Assembly (NCBI GenBank): GCA_022843945.1 | Contig: JALHMR010000013.1 | Coordinates: forward strand, 1-64,000 | From: Rhodospirillaceae bacterium | GTDB taxonomy: Bacteria; Pseudomonadota; Alphaproteobacteria; CACIAM-22H2 | Direction: 5' to 3' | DNA length: 64,000 nt | Shown here: positions 1 through 64,000 of the stretch, in pieces | Layout of the letters: every line of letters begins with the position of its first letter | How positions within the stretch are numbered: the stretch's first letter is position 1 | The notes under the pieces: model-generated | The model's input: the letters and a program-made list of their open reading frames with translations, nothing else | Databases searched by the model: none | What the model was told of the DNA's origin: nothing | Translations under genes and position numbers: made by a program

Positions 1-50
1 GTTAGCCGATACCCCTTGCGGGGGCCCCCGGGCACCCCCATTATTGTGCA

Positions 51-1046
51 GTGCAGCATTTCATACGCCACGCTGCCCACAAGGCCCGCCAGTTCGCGGC
101 CCGGCGAATCGCCCGGGCAGCGCCCGTGCGGCGCCCACCCCCGGTCGCCAGCCGGCCTGCCGGCACGCCCTTCGCCCTGGGTCTGCAGGGCGGCGGCGCT
201 CATGGCGCCTTCACCTGGGGCGTGCTCGACCGCCTGCTCGAAATCCGGGACTTCCGCCTGGCCGCCGCCACTGGCGCCTCGGCCGGCGCGGTCAACGCCG
301 TGATCATGACCTCCGGTTGGCTCATGGGGGGCGCCGACGGCGCCAAGGACGCGCTGGCCCGGTTCTGGAAGCGTGTCGGGCAACTGCCCTCCATCCTCCG
401 CCCGCACCCCGCCGCGTTCTGGTTCGACGAGGGTCGCGGCCATGGGGAGCTTCCGGCACTCGCCTTCGAATGGGCGACCTCGGTGTTCTCGCCCTACGAT
501 CTCAACCCGCTCAATCACAATCCGCTGCAGCCGATCGTCGCCTCACTGGTCGATTTCGAGCGGCTGCGCCGGGCGGACGCGCCGCGCCTCTTCATCTCGG
601 CAACCGATGTCGAAACCGGTCAGGCGCGGATCTTCGACAATGCCGACCTGTCGCTGGATGCCGTGCTCGCTTCGGCCTGTCTGCCGCACCTGTTCCAGGC
701 CGTGACGATCGACGGCCGGCCCTATTGGGATGGCGGCTTCACCGCCAACCCCCCGATGGCCCCCTTGCGCCCGTTCGACGGCGAGGCCCGCGTGCTGCTG
801 GTCCTGGTCAACCCGACGCGGCGCAGCGGCGTGCCGCGCACGGCGCGCGACATCGCCAGCCGGCTCAACCAGATCGCCGGCAATGCCAGCCTGCAGCACG
901 AGCTGGCGACGCTCGGTCCCTGCGACGTCATCGAGCCGCCGGAAGCCAGCCGCGACTACGCCGTGGCCTCGAAATACAACAACGACTGGCGCTTCATCGA
1001 ATACCTGCACAGCCTGGGGCGCCGCGAGGCGGAGCGCCTCCTCTAG
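51..1046 (+). CDS. Patatin-like phospholipase
   Basis: The 331-residue product matches the patatin/RssA family of Ser-Asp dyad lipid acyl hydrolases. The glycine-rich oxyanion segment LGLQGGGAHGAF lies at about residues 42-53, the nucleophile elbow GASAG (GxSxG) at about 75-79, and the dyad DGG (WDGGF) at about 226. The first 35 or so residues are basic and Ala/Arg-rich and are not part of the catalytic domain. The start used is a GTG with no clear ribosome binding site, so the true start could lie downstream or before the window. No cleavable signal peptide is evident, so action on membrane or storage lipid from the cytoplasm is likely. The substrate cannot be told. Confidence 0.88.
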   Translation: MQHFIRHAAHKARQFAARRIARAAPVRRPPPVASRPAGTPFALGLQGGGAHGAFTWGVLDRLLEIRDFRLAAATGASAGAVNAVIMTSGWLMGGADGAKDALARFWKRVGQLPSILRPHPAAFWFDEGRGHGELPALAFEWATSVFSPYDLNPLNHNPLQPIVASLVDFERLRRADAPRLFISATDVETGQARIFDNADLSLDAVLASACLPHLFQAVTIDGRPYWDGGFTANPPMAPLRPFDGEARVLLVLVNPTRRSGVPRTARDIASRLNQIAGNASLQHELATLGPCDVIEPPEASRDYAVASKYNNDWRFIEYLHSLGRREAERLL

Positions 1047-1121
1047 GCGCCTGTCCCTAGAATTGCCGGTTTTCGCCTCCCGTCGTACCATCGTGGTCGA
1101 GGCAAGAGTTGGAGGCGAAGA

Positions 1122-1718
1122 ATGTCAGCGACCGTAGCCGAGCTGCGACCGGGAGCCGTCGAGCGGACGATAGACACCGTGAAATCCCTGATCGCCAAGG
1201 GCGGCGTCACGCGCCCGACCCTGGAGAACGTGCTCAAGGCCCTGCAGGAGCTGGCGGCAAAACGCGAGCTGTGGACCGCGGCGAAATACGCCCCGCCCGA
1301 GGGCGAAGAGCGGCAGAACCGCTACCTGATCACCGAGGATCCGGACCGCACCTACGCGCTCTATCTCAACGTCATGCGCCCGGGCAAGCGCATCGTGCCG
1401 CATAACCACACGACCTGGGCCTGCATCGCCGCGGTCGAGGGCACCGAGTACAACTACGTCTATCGTCGTCTCGACGATGGCAGCAAGCCCGGCCATGCCG
1501 AGATCGAGCAGGCCAAGACCGTCATCGTGGCGCCAGACAGCACGGGCATCGCCCTGATGCCGGAGGACATCCACGCGGTGGAGATCAAGGGCGACAACGT
1601 CATCCGCCATCTCCATCTCTACGGCCGGGCGCTGGAGACCCTCAACGAGCGCTTCTCCTTCGACATCGCCAAGCAGACCTGCACCCAGATGGTGATGAGC
1701 GTCCAGACGAAGCGGTAG
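1122..1718 (+). CDS. Cysteine dioxygenase family (thiol dioxygenase, cupin)
   Basis: The 198-residue protein has the cupin metal site of thiol dioxygenases: PHNHTTWAC at about residues 89-97 gives the HxH pair, and EDIHAVEI near 148 gives the third His of the three-His iron site. Family members oxidise cysteine or 3-mercaptopropionate to the sulfinate. The start ATG is preceded by GGAGGCGAAG. The next gene downstream is a multi-rhodanese protein in the same direction, which supports a shared role in organosulfur breakdown. Sequence alone does not separate cysteine from mercaptopropionate specificity. Confidence 0.85.
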
Positions 1719-1730
1719 GCAAAAAACCGA

Positions 1731-1856
1731 CACCCCGGCGAAAGCCGCGCTCGCCCACCTTACTTTCGTCACCCCGGACAAGCCGCGTCTTCGCGGCGCG
1801 ATCCGGGGTCCATCGCACCACCGGAACAATGGACCCCGGCTTTCGCCGGGGTGACA
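1731..1856. repeat. REP-like palindromic repeat cluster
   Basis: A truncated unit (CACCCCGGCGAAAGC, from about 1731) is followed by two full units in opposite orientation: one from GTCACCCCGG (about 1769) to CCGGGGTCCAT (about 1814), and one from ATGGACCCCGG (about 1828) to CCGGGGTGAC (1854). The shared ends and inverted arrangement resemble paired REP/BIME elements. Related units occur at 13819, 17356, 18307 and 18368. The cluster separates the thiol dioxygenase from the rhodanese gene and runs up to the latter's start. Confidence 0.75.
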
Positions 1857-1864
1857 TCAGAAAA

Positions 1865-3409
1865 ATGGCTCGCCTCGTCTCCTCCCCCACACTCAAATCC
1901 TGGCTGGCGGACGGCCAGGAGCTCGCCCTGCTCGACGTGCGCGAGGCGGGGGAGTTCGGCGAGGGGCACCTGTTCCACGCCATCCCCCTGCCCTACAGCC
2001 GGCTCGAGGCCGACATCGAGCGGCTGGTGCCGCGCAAGACCGCGCGCGTCGTGCTGCTCGACGATGGCGACAGCGGCGTCGCGGCGCGGGCGGCCCGGCG
2101 CGCCGCGGCGCTCGGCTACGGTGACCTTCATGTCCTCGACGGCGGTACAGCGGGCTGGACAGCGGCCGGCTTCACCCTGTTCAAGGGAGTCAACCTGCCG
2201 AGCAAGACCTTTGGCGAGCTGGTGGAGCACCAGCGCCACACGCCGCGCATCACCGCGCCGGAGCTGAAAGCCCGGGTTGAGCGCGGCGACGACCTGGTGA
2301 TCGTCGACGGAAGGCCGCTGGCCGAGCATCGCAAGATGACCATCCCCGGCAGCACCTGCTGCCCCAACGGCGAGCTCGCCGTGCGCATCCGCGCCCTGGC
2401 GCCCGACCCGAAGACGACCGTGGTGGTCAACTGCGCCGGCCGCACGCGCAGCATCATCGGCGCGCAGACCCTGATCGACATGGGCCTGCCCAATCCGGTG
2501 ATGGCGCTGGAGAACGGCACGCAAGGCTGGTTCCTGGCCGGCTTCAAGCTGGAGAACGGCAGCACGCGGCGCTATCCTGAGAGGCGCGACCCGGCCCACG
2601 CGGCCCAGACGCGCGAGCACGCGAAACGCCATGGTGTCCGCTGGATCGACGGCGCCAAGGCGACAGCGTGGCTGGCCAGCCTGGCGCGGACCACCTACCT
2701 GCTCGACGTGCGCACGGAAGAGGAATTCGCCGCCGGCCATCTGCCGGGCGCGGTCCATGCGCCGGGCGGGCAGCTCGTGCAGGCCACCGACCAGTGGGTC
2801 GGCGTGCGCCATGCCCGCCTGCTGCTGGTCGACGACGACGGCGTGCGCGCGCCGATGATCGCCGCCTGGCTGCGCCAGATGGGCCACGACGCTTACGTGA
2901 TCGAGGGCAACGCCGAGGCCGCAACGCCTCCGGCGCCCGCACTCCCGGAGCTTCCGGTGATCGAGCCCCGCTCGCTCGCCGCCAGGATCGCGGCCGGCAC
3001 GATCCACGCCCTCGACCTGCGCTCGAGCCAGGCGTATCGCCGCGGCCATCCCGCCGGCGCAAGCTGGGCGATCCGGCCGCGCCTCGCGCAGACGCTGGGC
3101 GACTATCGCGGCGCGGTGGCGCTGATCGCCGACGAGGAGATGATTGCCCGCAGTGCCGCCGTTGATCTTCGCGAGCTCGGTGTCGAAGACATAGCGATGC
3201 TAAAGGACGGCTTCGCCGCCTGGCGCAAGGCGGGCCTGCGTATCGACACCTCGGCCGCGGAGCCGCCGGACGGCGACTGCATCGACTACCTGTTCTTCGT
3301 GCACGACCGCCACGACGGCAATGCCGCGGCGGCGCGCCAGTATCTCGCCTGGGAGACCGGCCTGCTCGACCAGCTCGACGCGCAGGAGCGCGCCAGCTTC
3401 AGGATCTAG
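1865..3409 (+). CDS. Four-domain rhodanese-like protein
   Basis: The protein has 514 residues from the ATG encoding MARLVSS; an upstream in-frame ATG at 1829 lies inside the repeat and is less likely. Four rhodanese modules follow one another, recognisable by repeated LLDVRE/DLRSSQA-type starts and glycine-Trp/Phe ends such as DGGTAGW, ENGTQGWF and KDGFAAW. Only the second has a catalytic-loop cysteine (NCAGRTRS, near residue 194). The equivalent loops of the others read LDDGDSG, VDDDGVR and IADEEMI, so they should be inactive as sulfurtransferases. The protein lies next to the thiol dioxygenase and probably handles sulfane sulfur from the same pathway. No signal peptide is seen. Confidence 0.85.
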   Translation: MARLVSSPTLKSWLADGQELALLDVREAGEFGEGHLFHAIPLPYSRLEADIERLVPRKTARVVLLDDGDSGVAARAARRAAALGYGDLHVLDGGTAGWTAAGFTLFKGVNLPSKTFGELVEHQRHTPRITAPELKARVERGDDLVIVDGRPLAEHRKMTIPGSTCCPNGELAVRIRALAPDPKTTVVVNCAGRTRSIIGAQTLIDMGLPNPVMALENGTQGWFLAGFKLENGSTRRYPERRDPAHAAQTREHAKRHGVRWIDGAKATAWLASLARTTYLLDVRTEEEFAAGHLPGAVHAPGGQLVQATDQWVGVRHARLLLVDDDGVRAPMIAAWLRQMGHDAYVIEGNAEAATPPAPALPELPVIEPRSLAARIAAGTIHALDLRSSQAYRRGHPAGASWAIRPRLAQTLGDYRGAVALIADEEMIARSAAVDLRELGVEDIAMLKDGFAAWRKAGLRIDTSAAEPPDGDCIDYLFFVHDRHDGNAAAARQYLAWETGLLDQLDAQERASFRI

Positions 3410-3412
3410 ACC

Positions 3413-4042
3413 TTACGGCAAGCCGTTGCGGACGTGGCGCATGTAGGCGGGCCGCGTGCTCAACCGTTCATAGTACGCCGCAACGGCGGGGTAGACCGGC
3501 TTCTCGAAGTTCAAACAGAACCAGCGGTTGACGACCAGGCCGATTGGAATATCCGCAATCGTGAACGCCTCGCCGGTCACGTAAGGACCGGCAGCCGCCA
3601 GGTGCCCATCGAGCTGTCCGACCTCCTTGGCGATCTGCCGGCGCCCCTGCTCGACGAACCAGGGATTATTCCAGGGCGGCTCGTTGAGCATGCCGCCGAG
3701 GAAGGCGCCACGAAGCGAGATGGACGTCTCATAGTTCGCCCAGTCCATCCACTGCTCGACGCTCGCCCGCTGAAGCAGGTCCGTGGGGTAGAGATGATCG
3801 GCCTTATGCTTGCTCGCCAGATAGCGGACGATCGTGTTCGATTCCCGAAGGACCTGGCCGTCGTCGATCACCGCAGGCACGAGCCCGATCGGGTTGATGC
3901 GCATGAATTCCGCATCGGAGGTCGGCCGAAATCCCCGTCCCCAGTCTTCGCGTGTGTAGTCGATGCCCAGCTCGTCGCAGACCCAGAGCACCTTGCGCAC
4001 GTTGAACGAATTGGCTCGACCGAGAATACGAAGCTTTGCCAT
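3413..4042 (-). CDS. Glutathione S-transferase family protein
   Basis: This is a 209-residue GST-fold protein. The N-terminal thioredoxin-like half begins MAKLRILGRANSFNVRKV, with the expected SxNVRKVLW helix and the cis-Pro/ES glutathione-binding segment (GLVPAVIDDGQVLRESNTI, split over residues 53-71). The C-terminal helical domain contains the N-capping box region ADIPIG. The start is set at MAKLRI; a longer upstream reading would overlap the ankyrin gene. Serine near residue 12 rather than Cys suggests a Ser/Tyr-type GST. It is the last gene of a leftward group. The substrate is unknown. Confidence 0.87.
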   Translation of the reverse strand: MAKLRILGRANSFNVRKVLWVCDELGIDYTREDWGRGFRPTSDAEFMRINPIGLVPAVIDDGQVLRESNTIVRYLASKHKADHLYPTDLLQRASVEQWMDWANYETSISLRGAFLGGMLNEPPWNNPWFVEQGRRQIAKEVGQLDGHLAAAGPYVTGEAFTIADIPIGLVVNRWFCLNFEKPVYPAVAAYYERLSTRPAYMRHVRNGLP

Positions 4043-4055
4043 GCTTTGGCGTCGC

Positions 4056-4718
4056 TCAGCGCGCTCCCGCAGCCGCCAGCAACTGCTCGATCTCGGCGTA
4101 GCCGCGCTGGCGCGCCTGGCGCAGCGGCGACACACCGTCCTTGTCGGGCAGGTTGACGTCGGCCTTGGCGGCGATCAGCAGGCGCACGATCTCGACATGC
4201 CGCGGGCCCCCGTCGCTCAGGACGATGGCCTCGAGCAGCGCGGTCCAGCCGAGGCGGTTGACATGGTTCACGTCGACGCCGGCCTCGATCAGGGTCTTCA
4301 CCGTCTCCACGTGCCCGCGCTCGGCGGCGGGGATGAGCGCCGTGCCGCCGTAGCGGTTGGTGCTCTTGAGGTCGGCGCCATGCGCCAGGGTCAGGCGCAG
4401 GATCTCCGTATAGCCGCGCGCGCCCGCCAGCAGGTACGGGCTGTCGTTGATGTCGTCCTTGGCGTTGACGTCGGCCCCCGCCTCGATCAGCAGCTTCGCC
4501 ACCGCGACGTGGTTCTGCTGGACCGCCGCCAGCAGGGCGGTGCGCCGCCGGCCGTCGCGCGCGTCGATCGCCGCCCCGGCGGCAAGCGCACGCCGGACCG
4601 CCTCGACATCGCCGCGCTCGGCGGCGGCAATGTAGTCGCGGTCAGTGGCGGTTGCAGACGTCATGGGCGCCATGGCGAGGAGTATGACAGCAAGCAGGGC
4701 CCAAGCGAGCGTCTTCAT
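4056..4718 (-). CDS. Exported ankyrin-repeat protein
   Basis: This 220-residue protein has a typical signal peptide (about residues 1-24, core LLAVILLAMAP, cleavage near SATA) followed by about five ankyrin repeats, seen as recurring G(D/A)VEAVRRALAAGA.IDARD.., HVAVAKLLIEAGADVNAKD and HVETVKTLIEAGVDVNHVN units. Ankyrin repeats mediate protein contacts, and here the protein would act in the periplasm. The ATG overlaps the stop of the preceding binding-protein gene (ATGA), and AGGAAAG lies upstream, so it is translationally coupled to that gene. No enzymatic domain is present. Confidence 0.88.
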   Translation of the reverse strand: MKTLAWALLAVILLAMAPMTSATATDRDYIAAAERGDVEAVRRALAAGAAIDARDGRRRTALLAAVQQNHVAVAKLLIEAGADVNAKDDINDSPYLLAGARGYTEILRLTLAHGADLKSTNRYGGTALIPAAERGHVETVKTLIEAGVDVNHVNRLGWTALLEAIVLSDGGPRHVEIVRLLIAAKADVNLPDKDGVSPLRQARQRGYAEIEQLLAAAGAR

Positions 4719-5656
4719 GCCGGCAGCTTTCCTACCGATTCTTCCAACAGCCGCCAGGCGGTCGCCCCGCAGCGCTCGCGGCAGCCGGTATAGAAGCCGC
4801 CGGCCAGCCGGGCGCGGAAGCCCGCCGTATCGACCGGGTTGAACGCCAGGCCGCGCCCGGCGAGCTGCGTCTCCAGCGCCCGGTTGAGCGCCACGGTCGA
4901 GGCGCGCTGGCGACCGATATGCGTGCGCGTGGCGCGCTGGACGAGATCCTGCAGATCCTCGGGCAGTTGGAGCCAGAACGGCCGATGGGCGATCAGGTTG
5001 AAGGCCGACCAGACATGATTGGTAACGGAGACGAAGCGAGTCATGCGGTCGAGCTGGTTGGCGTCCGTGATGGCCAGCGGGTTCTCGTGCCCGTCCACGC
5101 GCTGGTCCGCGAGAGCCTGGTAGAGATCGGCGACGTTGATGGTCACCGGCTCGGCGCCCAGCGCCGCGAACAGCGCCCGGAACAGCGCGCCGTTGGGCAC
5201 GCGCATCCGGTAGCCCTCGAGGTCCTTCACCGTGTTCACCGGCCTCGACACGGAGCAGATCTGGCGAAAGCCGTTCTCCAGCGCGCCGCCGGGGACAAGA
5301 TAGATGCCCTGCGCCGCCATCTCCTGTCGCAGATGCCCGCCCAGCGCCCCGTCGGCGGCGCGGTGCGCCACTTCCGACGAGGCAAAGGCGAAGGGTATGC
5401 CCTGGATCTCGGCCGCGGGGACGCGCGTGGCTATCAGCGGCCCCATCATGGTGGCGAACTCGACTTCGCCGGCGATCAGCATGTCGAGCACCTGCGGGTC
5501 GGAGCCCGGCACGCCGGCATTGCCGGGAAGGACGGCGACGTCGAGCCGGCCGCCGCTGCGGTTGCGCACCTCGTCCCAGAGATCGACGAGGAAGCCGTGC
5601 TGGTGGCTCTTCTCCGGCTGGTTATGGAACTGCCGGCCGCGCCAGATGCGGGTCAC
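4715..5656 (-). CDS. TRAP transporter solute-binding protein (DctP family), no signal peptide
   Basis: The 313-residue product resembles DctP-type TRAP binding proteins: an N-terminal SHQHGFLVDLWDEV helix, EFATMMG, the GYRMRVPN segment with the conserved carboxylate-binding Arg, and ADLYQALADQRVDGHENP. Unlike usual members it begins (GTG) directly at the mature-domain equivalent (MTRIWRGRQFHNQ) with no signal peptide. The start lies 4 nt after the stop of the preceding TTT binding-protein gene. No TRAP membrane subunits are nearby. It may be a decayed gene that has lost its leader, or the leader may have been lost by a frameshift. Confidence 0.8.
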   Translation of the reverse strand: MTRIWRGRQFHNQPEKSHQHGFLVDLWDEVRNRSGGRLDVAVLPGNAGVPGSDPQVLDMLIAGEVEFATMMGPLIATRVPAAEIQGIPFAFASSEVAHRAADGALGGHLRQEMAAQGIYLVPGGALENGFRQICSVSRPVNTVKDLEGYRMRVPNGALFRALFAALGAEPVTINVADLYQALADQRVDGHENPLAITDANQLDRMTRFVSVTNHVWSAFNLIAHRPFWLQLPEDLQDLVQRATRTHIGRQRASTVALNRALETQLAGRGLAFNPVDTAGFRARLAGGFYTGCRERCGATAWRLLEESVGKLPA

Positions 5657-5660
5657 AGGG

Positions 5661-6638
5661 TCAGTCGACCTTGATATTGGCCTCGCGCACCACCTTGTCC
5701 CAGCGTGCGTGGTCCTCGCGGATGATCGCCGTCAGGCGCTCGGGCGGCTGATTCCAGATCTCGAGGCCCGACTTGGCCAGGCGTTCCGGCAGGTCGGGCA
5801 TGGCCATCACCCGCGCCGCCTCCTGGCGCAGCCGCGCGACCACGTCGTCGGGCGTGCCCTTGGGCGCGAACAAGGCGATCCACGAGGAATAGTCGAAGCC
5901 CGGCACGCCGCTCTCGCCGGCCGTCGGCAGGTTGGGAAAGGCGGCACTGCGCTGGCCGCCGGCGAAACCGATCGGCTTGACCTTGCCGTCGTCGAGGAAG
6001 GGCAGCGCCAGGGTGTGCGCGATCATCATGAACTGCACCTGGCCGGCGGCGAGATCGGCCGCCGCCTGGGTGGCGCCGCGATAGGGCACGTGGGTCATCT
6101 TCACGCCCGACATGTGCATGAACATCTCGGTCGCCAGGTGCTGCGGGCTGCCCGGCCCGCCGCTGGCGTAGTTGAGCTGGCCGGGCCGCGCCTTGGCATA
6201 GACCAGGAATTCCTGAACCGTCTTCACCGGCAAGGCGCCATTGACGCCGATCAGCGTGGGGATCGTGGCTAGCCCTCGGATCGGGATGAAGTCGTTGACC
6301 GAGTCGAAGCGGGCCTTGTCGCGATTGATGTTGGGCAGGATGGTGAGGATGGAGTTGTTGAGCGCCGCCAGGGTGTAGCCGTCGGGCCGGGCGGCACGCA
6401 CGCGCTCGGTGCCGACCAGGCCGGCGGCGGCGGCCACGTTCTCCACCACGAACTGCTGCTTGAGGCCCTCGCCCAGGCGCTCGACCACGACGCGGGCCGC
6501 GATATCGGAGGCGCTGGCCGCCTGCAGCGGCATGATCACCAGCACCGGCTTCGACGGGTAGGGCTGCGCCTGGGCCGTGCCCATCGCCGACCCCAGCACT
6601 GCAAGCACGCCAAAAGCGCGCACCAAGCGAACGATCAT
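5661..6638 (-). CDS. Tripartite tricarboxylate transporter substrate-binding protein (Bug family)
   Basis: The 325-residue protein has a signal peptide (about 1-24, ending AQA) followed by the Bug-family start YPSKPVLVIMPLQAA. It carries the family segments LNNSILTILPN, LNYASGGPGSPQHLATEMF, KMTHVPYRGATQAAADL and the C-terminal ESGVPGFDYSSWIALFAPKG. Such proteins bind carboxylates and related compounds in the periplasm. A strong GGGGAGGAAAC site precedes the ATG. TctA/TctB-type membrane genes are not in the window, so the permease must be elsewhere. It precedes the DctP-like gene and may be cotranscribed with it. Confidence 0.92.
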   Translation of the reverse strand: MIVRLVRAFGVLAVLGSAMGTAQAQPYPSKPVLVIMPLQAASASDIAARVVVERLGEGLKQQFVVENVAAAAGLVGTERVRAARPDGYTLAALNNSILTILPNINRDKARFDSVNDFIPIRGLATIPTLIGVNGALPVKTVQEFLVYAKARPGQLNYASGGPGSPQHLATEMFMHMSGVKMTHVPYRGATQAAADLAAGQVQFMMIAHTLALPFLDDGKVKPIGFAGGQRSAAFPNLPTAGESGVPGFDYSSWIALFAPKGTPDDVVARLRQEAARVMAMPDLPERLAKSGLEIWNQPPERLTAIIREDHARWDKVVREANIKVD

Positions 6639-6660
6639 TGTTTCCTCCCCGCGTGTGTCG

Positions 6661-7128
6661 TTACTGGCCGATGAGTTCGGACGCCTTCAGACCGGGCTTG
6701 AGGCCCATGGCCACGGCCTCGTCGGCCGTGAAATTGAGCTCGACCTTGATGCCGTTGGGATCGAAGAAGAAGACCTGGTAGAGGCCCTGGTCGTCGACCT
6801 GGCGCTCCTTGAAGTCGATGGCGAGGCGGCGCAGCCGCTCCAGCGTCTCGCGCAAACCCGTGGCCCTGAAAGCGATATGGTCGATGACGCCGGTCCCGCT
6901 CTCCGCCTCCGACTGCTGTCCGAGATAGGCCTTGCGGTTGGCCGAGGTGTTGGCCCCGCCCTCGGTGACGTGGATGACGTCCTGCTCGCCGATGTAGAGC
7001 CAGCAGACCGGGAACTTGAAATCGGGCGTGTAGCCGGCGCGCATGCCCAGCACCTCGACGTACCAGCGCTTCGTCGCCTCCATGTCCCTGGTCTGGACGA
7101 GGATGTGCTCGAGATGGCTGAGCGGCAT
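6661..7128 (-). CDS. VOC family (glyoxalase/extradiol dioxygenase fold) protein
   Basis: This 155-residue protein has one vicinal-oxygen-chelate module. Metal ligand candidates are His in LEHI (about residue 7), His in VIDHIAF (about 87) and Glu in KVELNF (about 131), preceded by the hallmark FFFDPNG. It is the size of lactoylglutathione-lyase-like and fosfomycin-resistance-like members, but the substrate cannot be inferred. It lies 22 bp upstream of the TTT binding protein in the same direction, so it may open that transcription unit. Confidence 0.85.
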   Translation of the reverse strand: MPLSHLEHILVQTRDMEATKRWYVEVLGMRAGYTPDFKFPVCWLYIGEQDVIHVTEGGANTSANRKAYLGQQSEAESGTGVIDHIAFRATGLRETLERLRRLAIDFKERQVDDQGLYQVFFFDPNGIKVELNFTADEAVAMGLKPGLKASELIGQ

Positions 7129-7242
7129 GCGGCGCGTCTCCCGTCGGTACCCCGTGACCCGGGTCCTCGCCGCCTATTGTGCCGCGCGCCGCCCGTTTAT
7201 CAAGCGATCATCACGGGGCGACCGCGCGCCCCGGCGCGGCGC

Positions 7243-7716
7243 CTATTTCGGGGCAGCGCCGTCCTTGGGCTGGCTGTCGGCGGCGTTGAAGATGAACTTG
7301 CCGAGCATCTGCACCAGGTTCACGGGGGCCTGCGTGTATTTGATCTCGCCGCCGGGCGCGATCATCTTGTCCGAGCCGCCGGGCACCAGCGAGACGAAGT
7401 TGGCGCCGAGCAGGCCCTCGCTGGAGATCTGGGCCACCGTGTCGTCGGGCAGCTTGATCGAGTTGTCGATCGACAGCTTGAGCACCGCGAGGAAGCTCTC
7501 GGCGTCGAGTTTCTGCTCGACCAGGGTGCCGACCTTGATGCCGGAGACCTTGACGTCGGTGCCGGTGGCCACGCCGTCGACGCGCTCGAACTTGGCGAAG
7601 ACCTCGTAGCCGCGCACCGAGCGCACGTTGGTCGTGGTGTAGGCGAAGACCATGAAATAGCCGGCCACCACCAGAACGATGGCGCCCATCAGGGTCTCGA
7701 CGAGGTTACGTCCCAT
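7243..7716 (-). CDS. mlaD: MlaD-like phospholipid transport protein
   Basis: The 157-residue product has an N-terminal transmembrane segment (about residues 8-28, LMGAIVLVVAGYFMVFAY) followed by one MCE domain: GYEVFAKFERVDGVATGTDVKVSGIKVG, then the SSEGLLGANFVSL stretch. This is the inner-membrane-anchored ring component of the Mla system that keeps outer-membrane lipid asymmetry. It follows the ndufa12 gene by 24 bp in the same direction, an arrangement common in alphaproteobacteria. The MlaC-type partner lies far away at 22788; mlaE and mlaF are not in the window. Confidence 0.92.
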   Translation of the reverse strand: MGRNLVETLMGAIVLVVAGYFMVFAYTTTNVRSVRGYEVFAKFERVDGVATGTDVKVSGIKVGTLVEQKLDAESFLAVLKLSIDNSIKLPDDTVAQISSEGLLGANFVSLVPGGSDKMIAPGGEIKYTQAPVNLVQMLGKFIFNAADSQPKDGAAPK

Positions 7717-7740
7717 GTGTCGTCTCCGCCGCCGGGCCGC

Positions 7741-8106
7741 TCAGTTGGGAACCCACGGCTCGTAATCGCCGGTCGCCTTGGCGCGCTGGCCGCCGGCCAG
7801 GTCGTGGCCGGGCGGGCGGTAGGCGAGCGGCGTGCCGGTGAGATTGGGCAGGTGCTCCTTCTGCCAGGGCGCGCCCTTGACGCCGCCGGAGGGCGGCGGG
7901 TCGATCGCCAGATGGTGCAGCCAGGCGTGCCATTCCGGCGGCACCTTGGTGGCCTCGGCCTCGCCCGCATAGAGCACCCAGCGCTTCTGGCGCTTGCCGG
8001 CGTAGCGCGTGGCACCCGTCTTGTCGCGGTAGTAGGTGTTGCCGAAGGCGTCGTTGCCCACGGAAACGCCGCGCAGCCACGTATAAAGACGGGTCCCGAT
8101 GGTCAT
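7741..8106 (-). CDS. NADH:ubiquinone oxidoreductase subunit NDUFA12
   Basis: The 121-residue protein matches the B17.2/NDUFA12 accessory subunit of complex I: N-terminal VGNDAFGNTYYRDK, then KRWVLYAGEAEATKVPPEWHAWLHH and the conserved proline-rich tail with PNLTGTPLAYRPPGH. The family is limited to alphaproteobacteria and mitochondria, so this gene is a good lineage marker. It lies upstream of mlaD. The core nuo genes are not in this window. Confidence 0.95.
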   Translation of the reverse strand: MTIGTRLYTWLRGVSVGNDAFGNTYYRDKTGATRYAGKRQKRWVLYAGEAEATKVPPEWHAWLHHLAIDPPPSGGVKGAPWQKEHLPNLTGTPLAYRPPGHDLAGGQRAKATGDYEPWVPN

Positions 8107-8210
8107 GGCCGACTCTGTTGCCCCAAGAATGCGCGGCGACTATTGCACGAGGGCGGCCGGGCGTCCAGATTACCCGCCCCCAGGGTTGACCCAGTAGCGA
8201 GTTGATTTCT

Positions 8211-9224
8211 ATGCCCGATTTCTGGCGCGCCAGCGGCTACGGCCTGCTCGATCGCAATCAAGATGGCCGGCTGGTGGTGAGCGACGACTACCTGCGCGCC
8301 TACCTGATGCGCCCCGAGGTGCGGCCCGTCGAGGAGTCAGGTCCCGGCGAACGGGCGCTGCATGCGGCGCTGATGGAAACCCCGCGAAAAGCCATCGGCG
8401 ACAGAGAGTTGGCCGCCATCGAGGACGCCGATGCGCGCGACAACTACAAGGTCGTGCTGGCCTTCCGCGACCGGCTGCTGGCCTCGCCCACGCTGGAGGA
8501 CGCTTATCTCAAGCTCTTCCTCGAGAGCAACCACCGCACGCCGGCCCTGTTCATCGACCAGCTGGTCCATGTCATCGCCCGCAACCTGTTGAGCGACATC
8601 GAGGATCCGCTGCGCGCCCGGGCCGCCGAGCTGCTCTTCCGCAGCCAGAAGATCACCATCCGCGACGGCGCCATCATGCTGGCCGACGAGGAGACGGTGG
8701 AAATGCACGCCGCCAGCGGCGGTCTCGGCTCGCTGGGCAAGCTCATCGTCGAATCGAATACCCCGCTACGGCAGGTCGATCTCGATGTTCTGACAAGCGA
8801 AAACGCTGGCGTGTACTGGAGCCGCGACGACCAATACGACACCGTGCTGGAGCTCACCTTCGGCCGGCACGGGCTCGACGCCCTGGCCCGGGTGCTGGAG
8901 GCCTGGGTCGCCCATTTCCTCCAGATAGGTGTGAATATCCAACCGGTTAGCCGCATCCAGGACGACAAATGGGTGTGGCATATCGGGCTCGACGCCGAGG
9001 CCTCCTCGATCATGAACGACCTCTACCAGCAAAAGGAGGTCGAGGAGGACCGGATGAAGCAGGTTATCGCCTTGTTCCGCCTGGAGTTTTCCGACCCGAC
9101 GGTGATGAGACAGGCGATCCAGGGACGCCCCGTCTATCTCGGCCTGGCCAAGGACCGCGGCGACCGGCTCCGGCTGAAGCCGCAAAACCTGCTGGTTAAC
9201 CTGCCCCTGGCCGAACGCGCCTGA
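8211..9224 (+). CDS. DUF6352 family protein
   Basis: This is a 337-residue cytoplasmic-looking protein from the ATG encoding MPDFWRASGYGLLDRNQDG; an upstream in-frame TTG at 8202 is less likely. The start region (FW.SGYGLLDR...LVVSDDYLRAYL.RPE) and the body (LFLESNHRTPALFIDQLVHVIARNLL) resemble uncharacterised DUF6352 proteins as I recall them. No catalytic motif or membrane segment is seen. It is transcribed divergently from ndufa12-mlaD across about 100 bp. Function unknown. Confidence 0.75.
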   Translation: MPDFWRASGYGLLDRNQDGRLVVSDDYLRAYLMRPEVRPVEESGPGERALHAALMETPRKAIGDRELAAIEDADARDNYKVVLAFRDRLLASPTLEDAYLKLFLESNHRTPALFIDQLVHVIARNLLSDIEDPLRARAAELLFRSQKITIRDGAIMLADEETVEMHAASGGLGSLGKLIVESNTPLRQVDLDVLTSENAGVYWSRDDQYDTVLELTFGRHGLDALARVLEAWVAHFLQIGVNIQPVSRIQDDKWVWHIGLDAEASSIMNDLYQQKEVEEDRMKQVIALFRLEFSDPTVMRQAIQGRPVYLGLAKDRGDRLRLKPQNLLVNLPLAERA

Positions 9225-9413
9225 GCCAAGCCCCTGAAAAAGCGCCGTAATTCCCGGCGCGACGCGGCCCCGACAGGCTTAATTGTTGCGCTGCAACATG
9301 AGGCCGGGCGGCGACCATAAGGCCTTGGCACAAAACGGATTTTCTTTTCTCTTGCCAAGCGTTTCAACAGCTTAGCTTTTCCGCCGCTCCCCTACCCCGA
9401 TAAGCCGTTGATC

Positions 9414-9429
9414 CACCTAGATTTAGTGG
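9414..9429 (+). promoter_or_regulatory. NrdR box 1 (candidate)
   Basis: CACCTAGATTTAGTGG matches the NrdR consensus acaCwAtATaTwGtgt at most core positions, with the strong GTGG right half. It lies 290 bp before nrdJ. NrdR is the zinc-finger/ATP-cone repressor of ribonucleotide reductase genes. A second box starts exactly 31 bp further on, which is the usual three-turn spacing of paired NrdR boxes. Confidence 0.6.
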
Positions 9430-9444
9430 TTGGTCTTCGAATTG

Positions 9445-9460
9445 CCACAAAATCTCTTGC
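9445..9460 (+). promoter_or_regulatory. NrdR box 2 (candidate)
   Basis: CCACAAAATCTCTTGC fits the left half and centre of the NrdR consensus well and the right half weakly. It is separated from box 1 by 15 bp (31 bp start to start), as in characterised NrdR promoters where two boxes lie on the same DNA face. Weak on its own; the pair is the evidence. Confidence 0.55.
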
Positions 9461-9602
9461 CGGGGTGATTCCCCGGGGGCCAATATTTGGTAACGAGCCG
9501 GGCCCAACCCACTGCATTTAGTGCCACTGAGTGCGGGGACGAGGCCGGGACGGGGGAGGACTCACCGTCGAGATTCGGATTTCAGGCAGATGTGGAGCGA
9601 AT

Positions 9603-9620
9603 GGATTCCGAATGGAATCC
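9603..9620 (+). promoter_or_regulatory. Hairpin in the nrdJ leader
   Basis: GGATTCC (9603-9609), loop GAAT, GGAATCC (9614-9620) forms a perfect 7-bp stem about 100 nt before the nrdJ start. The neighbouring sequence repeats GAATGG/GAATGCC, so alternative pairings are possible. It is not followed by a T-tract, so it is not an intrinsic terminator. Role unknown. Confidence 0.4.
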
Positions 9621-9718
9621 GAATGCCCAGCGCATCGCCAGCGAATGGAAACCGGATAGACCGCGGCTGAGGCCTTTCGAGGAATAACCGACAGGGACAA
9701 AAGAGTCGGGAGCAGCCC

Positions 9719-12700
9719 ATGCGCATCGAGCGACGGTTCACCAAAGCGGGCCAGGACGCCTACGCCTCCATCGAGTGGACGCGGACCAATTCCGAAATCA
9801 AGAATCCCGATGGCTCGGTCGTCTTCCAGGCGAAGGACATCGAGGTGCCGAAGGCCTGGTCGCAGGTCGCCTGCGACGTGCTGGCCCAGAAATATTTCCG
9901 CAAGGCCGGCGTGCCGGCGGCGCTCAAACCGGTCGAGGAACGCGACGTGCCGACCTGGCTGTGGCGCTGCGAGGCCGACGCCGAGGCGCTCAAGGAAGCC
10001 CCGCGCAAACAGCGCGGCGAGCAGTCCGCCAAGGAGGTCTTCGATCGCCTGGCCGGCACCTGGACCTATTGGGGCTGGAAGGGCGGCTACTTCGACACCG
10101 AGCAGGACGCCCGCACCTATTTCGACGAGATGCGCTTCATGCTGGCCGCCCAGCACGCCGCGCCCAATTCGCCGCAGTGGTTCAACACCGGCCTGCACTG
10201 GGCCTACGGCATCGACGGCCCGGCGCAAGGGCACTACTACGTGGATTTCCAGACGGGCAAGCTGGTGGCCTCCGCCTCGGCGTATGAGCATCCCCAGCCG
10301 CATGCCTGCTTCATCCAGTCCGTCGCCGACGACCTGGTGAACGAAGGCGGCATCATGGATCTTTGGGTGCGCGAGGCGCGCCTGTTCAAGTACGGCTCCG
10401 GCACGGGCTCGAATTTCTCCAAGCTGCGCGGCGAGAACGAAAAACTCTCCGGCGGCGGCAAGTCCTCCGGCCTGATGAGCTTCCTCAAGATCGGCGACCG
10501 CGCGGCGGGCGCCATCAAGTCGGGCGGCACCACCCGCCGCGCCGCCAAGATGGTCACCGTCGACATCGACCATCCGGATATCGAGAACTACATCAACTGG
10601 AAGGTGATGGAGGAGCAGAAGGTCGCGGCGCTGGTCTCGGGCTCGAAGCTCGCCAACAAGCACCTCAACGCCATCATGGCCGCCTGCGACGAGGCCAAGG
10701 GCACGGCCGGCTACGATCCCAAGCAGAACCGCGAGCTCAAGCTGGCGATCACGGGTGCCCGCAAGGCGATGATCCCGGAGAACTACATCCAGCGGGTCAT
10801 CGATTTCGCGCGCCAGGGCTACAAGCACATCGAGTTCCCGGTCTACAACACCGACTGGGACAGCGAGGCCTACCTCACCGTCTCCGGCCAGAACTCCAAC
10901 AACTCGGTGCGCGTCACCGACGACTTCCTGCGCGCGGTCGAGACCGACGGCGACTGGAATCTCACCCGCCGCATCGACGGCAAGCTGCACAAGACCGTCA
11001 AGGCCCGCGATTTGTGGGAGCAGATCGGCCACGCCGCCTGGGCCTCCGCCGATCCCGGCCTGCAATACGACACCACGATCAACGACTGGCATACCTGCCC
11101 GGAGAGCGGCCGGATCAACGCCAGCAACCCGTGCTCCGAGTACATGTTCCTCGACGACACGGCCTGCAACCTGGCGTCCATCAATTTGCTCGCTTATTAC
11201 AAGCGGACACCCTTCGAGACGCAGCCGCAGACGGCTGCTCCTCAGGGTGAGGCTCAAGAAAAAGGACCTCGTCCTGAGGAGGCGCGCAGCGCCGTCTCGA
11301 AGGACGCCGACAAGGGCAAGTTCGACGTCAAGGGCTTCGAGCATGCCTGCCGGCTGTGGACCATCACGCTCGAGATCAGCGTGCTGATGGCGCAGTTCCC
11401 CTCCAAGCGTATCGCCGAGCTCTCCTACGAGTTCCGCACGCTGGGCCTGGGCTTCGCCAATATCGGCGGCCTCCTGATGGCCATGGGCCTGTCTTATGAT
11501 TCCGACGAGGGCCGCGCCATCTGCGCCGCGCTTTCCGCCGTGATGACCGGCACCGCCTACGCCACCTCGGCCGAGATGGCCGAGGAGCTGGGCCCCTTCC
11601 CCGGCTACGCGCCCAACGCCCAGGCCATGCTGCGCGTCATGCGCAACCACCGCCGCGCTGCGTATGGAGAAGCAGCCGGCTACGAGGGCCTGGCCATCTC
11701 GCCCGTGCCCCTGGCGGCCGAGCACTGCCCGGACCAAGAGATGGTCGAGCGCGCCAAGGCCGTGTGGGACCTCGCCCTGATGCTTGGAGAAAAGAGCGGC
11801 TACCGCAACGCCCAGGCGACCGTCGTCGCCCCCACCGGCACCATCGGCCTGGTGATGGATTGCGACACCACCGGCATCGAGCCCGACTTCGCCCTGGTCA
11901 AGTTCAAGAAGCTGGCCGGCGGCGGCTACTTCAAGATCATCAACCGCGTGGTGCCCGAGGCGCTCAAGACCCTCGGCTACACGCAGACGCAGATCGACGA
12001 CATCATCGCTTATGCCGTCGGCCACGGCACCTTGGTCGGCTCCAACGCCCTGTCGCACAACGCGCTGCGCGTCGCCGGCTTCGGCGATCCGCAGATCGAG
12101 GCGGTGGAGAAGGCGCTTGAGTCGGCCTTCGACATCAAGTTCGCCTTCAACAAGTGGACGATCGGCGAAGAGTTCTGCCTCAACATCCTGAACATCCCCA
12201 AGGCGACGCTGGACGCGCCCAACTTCGACCTCCTGACGCATCTGGGATTCGCCAGGGACGAGATCGAGGCGGCCAACACCTGGTGCTGCGGCGCCATGAC
12301 CCTGGAAGGGGCGCCGCACCTGAAGAACGAGCACCTGCCGGTCTTCGACTGCGCCAACCCCTGCGGGCGCAACGGCAAGCGCTTCCTCTCGGTCGACAGC
12401 CACATCCGCATGATGGCGGCCAGCCAGCCCTTCATCAGCGGCGCCATCTCCAAGACCATCAACATGCCCAACGCGGCCTCGGTCGAGGACTGCAAGGCGG
12501 CCTACCTGCTGTCGTGGAAGCTGGCCCTCAAGGCCAACGCCCTCTACCGCGACGGCTCCAAGCTGTCGCAGCCGCTGGCCTCGATGGTCGACGAGAGCGA
12601 GGCCGATGCCGCGGCCGAGGAGCTGGCCGGGATGTCGACGGCGGCCCAGGCCACCAGGATCTCCGAGCGCGTGGTCGAGCGGATCGTCGAGCGCATCGTC

Positions 12701-13642
12701 GCCGCCAAGCAGACGCGCGAGCGCATGCCCAACCGGCGCAAGAGCTACACCCAGAAGGCGATCGTCGGCGGGCACAAGGTCTACCTGCACACCGGCGAGT
12801 ACGAGGACGGCCGCCTGGGCGAGATCTTCATCGACATGCACAAGGAGGGCGCCGCCTTCCGCTCGCTGATGAACAACTTCGCCATCGCGGTGTCCATCGG
12901 CCTGCAATACGGCGTGCCGCTCGAGGAATTCGTCGACGCCTACATCTTCACCAAGTTCGAGCCCAACGGCCCGGTGCAGGGCAACGACCGGATCAAGAAC
13001 GCGACCTCGCTGCTCGACTACATCTTCCGCGAGCTCGCCGTCTCCTATCTCGGCCGCGACGACCTGGCCCATGTCCAGGACGCCGACCTGGCCTCGGACG
13101 CGGTGGGCACCGACGAGGACGACGCCAAGCTGCCGGCCGGCGGCACGGCGGCGACCAACAAGATGGTCGAGGAGATCAACCGCTCGATCTCCAAGGGCCT
13201 GACCCGCGGCAAGCACCAGCAGCAGATCAAGTTCCTGCGCGTGCTGGACGGTGGGGCGGCCAAGGACGCGGCCACGGGGTCTGCCACGGGGCGCGGCGTG
13301 GTGCCGGCGGGCGATCCCGGCCTGACGGCGGCGCCGATCACCAATGTCGGCGTGGTCGAGGCCGACGCGGTGACCGACGTGGCCCCGGTGAGCGACGAGG
13401 ACCGCGAGCCGATCGGCTTCGACACCTCGACGACCGAGATCCACAGCGAGCATCATCACGAGGGCGGGCACGAGCATGCCCACGCCCACACGCCGCAGCC
13501 GAGCGCTGCGGAAAAGTACAAGGCGGCGCGCCAGATGGGCTTCACCGGCGACGACTGCGGCGAATGCGGCGGCTCGAAGATGGTCCGCAACGGCACCTGC
13601 ACCAAGTGCCTGGATTGCGGCAGCACAAGCGGCTGCAGCTGA
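9719..13642 (+). CDS. nrdJ: Adenosylcobalamin-dependent (class II) ribonucleotide reductase
   Basis: The 1307-residue enzyme reduces ribonucleotides to deoxyribonucleotides using AdoCbl as radical source. Visible family signatures are [13 protein letters not shown] (about residue 225), [28 protein letters not shown] (about residues 461-488; substrate-site Cys and radical-site region), [11 protein letters not shown] and [16 protein letters not shown]. The tail has a His-rich stretch (about 1241-1257) and ends with paired CxxC motifs ([14 protein letters not shown]), the redox/zinc segment typical of long alphaproteobacterial NrdJ. Residues about 498-529 come from a palindromic element inserted in frame (see 11211-11303). 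A GGGAGC site precedes the ATG. NrdR-like boxes upstream suggest repression by NrdR; use of B12 makes the enzyme oxygen-independent. Confidence 0.95.
11211..11303. repeat. Palindromic element inserted in the nrdJ coding frame
   Basis: A 93-bp unit bounded by perfect 11-bp inverted ends (CCTTCGAGACG ... CGTCTCGAAGG) with an inner inverted pair CTCCTCAGG / CCTGAGGAG. Its size is 31 codons, so the nrdJ frame is kept. It adds a Gln/Pro/Glu/Ala-rich stretch ([18 protein letters not shown]...) between the conserved [10 protein letters not shown] and [10 protein letters not shown] segments, where NrdJ proteins usually have only a short loop. Ends of this type are common in intergenic palindromes of alphaproteobacteria, and the arrangement resembles Rickettsia palindromic elements. 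Confidence 0.85.
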
Positions 13643-13683
13643 CGCGCTAACCGTCGACGCGCTCCGCGCGCCCTCTCCTGGTC

Positions 13684-13708
13684 CCCTCTCCCCCATTGGG
13701 GGAGAGGG
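13684..13708. repeat. Palindromic repeat, possible nrdJ terminator
   Basis: CCCTCTCCCCC, loop ATT, GGGGGAGAGGG: perfect 11-bp arms, followed by CCAGGGTGAGGGGG. It lies 42 bp after the nrdJ stop. The sequence type is a widely dispersed bacterial intergenic palindrome. With no T-tract, termination would have to be Rho-assisted, if it terminates at all. Confidence 0.6.
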
Positions 13709-13818
13709 CCAGGGTGAGGGGGACTAAAGAACAAAGACGACCGCCCCCTCTTCGTTTTCGGGGCGCACGGCACAAGCCTACGGCACGCCTCAGCGGCCTA
13801 CGCCTACCAGTACCGACC

Positions 13819-13869
13819 GTCATCCCCGACCAGCGAGCGCTAGCGAGCGCCGATCGGGGAACCAGCACA
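13819..13869. repeat. REP-like unit
   Basis: GTCATCCCCGACC ... GATCGGGGAACCAGC encloses a small internal palindrome of GCGAGCGCTAGCGAGCGC type. The ends match the GTCATYCCCGCGAAAGCGGGRATCCAG units at 17356 and 18368, with a variable centre. Confidence 0.6.
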
Positions 13870-13931
13870 AAGGGGCGCCTCGCTCCTCAGACCGACCGAG
13901 TTGGACCGGACAGTTCAGGAGAACAGCTTCA

Positions 13932-14027
13932 GTGGCACACCAGAGCTTCACCAGATCGACGGTCCCGCTGCGCCGTGGCACGCGCACCGGGTTCCCCGAT
14001 TGCGGCTCGCCGGACACGGGTCCGTAA
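13932..14027 (+). CDS. Possible 31-residue small protein
   Basis: A GTG-started ORF (MAHQSFTRSTVPLRRGTRTG..., 31 residues) with TAA at 14025. It is preceded by GTTCAGGAGAAC, a good ribosome binding site that recurs identically before the ATG at 14242. A stem-loop with GAAA loop and T-rich tail follows 40 bp after the stop. The peptide is basic with no recognisable domain. The evidence is only the RBS and terminator placement, and it could be non-coding. Confidence 0.25.
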   Translation: MAHQSFTRSTVPLRRGTRTGFPDCGSPDTGP

Positions 14028-14066
14028 CACAGAGCCGCAGCGTTTCCTCCCTAGACGTCAAACTAG

Positions 14067-14090
14067 CCCCCGGATCGAAAGATCCGGGGG
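14067..14090 (+). terminator. Rho-independent terminator
   Basis: CCCCCGGATC, GAAA tetraloop, GATCCGGGGG, followed by TCTTTC. Perfect 10-bp stem with a stable tetraloop. It would end transcripts from nrdJ or from the possible small ORF. Confidence 0.8.
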
Positions 14091-14172
14091 TCTTTCGGAA
14101 AAGCACCTTCGACTAACAGCAGCGCAGAAAAATAAAGAAATTCGGTCGGGTAGCGCATAGGCCCGACTGCAT

Positions 14173-14211
14173 CAAAGGGGGGAGCGGCGAACGCCACTCC
14201 CCTTTTTGTTT
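14173..14211 (+). terminator. Rho-independent terminator
   Basis: AAAGGGG-GAG-GGC, loop GAAC, GCC-CTC-CCCTTT, then a T5GT5 tract (14203-14213). It is a strong terminator 80 bp after the previous one, which implies either a short separate transcript between them (14091-14172) or double insulation before the next gene. Confidence 0.8.
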
Positions 14212-14241
14212 TTCACTGGCGCAATTGTTCAGGAGAACTCA

Positions 14242-14601
14242 ATGGCAAAGAAACCACCGAACGATCACAAGCCTTGGACTCGCAAGGACATCTCAATGGT
14301 CCGTGACTTAGCATCCCAGAACACTCCGACGGGCCTCATCGCCTACCATACCGGTCGGAGCAAGCCTGCTGTCTATAGCCTCGACCAGACGCTCCTTATC
14401 AACAACACCAAAACGTGCGAGCTTCCGCGTGCCCCGAAAATTCTGTTCGATGGCATCCAACTGGGCAAGCTGCTCGGGACTTGCTTGATTGGACGCAAAA
14501 AGCACCGTGTAGGCGTTCCAAGCCTTCACAGGCGCGGCGCGCAAGTCATTTGCATAAGCCGTCAAGAACCACGCCTCAAACTGCGCGTACTTTTCAACTA
14601 A
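14242..14601 (+). pseudogene. Small HTH-like protein gene, 3' part apparently replaced
   Basis: The first 46 codons (MAKKPPNDHKPWTRKD..., ...NTPTGLIAYHTGRSKPAVYS) match a small SANT/HTH-like family common in alphaproteobacteria, which I recall as about 60-70 residues with the form KPWT...NTPT..I...LGR...AV.SKA...GISLKP. After about 14379 the expected SKA..GISL tail is missing and the frame continues with unrelated residues, antisense to the SIR2-partner gene. AGGAGA lies before the ATG. It is probably a truncated copy whose end was replaced when the SIR2 island arrived, but a short functional version cannot be excluded. Confidence 0.5.
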
Positions 14602-14745
14602 TTCATCAACGGTATCGAACAAAACTGCTGAGCCAAGAATACTTTCATCCTCGAAGACAACAGCCGGCCCCAGGCTGGTTTTGGCATGGAATACGCGGTA
14701 GCCCGAGCTCAGCAAAAGATCCGCAGCGGTCAACAAGAGTGTCAT
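14308..14745 (-). CDS. Small partner protein of the SIR2 gene, ABC-3C middle-component-like
   Basis: This 145-residue protein starts at the ATG in the TAATG overlap with the SIR2 stop, so it should be translationally coupled. A longer start at 14787 is possible. Features are VVFEDESILGSAVLFDT, DELVEKYAQFEAWFLT, LRAAPVKAWNAYTVLF and NFRGTRKLARFGV. The KAWN.Y.VL plus R.TRKL..FG pattern resembles middle-component proteins of ABC-three-component systems, but that resemblance is from memory and no ABC ATPase gene is present. The C-terminal 20 or so residues are antisense to the truncated HTH-like gene. Its likely role is sensor or regulator of the SIR2 effector. Confidence 0.65.
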   Translation of the reverse strand: MTLLLTAADLLLSSGYRVFHAKTSLGPAVVFEDESILGSAVLFDTVDELVEKYAQFEAWFLTAYANDLRAAPVKAWNAYTVLFASNQASPEQLAQLDAIEQNFRGTRKLARFGVVDKERLVEAIDSRLAPTGMVGDEARRSVLGC

Positions 14746-16070
14746 TACGCCAAGCACTCCACGTAGGCGCTTTCCAACGTCATCCACACACCAGTTTCGC
14801 CGGATCTTATAATAGTGGGCGACGGCGCACCGCGAACCACATTCGGCGCAGCGCCATCGTCAGTGGCGCCAGCGCATATGACTATGTCATACGCTTCAGG
14901 CGGTGGCGGTTCACTTAGGTACTTTGCGCGGACGTAGCTGAGCAGCCCGGCCCCTCTAACCACTCTGATGCGTTTCCCCGCCAACTCATACGCATCCATC
15001 GCTGGCTTAGCGCCCTTTGCTAGTAGCGTCATATGAGCTACCGCCGCTGGAATCATTGCGTCCGATGGCTCTTTAGTCTGCACCGCCTCGTTTCGCATTG
15101 CTCCGCACAAGCTGCGTCGGATTTCATAGAGAGTACGTGTGTCCAATACTCTCGCTGATTCCTCCTGAAAGTTAAATCGTCCCCCACTATAGGCCTCGTA
15201 CTGGGGCTCGGCGCGATCAAAGACGCGCTTTAAAAATCGCCTGCTAAAGGCGCCTCTCAATTCATCTAGTAACCCAGTACCGGTTTCTTGAATGTGCTCA
15301 AACACCACTCCTTGACGATGACTCCAATCCCAGAGCCGAGGTGCTTTTTGTTGAAGAAGATCAGGAGGTGCAGGATCGATAAGAAACACGCGATTCGGGA
15401 CAACAGTTTCGATACAGGCATGCAGGAGGTTCGTCAGATAGGCCCAATCAGACCAAAAGCCGACGAAGAGAATATCCTTGCCTAGCAGCACTCCCTCCAG
15501 CCACTTTTTCGAGCTTTCGAATCTTTCTTTTACGGGCGGCCTGTCTAGTTGAGGCACGCACCAGACCGTGGCGATTGGATCACGCTGAACGCAGCCATGG
15601 ATCTTTAGGTACGGACGATGGGCACGCTCTGTTGCAGCCTCAAACCCGCTTACCGACTGCCAGAAGTCAGCCGCACCGCCGAGATTGTGCGCGGCGGTCT
15701 CGACTAAACAGTCGTAGTTAGTGGTGACACCAAGGGATACAGCGGCACACCATAGAAAGTCAGCAATTGCTTCGTGCCCTAGGTTGAACTCCGTTCTAAA
15801 GACTGCCCAAGGGACATCGTGGGGCAGAAAGATAGATTCAAGCGTATTGTAGCCATCAAAGAGGGTGGTCATACCTTCCAAGTCGTTTTTCACCGACTGA
15901 GGAAGCGACACACCATACTTCTGCCGGTGCCTTTCAAAGCACATTTCCGCTAGCGCGGATGCTAACGGGATTCGACTCGGAGGTGCGACAGAAAGCCCTG
16001 CACCTGAAATGATAGCAAGGCGGCCACTGATCATGGATTCCAGCAGCCGCTCAGCAAGGTCTTCCCGCAT
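14745..16070 (-). CDS. SIR2-domain protein, candidate antiphage NADase
   Basis: The 441-residue protein has an N-terminal SIR2-like Rossmann domain: GAGLS at residues 23-27, TTNYD at 116-120, KIHG at 156-159 and FVGFWSDW near 202-209. The zinc-finger cysteines of protein deacetylases are absent, as in SIR2 effectors of Thoeris- and DSR-type defences that hydrolyse NAD+. The C-terminal half (about 260-441) has no family I recognise; it ends with YDIVICAG... and GVWMTLE segments. The gene has visibly lower GC than its surroundings and a GAGGGGGG ribosome binding site. It overlaps the small downstream partner (TAATG). Abortive-infection NAD depletion is inferred, not shown. Confidence 0.82.
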   Translation of the reverse strand: MREDLAERLLESMISGRLAIISGAGLSVAPPSRIPLASALAEMCFERHRQKYGVSLPQSVKNDLEGMTTLFDGYNTLESIFLPHDVPWAVFRTEFNLGHEAIADFLWCAAVSLGVTTNYDCLVETAAHNLGGAADFWQSVSGFEAATERAHRPYLKIHGCVQRDPIATVWCVPQLDRPPVKERFESSKKWLEGVLLGKDILFVGFWSDWAYLTNLLHACIETVVPNRVFLIDPAPPDLLQQKAPRLWDWSHRQGVVFEHIQETGTGLLDELRGAFSRRFLKRVFDRAEPQYEAYSGGRFNFQEESARVLDTRTLYEIRRSLCGAMRNEAVQTKEPSDAMIPAAVAHMTLLAKGAKPAMDAYELAGKRIRVVRGAGLLSYVRAKYLSEPPPPEAYDIVICAGATDDGAAPNVVRGAPSPTIIRSGETGVWMTLESAYVECLA

Positions 16071-16162
16071 CAGCCCCCCTCGCGCCGCGACAGCCGAACG
16101 TGCGCCTAACTAACTCGCGCAATCGTGGGCTGTACCCAGATCAGCGATAGCGCGGAATGCCA

Positions 16163-16692
16163 TTAACCTGCAAGCGGCCGGAGTTTGAGCGCGCGAGCGG
16201 AGCACTCGTGCAATCTCAGAAGATGCGCTTCAGCACCACGCCCGCCCTGGCCCACCGGCTTCAGGAAGTCCCACGGGTTAAGCGCGCGGCCGAACCGGGG
16301 TTCCCAGGGAATCTCGGTGACCGCGCAGTTCGCCGGAAAGGCGCTCGCGCCCGGCCGCGATTGCGGAAAGTGGCGGACGCTGCCGGCCGGCTTGTCGTCC
16401 AGCGTCATGCTGGCATCGATCACCCGGCCGGCGCAGCCGGTGGAGGGGTTGACGTAGTAGCCGCAGATCGCCGCCTTGCCCTCGTGCTCCACCAGCTTGA
16501 CGTAGATGGAGAGCGGCGTCTCGGTGCCGCCGGTGGTCTTGAAGTTGAAGGTGATGGGCCGTAGGCGGCGTCGGCCGTCTCCTGCCGGAAGACGGTGTTG
16601 GTGCCCGTGGTCTCGCAGCCGGTCAGGTAGACGGCGGCCAGCGCAACGACTCCCACGGTCAGGATCAGCCACTCGCGGCGGTTCATGGTCAT
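16163..16692 (-). pseudogene. Frameshifted small lipoprotein
   Basis: The N-terminus (MTMNRREWLILTVG...YLTGCETTGTN) is a lipoprotein signal with the lipobox LTGC and an AGGGGGACC ribosome binding site. This frame is coherent to about DAAYGP (near 16560) and then becomes low-complexity. The protein-like continuation (PITFNFKTTGGTETPLSIYV..., KAAICGYYVNPSTGC...) lies in another frame down to 16163, so one base is missing within the GGCCC run near 16557-16563. It is either a recent pseudogene or a sequencing error. The product would be a small secreted protein of unknown function, downstream of the NTF2-like gene. Confidence 0.65.
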
Positions 16693-16766
16693 GGCGGTCC
16701 CCCTGTCCTTCGGAGCGCTCTCGCGCAACCTCGGAAGGTTGCGCTGCCGCGCTTTCGAGCCAACGC

Positions 16767-17189
16767 CTACGGCGTTGCTCTAGAACATTCAATCAACTGC
16801 GCCGTGTCGTAGAACTCGGTGAACTCGATCGCCTGCCCCGCCTCGTTGAAGCGCCAGATATCGACCTTGGGCGTGTCGATGCGCTTGTTCGCCTTCAGGT
16901 GATGCCAGGCGGTCGAGCCGATGGCGACGACGGTGTCGCCCTCGCAGACGAAGCGCTCGACCTTGTAGTGGATCATGGTCATGGCGGCGGTGAGGCCCTG
17001 GAGATAACCGCGCACCTCCTCCTTGGAGCGGCGCTGCTTCGTCCACTCGACCGGGGCGGCGCCGTTGGCCAGGGAATGGAACTTCAGCCGGTCGGCCATC
17101 AGGTCCAGCCAGGTCTCGATGCTGCGGCCCTTGCTGTCGTGCCATTCCTTGTAGGCGGCGCGCAGCCTGTCGACCGGTGCCTGGCCCAT
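16767..17189 (-). CDS. NTF2/SnoaL-like protein
   Basis: The 140-residue single-domain protein has the cone-fold features: N-terminal helix DRLRAAYKEWHDSKG, central VRGYLQGLTAAMTMIHYKVERFVCEGDTVVAIGSTAWHH and the terminal strand VDIWRFNEAGQAIEFTEFYDTA. Members include isomerases, hydrolases and stress proteins, so function is open. The ribosome binding site GGGAG is well placed. It precedes the frameshifted lipoprotein in the same direction. Confidence 0.8.
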   Translation of the reverse strand: MGQAPVDRLRAAYKEWHDSKGRSIETWLDLMADRLKFHSLANGAAPVEWTKQRRSKEEVRGYLQGLTAAMTMIHYKVERFVCEGDTVVAIGSTAWHHLKANKRIDTPKVDIWRFNEAGQAIEFTEFYDTAQLIECSRATP

Positions 17190-17355
17190 CCCTGTCTCCC
17201 TGCTTTGCTGACCGACAGCCGGCCCCCGACAGCCAGCAATTGTGAATTGTTAACGCGCGCCATCGGCGGCTGTGTACCAAAAGATACGGATAGCGCCCGG
17301 CCGAAAGACGGGCAAGTGATGGCGGTCACCCCTGAGCTTTAGTTCAGTGCTTCCT

Positions 17356-17388
17356 GTCATTCCCGCGAAAGCGGGAATCCAGTCTTTC
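17356..17388. repeat. REP-like unit
   Basis: GTCATTCCCGCGAAAGCGGGAATCCAG-type unit with perfect TTCCCGC/GCGGGAA arms, a common alphaproteobacterial intergenic palindrome. Related copies lie at 13819, 18307 and 18368. Confidence 0.75.
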
Positions 17389-17448
17389 CGGAGTCAGGAG
17401 CGCCTCTCGCGCGAGCTACGCTCGCGCTGCGGCGCTGTCCGCGCGATC

Positions 17449-18276
17449 TCAGAAGATCGCGCTCGCGAACCGCGCCGCGACGAGCAGGAGGAAGACGCCC
17501 AGCGCCACTTCGAGCTGGCGCTTGGAGAGCGCGTGCGCGATGCGCGCCCCCAGCGGCGCCATCAGCACGCTGAGCGGCGCCATCAGCGCCATGCCGATGA
17601 GCGAGACGTAGCCGATGGAGAGCGGCGGCATCAGCGCCTGGAGCGGCCAGCCGGCGAGCATGAAGCCCACGGTGCCCGCCAGCGAGATCACCACGCCGAC
17701 GGCGGCCGCCGTGCCGATGGCCGCGTGGATCGGCGTGCCGTAGAGCGTCAGCACCAGGGTCGAGACCGAGCCGCCGCCCACGCCCATCACCGCCGAGTAG
17801 AAGCCGATGAACAAGCCGTAGCCCGACATCGCGGCGCGGCCGGGCAGCTGGTCGCCCAGGCGCCAGGCGCGCTCGCCCAGCAGGAACTTGGTGGCGATCA
17901 TCACCGCGGTCAGGGCGAAGAGCAGCTTCATCACCCAGGCCGGGGCCGTGGCGGCGATGAGCGCGCCGGCCCCGATGCCGGCGAGGATGGGGAGCGTCCA
18001 GCGCCGCACCGCGTCGAGCCGCAGGGCGCCGCGCTTGCTATGGGCCAGGGCCGAGCGGATCGAGGTCGGCACGATGACGGCCAGCGAGGTGCCGATGCAG
18101 AGCTGCATGCGCACACTCTCGTCGACGCCGAGATAGCGGAAGATCTCGTAGAGCACCGGCACGGTCACCGCCCCGCCGCCGATGCCGAACAGCCCGGCCA
18201 AGAGGCCGGTGAGCGCCCCGCCGGCGACGATGGCGGCGGCGAGGGTGGCTAAATCGGAGAGGGGGATGTCGGACAA
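17449..18276 (-). CDS. TauE/SafE family sulfite exporter-like permease
   Basis: The 275-residue integral membrane protein has about eight hydrophobic segments and two family signature regions: GLLAGLFGIGGGAVTVPVL near residues 23-41 and YSAVMGVGGGSVSTLVLTLYG near 154-174. Members export sulfite, sulfonates or other anions. The first codon used is TTG (encoding MSDIPL) with no strong ribosome binding site, so the start is uncertain. It may export sulfite from thiol oxidation such as that started at 1122, but no local operon supports this. Confidence 0.9.
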   Translation of the reverse strand: MSDIPLSDLATLAAAIVAGGALTGLLAGLFGIGGGAVTVPVLYEIFRYLGVDESVRMQLCIGTSLAVIVPTSIRSALAHSKRGALRLDAVRRWTLPILAGIGAGALIAATAPAWVMKLLFALTAVMIATKFLLGERAWRLGDQLPGRAAMSGYGLFIGFYSAVMGVGGGSVSTLVLTLYGTPIHAAIGTAAAVGVVISLAGTVGFMLAGWPLQALMPPLSIGYVSLIGMALMAPLSVLMAPLGARIAHALSKRQLEVALGVFLLLVAARFASAIF

Positions 18277-18306
18277 GAAGTCGTGCGCTGGCGCGCCCTA
18301 TCGTGC

Positions 18307-18351
18307 TGGACCCCGGATCAGCACTCGCTTCGCTCGTTTGTCCGGGGTGAC
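18307..18351. repeat. REP-like unit, inverted orientation
   Basis: TGGACCCCGGATCAGC ... TTGTCCGGGGTGAC with an internal ACTCGCTTCGCTCGT stem. It has the same ends as the unit at 1769-1814 and faces the unit at 18368. Confidence 0.65.
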
Positions 18352-18367
18352 GAGTATGCCCTTGGTC

Positions 18368-18400
18368 GTCATCCCCGCGAAAGCGGGGATCCAGTCACTC
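18368..18400. repeat. REP-like unit
   Basis: GTCATCCCCGCGAAAGCGGGGATCC with perfect arms, 16 bp after the inverted unit at 18307-18351, forming a BIME-like pair between the TauE and flagellin genes. Confidence 0.75.
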
Positions 18401-18434
18401 GGGAGAAGAGGCGGGCGCGTCAGCGCCCGGCCAT

Positions 18435-19250
18435 TCAGGAATTAAACAGGTTCAGCAGGGTCTGCGGCCGGGCGTTGGCGATGTTCAAGGTGCTGCCGCC
18501 CAGCGACTGCTTGACCTGGAGGGCGCGCAGCTTGGCCGCCTCGGCGGCGAGGTTGGCGTCGACCAGCGAGCCGAGGCCCTCGGTCACCGCGTCCGACAGG
18601 GTCTTGGCGAAGGAGGACTGGAACTCGACGCTCTTCTGGTTGGCGCCGAGCGTGCCCAGCGACTGGCCGACCAGCAGCGAGGCGGCATCGATCGAGCTGA
18701 TCATCGCCGTGGCGTCGGCGACGGTGCCGACACCCTGCGACAGCGAGGCGGCGACGCCGCCGATGGCCGAAGCGTTGCCCAGCGTCTGCTGGCCGCCGGT
18801 GACGGTCGAGGTCAGGGCCACACTCTGCGAGCCGGCGGAGAGCAGGTTGCGGCCGTTATAGGTCGAGTTGCCGACGATGGTGTTGATCTGCTGCAGCTGC
18901 GCCTGGAAATCCTGGTTGAGGATCTGCTGCTGCTCCGGCGTGTTCGACGGGTTCGAGGCGGCGATCGCCTTGGACTTGAGGTCGCCGAGCAGGTCGGAGA
19001 TCGCCGTGGCGCCGGCGATGGCGGCGGCGTTGATGCCGGTGCCCGAGGACAGGCTCTGCTGCACGGCGTCGAAGGCCTTGAGGTCGCCGTTCAGGCTCTG
19101 GGCGATGGCGAAGATCGAGGCGTCGGTCTCCGGGCCGCTGACGTTCTTGCCGGTGGAGATGCGGTTCTGGACGCGCTCGAGCTGCGTGTTGGTGGCGTTG
19201 AGATTACGCACACCGATCGCCGCACCGTTATTGGTGTTGATGCTGCTCAT
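18435..19250 (-). CDS. Flagellin
   Basis: The 271-residue protein has flagellin D0/D1 ends: N-terminal MSSINTNNGAAIGVRNLNAT, TQLERVQNRISTGKNVSGPETDAS and the C-terminal FQSSFAKTLSDAVTEGLGSLVDANLAAEAAKLRALQVKQ segment ending LLNLFNS. The central variable region is short, as in many alphaproteobacteria. No other flagellar genes are in the window, so this is a lone filament gene. The upstream region carries a FliA-like sequence and a 12-bp palindrome. The cysteine-free product is secreted by the flagellar export system. Confidence 0.92.
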   Translation of the reverse strand: MSSINTNNGAAIGVRNLNATNTQLERVQNRISTGKNVSGPETDASIFAIAQSLNGDLKAFDAVQQSLSSGTGINAAAIAGATAISDLLGDLKSKAIAASNPSNTPEQQQILNQDFQAQLQQINTIVGNSTYNGRNLLSAGSQSVALTSTVTGGQQTLGNASAIGGVAASLSQGVGTVADATAMISSIDAASLLVGQSLGTLGANQKSVEFQSSFAKTLSDAVTEGLGSLVDANLAAEAAKLRALQVKQSLGGSTLNIANARPQTLLNLFNS

Positions 19251-19368
19251 CTGTTGGGCTCGCTTTCTTGCGGGCTCTGTCTGTCAAAGGCTCGCCGGTT
19301 CAGCGGGCCAAGGTCCGGGTCCAACTCGGGCTTATTGCCCGTAGTCGTCTCAAGTATCCGCCAACGAG

Positions 19369-19394
19369 ATATCGGACTCGTTAACGAGCGATTA
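19369..19394 (-). promoter_or_regulatory. Possible FliA (sigma28) promoter for flagellin
   Basis: On the minus strand TAAT, 14 bp, TCCGATAT approximates TAAA-N15-GCCGATAA. The spacer includes the perfect 12-bp palindrome CTCGTTAACGAG (19377-19388). It lies about 120 bp before the flagellin start. Mismatches and short spacing make this a weak call. Confidence 0.3.
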
Positions 19395-19490
19395 CTATAA
19401 TTTTAACTATTCGGGGAGTCAATCACCCTTGCGGTAGTTATCCCCCGCCGCAGCGTCTAGTCTCGCGCCGTCTTTCCCGGGAGTGAACGC

Positions 19491-20003
19491 ATGACGCTGT
19501 CGATGTACCAGGCCTCGGTCCCCGTCTTCCGCCAGATGCTCGAGGCGCTGGGCGGGGTGCTGGCCAAGGGCGAGGCCTTCGCCGCCGAGCGCAAGATCGA
19601 GCCCGCCGTGCTGCTCACCTGGCGCCTCGCCCCCGACATGTTCAACCTCACCCGCCAGGTGCAGGTGGCGAGCGACATGGCCAAGGGCGGGGCCGCGCGC
19701 CTGGCCGGAATCGAGGTGCCGAAATGGGAGGACAACGAGGCGAGCTTCGCCGATCTCAAGGCCCGCCTCGCCAAGACCGTCGACTTCGTCGGCAGCCTCA
19801 AGCCGGCGCAGATCGACGGCTCGGAGGAGCGCGAGGTCACCATCCCGCTCGGCGGTAAGCCGACCGCCTTCAAGGGCCAGCCCTACCTGCTGAAATTCGT
19901 GCTGCCCAACCTCTACTTCCACTGCACCACCGCCTACGCCCTGCTGCGCGCCGCGGGCGTGCCGCTGGGCAAGCGCGACTTCCTGGGGAACTTTCAGTCC
20001 TAA
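19491..20003 (+). CDS. DUF1993 family protein
   Basis: The 170-residue protein matches DUF1993 (DinB-like helical bundle): MYQASVPVFRQMLEALGGVL, RLAPDMFNLTRQVQVASDMAKG, and the C-terminal FVLPNLYFHCTTAYALLRAAGVPLGKRDFLG. The DMF..RQV and FH..TAY segments place candidate residues as in DinB-type metal proteins, but no activity is established. A good GGGAGTGA site precedes the ATG. Its stop overlaps the stop of the convergent amidohydrolase by a few bases. Confidence 0.88.
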   Translation: MTLSMYQASVPVFRQMLEALGGVLAKGEAFAAERKIEPAVLLTWRLAPDMFNLTRQVQVASDMAKGGAARLAGIEVPKWEDNEASFADLKARLAKTVDFVGSLKPAQIDGSEEREVTIPLGGKPTAFKGQPYLLKFVLPNLYFHCTTAYALLRAAGVPLGKRDFLGNFQS

Positions 20004-20935
20004 CGGAAACGCGGCAGCAGCCGGAGCGGATTGGCGCGCTCGATGGCCGCGATCTCGGCGGCGCTCCAGGCGCCGCATTGGGCAAGACCGCGCGCATGCT
20101 CCTCGGCCGTGCGATACGGGTAGTCGGTGCCGAACACGACCTGCGCCGCCGGGATCACCTGCCTGAGCGCCGCCATGGTCGCGGCGTTCGCGGCCTGCGC
20201 CGTGTCGTAGAAGAATTTCTGCAGGGTCGGCGACAGGCCGGCGGGCACCGCCTCCGTCATGCCCGGCGCCTTCATCTGCTCGCGGAAGCGCTCGATCAGG
20301 AACGGCATGGTGCCGCCGGCATGGCTCCAGATCAGCCGCAGGTCGGGATAGCGCGCCGCCGCCCCCGAGAAGACGAACGAGGCGATGGAGCGCGTGGTGT
20401 CGGTGCCGTACTCGATCATCGAGGGCCGGAACATCGGCTGGATGTTCTCGCAGCAGTCCGGGCACGAGGGGTGGGTGTAGACCACGCAGCGGCGGCGGTT
20501 GAGCTCCTCCCAGACCGGCGCCAGGAACGGATCGCCCAGCCAGCGATTGCCGTAACTGGTGAACAGGCCGATACCGTCGGCCTTGAGCGTGTCGAGCACG
20601 TATTCGATCTCGCGTAGCGCGAGATCCACATGCGGCAGCGGCAGCAGGCCGAACATGCCGAACTTCGGCTTGTGGTCGCGCACCAGGGCGGCGGCGTAGT
20701 CGTTGCACTGGCGAGTCATCCGGCGCATGGCGTCCGGGTCCTCGAGCGCCTCGACCCCCGGCGTGGTGATCGAGAGGATCGCCGTGGCCACCCCGCCCCT
20801 CTCCATGTCCTCGAGGCTCTTGGCCAGCGACCAGGCGCGCAAGGGGGGTGCGAGCCGGCCCTTGGCGATCAGCGCCTCCTTGTAGGTCGGCGGCGCCAGA
20901 TGATGGTGGACATCAATGCGATGCGGCTCGGCCAT
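20000..20935 (-). CDS. Amidohydrolase family protein (ACMSD-like)
   Basis: The 311-residue metal-dependent hydrolase begins with the HxH motif (IDVHHHLAP), has TSYGNRWLGDPFLAPVWEELN, VVYTHPSCPDCC (third His), LIWSHAGGTMPF (fourth His) and FGTDYPYR (metal-ligand Asp). This pattern fits the aminocarboxymuconate-semialdehyde decarboxylase-like branch, which decarboxylates or hydrolyses aromatic-derived acids. The start has an excellent GGAGGAAGC site. It lies alone, so the substrate is unknown. Confidence 0.88.
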   Translation of the reverse strand: MAEPHRIDVHHHLAPPTYKEALIAKGRLAPPLRAWSLAKSLEDMERGGVATAILSITTPGVEALEDPDAMRRMTRQCNDYAAALVRDHKPKFGMFGLLPLPHVDLALREIEYVLDTLKADGIGLFTSYGNRWLGDPFLAPVWEELNRRRCVVYTHPSCPDCCENIQPMFRPSMIEYGTDTTRSIASFVFSGAAARYPDLRLIWSHAGGTMPFLIERFREQMKAPGMTEAVPAGLSPTLQKFFYDTAQAANAATMAALRQVIPAAQVVFGTDYPYRTAEEHARGLAQCGAWSAAEIAAIERANPLRLLPRFR

Positions 20936-21057
20936 GCTTCCTCCGGTTCTACGCCAGCCTAGCGCGGATTCAGCGCTTCTTTTAAGGGCTTAGAGTTATC
21001 CCCAGGCGGCCGGCGGGCTTAACCATCAATTATTAAAATTCGCGCTAAAATCTCCCT

Positions 21058-21906
21058 ATGTCCGTGCCGTCCCCAACCCCCACCAATCCGACGGCACCCG
21101 TCCCTTCCCGCGATCCCCTGCCCGCCTTGCGCCAGGCGGCCTCGGGTTCACGCACGCCATTCACCACCCTGGTCGCCATCGCCGTCGCCGAGAGCAACAT
21201 CCAGGCGGAGGCCCGCCATCCGCGCTCCTCGGCCACCGGCGCCTTCCAGATCACCAACAGCACCTGGCTCGAGCTGGTGAAACGCTACGGCGCCGGGGCC
21301 GGCCGCGCCGATCTCGCCGCGCTGGTCACCACCGATGCCGAGGGCCGTGCCACCGTCGCGCCGGAGAACCGCGCCAAGGTGCTCGAGGCGCGCAAGGACG
21401 TCGACCTCTCGGCCAAGCTCACCGCCAAACTCTGCGACGAGAACCGCGCCGGCCTGGCCCGCAAGCTGGGCCGCGCGCCCGCCGAATCCGAAGTGCGCCT
21501 GGCGCATTTCCTCGGCCTCGGCGGGGCGACGCGCCTGATCCAGGCGGCCGCCGACAATCCCGGCGTCTCGGTCAAGGAGCTGCTGCCCAAGGCCTATGCC
21601 CATAATCGGGGCCTGCTCAGCGAAGCCGGTAAACCCATGACCGCCGCCCAGGCCGTCGCCAGCCTGGATGCGCGGTACGGCCGCGATGTCGCGCCGGCGG
21701 CACCGAAAGCGCCGGCTCGCGTACCCGCCACCCTGGTCGCCCAGCTCGCCGAGATCGCCCCGGCCGCGGCGCCGCCAGCGCCGCCCAAGCCCGAGCCCGC
21801 ACCGGTTCAAGTGGCCGCCGCCGAGGCCGAGCCCCCCTCCGTCGATAAGGCGGCCAAGGAGCTCGCCTGCGAAGTCACCGCCAACGGCGTGCGCTGCCTG
21901 TTGTAG
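21058..21906 (+). CDS. Lytic transglycosylase-like protein
   Basis: The 282-residue protein has a lysozyme-like domain: FTTLVAIAVAESNIQ (catalytic Glu near residue 44), SSATGAFQITNSTWLELV, then RLAHFLGLGGATRLIQAA. The C-terminal third is Ala/Pro-rich and low in complexity, ending in a small CEVTANGVRCLL tail that could form a disulfide. No signal peptide is evident at the N-terminus, which is unusual for a peptidoglycan enzyme; export might be by another route, as for flagellum-associated muramidases. Confidence 0.8.
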   Translation: MSVPSPTPTNPTAPVPSRDPLPALRQAASGSRTPFTTLVAIAVAESNIQAEARHPRSSATGAFQITNSTWLELVKRYGAGAGRADLAALVTTDAEGRATVAPENRAKVLEARKDVDLSAKLTAKLCDENRAGLARKLGRAPAESEVRLAHFLGLGGATRLIQAAADNPGVSVKELLPKAYAHNRGLLSEAGKPMTAAQAVASLDARYGRDVAPAAPKAPARVPATLVAQLAEIAPAAAPPAPPKPEPAPVQVAAAEAEPPSVDKAAKELACEVTANGVRCLL

Positions 21907-21909
21907 GGC

Positions 21910-22161
21910 TCACCACCGGTGACGGTGGAAATGCCCGTGATGACGATGGTGCCGGTGATGGCGCCCCTTGCCGATGACAATGCTGAATCCCGATGAGGCG
22001 CGCGGCCCGTAATAGGGGCTGTAGTAGCGCGGATAGGGGTCGTAATAGGGATAGACGGGAACCGCGGCGTAGCTCGGATACGGGTCGTGCCGCACGCACC
22101 CGGCCAGGGCGGGCATCGACAGCAAGAGACTGGCCAGAATCACGCAAGTGCCAGCGCGCAT
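21910..22161 (-). CDS. Small Tyr/His-rich lipoprotein
   Basis: An 83-residue lipoprotein (lipobox LAGC near residue 33 of the longer reading; start at the ATG behind GAGGGGAGTGAG). The mature part is proline/tyrosine-rich (YPSYAAVPVYPYYDPYPRYYSPYYG) and ends in a His-rich tail (GRHHRHHRHHGHFHRHRW split by Arg) likely to bind metal ions such as Ni or Cu, or heme. No known family. It is convergent with the transglycosylase-like gene, only 4 bp away. Confidence 0.7.
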   Translation of the reverse strand: MRAGTCVILASLLLSMPALAGCVRHDPYPSYAAVPVYPYYDPYPRYYSPYYGPRASSGFSIVIGKGRHHRHHRHHGHFHRHRW

Positions 22162-22363
22162 CTCACTCCCCTCTGTATGGGTCGCCACCCGCCTCACCGC
22201 GGACGGTGCCGTTTCGCCCCATAACGGGCCGCGGCTTCGCCATATTCCCCGAAGGGGCCGTATTCCCCTTATGCGCCAAAGCCGTGCCCATGCTTGACGC
22301 GGAACCGCCGGTGGGACGCGGACGTTCCGGCTGGGTGATCAATCAGCTTGGCAGGAGGTAGTA

Positions 22364-22669
22364 ATGTTTTTCCGCAAACTCGCCACGGTATCGGCGGTTG
22401 CTCTGCTGCTCGGAGCCTGCACGGTTACCGATGGCAAGCAGACGGCCGGCGAATATGTCGACGACGCCACCATTTCGACCCGCGTGCGCACGGCCATCGT
22501 GCGCGACCCGAACGTCAGCCTGACTGAGCTCGACGTCAAGACGATGGACGGCACGGTGCAGCTCTCGGGCTTCACCGATCAGCAGGCCAAGAAGACCCGC
22601 GCCGGCGAAATCGCCAAATCGACGACGGGCGTCAAGGACGTCAAGAACGACATCGTCGTCAAGCGCTGA
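22364..22669 (+). CDS. BON-domain lipoprotein
   Basis: The 101-residue lipoprotein (lipobox LGAC) carries one BON domain: DDATISTRVRTAIVRDPNVS, DVKTMDGTVQLSGFTDQQ and GVKDVKNDIVVKR. BON domains bind phospholipid or other surfaces and protect the envelope (OsmY/DolP-like). The start has a strong GGCAGGAGG ribosome binding site. It is monocistronic as far as can be seen. Confidence 0.92.
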   Translation: MFFRKLATVSAVALLLGACTVTDGKQTAGEYVDDATISTRVRTAIVRDPNVSLTELDVKTMDGTVQLSGFTDQQAKKTRAGEIAKSTTGVKDVKNDIVVKR

Positions 22670-22787
22670 GCCGTCTCACGCCCTGACGATAGACTTCGGC
22701 CGAACATCGGCCGACTACCCCTGCGGGAACCGTCGCCGTTCGCTCATCACGGCGGCGGAACCCCGGGGGACCAATTCGCGAGCGGGC

Positions 22788-23438
22788 TCAGCCCGCCCGC
22801 TGCGCATTGTCGATCACTACCTGCATGCGCTTTACCACGCCCGAGACACCCTCGGTGTTGAGCGTGGTCGAGAACTCGTCGCGCTTGGTAAGGATCAGGC
22901 TGACGCTTTCGACGGCGACGTCGACGATGCGAAAGCCACCGTCGTTCTTCACGCGGAAATCCATGCGGATCGGCGCCTGGCCTTCGCGGTCGATCTGCGC
23001 CGGCACGCTGGCCTCGCCGGGGCTCGTCTGCCGCGCGCCGGTAGTGCGGAAGTTATAGCCGCGATATTCCGAGAACTGCGAGGCGTAGATGCTCGCCACG
23101 TAGCGGCCGAAGACGTCGAGGAACTGCTGCTGCTCCTCGGGCTTCAGGCGCTGCCAGTGGCGCCCGACCACGAAGCGGCCGATCTGCGGCACATCGAAGG
23201 CCTTCGAGAACATCTCGTAGAAGCGCTTCTGGCGCTCGGGCGTGGTGACGTTGGGGGCCTTGATGATCGTCAGCGCTTCTTCGGCAAGCTTGTCGATGAA
23301 GGCCTTGGCCCCGGCGGCATCATCTGCGCGGGCCTGCGGCACCCAGGCCGCCAGCGATCCCAGGAAGCCCCCCAGGGCGACCATGGCAAGCAGCGTCCGC
23401 CGTGACACCCGGGCAGCACGCATCATGTGCTTTCTCAT
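22788..23438 (-). CDS. mlaC: MlaC/Ttg2D-like phospholipid-binding protein
   Basis: The 216-residue precursor matches the periplasmic lipid carrier of the Mla pathway: FIDKLAEEALTIIKAP, RQKRFYEMFSKAFDVPQIGRFVVGRHWQRL, EYRGYNFRTTGAR and the C-terminal EFSTTLNTEGVSGVVKRMQ. The signal has SRRTLLAM before the hydrophobic core, so Tat export is possible. The start chosen is an ATG behind GAGG; an upstream start at 23501 would add 21 residues. It is far from mlaD (7243), so the Mla genes are split on this chromosome. Confidence 0.9.
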   Translation of the reverse strand: MRKHMMRAARVSRRTLLAMVALGGFLGSLAAWVPQARADDAAGAKAFIDKLAEEALTIIKAPNVTTPERQKRFYEMFSKAFDVPQIGRFVVGRHWQRLKPEEQQQFLDVFGRYVASIYASQFSEYRGYNFRTTGARQTSPGEASVPAQIDREGQAPIRMDFRVKNDGGFRIVDVAVESVSLILTKRDEFSTTLNTEGVSGVVKRMQVVIDNAQRAG

Positions 23439-23480
23439 CCTCAACCTCGTTGCAGTCGATCCGACCACCTTGGCGCGTCC

Positions 23481-23516
23481 GGCGACAGGTGGCTGTGACA
23501 AAAAAAGGGGGACAAT
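23481..23516 (+). promoter_or_regulatory. Conserved upstream motif, copy 1
   Basis: CGACAGGTGGCTGTGACAAAAA... followed by GGGGGAC. The 16-mer GTGGCTGTGACAAAAA recurs exactly near 28872, in both cases upstream of a rightward gene for a secreted protein (here 23655). It is probably a regulator or promoter site of unknown identity; it also lies between this gene and the divergent mlaC. Confidence 0.4.
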
Positions 23517-23654
23517 TGCTGCTTGTGCAAGTCGCCCAGCGCTCTAGCCGTAGTCTCCGGGCCGAAACTCGGGTTTTTCCCCATGGCTCGCTTGGCCTGA
23601 CGAAGCCATATCGCCCTTAACGGGTGGTGTCCAGCCGCCCGCGGGAGGTTATCG

Positions 23655-23909
23655 ATGCGTTTGATGTTCCTGATGATCAGCCTCGCCCTGATCGCGCTCG
23701 GCATCACTGCCTGCGCCGGCAGTGTGCAGGTCGTTTCTGCCTCGAGTGACGCGGTCATGCTCAAGCATACCGCCGACAGCAGCGGCGCTGCGGCGCGGGA
23801 GGCCGAGAACCTGTGCGGCAATTACTCCAAGAAGGCCCGTTTCCGCTCCAGCCATGACGACATGGGCGGCGGGCAGCGGCAGTCGATCTACGATTGCGTA
23901 CCCCGATAG
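23655..23909 (+). CDS. Small lipoprotein, paralogue of the gene at 26055
   Basis: An 84-residue lipoprotein (lipobox ITAC). The mature part reads VQVVSASSDAVMLKHT..., AAREAENLCGNYSKKARFRSSHDD..., SIYDCVPR. It shares with the 26055 product the pattern V.(S/T)ASS.AV, a central ALC.Y..(Q/K)A..RS.HD and terminal IYDC, with two cysteines that could pair. The family appears small and uncharacterised. The conserved motif at 23481 lies upstream. Confidence 0.75.
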   Translation: MRLMFLMISLALIALGITACAGSVQVVSASSDAVMLKHTADSSGAAAREAENLCGNYSKKARFRSSHDDMGGGQRQSIYDCVPR

Positions 23910-23943
23910 GGCGGCGAGCGCAGCTCCCATCGCCGCCTCCCCG

Positions 23944-23976
23944 GGCGCACGGGCATGGTCACCATGCCCGTGCGCC
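23944..23976. repeat. Perfect 16-bp inverted repeat
   Basis: GGCGCACGGGCATGGT, C, ACCATGCCCGTGCGCC, downstream of the lipoprotein stop. Followed by ACGGGGTTTCTG, so only a weak T-tract. It may act as a terminator for the lipoprotein gene or be another dispersed palindrome. The remaining bases to 24177 hold shorter GC-rich hairpins (CCCCCGCTAGGGGC type) and nothing else recognisable. Confidence 0.55.
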
Positions 23977-24177
23977 ACGGGGTTTCTGCGCCTCCACTCA
24001 AGCTCTAGGGCTCATCTTTCGAGCCCCCGCTAGGGGCGATCGCCGCCCATCCCGCAGCGCGGGAGGGCTCCGTAGATTCCCTTCAGTCTCTGGGGACTCG
24101 TCCCGATAACCGGCGCCCGGGGTCATCTCTACCTTCAGCTTGAGGTTAGCTTCTTCAGCGCTTCTCGGGAGAGAGCC

Positions 24178-24438
24178 ATGGTGATGCTCACGATGGAACA
24201 CTCGATGGCAGACGACATCCGTCTGCCCGACTCCCTGCGGACCCCCGGATCACGATCCGCTCACCCGGGCACCGCGACGCTCGAAGGCGTGCGCCGCAAC
24301 CGGCTGCAGGCGACCGCTCTGCGCTCCCTGCGGGCCGTTGCCTACACAGCCGCCGCCGTGGTCGCCTTCGGCGGTCTCCCGATGGTCTGCGCCATGCTGT
24401 ACGACGCCAGCGCCTACACGCTGCTGTTCAGCCGCTAG
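24178..24438 (+). CDS. Small single-pass membrane protein
   Basis: An 86-residue protein with a GGGAGAGAG ribosome binding site right before the ATG. The first 50 residues are hydrophilic. One hydrophobic segment (about 54-76, AVAYTAAAVVAFGGLPMVCAML) follows. No family recognised. Codon use agrees with coding DNA, but independent support is limited. Confidence 0.5.
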   Translation: MVMLTMEHSMADDIRLPDSLRTPGSRSAHPGTATLEGVRRNRLQATALRSLRAVAYTAAAVVAFGGLPMVCAMLYDASAYTLLFSR

Positions 24439-24444
24439 ACAACG

Positions 24445-25191
24445 TTAAGCGCGCCCCCCAAGGCATCCCCCCGGCCCCGTCGCGGATACCCCTGCCATGC
24501 GCAGGCGGATAAGGGCGCTGCGCTCCAGCACATAGGCGCTCGGCCGCGCGGCTGAATAGCGCCGCGGATTGGGCAGAACCGCCGCCAGTCGCGCCGCCTC
24601 GGCCGCGTTCAAGGCCGAGGCCCGTTTGCCGAAGAAGCGCTGCGCGGCAGCCTCGGCGCCATAAACGCCGGGCCCGAACTCCGCGACGTTGAGATAGGCC
24701 TCGAGGATCCTCGCCTTGGGCCACAGCAGCTCCAGCAGCACGGTGAAGTAAGCCTCCAGCCCCTTGCGAACCACGCTGCGACCCGGCCAGAGAAACAGGT
24801 TCTTGGCCGTCTGCATGGTGATGGTGCTTGCCCCCCGCCCCCGGCTTCCGTCCCGATAGGCCTGCCAGGCTTCAGCCAGCGCCTCCGTATCGAAGCCGGC
24901 ATGCCGGCAGAACTTCTGGTCTTCGCTGGCAATAACGGCGCGCATCAGCGTCGGCGCCATGTCGACCATGGAGACCCAGCGATAGTCCCTGCCCTCGCCC
25001 TGGTACCCGCGGATCAGCATCAGCGGCGTCACCGGAGGATTGAGCACGCGATAGGCCGCAACCCATCCCGTCGAACCCAGCAGCACGACAAGCAGGAAGA
25101 GACCGGCGAGCCGCAGCCAGCGACGGCCGGGCCGGCGTCGAGCCAAAGTTTCGCTGCCGTGCAAAGCACCGTGAGCCGGCAATGACGGCAC
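24445..25191 (-). CDS. mtgA: Monofunctional biosynthetic peptidoglycan transglycosylase
   Basis: The 248-residue GT51 enzyme polymerises glycan strands from lipid II. It has an N-terminal anchor (about residues 25-45), the catalytic-Glu motif RAVIASEDQKFCRHAGFD, then RGASTITMQTAKNLFLW and the third motif KARILEAYLNVAEFGPGVYGAEAAAQ. The start is a GTG, with the preceding lipoprotein gene ending 6 bp upstream, so the two are likely one operon. No transpeptidase domain is present. Confidence 0.95.
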   Translation of the reverse strand: MPSLPAHGALHGSETLARRRPGRRWLRLAGLFLLVVLLGSTGWVAAYRVLNPPVTPLMLIRGYQGEGRDYRWVSMVDMAPTLMRAVIASEDQKFCRHAGFDTEALAEAWQAYRDGSRGRGASTITMQTAKNLFLWPGRSVVRKGLEAYFTVLLELLWPKARILEAYLNVAEFGPGVYGAEAAAQRFFGKRASALNAAEAARLAAVLPNPRRYSAARPSAYVLERSALIRLRMAGVSATGPGGCLGGRA

Positions 25192-25197
25192 TCGGCC

Positions 25198-25869
25198 CTA
25201 CTGCCAAGGCGGCGGCGGTAGCGGCAACTCTTCCACGGTCGAGCCGATCGGGCGCGGCGGCGTCGATACCGCGGTCGCAACCGCGGGTTTGTCGTCAGGC
25301 GGAGAGCTGCCTACCGATTCCGCGAGATCCGGGTCAGGACGATCGGAAGATGCGGCGTCGTCCGTCAGCGATGGGGACACCAGCCGGCCCGATGTGCCAG
25401 GCGCGTTGATACTGTTGCGCGGGTTCATCCAGAACTCGATCTGCGTGATGCCCGCGCGCGCCCCCAGCTCGATGGTCGCGACGCGATTATTGAGTTGATA
25501 GAACAGGACGCTGTTCGTCGGTCGCCAGTGGGCCGCGATCTCGTGCCAGCCATAGCGCGGCATCTCCCGCCGATAGAACTCCCACACGGCCGCGGTCTCC
25601 ATCGGCGTGGAGAGCAGGACACGGCCCAGCCAGTCGGCTTCGCCGCCCACCATTACCGTGCGCTCGAGATCCACGGTGTTATTCGGCGGGACCGGGATGT
25701 CGGCAAAGCGGGTGACAGGCGAGGGCGGCGGGGTGGTCGGGCCGATCGGCGGCACCGGCGCCGCGCTCACCAGCGCGGCGGATTGGGGTTTTTCCTTCGA
25801 GCTGCCGCCGCATCCGGCGAGGATGACAGCCAGACCCAGCAATATTGCGATCGTCGAGCGTGAAACCAT
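25198..25869 (-). CDS. Lipoprotein of unknown function
   Basis: A 223-residue lipoprotein (lipobox LAGC) with a Pro-rich linker after the anchor, then a compact domain (about 70-160) containing VDLERTVMVGGEADWLGRVLL, ETAAVWEFYRREMPRYGWHEIA and VATIELGARAGITQIEFWMNP. The acidic/Pro-rich C-terminal third looks unstructured. Similar lipoproteins with the AVWEFYRREMPRYGW segment occur in alphaproteobacteria, without known function. It precedes mtgA and may assist cell-wall synthesis. Confidence 0.75.
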   Translation of the reverse strand: MVSRSTIAILLGLAVILAGCGGSSKEKPQSAALVSAAPVPPIGPTTPPPSPVTRFADIPVPPNNTVDLERTVMVGGEADWLGRVLLSTPMETAAVWEFYRREMPRYGWHEIAAHWRPTNSVLFYQLNNRVATIELGARAGITQIEFWMNPRNSINAPGTSGRLVSPSLTDDAASSDRPDPDLAESVGSSPPDDKPAVATAVSTPPRPIGSTVEELPLPPPPWQ

Positions 25870-26054
25870 GTTTGCCCATAGGGCGCGGCGCGGCCCACCC
25901 AATAACGGCAAGCGTATCCGTTCGTGCCCAGCGGGCGAGTGTCAAATGAAGGACCAGATCACGACGAAAAAAGCCGGCGACAGCACCGAGGGGGTAGCGA
26001 GGAACCATCCCGCCGGCCCAAACATTGGGAATACAGATGACCGGGAGATGCGCG

Positions 26055-26315
26055 ATGAAACCTGTCTTGCTGGCGGCGGCGCTGTGCCTGTCGGCACTGG
26101 CCAGTTTGTCCGCCTGTTCCAGCAGCATCAAGACCGTCTCGGCGACGAGCAGTGCCGTCGCCGTGCACTACCCTCCCGATCGCCGGAAGGCGGCCGAGCA
26201 ACGCGCGGCGGCTCTCTGCGCCGACTACGGCAGGCAGGCGCAGTTGCGCTCCCGCCACGATCAGTACGTCGTCGTGGAGCAGACGGCGATCTACGACTGT
26301 ATCGGCGGCACCTAG
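26055..26315 (+). CDS. Small lipoprotein, paralogue of the gene at 23655
   Basis: An 86-residue lipoprotein (lipobox LSAC; start at the ATG behind GGGAGATG). The mature segment IKTVSATSSAVAVHYP, RAAALCADYGRQAQLRSRHDQ and AIYDCIGGT aligns along its length with the 23655 product, including both cysteines. The two genes are 2.4 kb apart in the same direction, separated by mtgA and unrelated genes. Function unknown. Confidence 0.75.
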   Translation: MKPVLLAAALCLSALASLSACSSSIKTVSATSSAVAVHYPPDRRKAAEQRAAALCADYGRQAQLRSRHDQYVVVEQTAIYDCIGGT

Positions 26316-26328
26316 TCGAACGGCGTAT

Positions 26329-26369
26329 TAGGGAAAACCCTACCCCCCGGATTAGAGAGCTTCTATACT
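26329..26369 (+). promoter_or_regulatory. Palindrome and -10 element upstream of the DUF6134-like gene
   Basis: The perfect palindrome TAGGGAAAACCCTA (26329-26342) lies 21 bp before TATACT (26364-26369), a good -10 hexamer with no clear -35 hexamer. That is the geometry of an activator-dependent promoter. It faces the gene starting at 26490. The binding protein is unknown; a two-component or LuxR-type regulator is possible. Confidence 0.4.
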
Positions 26370-26489
26370 GCCTAGCTTGGGGTAGGCCGAGTCGCCTGCC
26401 CGGGCTGGAAAGATGCCCGGGGGATCGGGGATCTAGCCGGCAGCACGTTTCGGACGTCTGAACCATTCGCGCAACGCGTGGGTGTGCCG

Positions 26490-27224
26490 ATGAACCGATC
26501 GTTGGTTGCTACGCCGTTCATTCTTCTCGCCCTGGGCATCGGCTGGCCTGCGTCGTCGGCCGCCGATCCCCTGCTCCCGACCAGTCCCCAGATTCTCGAA
26601 TACAAGATCCGGCACGCGCTCTACGGAGAGATCGGCACGTATTTCAACGTCATCGAGACCTCGGGCGATACGATCGACGTCCGGTCGAGCCTGCGTATCG
26701 CCGTGAAGTTTCTCGGCCTGGCGATGTATCGCGAAGAGGCGGAGCGCCGCGAGCGCTGGGTCGGAGACCGTCTCGTCGCATTCAACAGCGTCACCCGGAA
26801 AAACGGCGAGCGGATCGAGGTGACGGGCGAAGCGCGCGACAACGCATTCGTCATCAAGGCCCCCTGGGGTACGGCCGAGGCCCCCGCCGATGTGCGGCCG
26901 TCGAATCCCTGGTCGGCGAAGGTCCTGGCGCCGGCGACGGTCATGTCCACCACCACCGGCAGGCTCTTCCAGCCGCGTGTGCGGATCAGCGCCGAGGAGC
27001 TGACGATGCTCGATGGCCAGCGGCGCAAGCTGCGCCAATACGAGATCGTCACCGACAAGCGCGAGTTCGTCTGGCTCGACGAGCAGGACGTCCCGGTGGT
27101 TTTCGGCACGGACGACGACGGGGCTCGGGTTGAGTTCGTCCTGGTGCAGGCTTCCCAGCCCGTCATCCACAGCGACAAGCTGTTGCCCCTCCGCACGACA
27201 CGCATCGAGGCGGTGGCCGACTGA
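26490..27224 (+). CDS. Exported DUF6134-like protein
   Basis: A 244-residue protein with a signal peptide (about 1-24, ending SSAAD). The mature part starts with ILEYKIRHALYGEIGTYFNVIE, continues with SLRIAVKFLGLAMYREEAERRERWVGDRLVAFNS and ends with a domain containing YEIVTDKREFVWLDEQDVPVVFGTDDDG. This matches DUF6134 as I recall it, a beta-rich secreted family of unknown role. ATG chosen over an upstream GTG at 26478. A possible activator-type promoter precedes it. Confidence 0.72.
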   Translation: MNRSLVATPFILLALGIGWPASSAADPLLPTSPQILEYKIRHALYGEIGTYFNVIETSGDTIDVRSSLRIAVKFLGLAMYREEAERRERWVGDRLVAFNSVTRKNGERIEVTGEARDNAFVIKAPWGTAEAPADVRPSNPWSAKVLAPATVMSTTTGRLFQPRVRISAEELTMLDGQRRKLRQYEIVTDKREFVWLDEQDVPVVFGTDDDGARVEFVLVQASQPVIHSDKLLPLRTTRIEAVAD

Positions 27225-27314
27225 GCGCCTCCGCTCTACTTGATCCGCGACCCGGCTGGCGATACCTCTTGGCGCCCTTCCTCGGCGAACCCCGGGCATC
27301 GAAAGGATCCCCTC

Positions 27315-28259
27315 GTGCAGTATCGTCAACTCGGCCGTTCCGGCCTCAAGGTTTCGTTGGCCGGGCTCGGCTGCAATAATTTCGGCCAGCGGATCGACCT
27401 GGAGGCGACGAAGCGGGTGGTGCACAAGGCCCTCGACGTCGGCATCACCCTGTTCGATACGGCCGATGCCTACGGCAACCGCGGCGGCTCGGAAGACCAT
27501 CTCGGCCAGGTCCTCGGCGCCCGCCGCAAGGACATCGTGCTGGCCACCAAGTTCGCCCTGCCGATGGATGACGCCGAAACGCTCAAGGGCGGCTCGCGCC
27601 GCTACATCATGAGCGCCGTGGAAGCGAGCCTGCGGCGCCTGCGCACGGACTGGATCGATCTCTACCAGCTGCACCGGCCCGATCCCGATACGCCGATCGA
27701 GGAGACCATGAGCGCCCTCGACGACCTGATCCGCCAGGGCAAAGTCCGCTATATCGGCTGCTCCAACCTGGTTGCCTGGCAGGTGGTGGAGGCGCAGTGG
27801 ACCTCCAGGCATCACGGTCTCAGCCGCTTCGTCTCCTGCCAGGACGAGTACAGCCTGCTGGTTCGCGACATCGAGCGGGAGTTGGTTCCGGCTATGCGCG
27901 AGTACGAGATCGGCCTCCTGCCCTTCTTCCCGTTGGCCAGCGGCTTCCTGACAGGCAAGTACCGGCGCAACGCGCCGATGCCCGAGGGGGCGCGCATCAC
28001 CGTCACCCAGCGTTTCCAGGATCGCTACATGACGGACGCCAACTGGGAGATCGTCGAGAAGCTCCGGGCCTTCGCCGAGAGCCGTGGCAAGACGCTGCTC
28101 GATCTCGCCTTCAGCTGGCTGGCGGCTCAGCCCCCGGTAGCGAGCGTCATCGCGGGAGCGACCAAGCCCGAGCAGATCGAAGCCAACGTGCGCGCGATCG
28201 AATGGAAACTGTCGGCCGCCGACCTTGAAGAGGTCGGCAAGATCAGCAAGGCGCCGTAG
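27315..28259 (+). CDS. Aldo/keto reductase
   Basis: The 314-residue NADPH-dependent oxidoreductase begins at a GTG behind AAAGGA. It has the catalytic tetrad Asp-Tyr (LFDTADAYGNRGGSEDHLG), Lys (VLATKF) and His (YQLHRPD), plus the cofactor-binding SVIAGATKPEQIEAN segment. It belongs to the YajO/Tas-like branch with the family start QYRQLGRSGLKVS. The substrate is unknown. Its 3' end overlaps the convergent PAS gene by 17 bp. Confidence 0.93.
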   Translation: MQYRQLGRSGLKVSLAGLGCNNFGQRIDLEATKRVVHKALDVGITLFDTADAYGNRGGSEDHLGQVLGARRKDIVLATKFALPMDDAETLKGGSRRYIMSAVEASLRRLRTDWIDLYQLHRPDPDTPIEETMSALDDLIRQGKVRYIGCSNLVAWQVVEAQWTSRHHGLSRFVSCQDEYSLLVRDIERELVPAMREYEIGLLPFFPLASGFLTGKYRRNAPMPEGARITVTQRFQDRYMTDANWEIVEKLRAFAESRGKTLLDLAFSWLAAQPPVASVIAGATKPEQIEANVRAIEWKLSAADLEEVGKISKAP

Positions 28260-28818
28260 CCGCTGGCTCATCGACGAAGCGGACATTGTCGCGCACCGCG
28301 TCGATCACCGAATCGAGACCGAGGCCGTTGGGGAGCATCCGGTCGTAGGTGCAGGTCTGGCCGATCAGCAGGAACTGGACAGCCGGCTGGCCCGCCCCGC
28401 CGGCCAGCGGCAGGATCAGCCGCGAGGCGATGTGCTCGACGCCGCGTGAATTCGTGTAGCGGTTGACCGCGGTGATCGGGCGGCCGGACTGGTAGACCAT
28501 CGCGTAATGCTGCTCGGCCAGGACACGACGGCCGGGCGGAAACACCTCGTCGACGTGGCGGCCGGTCAGCTCCATGCCATAGGCCTCGACGACGGCCGTG
28601 CCGGCCAGCCGGAAGCGGAAACGGGCCTCGTCCGAACGCTCGACCAGCAGCACGTAGGGGAGCACCGCCGGGATTTCCATCGGGTCGATGTCGGCGCGGT
28701 CCGGCAGCGGACGGTTGGCGCGCTTGCGCTGCCAGTAGCGCCAGAGATCGGCAAGGATGGGATTGTCGTCGAACAAGGGTAAGCGTGGCTTGTTGCGCTG
28801 ACCCCTTATAGGCCGCAA
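28243..28818 (-). CDS. PAS-domain protein (PAS_5 family)
   Basis: The 191-residue protein fits the PF07310-type family: ADLWRYWQRKRANRPLPDRADIDPMEIPAVLPYVLLVER, RFRFRLAGTAVVEAYGMELTGRHVDEVF and later RLILPLAGG. Such stand-alone PAS proteins are common in alphaproteobacteria and are presumed sensors without an output domain. The start is a TTG with no clear ribosome binding site and may lie further in. Confidence 0.82.
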   Translation of the reverse strand: MRPIRGQRNKPRLPLFDDNPILADLWRYWQRKRANRPLPDRADIDPMEIPAVLPYVLLVERSDEARFRFRLAGTAVVEAYGMELTGRHVDEVFPPGRRVLAEQHYAMVYQSGRPITAVNRYTNSRGVEHIASRLILPLAGGAGQPAVQFLLIGQTCTYDRMLPNGLGLDSVIDAVRDNVRFVDEPAATAPC

Positions 28819-28870
28819 AGGTTAACAACCCCCTGAGAGGCCCCCGGAGCCCGCCAACGCGGCCCGACAG

Positions 28871-28914
28871 CGTGGCTGTGACAAAAAGTGGCCCCAGTGC
28901 GACAAAAATGGGGA
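28871..28914 (+). promoter_or_regulatory. Conserved upstream motif, copy 2
   Basis: CGACAGCGTGGCTGTGACAAAAA, followed by a second partial copy TGCGACAAAAATGGGGAC. The 16-mer GTGGCTGTGACAAAAA is identical to that at 23489-23504, and both copies are followed by a (G)GGGGAC run. It lies about 60-100 bp before the secreted-protein gene at 28973. Confidence 0.4.
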
Positions 28915-28972
28915 CTGCGTTGATGCCGGGCCTTGCCCCCCCAAAGTGATCACGACAACTTTGGAGGTACTG

Positions 28973-29803
28973 ATGAACCGCATTCTTGGCCTGGCAAGCG
29001 CCCTGGTGGTGGCCGCGACCTGCACAGCGTCGGCCCAGCAACAGGTCGTGCCGGCCGTCGTTCCGCAGGGGACCGTGGTCGCGATCACGCCCAAGGGCCT
29101 GATGACGCTCGACCCGCAGACCGTGACCCAGCCGCAGGCCGCCCCCTTCAACCCGGCGCCCCTGGGCAGCTACATCGAAACCACCATCGACAAGCGGACC
29201 GTCCGGTACCTCAACGGCTACGACATCAGCTACGACATCAACGGCCGCTTCGTGCCTACGCAGGCCTTCATCACCGACGGCTACACGCAGACCGACATCT
29301 TCCCGGCGACTGCGCCGAGGGCGCTGTGGCCGCTGGAGATCGGCAAGAGCGTGACCTTCAACGCCGGCTCGCGGGCGATCACCGCTCGCGTGGTGCGCAC
29401 CGAGGTCATCCAGACCCCGGCCGGCTCGTTCTTCACTTACGTCATCGAGCGGCGCGACCGTGCCGCCGACGGCCCGGACAACTTCGCCCATTACTGGTAC
29501 GCGCCGGCCGTGGGCACGATCGTCAGGTTCCAGGAGCGCAACGCCCGCAGCGGCCAGCGCCCGTCCTGGGAGGTGGTATCGATCGTGCTGCCGCAGCCGC
29601 GCGAGGGGACCGTGTCGGTGCCCACGCCGCTGGGTGACTCGCCGGAGAACCGCGCGCGCTACTGCGCCGAGCACACCACCACAGTGCCGCTGCCCAACGG
29701 CCAGCAGATGCACGTGAACTGCTTCACCTACACGCAGGCGCTGATCCTCGACTACACCGAGTGGCTGAAGACCCGCGGCCTCGCGTCAGCGCGTCAGAAC
29801 TAG
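28973..29803 (+). CDS. Exported protein of unknown function
   Basis: A 276-residue protein with a signal peptide (about 1-21, ending TASA) and a strong GGAGGTACTG site. The mature protein has GYDISYDINGRFVPTQAF, LWPLEIGKSVTFNAG, VVRTEVIQTPAGSFFTYVIERRD and HYWYAPAVGTIVRFQE, a beta-rich layout reminiscent of DUF3108-type periplasmic proteins. Two cysteines (YCAEH and NCFTY) near the C-terminus could pair. A strong terminator follows, so it is a single-gene unit. Confidence 0.75.
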   Translation: MNRILGLASALVVAATCTASAQQQVVPAVVPQGTVVAITPKGLMTLDPQTVTQPQAAPFNPAPLGSYIETTIDKRTVRYLNGYDISYDINGRFVPTQAFITDGYTQTDIFPATAPRALWPLEIGKSVTFNAGSRAITARVVRTEVIQTPAGSFFTYVIERRDRAADGPDNFAHYWYAPAVGTIVRFQERNARSGQRPSWEVVSIVLPQPREGTVSVPTPLGDSPENRARYCAEHTTTVPLPNGQQMHVNCFTYTQALILDYTEWLKTRGLASARQN

Positions 29804-29827
29804 ACGTCGTTCGAAACTCTCCTCCTT

Positions 29828-29878
29828 GGGCGGGACCCCACGGTCTGATTGACTGAGAGGGGCCCGCCCTTTTCTTTT
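29828..29878 (+). terminator. Rho-independent terminator
   Basis: GGGCGGG-CCCC (from 29828) pairs with GGGG-CCCGCCC (29859-29869), followed by TTTTCTTTT. Located 25 bp after the secreted-protein stop. Confidence 0.88.
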
Positions 29879-29927
29879 GCGCGTCCCGGCGTTACAGCTT
29901 CGGCAAGATCACGGGGGAGAACCGCCG

Positions 29928-30884
29928 ATGCGCCACGTTGCACTCCTCTTCATCGCCTTCCTTGGAGTGCTGCCGATGGCCAGTTCCGCCTCCGCCCAGA
30001 ACCGTACGTCCGTAATCCTGGGCACCGCGACGCCCGGCGGCGGGTTTCCGGTCTACGGCGCCGCCTTCACCGAGACGGTCAACGCCGCCGATCCGTCGCT
30101 CTCGATCGAGCCGCGCAACACCAAGGGCAGCACCGAGAACGTGCCGATGCTCGAAGCCGGCAGCCTCGATATCGCCCTGGTCCAGGGCGAGGTCGCCTAC
30201 GAGGTGCTGTCGGGCATCGGCCGTGCCCCGGCCAATCTCAAGATCATCGCCGCCATGTACTCCACGCCCGGCATGTTCGTGGTGCGCGCCGACAGTCCCG
30301 TCCGCGGCATCGCCGACCTCAAGGGCAAGCCGGTCGCTTTCGGCGCTCAGGGCTCCGGCCTGGTCATCCTGGCGCGCTACGTGCTCGACGGGCTCGGCCT
30401 CGACCAGAACAAGGATTTCCAGGCCGTCTATCTCGAGCGCGCCGGCGACGGGCCGGCGATGGTCATGGACGGGCGCGTGGCCGCGCTATGGGGCGGCGGC
30501 ATCGGCTGGCCCGGCTTCAAGACGATGGCCGAGAGCCCGGCGGGTGCGCGCTTCATCGCGCCCACGGCCGCCGAGATCGAACGCATCCGCGCCAAGCACG
30601 CCTTCCTCAAGCCGCTCACCGTGCCGCCGAACAGCTATCCCAACCAGAGCGAGCCCATCCAGTCGCTGGGCTCGTGGAGCTTCGTGATGGCGCGTCCCAC
30701 CCTGCCGGACGACGTCGCCTACCGGGTGGCGCGGGCCCTGCACAAGGGCGAGGCCGAGATCGGCCGGCGCTTCGTCCAGGCGCGCGAGACGACGGCGGCC
30801 AATACCTTCGCCGCCGCACCGCGCCCGGAGCTGATCCATCCCGGCGTGATGCGTTACCTGCGCGAAGCGGGAATAGCCCGCTGA
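29928..30884 (+). CDS. TAXI family TRAP transporter solute-binding protein
   Basis: The 318-residue precursor has a signal peptide (about 1-24, ending ASAQ) and TAXI features: VILGTATPGGGFPVYGAAF, NTKGSTENVPMLEAGSLDIALVQGEVAYE, GMFVVRADSPVRGIADLKGKPVAFGAQGSG and WGGGIGWPGF. A good GGGGAGAAC site precedes the ATG. There is no accompanying DctM-type fused permease in the window, so it is another orphan binding protein. Ligand unknown, glutamate- or carboxylate-like by family. Confidence 0.9.
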   Translation: MRHVALLFIAFLGVLPMASSASAQNRTSVILGTATPGGGFPVYGAAFTETVNAADPSLSIEPRNTKGSTENVPMLEAGSLDIALVQGEVAYEVLSGIGRAPANLKIIAAMYSTPGMFVVRADSPVRGIADLKGKPVAFGAQGSGLVILARYVLDGLGLDQNKDFQAVYLERAGDGPAMVMDGRVAALWGGGIGWPGFKTMAESPAGARFIAPTAAEIERIRAKHAFLKPLTVPPNSYPNQSEPIQSLGSWSFVMARPTLPDDVAYRVARALHKGEAEIGRRFVQARETTAANTFAAAPRPELIHPGVMRYLREAGIAR

Positions 30885-31496
30885 CTACTTGATCAGGCCC
30901 TCGGCCTTCATCGCTTCCTGGACCTTGGGCCGGGCGCGCACGCGCTCCATGTAGGCCGCGAGGTTCGGCCAGGGCGCCAGGTCCATCTTGTGCAACCGCG
31001 CCCAGTTCACCACGGTGAAGAGGTAGCCGTCGGCGACGCTGAACCTGTCGCCCAGCAGATACTGCTTCCCCGCCAACTTCTGGTCGATGAAGCCGAAACG
31101 CTTCTCGAGATTGGCCCGCGCGATGGCCTTGTAGGCGTCCGGCGTATCCGGCTTGAACAGGGGCGTGAAGCCCTTGTGAATCTCCGAGGTGATGAAGTTG
31201 AGCCACTCCTGCAGCCGGGCGCGTTCGAGCGTGCCATTGGCCGGCGCCAGGCCTGACTCGGGCTTGCGGTCGGCAATGTACTGCACGATCGCCGGCCCCT
31301 CGGTCAGCACCTCGCCGTTGTCGAGCTCCAGCACCGGGACCATGCCCTTGGGATTGACCGCGTTGAAATCACCGCCGCCGGCGACCATCGTCTTGGTCTT
31401 GGGGTCGACGCGCTCCAGCTTGAAGTCGAGACCCGCCTCGCGCAGCGCGATATGCGGCGACATCGAACAGGCACCCGGGAAAAAATAGAGACGCAT
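30885..31496 (-). CDS. Glutathione S-transferase (beta-class-like)
   Basis: The 203-residue GST starts MRLYFFPGACSMSPHIALREAG, with the Cys at residue 10 of bacterial beta-class enzymes. NPKGMVPVLELDNGEVLTEGPAIVQYIAD is the glutathione site. The C-terminal domain has DRFSVADGYLFTVVNW (N-capping box and hydrophobic staple). A GGAGGATCCC ribosome binding site is present. It is convergent with the TAXI gene, whose stop abuts its own. Likely roles are detoxification or peroxide handling. Confidence 0.93.
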   Translation of the reverse strand: MRLYFFPGACSMSPHIALREAGLDFKLERVDPKTKTMVAGGGDFNAVNPKGMVPVLELDNGEVLTEGPAIVQYIADRKPESGLAPANGTLERARLQEWLNFITSEIHKGFTPLFKPDTPDAYKAIARANLEKRFGFIDQKLAGKQYLLGDRFSVADGYLFTVVNWARLHKMDLAPWPNLAAYMERVRARPKVQEAMKAEGLIK

Positions 31497-31591
31497 CTGG
31501 GATCCTCCGTTGAGGCGCGAACGCTAGCATGCGTCGACGAGGCGGCGTAGGTGCTGCCGGCAGAATCGCGTTACCGGCGGGAAACTCGAGG

Positions 31592-32269
31592 TTAGCGCGT
31601 GGGCGCGGGCGTGCCGCCGCGCAGGCGCTCCATCTGCTCCATGCCCTTGAGCAGCGCATCGAGCATGGCGTCGGTCACCGGCAGCTTGCGGAAATCCGCC
31701 GGCGGCTCGAACAGGCCGGCGTCCTGCTTGCCCACCTTGACGTTGCGGAACAGCAGGTGGACGTAGCCCCGCTTGGCGCGGTGCTCGCCCTCGCCCTCGA
31801 TCTTCATCACCACGCCGGGCTCGGTAGCCCAGACGAAGCCGCGGAACCAGCCGGCCTTGGGATCGGGCGTGGTCTCGACCCGCCAGCGCGTGGTGCGGGT
31901 CCCCTCGATCGTCTCCGGGCCCATGTTCGTGGATTTCAGCCGGTCGCTGGCGCCGAGCAGCGCCTGGGTGAGCGCCAGCCCGCTGAGATCGGTCTCGATG
32001 GCCAGCTTCATCATCGGCACCAGCAGCACGGCGATGCTGCGGTCGACGCGCACGATCACCGTCTGCGGCTGGCCGTTCTCGGTGGTCTCCAGGCGCAGCG
32101 CCTGGGGTGTACGCCAGAGCTTGCCGGGCCGGGCCTGGTCGCCCGTACCGACCAGCACGTCGGCGCTGTATTCCACCGTCAGGTCGAGCGGCCCGGCGGC
32201 CTGCGCCGCTCCGCCCATCGCCAAAACCACCGCGAGCAGCGCCCGCCGAATCCAAGTCATCCGTCGCAT
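31592..32269 (-). CDS. Exported protein of unknown function (LolA-like size)
   Basis: A 225-residue protein with a signal peptide (core RRALLAVVLAMGGAAQAA). The mature part has LTVEYSADVLVG, GKLWRTPQALRLET, VIVRVDRSIAVLLVP and FVWATEPGVVMKIEGEG. It looks like a beta-sheet LolA/DUF4412-type periplasmic fold, but no family can be assigned with certainty. The start is chosen at MRRMTW. It is divergent from the RidA genes. Confidence 0.7.
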   Translation of the reverse strand: MRRMTWIRRALLAVVLAMGGAAQAAGPLDLTVEYSADVLVGTGDQARPGKLWRTPQALRLETTENGQPQTVIVRVDRSIAVLLVPMMKLAIETDLSGLALTQALLGASDRLKSTNMGPETIEGTRTTRWRVETTPDPKAGWFRGFVWATEPGVVMKIEGEGEHRAKRGYVHLLFRNVKVGKQDAGLFEPPADFRKLPVTDAMLDALLKGMEQMERLRGGTPAPTR

Positions 32270-32373
32270 TCCACTGTTGTCGCCCAATCCTTGTGATCAA
32301 ACATCGCGGCAAGATTGTGGCGCCGCTCCCCTGTGGCTATGCTCGCCGTCTCTTCTTTGCAAGCGAGGACATC

Positions 32374-32841
32374 ATGGCCGGAAAGATCGACGCGCGCCTC
32401 AAGGAACTCGGCATCACCGTCCCGGAGGGCGTGGCCCCGGCCGGCAACTACGTGCCGGCGGTGCGCTCGGGCAACCTGGTCTTCGTCGCCGGCCAGATCC
32501 CGCTCGAAGGCGGCAAGCCGCAGTTCATCGGCAAGCTCGGCCGCGAGTTCCAGGTCGAGGACGGCCAGAAGGCGGCCCGGCTCTGCGCCATCAACATCGT
32601 CAGCCAGCTGCGCGCGGCGCTGGGCGGCGACCTCGACAAGGTGAAGCGCATCGTGCGCGTCGGCGGCTTCGTCAACGCCGTGCCCGATTTCACCGACCAG
32701 CCGCAGGTGGTCAACGGCGCCTCCGACCTGCTGGTGCAGATCTTCGGCGAGGCCGGCAAGCACGCGCGCGCCGCGGTCGGCGTCTCCTCGCTGCCGCGCG
32801 GCGTGGCGGTCGAGGTCGAAGCGGTCGCCGAAGTCGCCTGA
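32374..32841 (+). CDS. RidA family protein, first of a pair
   Basis: The 155-residue YjgF/RidA-fold protein has GNYVPAVRSGNLVFVAGQIPLEGGKPQFIGKLG and, near the C-terminus, HARAAVGVSSLPRGVAVEVEAVAE, the family signature with the Arg of the active site. Canonical RidA removes reactive enamines/imines. The longer length and N-terminal extension place it in the subgroup annotated as RidA-like hydrolase of unknown substrate. The next gene starts 3 bp after its stop and encodes a paralogue. Confidence 0.92.
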   Translation: MAGKIDARLKELGITVPEGVAPAGNYVPAVRSGNLVFVAGQIPLEGGKPQFIGKLGREFQVEDGQKAARLCAINIVSQLRAALGGDLDKVKRIVRVGGFVNAVPDFTDQPQVVNGASDLLVQIFGEAGKHARAAVGVSSLPRGVAVEVEAVAEVA

Positions 32842-32844
32842 CCC

Positions 32845-33315
32845 ATGAGCCGTGTAAAGGCTCGCCTCGAGGCGGCCGGCTTCAAGCTGCCGCCGCCCTT
32901 CGGGCCGGCCGGCACCTATGTTTCGTACGTGGAGACGCCGGGCTATGTCTTCGTGGCCGGTGTCGGCCCGACCGAGGGCCGCTCGCTGGTCTGGACCGGC
33001 CGGGTCGGTGAGACGCTATCCGTCGCCGATGGCCGGCAGGCGGCACGGCTCACGGCGCTCAACGCGCTGGCCATTCTCGACGCCGCGATCGGCCTCGACC
33101 GGGTTCAGGCTTGCGTGCGCATGTTCGGCCTGGTCTGCGCGACACCCGACTTTACCGAGCACATGGACGTGCTGGCCGGCGCCGACGAAGTCATCGCCGC
33201 GGCTTTCGGCCCGCAGGCGCGGCCGGCCTGGGCGGCGGTGGGCTCGCCCTGCCTGCCGGTGCGCATCGCCGTCGAGATTGAATCGGTGTTTGCGGTCAGC
33301 AGCCTACCGACGTAG
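32845..33315 (+). CDS. RidA family protein, second of a pair
   Basis: The 156-residue protein aligns with the preceding RidA protein over its length: LEAAGFKLPPPFGPAGTYVSYVETPGYVFVAGVGP, then RPAWAAVGSPCLPVRIAVEIESVF. The usual Arg of SLPRG is shifted (CLPVRI), so catalysis may differ. It probably arose by tandem duplication. RidA proteins form trimers, so a hetero-oligomer is possible. Confidence 0.88.
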   Translation: MSRVKARLEAAGFKLPPPFGPAGTYVSYVETPGYVFVAGVGPTEGRSLVWTGRVGETLSVADGRQAARLTALNALAILDAAIGLDRVQACVRMFGLVCATPDFTEHMDVLAGADEVIAAAFGPQARPAWAAVGSPCLPVRIAVEIESVFAVSSLPT

Positions 33316-33519
33316 AGCGGCCGCCTTCTGACCCCGGTAGGGCTGGCTAAACTCCCGTCCTGGCGGTTAAATTAGCGCCTGGTGATTTACCAAAAACTTT
33401 TGCGAGGTTTGAAATATTGACCCCATCGGTTAATTTTGTGATGCCATAGGCCGGGTTCGGGAGGCAGGGTTAGAGCCGTTCCAAACCGGGCAAATCAGGA
33501 TCCGGACCAGCAACCGTCG

Positions 33520-35004
33520 ATGACTGCAGACGCCGACAAAGAAGCCGCCCCGGCGCGGCCCGCGACCGCCATTTGTCGCGAGCCGGCGGATCTCTATACG
33601 CCGCGTTCCAAACGCGCCATCGCCCGCCTGGCGCGCGAGTTCCTCGACCATGTCAAGGCGACGCCGAGCGAGCTGCTGCACTCCGTGCCGCTGCAGCGCC
33701 AGTACATGGACATGGGCACGACCTACCAGGCGGCGGCACAGAAGGCCGCCATGACCCAGGCCCAGGCCGCCAACCAGAACGTGCAACAGCGCCTGCGCGA
33801 GCTCTATGCCTGCGTCGATGGCGCGGTGCGCGAGACGGCCGAGCGACTCAAGGCCAAGCCGCCGGCGCCCATCGACCCCGACACCTTCAACGACTTCATC
33901 ATCGCCGCGCGCAAGGCGGAGATGACCGAGACGCGCGACTTCACGATCTACGCCTCGCTCACCCTCTATCTCGCGGATACCAAGACCTGGGGCGAGAAGT
34001 TCGACCGGCTGCTGGTGCTGGCCGATTCCGCGAGCGGACCGGAGGTGCTGGTCATCGTCGACCAGCTGATCGCCGAGGTGGTCGACAGCAAGATCGCGCT
34101 GCGCGAGCTGATCGGCGAGATCGACACGCTGGGCAAGCATCTGGAGGCGATCGTCGACCTGCTCGGCGCTCCCAACCCGCCCAAGACCGAGTTCGCCGAA
34201 GGCGGCTTTACGCTGCACCGGCTGCTCGGCAGCCATCCGCTGACCGAGACCCGCGGCTCCCTGATGCGCCAGCTGCGCCGCGGCCTTGAATCCAAGAACC
34301 CGCTGGGCGGCAAGAACCCCGCCGCCGACCTGCACGCCCATCTGCGGCTGCTGGACAAGATCGGCCGGGCGGGCGATGCCGCCGGCGGCGAGAACACGAT
34401 GGCGCTGTTCAGCGAGCGTCTGCCCAAGATCCTCAGCGCCGACACGCTGTCGATGGTGCTGCGCTCGATGCAGAAGGCGGAGGACCGGCTGGTCAAGGCG
34501 CTGGACATCCACCGCCGCCTGGGCAACAGCCCGGGCCGCCAGCAGGTCCGGCAATACATCTACAACGTCTTCGAGTTCGAGCGCGTCGCCCAGCAGTTCA
34601 CGCCCGACGCCGGGCCGCTGCCCGAGACCATCAAGCGGGTGACCACCCTGCACCACGCCTTCGTCACTTCGGGCCTCGCCGAGCAGCACATCCTCAAATA
34701 CATCGAGCCGCTGGAGCAGGCGCAGGCCGCGCTGCTGCCCCTGCTTTTCCAGGCCATCGAGAAGGACGCCGAGACCGCGGCGGCCCGCGCCATGAGCCTG
34801 CTCGATCTCTGCACCGACAACACGTTCATGACCGGCGCCAACCTCAAGACAGCGCACCAGCAGATCCGGCGCTACATGAGCGACGAGAGCTTCGCCACCA
34901 GCTTCCTCGCCGGCGCCGATGACAAGCAGACCCAGACCCGGCGCCTGGTCGAGCTGCATCAGAAGCTCCTGGCCAGCGGCCTGGCCCGCACCGGCACGGC
35001 ATAG
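33520..35004 (+). CDS. Helical protein of unknown function
   Basis: A 494-residue, almost entirely alpha-helical cytoplasmic protein without signal peptide or membrane segments. Notable stretches are YMDMGTTYQAAAQKAAMTQAQAANQNVQQRL (about 65-95; possible coiled coil), VLVIVDQLIAEVVDSKIALRELIG and SFATSFLAGADDKQTQTRRLVELHQKLL at the end. I do not recognise the family. The position before a FemAB-like gene is not informative. The ATG has only a weak ribosome binding site. Confidence 0.75.
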   Translation: MTADADKEAAPARPATAICREPADLYTPRSKRAIARLAREFLDHVKATPSELLHSVPLQRQYMDMGTTYQAAAQKAAMTQAQAANQNVQQRLRELYACVDGAVRETAERLKAKPPAPIDPDTFNDFIIAARKAEMTETRDFTIYASLTLYLADTKTWGEKFDRLLVLADSASGPEVLVIVDQLIAEVVDSKIALRELIGEIDTLGKHLEAIVDLLGAPNPPKTEFAEGGFTLHRLLGSHPLTETRGSLMRQLRRGLESKNPLGGKNPAADLHAHLRLLDKIGRAGDAAGGENTMALFSERLPKILSADTLSMVLRSMQKAEDRLVKALDIHRRLGNSPGRQQVRQYIYNVFEFERVAQQFTPDAGPLPETIKRVTTLHHAFVTSGLAEQHILKYIEPLEQAQAALLPLLFQAIEKDAETAAARAMSLLDLCTDNTFMTGANLKTAHQQIRRYMSDESFATSFLAGADDKQTQTRRLVELHQKLLASGLARTGTA

Positions 35005-35055
35005 GTCGCCATCTTGCCTCTCGCGCCGCCCCGCGCGACTCCCTAGATTGACCGC

Positions 35056-36216
35056 ATGCCCGACAGCGGTGATGCGCTAACCGTCCGGCTGGTCGAAGCC
35101 ATCGGCGAGATCGAAGCGGCCGACTGGGACGCCTGCGCCGGCACCGCCAGCCCCTTCACCAGCCACGCCTTCCTGGCGGCCCTCGAAACCAGCCGCTCGG
35201 CCACGGCCGAAACCGGCTGGGCGCCCCATCATCTCGTGGCCGAGGATGCGGGCGGCCGCATCGTCGGCGTGGCGCCGCTCTACCTCAAGAGCCATTCCTA
35301 CGGCGAGTACGTCTTCGATCACGGCTGGGCCGATGCCTACCAGCGCGCCGGCGGCCGTTACTATCCGAAGTTCCAGTGCGCCGTCCCGTTCACGCCGGTG
35401 CCGGGCGCCCGGTTGCTGGCCCGCCCCGATGGCGACGGGGCCGCCGTCCGCGGCGCCCTGATCGAGGCTCTACGCACCATCACCGAGCGCGCCGGGCTCT
35501 CCTCGGCCCACGTCACCTTCTGCACGCAAGAGGAAGCGCAGGCGTTCGAGGGGGCCGGCTGGCTGATCCGGCGCGGCTTCCAGTATCACTGGCGTAACGA
35601 GGGCTACGCCTCATTCGATGACTTCCTCGCCCGTCTCAACCATTCGAAGCGCAAGACGATCAAGCGCGAGCGGCGCGAGGTCCAGGCGCAAGGACTGGAT
35701 GTCGTCATGCTGACTGCCGGCGATCTGCAGCCGGCGCATTGGGATGCCTTCTTCGAGCTCTACATTGCGACCAGTGACCGCAAATGGGGCAGTCCCTACC
35801 TGACGCGGGATTTCTTCCATCGCCTGGGGGCGGTGATGCCGGAGAAAGTGGCCCTGGTGCTGGCCCGGCATGAGGGTCGCTATGTCGGCGGTGCCCTGAA
35901 CCTGATCGGCGAGGATGCGCTCTACGGCCGCAACTGGGGCGGACGCGGCGACTACCCGTTCCTGCATTTCGAGGCCTGCTACTACCAGGCTATCGACTTC
36001 GCCATCCAGCGCGGCCTGGCGCGCGTCGAGGCCGGCGCGCAGGGTGATCATAAGCTGCCGCGCGGCTACCTGCCGGTGCAGACCTACAGCGCCCATTGGA
36101 TTCGGGACCGTGGCTTCCGCAAGGCGGTCGCCGACTTTCTCGCCCGCGAGAGCGACGCGATCGAACGGGAGATGACCGCGCTCGGTGACTACTCGCCGTT
36201 CAAGAAGCCGAACTGA
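35056..36216 (+). CDS. GNAT/FemAB-like acyltransferase (peptidogalycan biosynthesis type)
   Basis: The 386-residue protein matches the PF04339-type family: ADWDACAGTASPFTSHAFLAALE, GWAPHHLVAEDAGGRIVGVAPLYLKSHSYGEYVFDHGWADAY, YYPKFQCAVPFTPVPG, and the C-terminal LNHSKRKTIKRERREV and HFEACYYQAIDFAI. Related proteins carry acyl-transfer (FemAB/GNAT) domains; the biochemical substrate is unknown. It is transcribed alone and converges on the cNMP-binding genes. Confidence 0.88.
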   Translation: MPDSGDALTVRLVEAIGEIEAADWDACAGTASPFTSHAFLAALETSRSATAETGWAPHHLVAEDAGGRIVGVAPLYLKSHSYGEYVFDHGWADAYQRAGGRYYPKFQCAVPFTPVPGARLLARPDGDGAAVRGALIEALRTITERAGLSSAHVTFCTQEEAQAFEGAGWLIRRGFQYHWRNEGYASFDDFLARLNHSKRKTIKRERREVQAQGLDVVMLTAGDLQPAHWDAFFELYIATSDRKWGSPYLTRDFFHRLGAVMPEKVALVLARHEGRYVGGALNLIGEDALYGRNWGGRGDYPFLHFEACYYQAIDFAIQRGLARVEAGAQGDHKLPRGYLPVQTYSAHWIRDRGFRKAVADFLARESDAIEREMTALGDYSPFKKPN

Positions 36217-36266
36217 GCGGCGACGCTCACCTCAGCCCTTCAGCGCCGGGAGGCGGAGATCGCGCC

Positions 36267-36665
36267 TCAAACCGAAAGCCCCGGCGTGCCATCCGATTCC
36301 GGCTTCTGGCGCCAGCGCGCACGCACGCTACGTACCAATACCCGGGTGAGCGCCTTGATGAAGGGATCCGCGCCTTCGAGCTTCTTGAGCATGACATCGC
36401 GCGTAATAGCGAAACAGGTGGTCTCGCGCGTCGCAATAGCCGCCGCCATCCGCGGCTCGCCGTCGATGAGAGCCATCTCGCCGAACATGCCGCCCTTGCC
36501 GATCGTGCCGATCACCTGGGCCTTGCCGTCGACATTGCGGACGATGGCGACCTCGCCGGCTTCCACGACATAGGCCCGGTCCCCGGGATCACCCTCGCGG
36601 AAGATCGCCGTCTTGGCGTCGAACTTCAGGCGTGGCATCAGGGGGTGCGGCTGGTTGTCGGCCAT
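36267..36665 (-). CDS. Small cyclic-nucleotide-binding protein
   Basis: The 132-residue protein consists of a single cNMP-binding domain: TAIFREGDPGDRAYVVEAGEVAIV, GTIGKGGMFGEMALIDGEPRMAAA (phosphate-binding cassette with GEMAL...R). It has no HTH or kinase output. It is the last gene of the leftward operon and is a paralogue of the upstream gene. A role as signal reader or allosteric subunit is inferred. Confidence 0.9.
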   Translation of the reverse strand: MADNQPHPLMPRLKFDAKTAIFREGDPGDRAYVVEAGEVAIVRNVDGKAQVIGTIGKGGMFGEMALIDGEPRMAAAIATRETTCFAITRDVMLKKLEGADPFIKALTRVLVRSVRARWRQKPESDGTPGLSV

Positions 36666-36691
36666 GGCGGGCTCTCTTGCCGGTGCGGCGG

Positions 36692-37057
36692 TTAGTGGCG
36701 GTCGTCGACCATCGAGCGGATGTTGCGGACGAAGATGCGAATCATGCCCTTGATGAACGGGTCAGCGGAATCGAACTTCTCGCCGAACTGCTCCCGCTCG
36801 ACGATGAAACACGTGGTCTCGGACAGCGCAACGGCTTCCGCCATGCGCTTCTCGTTGTCGATCAGCGCCATCTCGCCGAAGATGCCACCCTTCTTCACGA
36901 TACCGAGAACCCGGCGCGCCCCATCCTCGACGCGCACGATCTCGACCTCGCCGTTCTCCACGACGTAGGCCCGATCGCCCTCGTCGCCCTGGCGGAAGAT
37001 CACCGTGCGGGCGGGAAAATAGGCCCGGGCCATCAGGTTGCGGGTCGACTCGCTCAT
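36692..37057 (-). CDS. Small cyclic-nucleotide-binding protein, paralogue
   Basis: The 121-residue single cNMP-binding-domain protein starts at MSESTR; longer upstream readings run antisense to the CoA-transferase gene and are rejected. It has VIFRQGDEGDRAYVVENGEVEIV and KKGGIFGEMALIDNEKRMAEA. It lies 10 bp after the CoA-transferase stop and 26 bp before the next cNMP gene, so all three are likely cotranscribed. Confidence 0.9.
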   Translation of the reverse strand: MSESTRNLMARAYFPARTVIFRQGDEGDRAYVVENGEVEIVRVEDGARRVLGIVKKGGIFGEMALIDNEKRMAEAVALSETTCFIVEREQFGEKFDSADPFIKGMIRIFVRNIRSMVDDRH

Positions 37058-37067
37058 GGGAACCAGT

Positions 37068-38207
37068 CTAGGAGAGCGCTTGCCAGCGGCCAAGAACGGC
37101 GGCAGCGTCCGCGAACGCCACCCTCGGGCGCGGCCCCGGCGCCACTCCATCGACATGCACCGGGAACAAGGCCTCGATGGTCGGGTCGGCCGTCTCGTGC
37201 AGGGTGAGCATGGCCCGCGCCGCGACCTGCGGATGCGCCGGCAGATCGACGGGATCGACGACCAGACCAAAACAGCAATCCACGGAGCCCAGAAGCCGCT
37301 CCCAGGCCTCGGCGGCGCGGCTGGCAAAGAGCGCGCCCAGCTCGGCCACCAGAGCGGCCTGCGGCATCGTCTCCCACTGGCGGCCGGTCCATTCCGGATG
37401 GCCGATCGCCGCGCAGAAATTCGCCCAGAACTTCTCCTCGATCGCCGCCAGGGTGACGAAACGCCCGTCGGCCGCCTCGTAGATCTGGTAGCAGGCGGCA
37501 CCGCCGTTCAGCAGGTTGGCGGCCAGCGCCGGCTCGAAGCCGGGGCGCAGCGCCGCCGTGAGATTGAGGCTCTGCCAGGCCAGGACGGTCTCGGCGAGGC
37601 TGAGGTCGAGATAGGCACCCTTGCCGGACCGGCCGCGGCCGATCAGCGCGCCGCAGATGGTCATCGTCGTCTGCAGGCCACTGGCGAAGTCGGCGACCGG
37701 CGGGGCCATCATCGCCGGCCGGCGCTTCTCGTCCGAGATCAACGCGCCCGAGGCGGCAAGCCCGCCAGCCAGCGCCACGTAATTCAGGTCATGGCCGGTG
37801 CGCAGGCGCCACGGCCCACTCTGCCCGTAACCGGACAAGGCCGCATGCACCAGCCGTGGATTGAGTTGTTGCAGCCGATCGCGCCCGAAGCCAAGGCGGT
37901 CCATGACGCCCGGCCGGTAGGATTCGATCAGCACGTCGGCCGCCGCCAGCAGGCCGGCGAAGGCGTCTTTGGCCGCCGACTGCTTGAGATCGAGCTCGAC
38001 GACCGTCTTGCCGCCGTTCATGAGTTTCCAGAAAGGAGAAATCCCGTCGCGGTCGCGGGGGCCGAGGCCGCGCATCGGGTCGCCGCCCGGCGGCTCGACC
38101 TTGACGACCTCGGCGCCCATATCCGCCAGCATCAGCGCCGCGTAGGGCCCGGGGATGTACTGCGAGACATCCACCACCCGCACGCCGGCGAGGAAAGGCA
38201 GAGCCAT
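37068..38207 (-). CDS. CaiB/BaiF family III CoA-transferase
   Basis: The 379-residue enzyme transfers CoA between acids. Family segments seen are GVRVVDVSQYIPGPYAALMLADMGAEVVKVEPPGGD (catalytic Asp-region start), DRDGISPFWKLMNGGKTVVELDLK, ADVLIESYRPGVMDRLG and the EIYEAADGRFVTLAAIEEKFW-like stretch. It lies 3 bp after the class II aldolase stop, in the Rieske operon, so it probably activates a catabolic acid. Annotation as alpha-methylacyl-CoA racemase is a less likely alternative. Confidence 0.93.
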   Translation of the reverse strand: MALPFLAGVRVVDVSQYIPGPYAALMLADMGAEVVKVEPPGGDPMRGLGPRDRDGISPFWKLMNGGKTVVELDLKQSAAKDAFAGLLAAADVLIESYRPGVMDRLGFGRDRLQQLNPRLVHAALSGYGQSGPWRLRTGHDLNYVALAGGLAASGALISDEKRRPAMMAPPVADFASGLQTTMTICGALIGRGRSGKGAYLDLSLAETVLAWQSLNLTAALRPGFEPALAANLLNGGAACYQIYEAADGRFVTLAAIEEKFWANFCAAIGHPEWTGRQWETMPQAALVAELGALFASRAAEAWERLLGSVDCCFGLVVDPVDLPAHPQVAARAMLTLHETADPTIEALFPVHVDGVAPGPRPRVAFADAAAVLGRWQALS

Positions 38208-38210
38208 AGT

Positions 38211-38984
38211 CTAGGGTTTCTTCTTCGGCCGGCTGGCGGCCTTCGTATCGGGGCGCGTGACCATCGCTCCGCACCCCGCCCGCCGCGCCCAGTATTCCCA
38301 GGCTCGCCAGGTCTCCGGTGAATAGGGCTTGTAGCCGGCGTTGCGCGCGGCGATCTCGCCTGCGGAAAGCGGCTTGATTGCGCCGCCGAGGGTTTTGGCG
38401 CCGAGCAGGGCGCGGGCGTTGCGCGGCACGAAGACCGCCATGCGCACGACCTCGATCAGCGACAGCGCGGCGGCGGCGAAGCCGTGGCCGCGCATCAGGG
38501 CGACGTTGCTGGGCCCCAGCGACTTCGCCAAGTCCCGCCCCTGCTCGACATTGGTCACCAGCAGGTTGGTGTCGCCGAAGCGGTCGCGGATGTCCCAGAC
38601 CGGCACGTCGGTGCCCATGAAGCTGCCGGAATGGATCACCGGCTGCAGCCGCGTGCCGTCGGCGATGGTGAAGGGCAGCACCGCCTCGGCATGGGCATGG
38701 ACCACCGCCTGCACCTCCGGCCGGGCCTCGTAGATGCTGCCGTGGATGAAGCGCTCCAGGTAGGGCTGGCGCGTGTCTCGGCCGACCACCCTGCCCTCGA
38801 GATCGAACTCCATGATGTCCTTGCGCGTCACCGCCTCGGGGCTCAGCGAGCGCGCCAGGAAATAGCGCGTGGGATCGTCGGGGTGGCGGATGCTGACATG
38901 GCCGTAGGCATCGACCACGTCCTCGTTGGCCAGGATGCGGTTGGCGATGACCAGGTCGTTGAGGGCGCGTTCCAGCGGTTTCAT
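38211..38984 (-). CDS. Class II aldolase/adducin family protein
   Basis: The 257-residue protein has the zinc-site pattern of the family: VDAYGHVSIRHPDDPTRYFLARSLSPEAVT, AVVHAHAEAVLPF (HxH) and ALMRGHGFAAAALSL (third His). Members cleave or decarboxylate hydroxy acids and related sugar derivatives. The gene is tightly packed (3 and 7 bp gaps) in the Rieske/PuuA-like/CoA-transferase operon, pointing to a step in breakdown of a ring-derived or amino compound. Confidence 0.92.
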   Translation of the reverse strand: MKPLERALNDLVIANRILANEDVVDAYGHVSIRHPDDPTRYFLARSLSPEAVTRKDIMEFDLEGRVVGRDTRQPYLERFIHGSIYEARPEVQAVVHAHAEAVLPFTIADGTRLQPVIHSGSFMGTDVPVWDIRDRFGDTNLLVTNVEQGRDLAKSLGPSNVALMRGHGFAAAALSLIEVVRMAVFVPRNARALLGAKTLGGAIKPLSAGEIAARNAGYKPYSPETWRAWEYWARRAGCGAMVTRPDTKAASRPKKKP

Positions 38985-38991
38985 GGTGGGC

Positions 38992-40428
38992 CTAGAAGAG
39001 ATCGAAATACTCGCGCTGCTCCCACTCGCTGACCTCGAGGTTGAAGCGCTGGATCTCCGCTTCCTTGATGCGGATGAAGTAGTCGACGAAGCTGTCGCCG
39101 AAACCCTCGCGGTAGCAGGCGTCGCCGCGCAGCGCTTCGAGCGCCTCGCTCAGGGTGCGCGGCAGCGACGGCGCCTGGGTCTCGTAGGGCGTATCGGCCG
39201 ACGGGCCGGGATCGAGCCGGCGCGCCATGCCGTCGAGGCCGGCCAGGATCTGCGAGCCCATGTAGAGATAGGGATTGGCCGCCGGCTCGCCGATGCGGTT
39301 CTCGATGCGGCTGGCGGCGTCGCCGGGCGCACCCAGCACGCGCACCATGGCGCCGCGGTTGTCGCGCCCCCAGATCACCCGGTCGGGGGCCAGCGCATAG
39401 GGCCGGTAGCGGCGATAGCCGTTGATCGTCGGCGTGGCGAAGGCGGTGCTGGCGGCGGCGTGGGCCAGCAGGCCGCCGAGATAGTGCATGCCCGTGGGCG
39501 AGAGCGGTGCGGGTCCTTCGGCCGGCACGAAGGCGCCGGCGCCCGTGTTGCGGTCGCGCAGCGACTGGTGGAGATGCCAGCCGCTGGAGCAGGCGTTGGG
39601 CAGCCTGGGCCGGCACATGAAGGTGGCGTGATAGCCGTGGCGCCGGCAGATCTGCTTCACGGCGCTGCGCAGCAGGACCATGGCGTCGGCTGAATCGAGA
39701 TTGAGGCCCGGCCGCAGGGTGAACTCGGCCTGGCTGGGGCCGATCTCGACCTCCATCGAGCGCAAGGGCAGGCCCAGCGCCTGCAGGTCGGCGCGCAGAA
39801 TTTCATAAATGGAATCGAACCGATCGTAGAGCTGCTCGGTCAGCAGCTGGTAGCCCTGGGTCAGCAGGCTGACCTCCGGCGCCGGGCCGGGCTGGCCGGC
39901 ATCGCCTGGCGCCAGGCGCGGGTTCTCCAGCTTGTAGATATGGAACTCGACCTCCAGCCCGGCGACGAAGTCGAAGCCCTGGCTGTGGAGGCGATCGAGG
40001 ATGCCGCGATAGAGCTGGCGCGTGGCGAAGGGCACCGGCCGGCCGTCGGCGAAGTAAAGATCGCAGAGCATCCAGCCGGTATGCGGCGCCCAGGGCAGGA
40101 TCTTGAAGCTCAGCGGGTCCGGGATCATCAGGATGTCGGCCGCGCCCTCGAACTCGCGCAGGCCCAGCCCGGCCCCCGCCGTGAACACTGGCACCACGCT
40201 GCGATGCGAGGTGTCCTTGAGCAGCAGCGAAGAAACGAACGTGACGCCGTTCTGCAACGCGCCGTGCAGCTCCGCCGCCATCACGGTCTTGCCGCGCAGC
40301 ACGCCATGCTGGTCGACCGCCGAGAGGCGGATGACCTCCAGCTCCTTGCCGCGCACGATATTCTCGATCTCGCTGGCGGCCTTGCGCTGGCCGTCGTTCC
40401 AGCAGCCGTGCTTGTCGACGAAACTCAT
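38992..40428 (-). CDS. Glutamine synthetase family protein (PuuA-like)
   Basis: The 478-residue ATP-dependent ligase has the GS catalytic core: GLEVEFHIYK, MEVEIGPSQAEFTL, CSSGWHLHQSLRD, GYRRYRPYAL, DNRGAMVRVLG and RIENRIGEPAANPYLYMG. The lack of the GlnA adenylylation Tyr motif and its catabolic operon suggest a gamma-glutamyl-amine/amide ligase like PuuA or a related amide-forming enzyme, not the central ammonium-assimilating GlnA. It follows the Rieske gene by 18 bp. A second GS-family gene starts at 63456. Confidence 0.9.
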   Translation of the reverse strand: MSFVDKHGCWNDGQRKAASEIENIVRGKELEVIRLSAVDQHGVLRGKTVMAAELHGALQNGVTFVSSLLLKDTSHRSVVPVFTAGAGLGLREFEGAADILMIPDPLSFKILPWAPHTGWMLCDLYFADGRPVPFATRQLYRGILDRLHSQGFDFVAGLEVEFHIYKLENPRLAPGDAGQPGPAPEVSLLTQGYQLLTEQLYDRFDSIYEILRADLQALGLPLRSMEVEIGPSQAEFTLRPGLNLDSADAMVLLRSAVKQICRRHGYHATFMCRPRLPNACSSGWHLHQSLRDRNTGAGAFVPAEGPAPLSPTGMHYLGGLLAHAAASTAFATPTINGYRRYRPYALAPDRVIWGRDNRGAMVRVLGAPGDAASRIENRIGEPAANPYLYMGSQILAGLDGMARRLDPGPSADTPYETQAPSLPRTLSEALEALRGDACYREGFGDSFVDYFIRIKEAEIQRFNLEVSEWEQREYFDLF

Positions 40429-40446
40429 GCCCCCTGCCCGGTATTC

Positions 40447-41769
40447 TTACGCCGCCTTCGTCGGGCCTTTCGCCCAGGTCGAGGCGGCCGCTACCTTGGC
40501 ATAAGTCTCGCGCCAATACGATTGCCAGTCGGCGGTCGGTCCGATGCCGTCGACGGTCATCGGGCCGGTGATGCGCTTCGCCGCGTCCTTGTCGAGCACC
40601 ATCATCGGGCGCTGGCCCTTCTCCACCTGGTCGATGGCCGTGAGCAGCAGCTTGCGATAGGCGATGATCGCCTTGTCGCTGGTGCCGAGGTGCTCCTTGG
40701 TGCGGTCGTGGATCCGCCCTTGCGACTCAACCGCCCACTGGTCGTGCACGTTCACGTCCTCGCCCATGCCGAGATAGGTCTGCGCGTGCTCCGCCGGGTT
40801 GAAGTTGTAGTTGTTGGCGCGGTTGGTGCGCGGCATGTAGTCCGGCAGCTCGTAGAGCCTGAGGCGCGTGTCGCGCATCTCCTGCTTGTCGACGGGTGCC
40901 CCGAAGCTGGTGAAGATGGCGTACCAGTAGCTCGTCGTGTCGTCGACCGGGACGTGCCACTGGCTGATGGTCATCTCGCGGCTGAGCGGGATGACGAAGG
41001 CCTGCGGAAAGGCCAGGTGCGTGACGCGGATATGGGTGTGCACGTCGCTGATCCGGCGCCGCGTGCACAGGCGCATGCCGTAGTCGGTCGGCTCCAGGTC
41101 GATGGTCGGCTTGTCGTATTCGCGCATCACCTGGGTGATCGGCATGTCCGAATCCGCCGAGGTGGCGCGGAACGGCTTGCCATAGTTCGCCTTGGGATCG
41201 GCATCCTCGAAGAAGCGATGCAGGAACGAGGTGTGCGCCGGATCGATGCCGACTTCGAGGATCTGCAGCCAGTTGCAGTCGACGAAGCCCTTGAAGGCGA
41301 AGGTGTAGGCGTCGGGCGCCACGAAGCAGTCGAAATCCGGCAGGGCCGGCGGCGCTCCCTCGCCGAGATAGGCGAAGAGGATGCCGCTGCGCTCGATCAC
41401 CGGATAGGCCTTCTGGCGCACGTTCTGGCAGAGCTTGCTCGAAGCCGGCTCGGCCGGCGTCTCCAGGCACTGGCCCGCGGCGTCGAACAGCCAGCCGTGG
41501 AACGGGCAGCGCAAGCCGCCGTTCTCCCGGCGGCCGTAGGTCAGGTCGGCGCCGCGATGGGCGCAGTGGCGGTCGAGCAGGCCGTAGCGCCCGCTCTCGT
41601 CCTTGAACAACACCAGATCCTCGCCCAGCAGGCGCACGCGCTTCACGGGGTGCGGGCCGGCCAGCTCGTCGACCAGGGCCGCCGGCTGCCAGTACTGGCG
41701 CAGGAGCTTGCCGCCGGGCGTGCCGGGGCCCACGCGGGTCATGCGGTCGTTGGTTTCGGCGCTGATCAT
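40447..41769 (-). CDS. Rieske aromatic ring-hydroxylating oxygenase, large subunit
   Basis: The 440-residue terminal oxygenase has an N-terminal Rieske [2Fe-2S] domain (DRHCAHRGADLTYG ... GLRCPFHGWLF: CxH/CxxH ligands) and a C-terminal mononuclear iron domain (VGIDPAHTSFLHRFFED with candidate His ligands). No small subunit or reductase is adjacent, so partners are elsewhere. First gene of a leftward operon with PuuA-like ligase, aldolase and CoA-transferase genes. A divergent MarR gene and its operator control it. Substrate: an aromatic or heterocyclic compound, not identifiable here. Confidence 0.93.
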   Translation of the reverse strand: MISAETNDRMTRVGPGTPGGKLLRQYWQPAALVDELAGPHPVKRVRLLGEDLVLFKDESGRYGLLDRHCAHRGADLTYGRRENGGLRCPFHGWLFDAAGQCLETPAEPASSKLCQNVRQKAYPVIERSGILFAYLGEGAPPALPDFDCFVAPDAYTFAFKGFVDCNWLQILEVGIDPAHTSFLHRFFEDADPKANYGKPFRATSADSDMPITQVMREYDKPTIDLEPTDYGMRLCTRRRISDVHTHIRVTHLAFPQAFVIPLSREMTISQWHVPVDDTTSYWYAIFTSFGAPVDKQEMRDTRLRLYELPDYMPRTNRANNYNFNPAEHAQTYLGMGEDVNVHDQWAVESQGRIHDRTKEHLGTSDKAIIAYRKLLLTAIDQVEKGQRPMMVLDKDAAKRITGPMTVDGIGPTADWQSYWRETYAKVAAASTWAKGPTKAA

Positions 41770-41815
41770 GATGGCCTCCCAAGCCTGGCCTTGCGGCCCG
41801 TCTCACCTTCAGGCA

Positions 41816-41839
41816 AAGATATCAGGTTCCTTATATCTT
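41816..41839. promoter_or_regulatory. MarR operator (candidate)
   Basis: AAGATAT (41816-41822), 10 bp, ATATCTT (41833-41839): a perfect 7-bp inverted repeat in the 84-bp gap between the Rieske gene and the divergent MarR gene. The MarR family binds such 7-8-bp half-sites on one DNA face. It overlaps where both promoters must lie. Confidence 0.7.
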
Positions 41840-41853
41840 CTCAAGGACCCGCC

Positions 41854-42345
41854 ATGAGCGCCGCAACAGCCGAGCAGGAACGCAGCCGCCGCGTCCTCAC
41901 CGGACCGGGCGAAGGCTATCGCGGGCCCGACGGGCACATCGGCTTCCTGTTGCGCCAGGCGCAGACAGCCGTGCGTGGCGCCATCGAGCGGGCCATCCAG
42001 CCGCTCGGCGTCTCGCCGGCCCAGCTCTCGCTGCTCTCCGTGCTGATGCACGAAGGTGTCGTGTCCTCCGCCGATCTGGCCAAGCTCGCCATGATGACCG
42101 CGCAATCGGCCGGCGGCGTCGTCCAGAACATGGAGAAGGCCGGCTGGGTCACCCGCGAGAAGGCGCGCACCCACGGCCGCATCCTCTGGCTGAAGCTGAC
42201 GCCCGAGGGAAGGCGCGTCGCCGCCCTGGCCCAGAAACGCGCCGGCGAGATCGAGAGGGAGATGCTGCGCGGCGTCGACGGCGCGACGGAGACGGCGATC
42301 CGCTCGTGGCTGGTCGAATGCGCGCTGCGTTTCGCCAAAAAATAA
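41854..42345 (+). CDS. MarR family transcriptional regulator
   Basis: The 163-residue protein has the MarR winged-helix: LLRQAQTAVRGAIERAIQPLGVSPAQLSLLSVLMHEGVVSSADLAKLAMMTAQSAGGVVQNMEKAGWVTREK, with the wing HGRILWLKLTPEGRRVAALA. It is transcribed away from the Rieske operon with a perfect inverted repeat between them, so it probably represses that operon and itself, released by the catabolic substrate. A bidirectional terminator follows its stop. Confidence 0.93.
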   Translation: MSAATAEQERSRRVLTGPGEGYRGPDGHIGFLLRQAQTAVRGAIERAIQPLGVSPAQLSLLSVLMHEGVVSSADLAKLAMMTAQSAGGVVQNMEKAGWVTREKARTHGRILWLKLTPEGRRVAALAQKRAGEIEREMLRGVDGATETAIRSWLVECALRFAKK

Positions 42346-42367
42346 GGGCGGCCGAAGCCGCCCTTAT
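42342..42367. terminator. Bidirectional Rho-independent terminator
   Basis: ATAAGGGCGGC, loop CGAA, GCCGCCCTTAT: perfect 11-bp stem with A/T-rich bases on both sides, between marR and the convergent clpA. Confidence 0.88.
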
Positions 42368-42390
42368 CGATCGTCCGAAAGCCGGAAGTC

Positions 42391-44721
<2,331 letters not shown>

Positions 44722-44842
44722 TTCGCTCCGTCACTCCCCTGGGTAAAGACTAAAAGACCGGCCCAGCCATCCCGCCGACACGACGCGCCGCTACGGTAGC
44801 ACGAGAACGGCTACCCGACGACGCTTCTTCCTCAGATTCCCT

Positions 44843-45184
44843 TCACTCCTTCTCCAGCGTGCAGCGCAGCGGATGCTGGTTGCGCCGCGCAAACTCGGTA
44901 ACCTGGTTGACCTTCGTTTCGGCGACTTCGTAGGTGTAGACGCCGCACACGCCCACCCCCCGGCGGTGGACATGGAGCATAACCTGGGTTGCTTCCTCGC
45001 GGCTCTTACTGAAGAACCGCTCAAGCACATGGACGACGAATTCCATGGGGGTGTAATCGTCGTTCAGCATGAGGACTTTGTACATCGACGGGCGCTTGGT
45101 CTTGGTGCGCGTCTGGACGGCCACGCCGCTGGCATTGCCGACGTCGTCTTTACCGTCATCCGACCGCTTGTCGCGGTCGGCCAT
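44843..45184 (-). CDS. clpS: ClpS adaptor for N-end rule proteolysis
   Basis: The 113-residue adaptor has the conserved [24 protein letters not shown] pocket with the DD motif, and [24 protein letters not shown]. It delivers substrates with destabilising N-terminal residues to ClpA, encoded just downstream. The start at MADRDK is used; an in-frame ATG at 45202 would add 6 residues. Confidence 0.95.
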
Positions 45185-45345
45185 GGTCTCGCGCTCAATC
45201 ATTCGCCGGTCGTCTTTCCGGTCCGCAGTCCCGAATCCCGTGCTGAAGCCGAACGTATGATATGGGATTTCCGCTCCGTGGGGAAAGGGGCGGGCCCCTA
45301 AAGCCGTGTAATCCCCAGTCTAATGCCGATCCGGTAAATAAAATG

Positions 45346-45376
45346 AAAAAGGCCCGGCGGCTTTCGCCACCGGGCC
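45346..45376 (-). terminator. Rho-independent terminator after the phasin gene
   Basis: On the minus strand GGCCCGGTGG ... CCGCCGGGCC followed by TTTTTC. It lies 54 bp after the phasin stop and separates it from clpS. Confidence 0.88.
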
Positions 45377-45429
45377 CTCTGGCCTAGCCATCACCCGAAC
45401 CGGGGGGAGGAATGTCCGGGGTATGTGCG

Positions 45430-45936
45430 TTAGGCCGCTACCGGCTTCAGCAGCTTCTCGAGGGCGGCATTGACGCGCGCGCTGATCGGCTCAGCGGCCT
45501 CGTTGGCAACCTTGACCGAGATCTCCGACAGCTTGGTGCTCTCGGCGACGACCTTGTCGAAGCTGGTCTTGGCCCAATCGGTCTGGACGTCGACGGCCTC
45601 GCGCAGGGTGCGGGCGGCCAGAAGGGCCTTGGCGGCCTGGGCGCTGGCTTCCATCGCGTCCTGGGTGAAGGTCATCCACTCCTTGCCGATGGTCTCGAAA
45701 CCCTTGGCGAAGATGGTGGTCGCGGCGACCGTGGCATCGAGGTTCTCCTTGGAGAACTTCGACAGGTCTTCGTAGGTCTTGAAGGCGTTGACGCTGGCCT
45801 TCTCCATCTGCTCCTTCGACGCGCCGATGAAGCGGTCGTAGTTCTTCTGGGCGAAGTCAGCGCCGGCGTTCATGGTCTCAGCAGTGTCTTTCATGGTCTT
45901 GCCTTTCGATTTCGACGGAATGGTCGGTGCGGTCAT
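45430..45936 (-). CDS. Phasin family protein
   Basis: The 168-residue amphipathic helical protein matches PF09361 phasins: FAQKNYDRFIGASKEQMEKASVNAFKTYEDLSKFSKENLDATVAATTIFAKGFETIGKEWMTF-type pattern and a C-terminal ALEKLLKPVAA. Phasins coat polyhydroxyalkanoate granules and control their number. The start has CAAGGAGCC upstream. A strong promoter bracketed by two 17-bp repeats lies about 140 bp upstream and suggests PhaR control, so the cell makes PHB. PHA synthase is not in the window. Confidence 0.92.
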   Translation of the reverse strand: MTAPTIPSKSKGKTMKDTAETMNAGADFAQKNYDRFIGASKEQMEKASVNAFKTYEDLSKFSKENLDATVAATTIFAKGFETIGKEWMTFTQDAMEASAQAAKALLAARTLREAVDVQTDWAKTSFDKVVAESTKLSEISVKVANEAAEPISARVNAALEKLLKPVAA

Positions 45937-46070
45937 GGGTGGCTCCTTGCAGCGCGGGAACTAGTCTTGGCTCAGCGCGACCGGATCCCTGGAGAGGGGG
46001 GAGGACCCGGGCGCGCCGGCCCCTGAACGGGTGCCGCGCGGTCAACTCATCAGCTCCACTGCAACCGCGA

Positions 46071-46087
46071 TGTTGCAGCGCAGCATG
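46071..46087 (-). promoter_or_regulatory. PhaR-like operator 1 (candidate)
   Basis: Copy 1 of a 17-bp direct repeat, on the minus strand CATGCTGCGCTGCAACA. It follows the -10 hexamer, over the expected transcription start, where a repressor would block initiation. CTGC...GCAG-type and TGC-rich sites are the known PhaR targets of phasin promoters in Paracoccus and relatives. Confidence 0.6.
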
Positions 46088-46092
46088 AAGTG

Positions 46093-46120
46093 AATATAGG
46101 CCTGCTCAATTTGCGGTCAA
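46093..46120 (-). promoter_or_regulatory. Sigma70-type promoter of the phasin gene
   Basis: On the minus strand TTGACC (46115-46120), a 16-bp spacer, TATATT (46093-46098): near-consensus, in an otherwise GC-rich stretch. The start point would fall near 46086, giving an untranslated leader of about 150 nt before the phasin ATG. It lies between the two 17-bp repeats. Confidence 0.75.
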
Positions 46121-46128
46121 GGGGATTT

Positions 46129-46145
46129 TGTTGCAGCGCAGCATG
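46129..46145 (-). promoter_or_regulatory. PhaR-like operator 2 (candidate)
   Basis: Exact second copy of the 17-bp repeat (minus strand CATGCTGCGCTGCAACA), 8 bp upstream of the -35 hexamer. The two copies are 58 bp apart start to start, so a looping or bipartite repressor arrangement is possible. Confidence 0.6.
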
Positions 46146-46210
46146 GCGCCAGCAAAATTCCTCTAAGCACCTGAAATAGAGACCATAAATTTCGTTAATT
46201 TGTCCGACTT

Positions 46211-46945
46211 CTAGAGCGGCGGCAGGCGCCCGCCGGTGAAGCCCTCGCGGGTGACCATCAGCTCGAAAGCGTAGCCGCGATCCTCGGCTTTGAAGAATTG
46301 CTGGGCGTTGTCGATCTTGCGTGGCGGGTTCACTGGCTTGCCGCTCGGATCGAGCTCGAACAGCAGCTTGTCGAAGGCGATGCGCTCCCAGCGGTCGGAG
46401 GGGTGGCGCCAGGCGTTGAAATGGAGCTTGCCGTCGGCGCAGGCAATGGACGCCCAATAGAAGTTGTAGGACGGCAGGCGCAGGCCTGCCGGCGGGGCCT
46501 CCCCGAAGCCGCTGACCTCGACCGCGCGGATCAGGGCCAGGTACTGCTCCTCGCTGAGGCGGCGCTCGGCCGACCGCCCCGCCCAAGGGGCCGCCGGATC
46601 GAGGGGCGAGAACGTGTTGAGCGCCGCCTCGCCGCCGAACACCTGCACCCAGAGGGTGGCCCCTTCGCCCGTAGCGCTCCGTCGGAGGTCGTAGGCCCGC
46701 ACCTGCTCCAGGTAATGCGCATTGTAGACGAAGCGGTACTGCGCCGGCCGGCCGGGGGTGCAGCGCTTGCGGATGTCGTCGCCAGCGACGTACGAGAACC
46801 AGGTGAAGTTCCGGGTCACGGGGTTCTCAAGAAGGCCGGGGCGATAACTGCAGCCCGCCAGCATGAGCCCGCTCACGGCAGCGATCAGCGCCAACCGCGG
46901 AACCTTTGAAAAAATTGTGGCGAGGCGGTGTCGGGCTACGATCAT
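46211..46945 (-). CDS. Lipoprotein of unknown function
   Basis: A 244-residue lipoprotein (lipobox LAGC after the LIAAVSGLM core). The mature part has NFTWFSYVAGDDIRKRC, AQYRFVYNAHYLEQVRAYDL and PSYNFYWASIACADGKLHFNAWRHPSDRW, with two cysteines that could pair. No family recognised. It is divergent from the DD-carboxypeptidase gene across about 155 bp. Its downstream region ends about 65 bp short of the phasin promoter. Confidence 0.72.
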   Translation of the reverse strand: MIVARHRLATIFSKVPRLALIAAVSGLMLAGCSYRPGLLENPVTRNFTWFSYVAGDDIRKRCTPGRPAQYRFVYNAHYLEQVRAYDLRRSATGEGATLWVQVFGGEAALNTFSPLDPAAPWAGRSAERRLSEEQYLALIRAVEVSGFGEAPPAGLRLPSYNFYWASIACADGKLHFNAWRHPSDRWERIAFDKLLFELDPSGKPVNPPRKIDNAQQFFKAEDRGYAFELMVTREGFTGGRLPPL

Positions 46946-47100
46946 GGTTAACGGTCTGTGAAGGGTTGCGGCACTAAAGTATTAACGCGCCAAGGGCCAA
47001 GTTTCCTCCCGGATGGTCTGAGGTGGGAAACTCGGGTGATAAGCCGATGGAATCGCCGGATTTTCCCTGGACACGTTAATGGCTCAGCCATAGAATCGCC

Positions 47101-48537
47101 ATGTTTATCCACCGAGTCGTTGGGGACACCGCACCAGTGAACTGCCGTTTTTCTGCCCGGCACCCGTTCCTCGCCTTCCTGACCGCCATCGCCTTCGTAC
47201 TTACGATTGTCGCCGGCTTCGGGCTTATCAATACCGCCGACGCGGCGCCCAAGAAAAAGCCGGTGCGCAAAGCTGCCGGCAGCTATTCCTCGATCGTCAT
47301 CGACGCCGCCACCGGCCGCGTCCTGCACGAGGACAATGCCGACGCGCAAAAGTATCCGGCGTCACTCACCAAGATGATGACGCTGTACATGATCTTCGAG
47401 GCGCTCGATGCCGGAAAGGTCAAGCTCAGCACGACCTGGAAAGTCTCGAAGCATGCCGAAAGCATGTCGCCGACCAAGCTCGGCCTCGATGCGGGCGAGA
47501 CCATCGCGGTGCGTGACGTCATCCTCGGCCTGATCACCAAGTCGGCCAACGACGCCGCCGCCGTTGCCGCCGAGGGGCTTGGCGGCACGGAGGACAATTT
47601 CGGCGACATGATGACCCAGCGCGCGCGGCGCCTGGGCATGTCGAACACCACGTTCCAGAACGCCTCGGGCCTGCCGGATCCCGGCCAGGTGACCACGGCC
47701 CGCGACATGGTGAAGCTGTCGCGCGCCCTGATCCGCGATTTTCCGCACTACTACAGCTACTTCTCGACGGCCGAGTTCACCTACGCCGGTCGCCGCCACG
47801 CCAACCACAATCGCCTGATGAACTGGTACGAAGGCGCCGACGGCATCAAGACGGGCTTCATCCGCGCCTCGGGTTTCAACCTCTCTGCCTCCGCCGTGCG
47901 CGAGAACCGCCGGATCATCGGTGTCGTCATGGGCGGCCCTTCGCCGGTGGCGCGCGACCAGTACATGGGCAAGCTGCTCGATGCCGGCTTCGCTCGCATG
48001 CCGGAAACCTCGCCGGATATCCGCCACGCTTCAGCGCCCGCCGAGGCGCCGGCCATCGCAGCGGCCGCGATCAGCGAGCCGCCCTCGCGTGCCGCCAAGT
48101 CGAAGCTCGAAGTACAGATGGCCGCTGCCGAGGAGCGCGCGGCCAAGACCAAGACCGTGCGCACCGCCAGGGCTGAAGCCCCCGCCAAGCCAAGCTCAGT
48201 GTCGATCATCGCCGCCGCTGAAGCCGCGGCGATCACCCCGCCGATGCCGTCCGGCGGCTGGATGGTCCAGGTCGGCGCCTTCAACCGCATCGACGCGGCC
48301 CGCAGGGCGGCTGAATCCGCCGCCCGCGCCGCCCCCGGCCAGCTCGCCGATGCCGGCATCGAAATCTCCTCGCTCGACAAGAAAAAGAGCAAGGTGCACC
48401 GCGCGCGCCTGGTGGGCCTGAGCGAGAAGGACGCCAAGGAGGCCTGCCGCATCCTCGAGAAGCGCAAGCAGGACTGCATGATCATGGCGCCGCCGCCGGG
48501 CGCCGAAGCTCGCGCCGAGCGTACCGCGCTCAACTGA
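47101..48537 (+). CDS. D-alanyl-D-alanine carboxypeptidase with SPOR domain
   Basis: The 478-residue precursor has an N-terminal hydrophobic signal (about 22-48), an S11 peptidase domain with SxxK (YPASLTKMMT, near residue 87), SxN (KSANDAAAV) and KTG (GIKTGF), an Ala/Pro-rich linker, and a C-terminal SPOR domain (WMVQVGAFNRIDAARRAA..., from about residue 386) that binds denuded septal peptidoglycan. It trims the terminal D-Ala of stem peptides at the septum. Fusions of S11 and SPOR are common in alphaproteobacteria. Confidence 0.95.
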   Translation: MFIHRVVGDTAPVNCRFSARHPFLAFLTAIAFVLTIVAGFGLINTADAAPKKKPVRKAAGSYSSIVIDAATGRVLHEDNADAQKYPASLTKMMTLYMIFEALDAGKVKLSTTWKVSKHAESMSPTKLGLDAGETIAVRDVILGLITKSANDAAAVAAEGLGGTEDNFGDMMTQRARRLGMSNTTFQNASGLPDPGQVTTARDMVKLSRALIRDFPHYYSYFSTAEFTYAGRRHANHNRLMNWYEGADGIKTGFIRASGFNLSASAVRENRRIIGVVMGGPSPVARDQYMGKLLDAGFARMPETSPDIRHASAPAEAPAIAAAAISEPPSRAAKSKLEVQMAAAEERAAKTKTVRTARAEAPAKPSSVSIIAAAEAAAITPPMPSGGWMVQVGAFNRIDAARRAAESAARAAPGQLADAGIEISSLDKKKSKVHRARLVGLSEKDAKEACRILEKRKQDCMIMAPPPGAEARAERTALN

Positions 48538-48545
48538 ACGGTTCT

Positions 48546-48971
48546 TCAGCTAGGGCTGCCGCTGCGCGCCAGCGCCGCCAGGAAGCGCCGCTTATGCCGG
48601 CGTTGCCAGACTTCCAGATTCCACGCCCCGGGCAGCGATTTCCCCTCGCCCGGCCGTAGCGCGAAGATCAGCGCCGCCACCGTCCTGCCGGACGCGGTCT
48701 TCACCTCGGCCTCCAGCAGCTCGTATTCGTCCCCCTCGTAGCGCATGAGGGCCTGCCGCGCCGCGGCGCCCAGGCCGCGCGCCAGCACGCCGGTAACGGC
48801 TCCCCTGCGGTCACGGACGATCGTCGGGTAGGTGACGTCGGCCAGCGGCACGCGCCGCCAGCCCGGAAGCATCGCTTCTTCCACGGCTTTCGGCGCGTGC
48901 CGGCCAAGGACCAGACGCCGGACATCGGCGTCGATCAGCGTGCCGTAAAAGAAAAAGCGCAACGCCCCCAA
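48546..48971 (-). CDS. Gamma-glutamylcyclotransferase-like protein
   Basis: The 141-residue product has the cyclotransferase hallmark FFFYGTLIDADVRRLVLGR (YGTL phosphate/substrate loop) and a catalytic-Glu candidate in YEGDEYELLE. No ATG or GTG fits the start; TTG codons at 48971 and 48962 are possible, and the reading starts just after the manB stop. It is probably the last gene of the galU-ugd-manB operon. The family cleaves gamma-glutamyl amines to 5-oxoproline; the true substrate here is unknown. Confidence 0.8.
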   Translation of the reverse strand: MGALRFFFYGTLIDADVRRLVLGRHAPKAVEEAMLPGWRRVPLADVTYPTIVRDRRGAVTGVLARGLGAAARQALMRYEGDEYELLEAEVKTASGRTVAALIFALRPGEGKSLPGAWNLEVWQRRHKRRFLAALARSGSPS

Positions 48972-48981
48972 ACCCGGAGAT

Positions 48982-50376
48982 TTAGAAACCGGCCGGCGGG
49001 GTGATGCCGCTGCGGCCGAGCTCCTCGACCAGCCCGGCCTTGAGCCGCGCCAGCCCTGCCTGGTCCTTCGCCTCGCAGCGCGCCACCAGCACGTCCTGGG
49101 TGTTCGAGGCGCGCAGCAGCCACCAGCCGTCCGCCGTGCTGACACGTACACCGTCGACATCGCTGAACGTGGCGCCGGCCGCCTTGAGCCGAGCCTTCAC
49201 CTCCTCGGCGACCTTGAACTTGCGCTCCTCCGAGCAGGGGAAGCGCAGCTCCGGCGTGTTGATCGCGGCCGGCAGCGCGTCGCGCATCTGGGCCAGGCTC
49301 TTGTCGGAGCGCGCCAGGATCGACAGCAGGCGGATGGCGGCGTAGAGCGCGTCGTCGAAGCCGTACCATTTGTCGGCGAAGAAGATGTGGCCGCTCATCT
49401 CGCCGGCCAGCGGCGAACCGAGCTCGGCCATCTTGGTCTTGATGATCGAGTGGCCGGTCTTCCACATCAGCGGCTTGCCGCCGAGCCGCGCCACCTCGTC
49501 GAACAGCACCTGGCTCGCCTTGACGTCGGCGATGATGGTCGAGCCCGGGCGCTCGGCCAGCACGTCGGCCGCCAGGATCGAGAGGATCTGGTCGCCCCAC
49601 AGCACGCGGCCCTGGCCGTCGACGACACCGATACGGTCTGCGTCGCCGTCGAAGGCGATGCCCAGATCGGCCTTGTTCTCCTTCACCGCCTGCTTGAGCT
49701 GGTCGAGGTTCTTCTCGACCGTCGGGTCGGGATGATGCGCCGGGAAGGTGCCGTCGATCTCGCCGTTGATGACGATATGCCTGCCCGGCAGAAGCTTGGT
49801 CAGCTCGGTGGTGAACGGGCCGCCGGCGCCGTTGCCGGGGTCCCAGGCCACGGTCAGCGGCTTGTCGCCGCGGTAGTCGCGGCGCAGCCGTTCGACATAG
49901 GCGGTATCGATGTCGCGCGTGATCACAGAGCCCTTGCCGGTGGCGAAATCGCCCGCCGCGGCCCGCCGGCCGAGCGCCTGGATCTGCTCGCCCCAGAAAC
50001 TGGCCTTGCCGAGCATCATCTTGAAGCCGTTGTATTCGGCCGGGTTGTGCGAACCCGTGACCATGACGCCGCCGTCATAGCCGTATTCGCGCACGGCGTA
50101 ATAGAGCTTGGGCGTCGGCCCCAGGCCGACATCGACGACCTCCAGCCCGCAGGACATCAGGCCCTCGATCAGCGCCGCCGCCATCTCCGGCGAATGCAGG
50201 CGCCCGTCGCGGCCCACCGCCACCCGCTTGCCGCCCTTGGCCACCACTTCGCTGCCGAAGCCGCGGCCGACGGCCCGCGCATCGGCGGGCGACAGCGTCT
50301 TGCCGACGATGCCTCGGATGTCGTACTCGCGGAGCGAAGTGGGGTCGAAACGGTGCGCGTTGCGGTGTGCGTTCAT
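48982..50376 (-). CDS. manB: Phosphomannomutase/phosphoglucomutase
   Basis: The 464-residue phosphohexomutase starts at [25 protein letters not shown]. It has the phosphoserine loop [16 protein letters not shown], the metal loop [15 protein letters not shown] and the sugar-binding GEMSGHIFF. It interconverts the 6- and 1-phosphates of mannose or glucose and so feeds GalU and Ugd encoded just upstream. Two bp separate it from the ugd stop. AlgC-like dual specificity is likely but not shown. Confidence 0.93.
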
Positions 50377-50378
50377 GG

Positions 50379-51710
50379 TCAATCGCCTCCTGCTCGCCCC
50401 GCCGTCGTCGGACGGCCGACACCGGTGTACTGGAAACCGGCGGCTGCCATTTCGCTGGGGGCGTAGATGTTGCGTAGATCGACGACAATCGGCCGGCGCA
50501 GCAACGATTTCATGCGGTCGAGATCGAGCGCACGGAACTCGTTCCACTCTGTGAGGATCACCACCGCGTCAGCCCCCTTCATGGCCGCGTAGGCGTCCTC
50601 GCACATCGTCACGTCGCGCAGCATCGCCTGCGCCTCGTGCATGCCTTCGGGATCGAAGGCCTGAATCCTGGCGCCCGCCGCCTGCAGCGCCGGCAGGATC
50701 TCGAGGCTGGCGGCGTCGCGCATGTCGTCGGTGTTGGGCTTGAAGGTCAGGCCGAGCACGCCGATGGTCTTGCCCTTCACCTCGCCGCCGCAGGCCGCGA
50801 TGATCTTGTTGGCCATGTTCTTCTTGCGCGCGTCATTCACCGCCACCACGGTCTCGATGATCTTCAGCGGCGCGCCGGATTCCTGGGCGGTGCGCACCAG
50901 GGCCAGCGTGTCCTTGGGGAAGCATGAGCCGCCGTAGCCGGGGCCCGGGTGCAGGAACTTGCGGCCGATGCGGCCATCGAGGCCGATGCCGCGGGCCACG
51001 TCGTGGACGTCGGCGCCGACCTTCTCGCACAGGTCCGCGATCTCGTTGATGAAGGTGATCTTGGTCGCCAGGAAGGTGTTGGCCGCGTACTTGATCAGCT
51101 CCGAGGTCTCGATCGAGGTGAAGACGATCGGCGTCTCGATCAGGAAGAGCGGCCGGTAGAGGCTCTTCATCACCTCGCGGGCACGTTCGCTCTGGGCGCC
51201 GATGACCACGCGGTCGGGGCGCATGAAGTCGTTGATCGCGGCACCCTCGCGCAGGAACTCCGGGTTGGAGACGACGTCGAATTCGGCATCGGGACGCACC
51301 TTGCGGATGCGCTTGGCGACCTGGCGGCCGGTACCGACCGGTACGGTCGACTTGGTGACCACCACCGTGTACTCGCTGATGGCGCGGCCGATCTCCTCGG
51401 CCGCGGCGAAGACGTAGGACAGATCGGCATGGCCGTCGCCGCGGCGCGAGGGCGTGCCGACGGCGATGAACACGGCCTTGGCGTCCTTGACCGCCCCGGG
51501 GAGATCGGTGGTGAATTGCAGGCGGCCGGCCTTGACGTTGTTGGCCACCAGCGTGTCGAGGCCGGGCTCGAAGATCGGCATCTCACCCTTCTTCAGGCGG
51601 GCGATCTTGGCCTCGTCCTTGTCGACGCAGGTGACGTTCACCCCGAACTCGGAGAAGCAGGCGCCGGTCACCAGGCCCACATAGCCGGTGCCGATCATGG
51701 CGATGTTCAT
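50379..51710 (-). CDS. ugd: UDP-glucose 6-dehydrogenase
   Basis: The 443-residue enzyme oxidises UDP-glucose to UDP-glucuronate. It has the Rossmann start [30 protein letters not shown], the central helix [20 protein letters not shown] and the catalytic Cys in [13 protein letters not shown]. The C-terminal UDP-binding domain has [16 protein letters not shown]. It lies between galU and manB, giving a pathway from hexose phosphates to UDP-glucuronate for exopolysaccharide or capsule. Confidence 0.97.
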
Positions 51711-51788
51711 TCGAAAAGACCCTTCTTAATCCGGGGCTTGCCCCTGGCGACGCCGCTCTGGTGCCTGATTGCCCCGCACCATAACGGT

Positions 51789-52661
51789 CTAGACCTTGGC
51801 GTAATTCTGGATGATCTGGCGGACCTCTTTGCCCATGTCCGCCCGGGCCAGGGCGAAGGCCACGTTGGCCTCGAAGAAGCCGACCTTGTCGCCGCAGTCG
51901 AAACGCTGGCCCTCGAACCGGTAGCCGTGGCACGGCACCTCGCCGATCATTGGGATCAGCGAATCGGTAAGCTGGATCTCGCCGCCGGCGCCAATCGCCT
52001 TCTTGTCGAGATGGCCGAAGACCTGCGGCTGGATGATGTAGCGGCCGATGACCGCCAGCGTCGAGGGCGCGGCCTCGGGCTTCGGCTTCTCCACCAGTCC
52101 CCTGATCTCGACCAGCGGGCCGTCCGTGCGGCCGGCGCTGAGGATGCCGTAGCGCTTGGTGTGCTCGCGCGGCACGTCCATGACCGCGATCAGGTTGCCG
52201 CCGACCTTCGCATGCGCGTCGGTCATCTGCTTGAGGCAGGGCGTCTTCGCCAGGATAAGGTCGTCGGCGAGCAGGACGGCGAAGGGCTCGTTGTTGATGA
52301 AGTGGCGGGCACACCACACGGCATGGCCCAGCCCCATCGGCTCCTGCTGGCGCGTATAGGCGACGCGGCCGGGCTTGGGCACCCAGCGCAGCAGCTCTTC
52401 GAGCTCGGCCATCTTGCCGCGATCCTTGAGCGTCTGCTCGAGCTCGAACGAGCGGTCGAAATGGTCCTCGATCGACTCCTTGCCGCGGCCGGTGACGAAG
52501 ACGAACTCCTCGATGCCGGCCGCCTGGGCCTCCTCGAGGGCGTACTGGATCAGCGGCTTGTCGACGACCGGCAGCATCTCCTTGGGCATGGCCTTGGTCG
52601 CCGGCAGAAAGCGCGTGCCGAGACCCCCCACGGGGAAGACTGCCTTGCGAACCCGGGTCAT
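51789..52661 (-). CDS. galU: UTP-glucose-1-phosphate uridylyltransferase
   Basis: The 290-residue enzyme has the nucleotide-binding FPVGGLGTRFLPATKAMPKEMLPVVDKPLIQ and the FAVLLADDLIL and EVPCHGYRFEGQRFDCGDKVGF segments. It makes UDP-glucose, the substrate of Ugd encoded downstream. The start is at MTRVRKAVF; upstream in-frame reading to 52724 lacks family similarity. First gene of the leftward galU-ugd-manB group, with 78 bp to ugd. Confidence 0.96.
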   Translation of the reverse strand: MTRVRKAVFPVGGLGTRFLPATKAMPKEMLPVVDKPLIQYALEEAQAAGIEEFVFVTGRGKESIEDHFDRSFELEQTLKDRGKMAELEELLRWVPKPGRVAYTRQQEPMGLGHAVWCARHFINNEPFAVLLADDLILAKTPCLKQMTDAHAKVGGNLIAVMDVPREHTKRYGILSAGRTDGPLVEIRGLVEKPKPEAAPSTLAVIGRYIIQPQVFGHLDKKAIGAGGEIQLTDSLIPMIGEVPCHGYRFEGQRFDCGDKVGFFEANVAFALARADMGKEVRQIIQNYAKV

Positions 52662-52822
52662 GATGAAGCTACCTGATTGAAAGCGCGCGACTTGTGCCAC
52701 AGGGCGTGCGCGGCAGGCAAGCACCGCCGGGCCGACTGGGCGCTCGGGATATGGGCTTAGTCTACAGCATTATCAAGGCTTTAGGAGATAGCCGAACGGC
52801 ATCACCCGAATGATTTCGCCGT

Positions 52823-53620
52823 TTAATATCCGGGCAGTACCCAGACCTCGGGCCGCCTCCGATTGGGTAGGGTGGCCGCGTTCAAGGTCAGGCTGGGGGC
52901 GGTGTTGCGCTGGATGGTGAAGTCGGCCTCGGTCTGCAGCCGGGCCAGGAAGCGCGAGAGGCGGGCCTCGCTGAAGAAGTGCATGGGGACGACGATCGCC
53001 GGCTTGATCTGCCGGATGACCTCGATCATGTCGAACTGGTCCATCGTGTACATGCCGTCGACCGGGACCAGCAGCACGTCGATCTTGCCCAGCGCCCCCA
53101 GGTGCTGATCGGTCAGCGTGTGGTGCAGGTGGCCGAGATGGGCGATACAGACGCCGGCGCTCTCGAAGACGAAGATCGAGTTGCCGTTGAACCGGGTGCC
53201 GCCGTATTCGCGCACGTTGGTCGGCACGTTGTGGACGCGCAGGTCGTCCTCGACGATCTGGTACTGCGACTCCCCCTCCGACGTCGCCCAGCCGCGTAGC
53301 ACGTGCTTGATCTGCGGCTCCGGAAACTCCGTGAAATGTGTCGAATGCGCGTTGTTCATCGAGACCACGGTCGGAATGAACGGCGGCTTGATGTAGCCGT
53401 TGTAGTCGGTGACCGCCGTGACGCCGCCCGCCGTCTCGATGATGAAGCTCGAATGGCCGATATAGGTGAGCACCACCGTGCCGGGCTGGGCCGCCGCCGG
53501 GCGGAAGCTGGCGAGGGTCGGTCGCAGCGGTCCCTGCGCGACCGGGATGCAGAGGGCGCCTGCGGGTGGCACAATCAACCCTGACAACAGCACCACGAGA
53601 ACGCAAATTTTAGCTCGCAT
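52823..53620 (-). CDS. Exported MBL-fold hydrolase
   Basis: The 265-residue precursor has a signal peptide (MRAKICVLVVLLSGLIVPPAGA). The metallo-beta-lactamase fold is of the UlaG/Rv0906-like type, with VVLTYIGHSSFIIET (first metal-site region), IAHLGHLHHTL (HxGHxHH), LLVPVDGMYTMD and IVVPMHFFSEARL (C-terminal His). Periplasmic location is inferred from the signal. It may act on phosphoester or lactone substrates. It stands alone between galU and the TIR-like gene. Confidence 0.87.
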   Translation of the reverse strand: MRAKICVLVVLLSGLIVPPAGALCIPVAQGPLRPTLASFRPAAAQPGTVVLTYIGHSSFIIETAGGVTAVTDYNGYIKPPFIPTVVSMNNAHSTHFTEFPEPQIKHVLRGWATSEGESQYQIVEDDLRVHNVPTNVREYGGTRFNGNSIFVFESAGVCIAHLGHLHHTLTDQHLGALGKIDVLLVPVDGMYTMDQFDMIEVIRQIKPAIVVPMHFFSEARLSRFLARLQTEADFTIQRNTAPSLTLNAATLPNRRRPEVWVLPGY

Positions 53621-53650
53621 ATCGTCACACTATCAGTGATCTGCAGACGG

Positions 53651-54967
53651 CTAGTTTCCTGCCAGATATTGTTGAATGCTTCCGTCTTCTGCCCGTACCG
53701 TTGCCTTCTCGGGATTCAATTTAGATAACCGGGAAAAGACCTCCCTAACGCGAGGTCCGTTCTCAACCTCACAATACAGCCTAACAAGGCTGTCCAGCAG
53801 TTCCTCGTCCGATCTGTATCGCTCTGTGTCAGCGAGAATGAAAGCAGCATCGATATGTCTAATTGCCTCCTGCCGCTCAGCAGGGTCGCCCGATTTCACC
53901 AGAGTGAACGCAAGGTTAGTATGGTGGGCCGGTCGATTTGGATCAGCACTCACGACCTCACGCGCGATATCTTTTGACTCGTCAAATTTGCGAGCCCCGT
54001 AGAGTAGGCGCGCAAGTTGATTGAGCATAAATGTCTTGTGCTTGAGAGAAATCGAACCCGCTCCAGGAACTTTCTTTCGTAGCGCCTGAAAATAGGCAGA
54101 TAACTTCTCCAGCGCACGTTGTTCCCAATCCTGCTTAAACACTCCCTGCACATAGCTCGATATCACTGCCTCAGCATGTTCTTCTGACCAGCCCTCAATT
54201 CCCGTAAACTCCTTTTCGATTTCCGTAACTGCGATTTTCGAGCCCAACTCCGCCACCTGAGCCAGACCGCTTCTCACATAGGATTCATGAGATGTATGAC
54301 CCACAATGCGTGGGAGGAGCGCCTCGGCAAGCAGAACGTCCCTTTGGGTTAGTGCATAGTTGAACGCTTGAATTGGATCGCCAAGCTTCCTGATCAAGGC
54401 CGCGACGTCCGGGAGATTTGTCACACGTGCCGAAGCGGTCCGTATCGCCGGGCTGACGGTGACATCGTCAATCTTTCGCTCGATTCGTTTTAGAACGTCT
54501 AGAATCGACGCCAAGGATTCACCAGAGCCGCCAGGCTGAAAGCCGTCGGCCATTATCCGTTCAACGATTGAGTGGATGACTTTTACAGTGCTTCGAATCT
54601 CGCGACTGCTTGAGAGATCATAAAAGATGGTTCGGATGGTATTGACGTCAAATGGTAGCTTCTCTCCGTGCCTAGCAAGCATGATATATGGCTTGCCGGT
54701 TTCATGTCGGCGACCGCACTCATACATCACGTTCGGATTGTGATTGGTTAGATCGATAATACAAATATCGGCATTTTGAACTAGTTCGATGATTTCTGCC
54801 GTGATTGATGCAACTGTGTTTAGCTTGTCGGCACGAATTACTTCGAAGCCAAACCTTTCTAGTGATGGCTCTATTACAAGATCAAATAGATCGTCGGCCC
54901 CTTTTCGAATGTCTGAACCCTTCTCGCCGATAGGCGAGATGACAAAGCAGCGCCTCACCGGTTGCAT
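53651..54967 (-). CDS. TIR-like/nucleoside deoxyribosyltransferase-fold protein with helical C-terminal region
   Basis: The 438-residue protein has an N-terminal module (about 1-110) RRCFVISPIGEKGSDIRKGADDLFDLVIEP..., VIRADKLN..., NADICIIDLTNHNPNVMYECGRRHETGKPYIML, a fold related to nucleoside deoxyribosyltransferases and TIR domains, with a conserved Asp/Glu-Cys-Gly-Arg site. The rest is helical, with TPR-like repeats near the end (LNQLARLLYGARKFDESKDIAREVVSADPNRPAHHTNLAFTLVKSGD). GC content is lower than its neighbours, as in the SIR2 island. N-glycoside hydrolase or NAD-related defence activity is inferred from the fold only. Confidence 0.72.
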   Translation of the reverse strand: MQPVRRCFVISPIGEKGSDIRKGADDLFDLVIEPSLERFGFEVIRADKLNTVASITAEIIELVQNADICIIDLTNHNPNVMYECGRRHETGKPYIMLARHGEKLPFDVNTIRTIFYDLSSSREIRSTVKVIHSIVERIMADGFQPGGSGESLASILDVLKRIERKIDDVTVSPAIRTASARVTNLPDVAALIRKLGDPIQAFNYALTQRDVLLAEALLPRIVGHTSHESYVRSGLAQVAELGSKIAVTEIEKEFTGIEGWSEEHAEAVISSYVQGVFKQDWEQRALEKLSAYFQALRKKVPGAGSISLKHKTFMLNQLARLLYGARKFDESKDIAREVVSADPNRPAHHTNLAFTLVKSGDPAERQEAIRHIDAAFILADTERYRSDEELLDSLVRLYCEVENGPRVREVFSRLSKLNPEKATVRAEDGSIQQYLAGN

Positions 54968-55045
54968 TGCTTTGCCCCGTTAACAACTAGCGGTTTAGGC
55001 TATAATTTTTGAGACCTCTCGGCCAGTGCCGACTTCTGAGATATG

Positions 55046-55756
55046 TCAGTTTGATAGCAGGGCGTTTTTGGCTTCGTTTAGCTTTGTCGCAAGATAAGAT
55101 GAGCCGCCCTGGTCGGGGTGCATCTTCTTCATCAGCCGCCTATAGGCGCCGCGCACCTGGTCCTCCGAGGCCCCTGGCTCCAGGCCGAGGACGCGATAGG
55201 CCTCGTCGCGGCTCATGGCGCCCGACGATGCGGCAGCAGGCGGTGCTTCGTGCCCGGCGTCACTCTCGCTGCGCCAAGCCGGTTGCACGCGGTCGAGATA
55301 GGCCTCCAGCAAGGCGGCCGATTCAGGATCCTCGATCCGGGCATCGGCCAGGATGGCCAGCAGATCCGCCGCCGCCAGCTCGCTCAGCCGCCGGCCGCGG
55401 TGGGCGCCCTTGAGGATCACCCCGTCCATGGCGCCAGTGTCGTGGTCGAGCGACATGCGGAACCAGGCGCTCTCGACGTCCGAGGTGTTGCCCGGCTTGG
55501 GGCCGCGGGTGTTGCTCAGGCGCGTCCACAGGCCCTTCCAGCGCACGAAGAGCGGCGCCAGCATGGTGGCAACCATCACCGCGTTGGCCAGCCTCCCGGT
55601 CGCCGTCAGCCATATGGCGACGGCGCCGACGGCGAGGCCCAGCGCCCATTTGATCGCCAGAACGATATGCCCGGGCTTGGCCTGGGCGAACCAGCGCAGC
55701 ACCAGCCAGGTGACCAGCAGGAGCGCCGCGCCGATCAGGAAATTGAACAGGAACAT
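55046..55756 (-). CDS. Membrane-anchored J-domain protein
   Basis: The 236-residue protein has two hydrophobic segments (about 3-22 and 34-50), a middle domain (VESAWFRMSLDHDTGAMDGVILKGAHRGRRLSELAAADLLAIL) and a C-terminal J domain with the HPD motif (RLMKKMHPDQGGSSYLATKLNEAKNALL). J domains stimulate DnaK ATPase, so it recruits DnaK to the membrane. It is the last gene of the SDR-mipZ-VWA operon, 6 bp after the VWA gene. Confidence 0.88.
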   Translation of the reverse strand: MFLFNFLIGAALLLVTWLVLRWFAQAKPGHIVLAIKWALGLAVGAVAIWLTATGRLANAVMVATMLAPLFVRWKGLWTRLSNTRGPKPGNTSDVESAWFRMSLDHDTGAMDGVILKGAHRGRRLSELAAADLLAILADARIEDPESAALLEAYLDRVQPAWRSESDAGHEAPPAAASSGAMSRDEAYRVLGLEPGASEDQVRGAYRRLMKKMHPDQGGSSYLATKLNEAKNALLSN

Positions 55757-55762
55757 GCCGGC

Positions 55763-56458
55763 TCAGCGCGGCCGCTGGGTGAGGCGCAGGACCGGCCCGC
55801 CGCGCTTGCGGTTGAAATCCTCGAGCGCCCGGTGCCCGCCGACGGCAAACGTCGCCGCCGCCACCAGCAGATCGCGCAGGGCGTTGGCGCTCGCCGCGTC
55901 GAACGGGCAGTAGGAGCCGCCCGACAGGCGGGCGATCTCCTCGAAGCAGCGGCGCGCCACCGGATCGCCGCCCTCGTGGAAGACGAAGACCGGCACGCCC
56001 AGAAGCCCGAGGTCGCCGGCCAGCTTGGTCAGCCGGTCGACGCTCTCCTCGACGCAGTCGCCGACGAAGACCACGGCATTGACCTTGCGCGCCCGCGTCT
56101 CGGCGATGGCGTGCTCCAGCACGCGGGCGATCTGTGTCTCGCCGGCGTGGCAGCTCACCGCGGTCATGCGTCGCACCAGCTCGGCGGAATTGGTCAGCCA
56201 GCCGCTCGCCTCGAACTCGCCGAAGCCGCGATACCAGACGAGCTGGATGGCCAGCGCGCCGATGCCTTGCGTGGCGGTGAACATCTCGCCCTGGATGCGG
56301 CAGGCGCGGTCCCACATCGGCTCGCGCGAGGCGGTGGCGTCCATGGCGAACATCAGCCGGCCGGTACCGTCGCCAGCGCGCACCGCCGGCGTGGACTTCA
56401 CCTTGTCGAGAAAGGCCGCGACCGCAGCACTGGTCTGCCTGGTCGGAAGCTTGCTCAT
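55763..56458 (-). CDS. VWA-domain-like protein
   Basis: The 231-residue protein starts at MSKLPTRQ. It has a von Willebrand A-like domain with a MIDAS-type start (GRLMFAMDATASREPMWDRA, DxTxS) and further segments HAGETQIARVLEHAI and KVNAVVFVGDCVEESVDRLTKLAGDLG. No signal peptide is seen. It lies between mipZ and the J-protein gene (4 and 6 bp gaps), so a chaperone-linked metal-dependent protein-interaction role is plausible. Confidence 0.85.
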   Translation of the reverse strand: MSKLPTRQTSAAVAAFLDKVKSTPAVRAGDGTGRLMFAMDATASREPMWDRACRIQGEMFTATQGIGALAIQLVWYRGFGEFEASGWLTNSAELVRRMTAVSCHAGETQIARVLEHAIAETRARKVNAVVFVGDCVEESVDRLTKLAGDLGLLGVPVFVFHEGGDPVARRCFEEIARLSGGSYCPFDAASANALRDLLVAAATFAVGGHRALEDFNRKRGGPVLRLTQRPR

Positions 56459-56462
56459 GCTC

Positions 56463-57335
56463 TCAGGCCGGCGCGGCGACGGGGGCCGGGCCCATGACCA
56501 CGGCCGAGAGCAAATCACGCACCTCCTGGCGGGCGGCGATGTGCGACATGGTCATGCGCGTGCCGGTCTCGCGCAGATCGAGCAGCGTCAGTCCGGAGAG
56601 GAACATCTCGCGGAAGATGACGCGGTCACCGAAACCCGGCGCGGTCCGGAAGCCGATGCGCTTGGCCAGCGAGTTGAGCACGGTCTCCATGTTGCGCTTG
56701 TTGCGCGTGTCCATCGACGACAGGCGGTTGCGCACCACCACCCAGTCGACCGTGCGCCCATCGCGGGCCATCCGCTTCTTGCGCTGGTCCCAGACCATCT
56801 CGGCATAGGCGCTCGGGCAGATGACCTTGAAGGTCTCCGGATCGACCTTGGCCAGCAGGTCGAGATCGACGAAAGAATCGTTCATCGGCGTGACCAGCGT
56901 GTCGGCGTAGGAATGGGCCAGCCGCGACAGCGGCGCATCCGACCCCGGCGTATCGATGACCACCACGTCGCATGAGCGCGACAGGACATCGAGCGCCTGG
57001 TTGAAGCGCTCGGCGTCCTCGTCGGCATTGTTGTCCGAGCGCATGACCAGCCGGTGCTCGGGCAGCGGCAGCGGATAGCCCTTGTTCTCGGCAACGGTCG
57101 CCCGGTTCTCCAGGTAGCGGGTCAGGGTCGCCTGGCGGGAATCGACGTCGATTGACCCCACCCGGTGCCCGGCGCGCAGCAGCCCGACGATGATGTGCAT
57201 CGCCACGGTGGATTTGCCCGAGCCGCCTTTCTCGTTGCCCAGGATGATGACGCGCGCCGGGCCGGCGGCGCGCGTCGCCGGCTCGGGCGCCGAGGCCACA
57301 TCCTTGGGCAGATCCAGACCGGTCTTCGTGCTCAT
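56463..57335 (-). CDS. mipZ: ParA-like division regulator MipZ
   Basis: The 290-residue ATPase has the deviant Walker A GNEKGGSGKSTVAMH, the IDVDSRQATLTRYLENR segment specific to MipZ, and VVVIDTPGSDAPLSRLAHSYADTLVTPMNDSFVDLDLL. In Caulobacter, MipZ forms polar gradients with ParB and restricts FtsZ ring formation to midcell. Length is normal. The SDR gene ends 9 bp upstream and VWA/J-protein genes follow, an arrangement that recurs in alphaproteobacteria. Confidence 0.95.
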   Translation of the reverse strand: MSTKTGLDLPKDVASAPEPATRAAGPARVIILGNEKGGSGKSTVAMHIIVGLLRAGHRVGSIDVDSRQATLTRYLENRATVAENKGYPLPLPEHRLVMRSDNNADEDAERFNQALDVLSRSCDVVVIDTPGSDAPLSRLAHSYADTLVTPMNDSFVDLDLLAKVDPETFKVICPSAYAEMVWDQRKKRMARDGRTVDWVVVRNRLSSMDTRNKRNMETVLNSLAKRIGFRTAPGFGDRVIFREMFLSGLTLLDLRETGTRMTMSHIAARQEVRDLLSAVVMGPAPVAAPA

Positions 57336-57344
57336 CCGGCGATT

Positions 57345-58184
57345 CTAGCTCTTTTTGGGGCGCATCGCTTCCCAGTCCGCGGTGCTCAGCCGGTCGAGGA
57401 AGCTGAACTGGCCCGCCCCCTTGATCCAGTCGCCCCCGTCAATGGTCACCACCTCGCCGGTAATGAAGCCGGAGCGGTCGGACAGCAGGAAAGCCGCCAG
57501 GTTGGCCAGCTCGTCATGCTCGCCCGCCCGGCCAAGCGGGTTGCGGGTCTCGAACTCTTTGGCCAGTTCCGGCCGAGGCACCAGCCGCTCCCAGGCGCCC
57601 GGGGTGGGAAACGGACCGGGGGCGATGGCGTTAAGGCGCACCCCGTGGGGCCCCCATTCCACCGCCAGGCTGCGGGTCATGGCCAGCACGCCGGCCTTGG
57701 CCATGGCCGAGGGCACGACATAGGGGCTGCCGGTCCAGGCATAGGTGGTGACGATGCTCAGCACGTTGGCCTTGCGCCCCTCGGCCAGCCAGCGCTTGCC
57801 GCAGGCCAGGGTGCAGTAGGCCGAGCCGTGCAGCACGATGCCCAGCACCGCGTCGACGGCGCGCGGGCTCAAGGTCTCGGAGCGGGCGATGAAATTACCG
57901 GCGGCATTGTTGACCAAGGCGTCGAGTGGGCCTTCGGCCCAGATCTTCTCGACCATCGCTTCGACCGCCGCCGGGTCGCGGATATCGCAGACCTGCCAGG
58001 AGACCGGGCCCGGGGCCGCGGCCATCAGCTCCCAGGCCGTCTCCTCCAGCACCGCCTGGCGGCGGCCGCAGATCACCAGCTCGGCGCCGAGCTCGACCAG
58101 GCGCTTGCCCATGCTCTTGCCCAGGCCCGTCCCGCCGCCGGTGATCAGGATCTTTTTGCCTTTGAGCAGGTCGGGCAGGAACAT
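57345..58184 (-). CDS. SDR family oxidoreductase
   Basis: The 279-residue short-chain dehydrogenase has TGGGTGLGKSMGKRL (NADP-binding TGxxxGxG), NNAAGNF (NNAG-like) and a YxxxK equivalent in VPSAMAKAGV, with Tyr replaced as in 2,4-dienoyl-CoA reductase-type SDRs. IAPGPFPTPGAWERL and IDGGDW follow. It is divergent from the acyl-CoA synthetase gene, which suggests a shared fatty-acid or aromatic-acid context. A GGGAGA ribosome binding site precedes the ATG. Confidence 0.9.
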   Translation of the reverse strand: MFLPDLLKGKKILITGGGTGLGKSMGKRLVELGAELVICGRRQAVLEETAWELMAAAPGPVSWQVCDIRDPAAVEAMVEKIWAEGPLDALVNNAAGNFIARSETLSPRAVDAVLGIVLHGSAYCTLACGKRWLAEGRKANVLSIVTTYAWTGSPYVVPSAMAKAGVLAMTRSLAVEWGPHGVRLNAIAPGPFPTPGAWERLVPRPELAKEFETRNPLGRAGEHDELANLAAFLLSDRSGFITGEVVTIDGGDWIKGAGQFSFLDRLSTADWEAMRPKKS

Positions 58185-58260
58185 CGGGCGAATCTCCCTT
58201 TTGAAAGAGATATGTACCCGAGCCGCATCGCGGCTGGCTATGATCCATCCAGGGACGGAC

Positions 58261-59898
58261 ATGCTCGAACCGGCGACCAATTACGACGAGGCCCGCGCCA
58301 ATTTTCGCTGGCGGATTCCGGGGCGCTACAACATCGGCGTCGACGCCTGCGACCGCCACGCGGCAGCGCGGCCCGATGCCCTGGCCCTGATCTACGAGGA
58401 GGAGAACGGCACGACGCGCCGCTTCTCCTTCGGCGATATCCGCGCGCAGTCCAATCGCCTGGCCAATGTCCTGACCGCGCAGGGCCTCCAGCGCGGCGAC
58501 CGGGTCGGCGTGCTGCTGCAGCAGTCGCCCGAGACCGCCATCGCCCATATCGCTTCTTTCAAAGCCGGCTTGATCTCGATCCCGCTCTTCGTGCTGTTCG
58601 GCGACGAGGCCCTCGAATACCGGCTAGGCAATGCCGGGGCGCGCGCCCTGGTCACCGACACGGACAACCTGCCCAAGATCCTGGCCATCCGCGAGCGCCT
58701 GCCGGAGCTCACCACCATCCTGGTGGTCGGCGGCGGGCCGGCGCCCTGCCTGGATTTCGCCAGGACCCTGGAGCGGGCCTCGCCCGAGTTCACGCCGGTC
58801 GACACGGCCGCCGACGATCCGGCGCTGATCATCTTCACCAGCGGCACCACCGGCGCGCCCAAGGGCGCGCTCCATGCCCACCGCGTGCTGCTCGGCCATC
58901 TGCCGGGCGTGGAGTTCCCGCACGAGTTTTTCCCGCAACCCGGCGACCTGTTCTGGACGCCGGCCGACTGGGCCTGGATCGGCGGTCTTCTGGATGTGCT
59001 TCTCCCGGCGTGGCATCACGGAGTGCCGGTGCTCGCCCACCGCTTCCGCAAGTTCGAGCCGCCGGCCGCCTTCGAGCTGATGGCCCGGCACAACGTGCGC
59101 AACGTCTTCTTTCCGCCGACGGCGCTGAAACTCATCCGCCAGGTCGGGGCGCCGGAACGGCACAACGCGCGGCTGCGCTCGATCGGCAGCGGCGGCGAAA
59201 GCCTGGGCGAGGAGCTGCTCGACTGGGGGCGCGCGGTGTTCGGCGTGACGATCAACGAGTTCTACGGCCAGACCGAGTGCAACCTGGTGGTCGGCAACTG
59301 CGCCTCGATCCTGCCGGTGCGCGCCGGCTCGATGGGCCGGCCGATCCCCGGCCACGAGGTGGCGGTGATCGACGAGGCCGGGCAGGTCTGCCCGCCCGAC
59401 CGCGCCGGCCAGATCGCCGTGCGCCGGCCCGACCCCGTGATGTTCCTGGAATACTGGCGCAACCCCCAGGCCACCGCCGAGAAGTTCATCGGCGACTGGA
59501 TGCTGACCGGCGATCTCGGCCGGCGGGACGAGAACGGCTATCTGCACTATGTCGGCCGCGCCGACGACGTCATCACCTCGGCCGGCTACCGGATCGGCCC
59601 GGCCGAGATCGAGGACTGCCTGCTGCGCCATCCGGCCGTGGCCATGGCCGCGGCGATCGGCGTGCCGGATCCCGTGCGCACGGAATCGATCAAGGCGTTC
59701 ATCGTGCTCAGGACCGGCCAGGCGGCCAGCCCCGCCCTGGCCGCCGCCCTGCAACAGCACGTCAAGACAAGGCTGGCCGCCCACGAGTATCCTCGCGAGG
59801 TGGAATTCGTGGAGTCGCTTCCCCTGACGGCAACCGGCAAAATCATGCGCCGGGAGCTGCGCGCCCGCGAGGCGGCGAAGCGGACCACCGGGTCCTGA
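58261..59898 (+). CDS. Acyl-CoA synthetase (AMP-forming)
   Basis: The 545-residue enzyme starts at MLEPATNYDE behind AGGGA. It carries the adenylate-forming signature IIFTSGTTGAPKGALHAHR, NEFYGQTECNLVVGNCAS, WMLTGDLGRRDENGY and the hinge VGRADDVITSAGYRIGPAEIE, with the catalytic Lys in TGKIMRREL. It activates a carboxylic acid as acyl-AMP then acyl-CoA; the medium-chain/acetoacetyl-like branch is likely. The isomerase gene follows 10 bp downstream, in a probable operon. Confidence 0.94.
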   Translation: MLEPATNYDEARANFRWRIPGRYNIGVDACDRHAAARPDALALIYEEENGTTRRFSFGDIRAQSNRLANVLTAQGLQRGDRVGVLLQQSPETAIAHIASFKAGLISIPLFVLFGDEALEYRLGNAGARALVTDTDNLPKILAIRERLPELTTILVVGGGPAPCLDFARTLERASPEFTPVDTAADDPALIIFTSGTTGAPKGALHAHRVLLGHLPGVEFPHEFFPQPGDLFWTPADWAWIGGLLDVLLPAWHHGVPVLAHRFRKFEPPAAFELMARHNVRNVFFPPTALKLIRQVGAPERHNARLRSIGSGGESLGEELLDWGRAVFGVTINEFYGQTECNLVVGNCASILPVRAGSMGRPIPGHEVAVIDEAGQVCPPDRAGQIAVRRPDPVMFLEYWRNPQATAEKFIGDWMLTGDLGRRDENGYLHYVGRADDVITSAGYRIGPAEIEDCLLRHPAVAMAAAIGVPDPVRTESIKAFIVLRTGQAASPALAAALQQHVKTRLAAHEYPREVEFVESLPLTATGKIMRRELRAREAAKRTTGS

Positions 59899-59908
59899 AG
59901 GAGATTCG

Positions 59909-60511
59909 ATGCTGAAGATCGTCGACTATTATTTCACGCCCTCATCGCCCTACGCCTATATGGGGCATCAGCGCTTCGTCGACCTGATTTTCGTCAGCGA
60001 AAGCGCGATGAACATCAAGCCGGTCGACTTCGGACGGATCTTTCCCGCCTCCGGCGGCCTGCCGCTGGCCAAGCGCGCGCCCCAGCGCCAGGCTTACCGG
60101 ATGGCCGAGCTGCGGCGCTGGGGCGCCTATCTCGGCATCAAGCTCAACCTCGAGCCGAAATATTTCCCGGTCGACAGCACTCTGGCCTCGCTGATGATCA
60201 TCGCCGCCGGGGAGGACAAGAGCGGGGCATCCCCGGGTCTCGCCTTCGACATCATGCGCGCCTGCTGGGCGGAGGACCGCAACATCGCCGATCCCGAGAC
60301 GCTCAAGGCGATTGCCCGCGGCAAGGGGCTGGATGGCGACGCGCTGCTGGCGCGCGCCCAGGCGCCGGAGACCAGGGCCGCCTACGACGCGCTGACCCAG
60401 GAGGCGATCGACCGCCAGGTCTTCGGCGCCCCGACCTATGCCTTCAAGGACGAGCTGTTCTGGGGCCAGGACCGCCTCGACTTCCTGCAGCGTGCGCTCG
60501 CTACCGGATGA
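59909..60511 (+). CDS. 2-hydroxychromene-2-carboxylate isomerase family (DsbA-like fold)
   Basis: The 200-residue GST-kappa/HCCA isomerase-like protein starts MLKIVDYYFTPSSPYAYMGHQRF (Ser replaces Cys at the active site, as in the family) and has DFGRIFPASGGLPLAKRAPQRQAYRMAEL and the C-terminal VFGAPTYAFKDELFWGQDRLDFL. HCCA isomerase acts in naphthalene breakdown, but many members are catabolic with other substrates. It is coupled to the next gene (ATGA overlap). Confidence 0.9.
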   Translation: MLKIVDYYFTPSSPYAYMGHQRFVDLIFVSESAMNIKPVDFGRIFPASGGLPLAKRAPQRQAYRMAELRRWGAYLGIKLNLEPKYFPVDSTLASLMIIAAGEDKSGASPGLAFDIMRACWAEDRNIADPETLKAIARGKGLDGDALLARAQAPETRAAYDALTQEAIDRQVFGAPTYAFKDELFWGQDRLDFLQRALATG

Positions 60512-61488
60512 GCGCACTCGCGCAGATCGAGGCGGCCCGCCTGGCCCGTCTGCTCAACGGCATCCAGAAGACGGTGGACTGGCGCAGCCGCGCCGCGATC
60601 GCCGACACGCTGGCCGGCCTTACCCGAAGCATGGTTCCTGCCGGAGGCCCCATTGCCCCGGAGATCGCGGAGAAAGCCGAGCGCCTCAAGCGCGACGGGC
60701 TCTACCGGCTGGGACGCCTGCTCACGCCGGAGCAGGTCGCCGAGATCCACGCCTATCTCAAGACCAGGCCCTGCTACACCGGCCACGTGCCGGCCCAGGG
60801 CGATGGTATTGCGCGCACAGTCGAGGAATGCGCCGGCCTCGCCAATTGCGGCTCGTACCAGCGGGCCGATGTCCTCGCCGCTCCGCATCTCCTCGAGCTT
60901 GCCAACCGGCCGGAGCTGCTGGGCATCGCCGAAGCCTATCTCGGCTGCGCGCCCACCATCTATTCGATCAACCTGTTCTGGAGCTTCCCCGACCGCAGCG
61001 AGAAATATCCGGTGACGCAGCTCTATCACCGCGACTTCGACGATTTCCGCTTCTGCACGCTGTTCATCTTCATGACGGATATCCGTGGTAGCGACGGCGC
61101 GCATTACTACATGCGCAACACGCACCGGCCCGATTATGTCGAGCAGGCGTATAACGAGCGTCTGCGCGACAAATCCATGTTCCCGCTGGATCGCCTGTTC
61201 CTGGTCGCCGCTTATGATGACCGCGACTGCCAGAACCTGTTCGCCAGCGACGTCGAGACCGTGACCGGTCCCGCCGGAAACGGCGTGATCGAGGACACCT
61301 ACGGCCTGCACAAGGGCGATGTGCCCAAGACCCCGCGCCTGCTGGGCTGGGTGCGCTACGGGCTCTACAACAACGTGACGGCCTACGGGGACAATCCCAC
61401 CGGGCCCCAGCCTCGCGCCCTGGGTGCCGGCCGCATTCCGCCGGGTCCGCGTCACGCCTTCATGAACCGGCTGCTCATCGAACCGTGA
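60508..61488 (+). CDS. Phytanoyl-CoA dioxygenase-like protein
   Basis: The 326-residue protein has an N-terminal helical segment (about 1-60) and an Fe(II)/2-oxoglutarate oxygenase-like domain: LLTPEQVAEIHAYLKTRP, LYHRDFDDFRFCTLFIFMTD with the HxD metal pair near residue 174, and a distal DTYGLHKGDVPKTPRLLGWVRYG that could hold the third His and the 2OG-binding Arg. It overlaps the isomerase by 4 bp (ATGA), so both act in one pathway with the acyl-CoA synthetase. Substrate unknown. Confidence 0.8.
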   Translation: MSALAQIEAARLARLLNGIQKTVDWRSRAAIADTLAGLTRSMVPAGGPIAPEIAEKAERLKRDGLYRLGRLLTPEQVAEIHAYLKTRPCYTGHVPAQGDGIARTVEECAGLANCGSYQRADVLAAPHLLELANRPELLGIAEAYLGCAPTIYSINLFWSFPDRSEKYPVTQLYHRDFDDFRFCTLFIFMTDIRGSDGAHYYMRNTHRPDYVEQAYNERLRDKSMFPLDRLFLVAAYDDRDCQNLFASDVETVTGPAGNGVIEDTYGLHKGDVPKTPRLLGWVRYGLYNNVTAYGDNPTGPQPRALGAGRIPPGPRHAFMNRLLIEP

Positions 61489-61545
61489 ACAGGCTCACTC
61501 CTTCGTGACTGGCCAGGCGGACCCGGCCGGGCGAAACTCGCGGCC

Positions 61546-61980
61546 ATGCGACGCTTTTCTTTCATCGGCGCCTTGATGCTGGCGCTGCTTGCCGCGCCGG
61601 CCTGGGCCGACAAGGTCAATGTCGATGGCGGTGCGGCCGTGCGCGGCACCGACGTCGTCGCCTATTTCACGCAAGGCAAGGCGGTGGCCGGCTCGCCACA
61701 GTTCAGTCACCGCTGGAACGGCGCCGAGTGGCACTTCTCGTCGGCGGCCAACCGCGATGCCTTCGCCGCCGATCCGCAGAAATACGCGCCGCAATACGGC
61801 GGTTTCTGCGCCTGGGCGGTGTCCAACAACTACACCGCACCGATCGATCCCGACGCCTGGCACATCGTGAACGACAAGCTCTATCTCAACTACAGCCGGC
61901 TGGTGCAGCTGCGCTGGAAGCTGGACACCTCGGGAAATATCGCCAAGGGCGACGCGAACTGGCCTAACCTAAGCAAGTGA
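61546..61980 (+). CDS. Exported YHS-domain protein
   Basis: The 144-residue precursor has a signal peptide (about 1-22, ending AWA). The mature part is a YHS-like metal-binding domain: GTDVVAYFTQGKAVAGSPQFSHRWNGAEWHFSSAANRDAFAADPQKYAPQYGGFCAWAV. YHS modules occur in metal-transport and heavy-metal proteins. Its stop overlaps the start of the cytochrome gene (TGATG), so the two form a pair with a probable link to periplasmic metal or redox handling. Confidence 0.9.
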   Translation: MRRFSFIGALMLALLAAPAWADKVNVDGGAAVRGTDVVAYFTQGKAVAGSPQFSHRWNGAEWHFSSAANRDAFAADPQKYAPQYGGFCAWAVSNNYTAPIDPDAWHIVNDKLYLNYSRLVQLRWKLDTSGNIAKGDANWPNLSK

Positions 61981-62426
61981 TGAGGCGAGTCGTCCTGATC
62001 GTTACCCTGGCGGTTGCGGCCTGTGCCGCTACACCGGCCGAGCGGATCCAGGCGCGGCAGGACCTGATGCGCTCCAATAAGGCAGCCCTGATCGAACTCG
62101 GGAAGATCACCTCCGGCGAAGCGCCGTGGAACGCGGAGGCGGCTCAGCGCTTCGCCGTGACGGTTATCAACAACGCCGTGAGGATTCCCGCCCTGACTGA
62201 GAAGGGGACGGGGCCGGAAAGCGGCCGTACCCGGGCGCGGCCGGAAATCTGGACCGATCCGGATAATTTCGAAAGAGCGGCCTGGAACATCGAGGATCAG
62301 GCCCGGGGCATCCTCGCCTTAGCCCGCGTCGGCGACGAAGCGGGCGTGCGGGCGCGTCTGACGCGGCTGGAGAAAGACTGCGACGGCTGCCACAGCCGCT
62401 TCATGTTTCCCGAATTCCCGCGCTAA
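61977..62426 (+). CDS. Cytochrome c-prime-like protein
   Basis: The 149-residue exported protein has a short signal/lipobox-like start (LIVTLAVAACAATP) and a four-helix body: IQARQDLMRSNKAALIELG, WNAEAAQRFAVTVINNAVRIPAL. The heme site CDGCHSRF lies near the C-terminus, as in cytochrome c-prime, which binds NO or acts in respiration. It is coupled to the YHS gene by a 4-bp overlap. It converges on the nucleoside hydrolase gene. Confidence 0.9.
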   Translation: MMRRVVLIVTLAVAACAATPAERIQARQDLMRSNKAALIELGKITSGEAPWNAEAAQRFAVTVINNAVRIPALTEKGTGPESGRTRARPEIWTDPDNFERAAWNIEDQARGILALARVGDEAGVRARLTRLEKDCDGCHSRFMFPEFPR

Positions 62427-63352
62427 CCGAGCCGGGCCAGCCGCTCGCTGAGAAGCTTGAAGAAGCCCTCGGCATCGATACGCTCGATGACCGTGGCGTT
62501 GGGCTTTTCGCCCAGCCGGCCCCACCAGTCGACCACCGTCTGCCCGAGGGTCAGCGGCGATTCGGTTTCAACCGCCACGAAACATTCCTTGCCGGCGAAG
62601 AGCGTCGGGTCGATCAGCCAGGCGATGACGCAGGGGTCGTGCAGCGGCAGGCCGACCGCGCCGTAGCGCATCGGATTGTAGCGGTCCGGGAAGTCGCACC
62701 AGCCGGAGGCAGCCGCCCCTCTCTTGCCGGCGGCCCGGAAGCCGCGGCAGTGCTCGGCATTGACCAGCGCCTTGTGGGTGACATCGAGCCCGAACATGGT
62801 GATCGGCGCGCCCGCCGCGAAAACCAGGGCGGCCGCCTCGGGGTCGGCATGGATATTGAATTCCGCCACCGGCGTGACATTGCCGCCCTTCGAGGCCCCG
62901 CCCATGAGCACGATGCGCCGTACCCGCTTGACGATCTCCGGCGCCCAGGTGAAGGCCTCGGCCAGGTTGGTCAGCGGCCCGAGAGCGCAAAGCGTCACGT
63001 CGTTACGCGTGCGCAGGGTCTCGACCAGGACCTCGACGGCATGCCGGGGCTCGACGGGCCGCCTTGCGGGCGGCAGATCGAAGCCCTGCAGGCCCGACGG
63101 CCCATGCACCCGCACGGCATGGATGCCTGGCCGGCGCAGCGGCCGGTCGCTGCCGGCGAAGACGGGCAGCTCGGGCCAGCCGGCGAACTCGACCAGGGCC
63201 CGGGCGTTGGCGGCGTTCACCGCCAGCGGCACGTTGCCGTGCACCGTGGTGATGCCCAGCACTTCGAGCTCGGGCGACGCCAGGGCCAGCAGCAGGGCCA
63301 CGGCATCGTCCTGGCCGGGATCGCAGTCTATGATGATGGGCAGGGGCGCCAT
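62423..63352 (-). CDS. Nucleoside hydrolase (IunH-like)
   Basis: The 309-residue enzyme has the Ca-binding PIIIDCDPGQDDAVALLLAL motif, GNVPLAVNAANARALVEFAG, CALGPLTNLAEAF, IVLMGGASKGGNVTPVAEFNIHADPEAA and the C-terminal HDPCVIAWLI. It cleaves the N-glycosidic bond of purine or pyrimidine ribosides for salvage. The start MAPLPIIID is used; an upstream start at 63388 is less likely. It converges with cytochrome c-prime, overlapping by 4 bp. Confidence 0.93.
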   Translation of the reverse strand: MAPLPIIIDCDPGQDDAVALLLALASPELEVLGITTVHGNVPLAVNAANARALVEFAGWPELPVFAGSDRPLRRPGIHAVRVHGPSGLQGFDLPPARRPVEPRHAVEVLVETLRTRNDVTLCALGPLTNLAEAFTWAPEIVKRVRRIVLMGGASKGGNVTPVAEFNIHADPEAAALVFAAGAPITMFGLDVTHKALVNAEHCRGFRAAGKRGAAASGWCDFPDRYNPMRYGAVGLPLHDPCVIAWLIDPTLFAGKECFVAVETESPLTLGQTVVDWWGRLGEKPNATVIERIDAEGFFKLLSERLARLG

Positions 63353-63455
63353 GGGTCCGCACTCTAGCCAGTTGCGCGGCCTTCCCAAACCGGCGCGGTT
63401 CGTTTAGTTACGGATTTATGACAGCGCCCGAACAGGGCGCCAATTCGGGGGGTTC

Positions 63456-64000
63456 ATGCAGCCGAGCCAGGTCAAGACCGCGGACGACGCGCGGCGTATC
63501 GTACGTGAGCGCAACCTGTCGCATGTGAAGGTTGGCGTCTTCGACATCGACGGCATCATGCGCGGCAAGTACCTGCACCGCGACAAGTTCTTCTCCGCCC
63601 TCGACGGCGGCATGGGCTTCTGCGACGTCGTGCTCGGCTGGGATTCGAACGACCAGCTCTACGACAACGCCACCTACACCGGCTGGCACACCGCCTACCC
63701 GGACGCGCCCGTCCGCCTGCTGCCCGACACCTGCCGCGACCTGCCCTTCGAGAACACGCTGCTCTTCCTCGGTGAGTTCTCCGATAAGGCCGAGCCGATC
63801 TGCCCGCGCGGCATCCTGCGCAGGGTCCTCGCCAAGGCCGACAAGATGGGCTTCGACGTCTGGTCCGCCGTCGAGTACGAGTTCTTCGTCTTCGACGAGA
63901 CGCCGCACAGCATCCGCGCCAAGCGCTACCGCGACCTCAAGCCACTCTCACCCGGCTTCTTCGGCTACTCGGTGCTGCGCAACTCGGTCCATGCCGAATG
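63456..64000 (+). CDS. Glutamine synthetase family protein, partial at the window end
   Basis: The frame from the ATG at 63456 is open to the last base (181 codons and two bases visible, no stop reached). It reads MQPSQVKTADDARRIVRERNLSHVKVGVFDIDGIMRGKYLHRDKFFSALDGGMGFCDVVLGWD..., with the GS beta-grasp start and VWSAVEYEFFVFDE in place of the catalytic-domain Glu cluster. It is probably a gamma-glutamyl ligase like the gene at 38992. A possible RBS (GGGGGG) precedes the ATG. The C-terminal half lies outside the window. Confidence 0.88.
   Translation, partial: MQPSQVKTADDARRIVRERNLSHVKVGVFDIDGIMRGKYLHRDKFFSALDGGMGFCDVVLGWDSNDQLYDNATYTGWHTAYPDAPVRLLPDTCRDLPFENTLLFLGEFSDKAEPICPRGILRRVLAKADKMGFDVWSAVEYEFFVFDETPHSIRAKRYRDLKPLSPGFFGYSVLRNSVHAE

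Follow-up and report, generated by a model that had tools for sequence, protein, structure and literature searches.

What kind of protein is encoded by a low-GC gene lying between a hydrolase gene and a DnaJ gene, and is it, as an earlier sequence-only reading proposed, an acquired defence protein with a TIR-like or deoxyribosyltransferase-like N-terminus and a TPR-like tail? We addressed this question in a 64,000-nucleotide stretch of DNA from a Rhodospirillaceae bacterium (hereafter the window). The gene is complete and encodes 438 residues on the minus strand (53651..54967, read 54967 -> 53651); the limits had been given before and the strand is added here. The two motifs quoted in that reading, CFVISPIG and DICIIDLTNHNPNVMYECGRRHETGKP, both lie in the N-terminal part of the protein. 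The claim of low GC is also borne out. Its overall GC is 0.502, where the two flanking genes have 0.645 and 0.675 and the whole window 0.664; at third positions the gene has 0.513 and its flanks 0.891 and 0.852. Downstream lies a gene for a metallo-beta-lactamase-fold hydrolase (52823..53620, minus; Pfam Lactamase_B_3, E 1.8e-46) and upstream a gene for a DnaJ-domain protein (55046..55756, minus; Pfam DnaJ, E 4.3e-09), all three genes sharing one strand.

The gene was acquired, and as a single gene in this genome: a related genome carries an empty site and the distribution is patchy. In the one same-genus genome compared (G022), the gene is absent and its two neighbours are adjacent, the DnaJ gene being 68% and the hydrolase gene 84% identical to its counterpart in the window. 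The blastn blocks stop at 53564 (L060:4566) and restart at 55068 (L060:4711), leaving ~145 bp where the window has ~1.5 kb. The unmatched stretch, an inserted or replaced block (53565..55067), contains the 438-residue gene together with the initial codons of the hydrolase gene, whose 5' end lies inside it, and the final few codons of the gene for the DnaJ protein. The DnaJ region was compared in ten relatives, and the nine besides G022 are uninformative on the insertion site because they have no hydrolase match in that stretch. No repeats bracketing the insert, no tRNA in the window and no second copy in the genome were found, and in its vicinity sites resembling promoters or terminators are no more frequent than expected by chance. 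Within the family, 1 of 23 genomes has the gene. In a sample of the class, 28 of 385 genomes gave any match; judged by the alignments listed, the match reaches the N-terminal domain in 23 genomes (ours included) and covers the TPR part only in five. In a sample of the phylum, 218 of 398 genomes gave a match, mostly over TPR-only stretches, with two of full length (our genome included) among the matches listed. A general housekeeping enzyme, which the sequence-only reading had named as the finding that would overturn it, does not fit this patchy distribution and the empty site, and was rejected.

The protein was modelled with AlphaFold2 on a 105-row alignment (A3), giving a mean pLDDT of 89.7 and a pTM of 0.64. 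Residues 1-140 (~3-142 in the model; 54548..54967, minus) form a predicted TIR/DRHyd-like alpha/beta catalytic domain, residues 141-186 a linker (54410..54547, minus) and residues 187-438 a TPR-like helical superhelix, the predicted sensor (53654..54409, minus). In the model, the catalytic domain is a three-layer alpha/beta sandwich with the putative catalytic Glu83 at the start of the third helix. Alignment of this domain with VIA-align placed DNPH1 at the top (Z 14.8, 2.2 Å, 125 residues) and MilB second (Z 14.5); the SPARTA TIR-APAZ protein (Z 13.8, 2.4 Å, 124 residues), the SfSTING TIR (Z 13.7, 2.1 Å, 119 residues) and nucleoside 2'-deoxyribosyltransferase (NDT, Z 13.6) align nearly as well. 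A profile built from 55 N-terminal domains also had DNPH1 (Rcl) as its best match (E 1.3e-05). The TDS superfamily is said to have received its founding description in a 2015 paper by Burroughs. From the structural alignments and the DNPH1 profile match, the predicted fold belongs to the TIR-DrHyd-SLOG (TDS) class, as that class is set out in the accessible part of PMC9503650. The comparison of an AlphaFold model to TIR and NDT folds, proposed earlier as a check, therefore bears out the domain assignment, and the repeat array that follows agrees with the TPR-like tail.

No Pfam TIR family matches the 438-residue protein at E ≤ 0.1, although a PADLOC profile labelled 'Effector TIR' (PDLC00733) does match its N-terminus (E 4.4e-12). 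Likewise, none of the 55 N-terminal domains matches a Pfam TIR family at E ≤ 0.001; the deoxyribosyltransferase family Nuc_deoxyrib_tr (PF05014) alone is listed, for six of them. Against the 438-residue protein this family scores 14.0 bits, under its gathering score of 28.8. Foldseek with the model returned no match at E ≤ 0.001. The tail is an antiparallel helix-turn-helix array in the model (residues 188-435) and aligns to TPR chains with VIA-align at Z about 13-14, helical repeats generally scoring high. It lies below the Pfam cut-off, and TPR_2 is matched at E ≤ 0.01 by three of the eight full-length proteins in alignment A2 (best 1.3e-07). Between the two parts, the linker carries a SGESLASxxxxxxRIER helix (residues 147-164; modelled as a helix at 152-169), then a low-confidence segment (169-183).

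The predicted catalytic loop is NPNVMYE (residues 77-83; 54719..54739, minus), and its Glu83 aligns with the Glu of the DNPH1 motif YELG in the profile alignment. Conservation was assessed in 25 rows, our protein and 24 relatives gathered without a motif filter; five loci that tblastn did not re-find (L019, L020, L023, L028 and L031), three TPR-only loci and L026, a chance frame that is the 26th table row and happens to show the P and F of PFD, lie outside this set. E83 is kept in 25/25 rows, N79 in 22/25 and N77 in 21/25, and Y82 is not always kept. A second loop, PFD (residues 105-107; 54647..54655, minus), follows strand 4 and, by its conservation and position, is a candidate for a partner-contributed active-site Asp: F106 is present in 25/25 rows, D107 in 24/25 and P105 in 19/25. 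In the 16 closer rows (A1), which lack nine more distant relatives of the larger set, F8, P34, I55, N77, N79, E83, F106 and D107 are invariant. In A3, the invariance of N77, N79, Y82 and E83 is partly forced by the search pattern; PFD was outside the search patterns, and its P, F and D occur in 105/105 rows.

DNPH1/Rcl and NDT (PF05014) have the fold, the catalytic Glu and the best profile match in common with the 438-residue protein, but the protein lacks the active-site Asp that stands beside the Glu in these enzymes. This Asp (human D80) was located through the D80A and D80N chains 8rpt and 8rps, which have A or N there, and through the Asp in 2khz; in rat DNPH1 we take it to be D69. It aligns with residue 59 of our protein, a column occupied by V, I or L in 105/105 rows of A3 and by I, V or M in 25/25 rows of the unfiltered set. 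The label NDT given by the earlier reading is thus too specific. The SfSTING pocket is described, in the part of PMC9402430 available to us, as F6, S10, R78, N80 and the catalytic E84, completed by D110 from the neighbouring TIR. Its N80-x3-E84 spacing is that of N79-x3-E83, and F8 is a plausible counterpart of F6. At the positions of S10 and R78, judged by spacing, the 438-residue protein has other residues. The PFD loop with D107 may be placed at the DD loop of SfSTING (D110), an equivalence of position only, and a STING-fused relative (L029) has PFY in place of PFD.

Eight relatives align with the protein over its whole length, making a set of nine full-length members. Seven of them (L070-L076) came from a scan of species genomes with an alignment of N-terminal domains and are among the best 80 of 517 confirmed loci. 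Their sources are a Spartobacterium, two Chloroflexi, a planctomycete, Thiodiazotropha, a deltaproteobacterium and an acidobacterium, in other words Verrucomicrobia, Chloroflexi, Planctomycetes, Acidobacteria and proteobacterial MAGs. The eighth is in a genome of the same phylum as ours (G557, locus L246). The 438-residue protein as a lone query against genome and viral contigs gave no confirmed relative, and the alignment queries found them. A 967-residue ORF in L070 was considered as a fusion and rejected; we judged the extra N-terminus to come from the frame being spuriously extended upstream, and used an internal start. Mean pairwise identity among our protein and L070-L076 (n=8) is 0.570 in the N-terminal domain, 0.324 in the linker and 0.234 in the TPR part. 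A conserved enzymatic domain with a diverged tail is as expected of an effector plus a sensor. The linker signature of A2 (8 rows) includes G149, R161, E163 and R164, invariant in 8/8; by eye, the ninth member lacks the RIER motif.

Low GC is a property of the whole set. All nine full-length members have a GC content below that of their flanks, for example 0.502 against 0.676 for our gene and 0.514 against 0.621 for the G557 gene. In the L070-L076 loci this holds for 7/7 family genes versus 6/30 other ORFs of at least 200 residues. For the wider N-domain module, it holds for 78/80 genome clusters versus 118/362 control ORFs and for 50/51 viral clusters versus 44/147, the controls being mechanical picks that include spurious ORFs.

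We scanned 10 flanking ORFs of six of the seven loci (none of L073) and two of L246, and found no recurrent partner gene in these 12 ORFs. At L070 the flanks encode an FHA/response-regulator protein and a metallo-hydrolase from a different Pfam family, at L071 an integrase and an IS110 gene product, at L072 a CoA-binding repressor-like protein, at L074 a GGDEF protein and proteins of the histidine-specific methyltransferase type, at L075 an IS91 gene product and at L076 an RraA-like ORF. Since no partner recurs in the scanned flanks, the full-length protein probably works alone or with host factors. The Thiodiazotropha member is flanked by two copies of a gene of the histidine-specific methyltransferase type, one truncated and one complete (L074:4261-7329), with repeat pieces that are 75% and 88% identical. 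Near the G557 member, a gene at L246:8535-10256 is matched by the PADLOC PD-T4-6 kinase profile, but could equally well encode an ordinary protein kinase domain.

The N-terminal domain also occurs apart from this tail. It has matches in 52 phage records, among them 21 from Streptococcus, 14 from Staphylococcus and 11 from Klebsiella, the Klebsiella matches being weak and partial (35% over residues 52-116). The whole protein is matched in 99 plasmid records, and all 20 of those listed start in the N-terminal domain; the C-terminal 289 residues as a query gave no match at E ≤ 0.1 among either plasmids or phages. The full-length TPR form was found at 0/80 loci in viral contigs (the best 80 of 282 confirmed) and, in a second viral scan, at 0/44 new loci (the best 80 of 238 confirmed), some contigs in both being incomplete. 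The prophage module, represented by phrog_3634 and phrog_10872, has a homologous N-terminal domain (E 1.6e-47 and 3.6e-31). It differs from our protein in its size of 218-391 residues (50 viral clusters listed) and its other surrounding sequence, and in none of 124 viral loci is the tail as long. Every one of the 105 rows of A3 has a match to a PHROG of unknown function, and 103 match PADLOC 'Effector TIR'. In three of four phage records (SM1 gp11, phiARI0923 and phiSa2wa; phiEf11 is the exception), the module is a lone gene antisense to both neighbours. Among 51 viral clusters, 18 are antisense to both neighbours, 19 mixed, 13 on the same strand and one not placed. A general lone-cargo orientation is therefore not supported.

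The module also occurs in defence contexts, in agreement with the defence-linked relatives named in the earlier reading. One such context is a TRAFs-binding tail close to a TIR-annotated gene on an Agrobacterium plasmid (L003). One protein (L016) joins it to a caspase-like domain (PADLOC caspase, E 6.8e-10). Another (L029) joins it to a prok_STING domain (PF20300, over cut-off); its genome, G050, is the sole one of 398 in the phylum sample with PF20300. The STING-fused ORF of G050 also matched our protein directly (BLASTP E 3e-10 in one comparison; hhalign probability 98.1%), and none of the six ORFs scanned around it has a PADLOC match. Bacterial STING also fuses to deoxyribohydrolases, according to the accessible text of PMC10732462, so the STING fusion does not decide between a TIR and a deoxyribohydrolase.

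We regard NAD+ cleavage as the most likely chemistry, with nucleotide hydrolysis as its main rival. Deoxyribohydrolases act on a wider nucleotide spectrum than TIRs, as far as the accessible part of PMC9503650 describes them, and for this reason the substrate may not be NAD+. A one-gene abortive infection protein whose TDS domain hydrolyses (deoxy)nucleotides in the manner of DNPH1 or MilB, and so either exhausts the nucleotide supply of the phage or produces a signal, would fit the lead of DNPH1 in profile and structure and the second place of MilB. We nevertheless consider it unlikely. The Asp that marks DNPH1 is absent from every row of both alignments, and the SPARTA and SfSTING TIRs follow at a distance of ~1 Z and at similar deviations, close to a tie. 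It is scarcely credible that the domain is catalytically dead and serves as a nucleotide-binding regulator or in metabolism: the sub-threshold NDT similarity in Pfam would suit such a protein, but the catalytic Glu is kept in the whole unfiltered set and the distribution is patchy and acquired.

Other readings accept an active enzyme and change its role. That the protein is toxin-like or a conflict factor carried by mobile elements, engaged in plasmid or prophage competition or in stress response and not aimed at phages, is suggested by the plasmid and phage records and by the integrase, IS110 and IS91 genes near two full-length relatives. Defence genes ride mobile elements too, however, and the STING and caspase-like fusions point to immunity, which makes this reading distinctly unlikely. 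The sequence-only reading had counted our gene as a second acquired defence besides a SIR2 gene. The window does contain a SIR2-like gene (14745-16070, minus, 441 residues, in a low-GC stretch of 0.53-0.56), and PADLOC ThsA matches its product (E 2.8e-7). The wider claim is weak: about 37.6 kb separate the two genes, and the proposed survey of the neighbourhood for defence genes gave a PADLOC match in 0/16 distinct ORFs over ~46-62 kb of the window, some of these ORFs probably not being genes. In a split Thoeris system, our protein would be a ThsB-like TIR whose product, an isomer of cyclic ADP-ribose, signals to a separate effector such as the SIR2-like protein. The low GC of both genes in one window and the ThsA match would allow this, but the match covers only the SIR2 part, residues 115-205, no TIR gene was recognised by eye beside the SIR2-like gene among the ORFs read, and no partner recurs in the scanned flanks of the family. 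We consider this arrangement very unlikely.

The explanation towards which we lean is a single-gene, acquired immune receptor in which a TDS effector, likely an NADase, is joined to a TPR sensor and loss of NAD+ aborts infection. In its favour we count the TIR and STING fold matches, Glu83, the missing DNPH1 Asp, the defence fusions and the phage records, together with the identity contrast between N-domain and tail, the empty site, the rarity in the family and the low GC of all nine members. Against it we count the lack of a Pfam TIR match, the first place of DNPH1 in profile and structure, the Foldseek null, the lack of a defence gene among the 16 neighbouring ORFs scanned, the loss of N77 or N79 in some rows, PFY in L029 and the lack of a full-length form among the viral loci compared. 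Effector and sensor in one chain, with the enzyme gated by a variable repeat array, would be the parsimonious arrangement, and the gene probably encodes a one-gene, self-sacrificing defence against phages.

A working mechanism can be proposed, for which we infer the substrate, the oligomerisation, the trigger and the antiphage effect. The N-terminal TDS domain would be an effector that cleaves a glycosidic bond, and the C-terminal TPR superhelix its sensor. The resting protein would be inactive. A phage product might then be bound by the TPR array and the signal passed through the linker helix, bringing the TDS domains together, so that the D107 loop of one would complete its neighbour's active site beside Glu83. 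NAD+, or another nucleotide, would be destroyed and the infection aborted. Self-assembly is proposed here because the TIRs of SfSTING and SPARTA are activated in this way: in the available parts of the two papers, self-assembly of SfSTING TIRs completes the active site (PMC9402430), and the SPARTA NADase is switched on by TIR self-assembly (PMC10474274).

Among the known systems closest to this protein is TIR-STAND-TPR of P4-like satellites, described in the accessible part of Rousset et al. 2022 (PMC9122126) as a single gene in which TPR is proposed as the sensor. Judged by that text, both have one gene, an N-terminal TIR-type effector, C-terminal TPR and a place on mobile DNA, but TIR-STAND-TPR has a central STAND NTPase where our protein has a short linker helix only. 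With this helix instead of the NTPase, a nucleotide-driven switch would be absent. A STAND/Avs-type receptor was accordingly rejected, since no NTPase family matches in Pfam and residues 143-186 consist of a helix and a low-confidence linker. Thoeris and CBASS were rejected as well: no ThsA or CD-NTase is adjacent, the neighbours being the metallo-hydrolase and DnaJ genes. SfSTING, a TIR-STING protein, has the same TDS fold and catalytic Glu, whereas our protein has a TPR tail instead of the STING domain and no Pfam TIR match. SPARTA TIR-APAZ also has the TDS fold in common; our protein is a single gene without Argonaute or APAZ. We found no description of a TDS-TPR architecture without a STAND domain in the open PMC literature, subscription papers being mostly outside this search. 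More tentatively, these proteins may form an undescribed minimal receptor family across phyla, a TDS NADase with a fast-evolving TPR sensor carried as a lone 1.3-kb cargo gene, with no NTPase switch, second messenger or partner and with a killing module in common with prophages. If this is right, it would be about the simplest possible effector-plus-sensor immune protein. TPR recognition alone would then be able to control a TIR-like enzyme, no STAND ATPase being needed, and the module of phrog_3634 and phrog_10872, of unknown function in phages of Streptococcus, Staphylococcus and others, would gain its first functional handle.

The module is found in further arrangements. On an Agrobacterium plasmid (L003), the same N-terminal domain (30% identical) is followed by a long tail annotated as TRAFs-binding, a Pfam family that does not match the 438-residue protein; similar labels occur on Rhizobium plasmids. 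Near this gene (L003:1-5326) lie a TIR-annotated gene (PADLOC TGT) and genes for a DNA lyase and a 7-cyano-7-deazaguanine synthase. In a Nitrosopumilus MAG (L131:2738-4234), the module precedes a stretch that by eye resembles a membrane span, and a further domain. In a Bacteroidetes MAG (L148:3252-5477), two module genes stand in tandem, one with the module near its N-terminus and the other with the module behind ~245 residues. The module also follows ~228-261 residues in L090, L098, L100, L108, L117, L119, L120, L123, L129, L142, L143 and L170.
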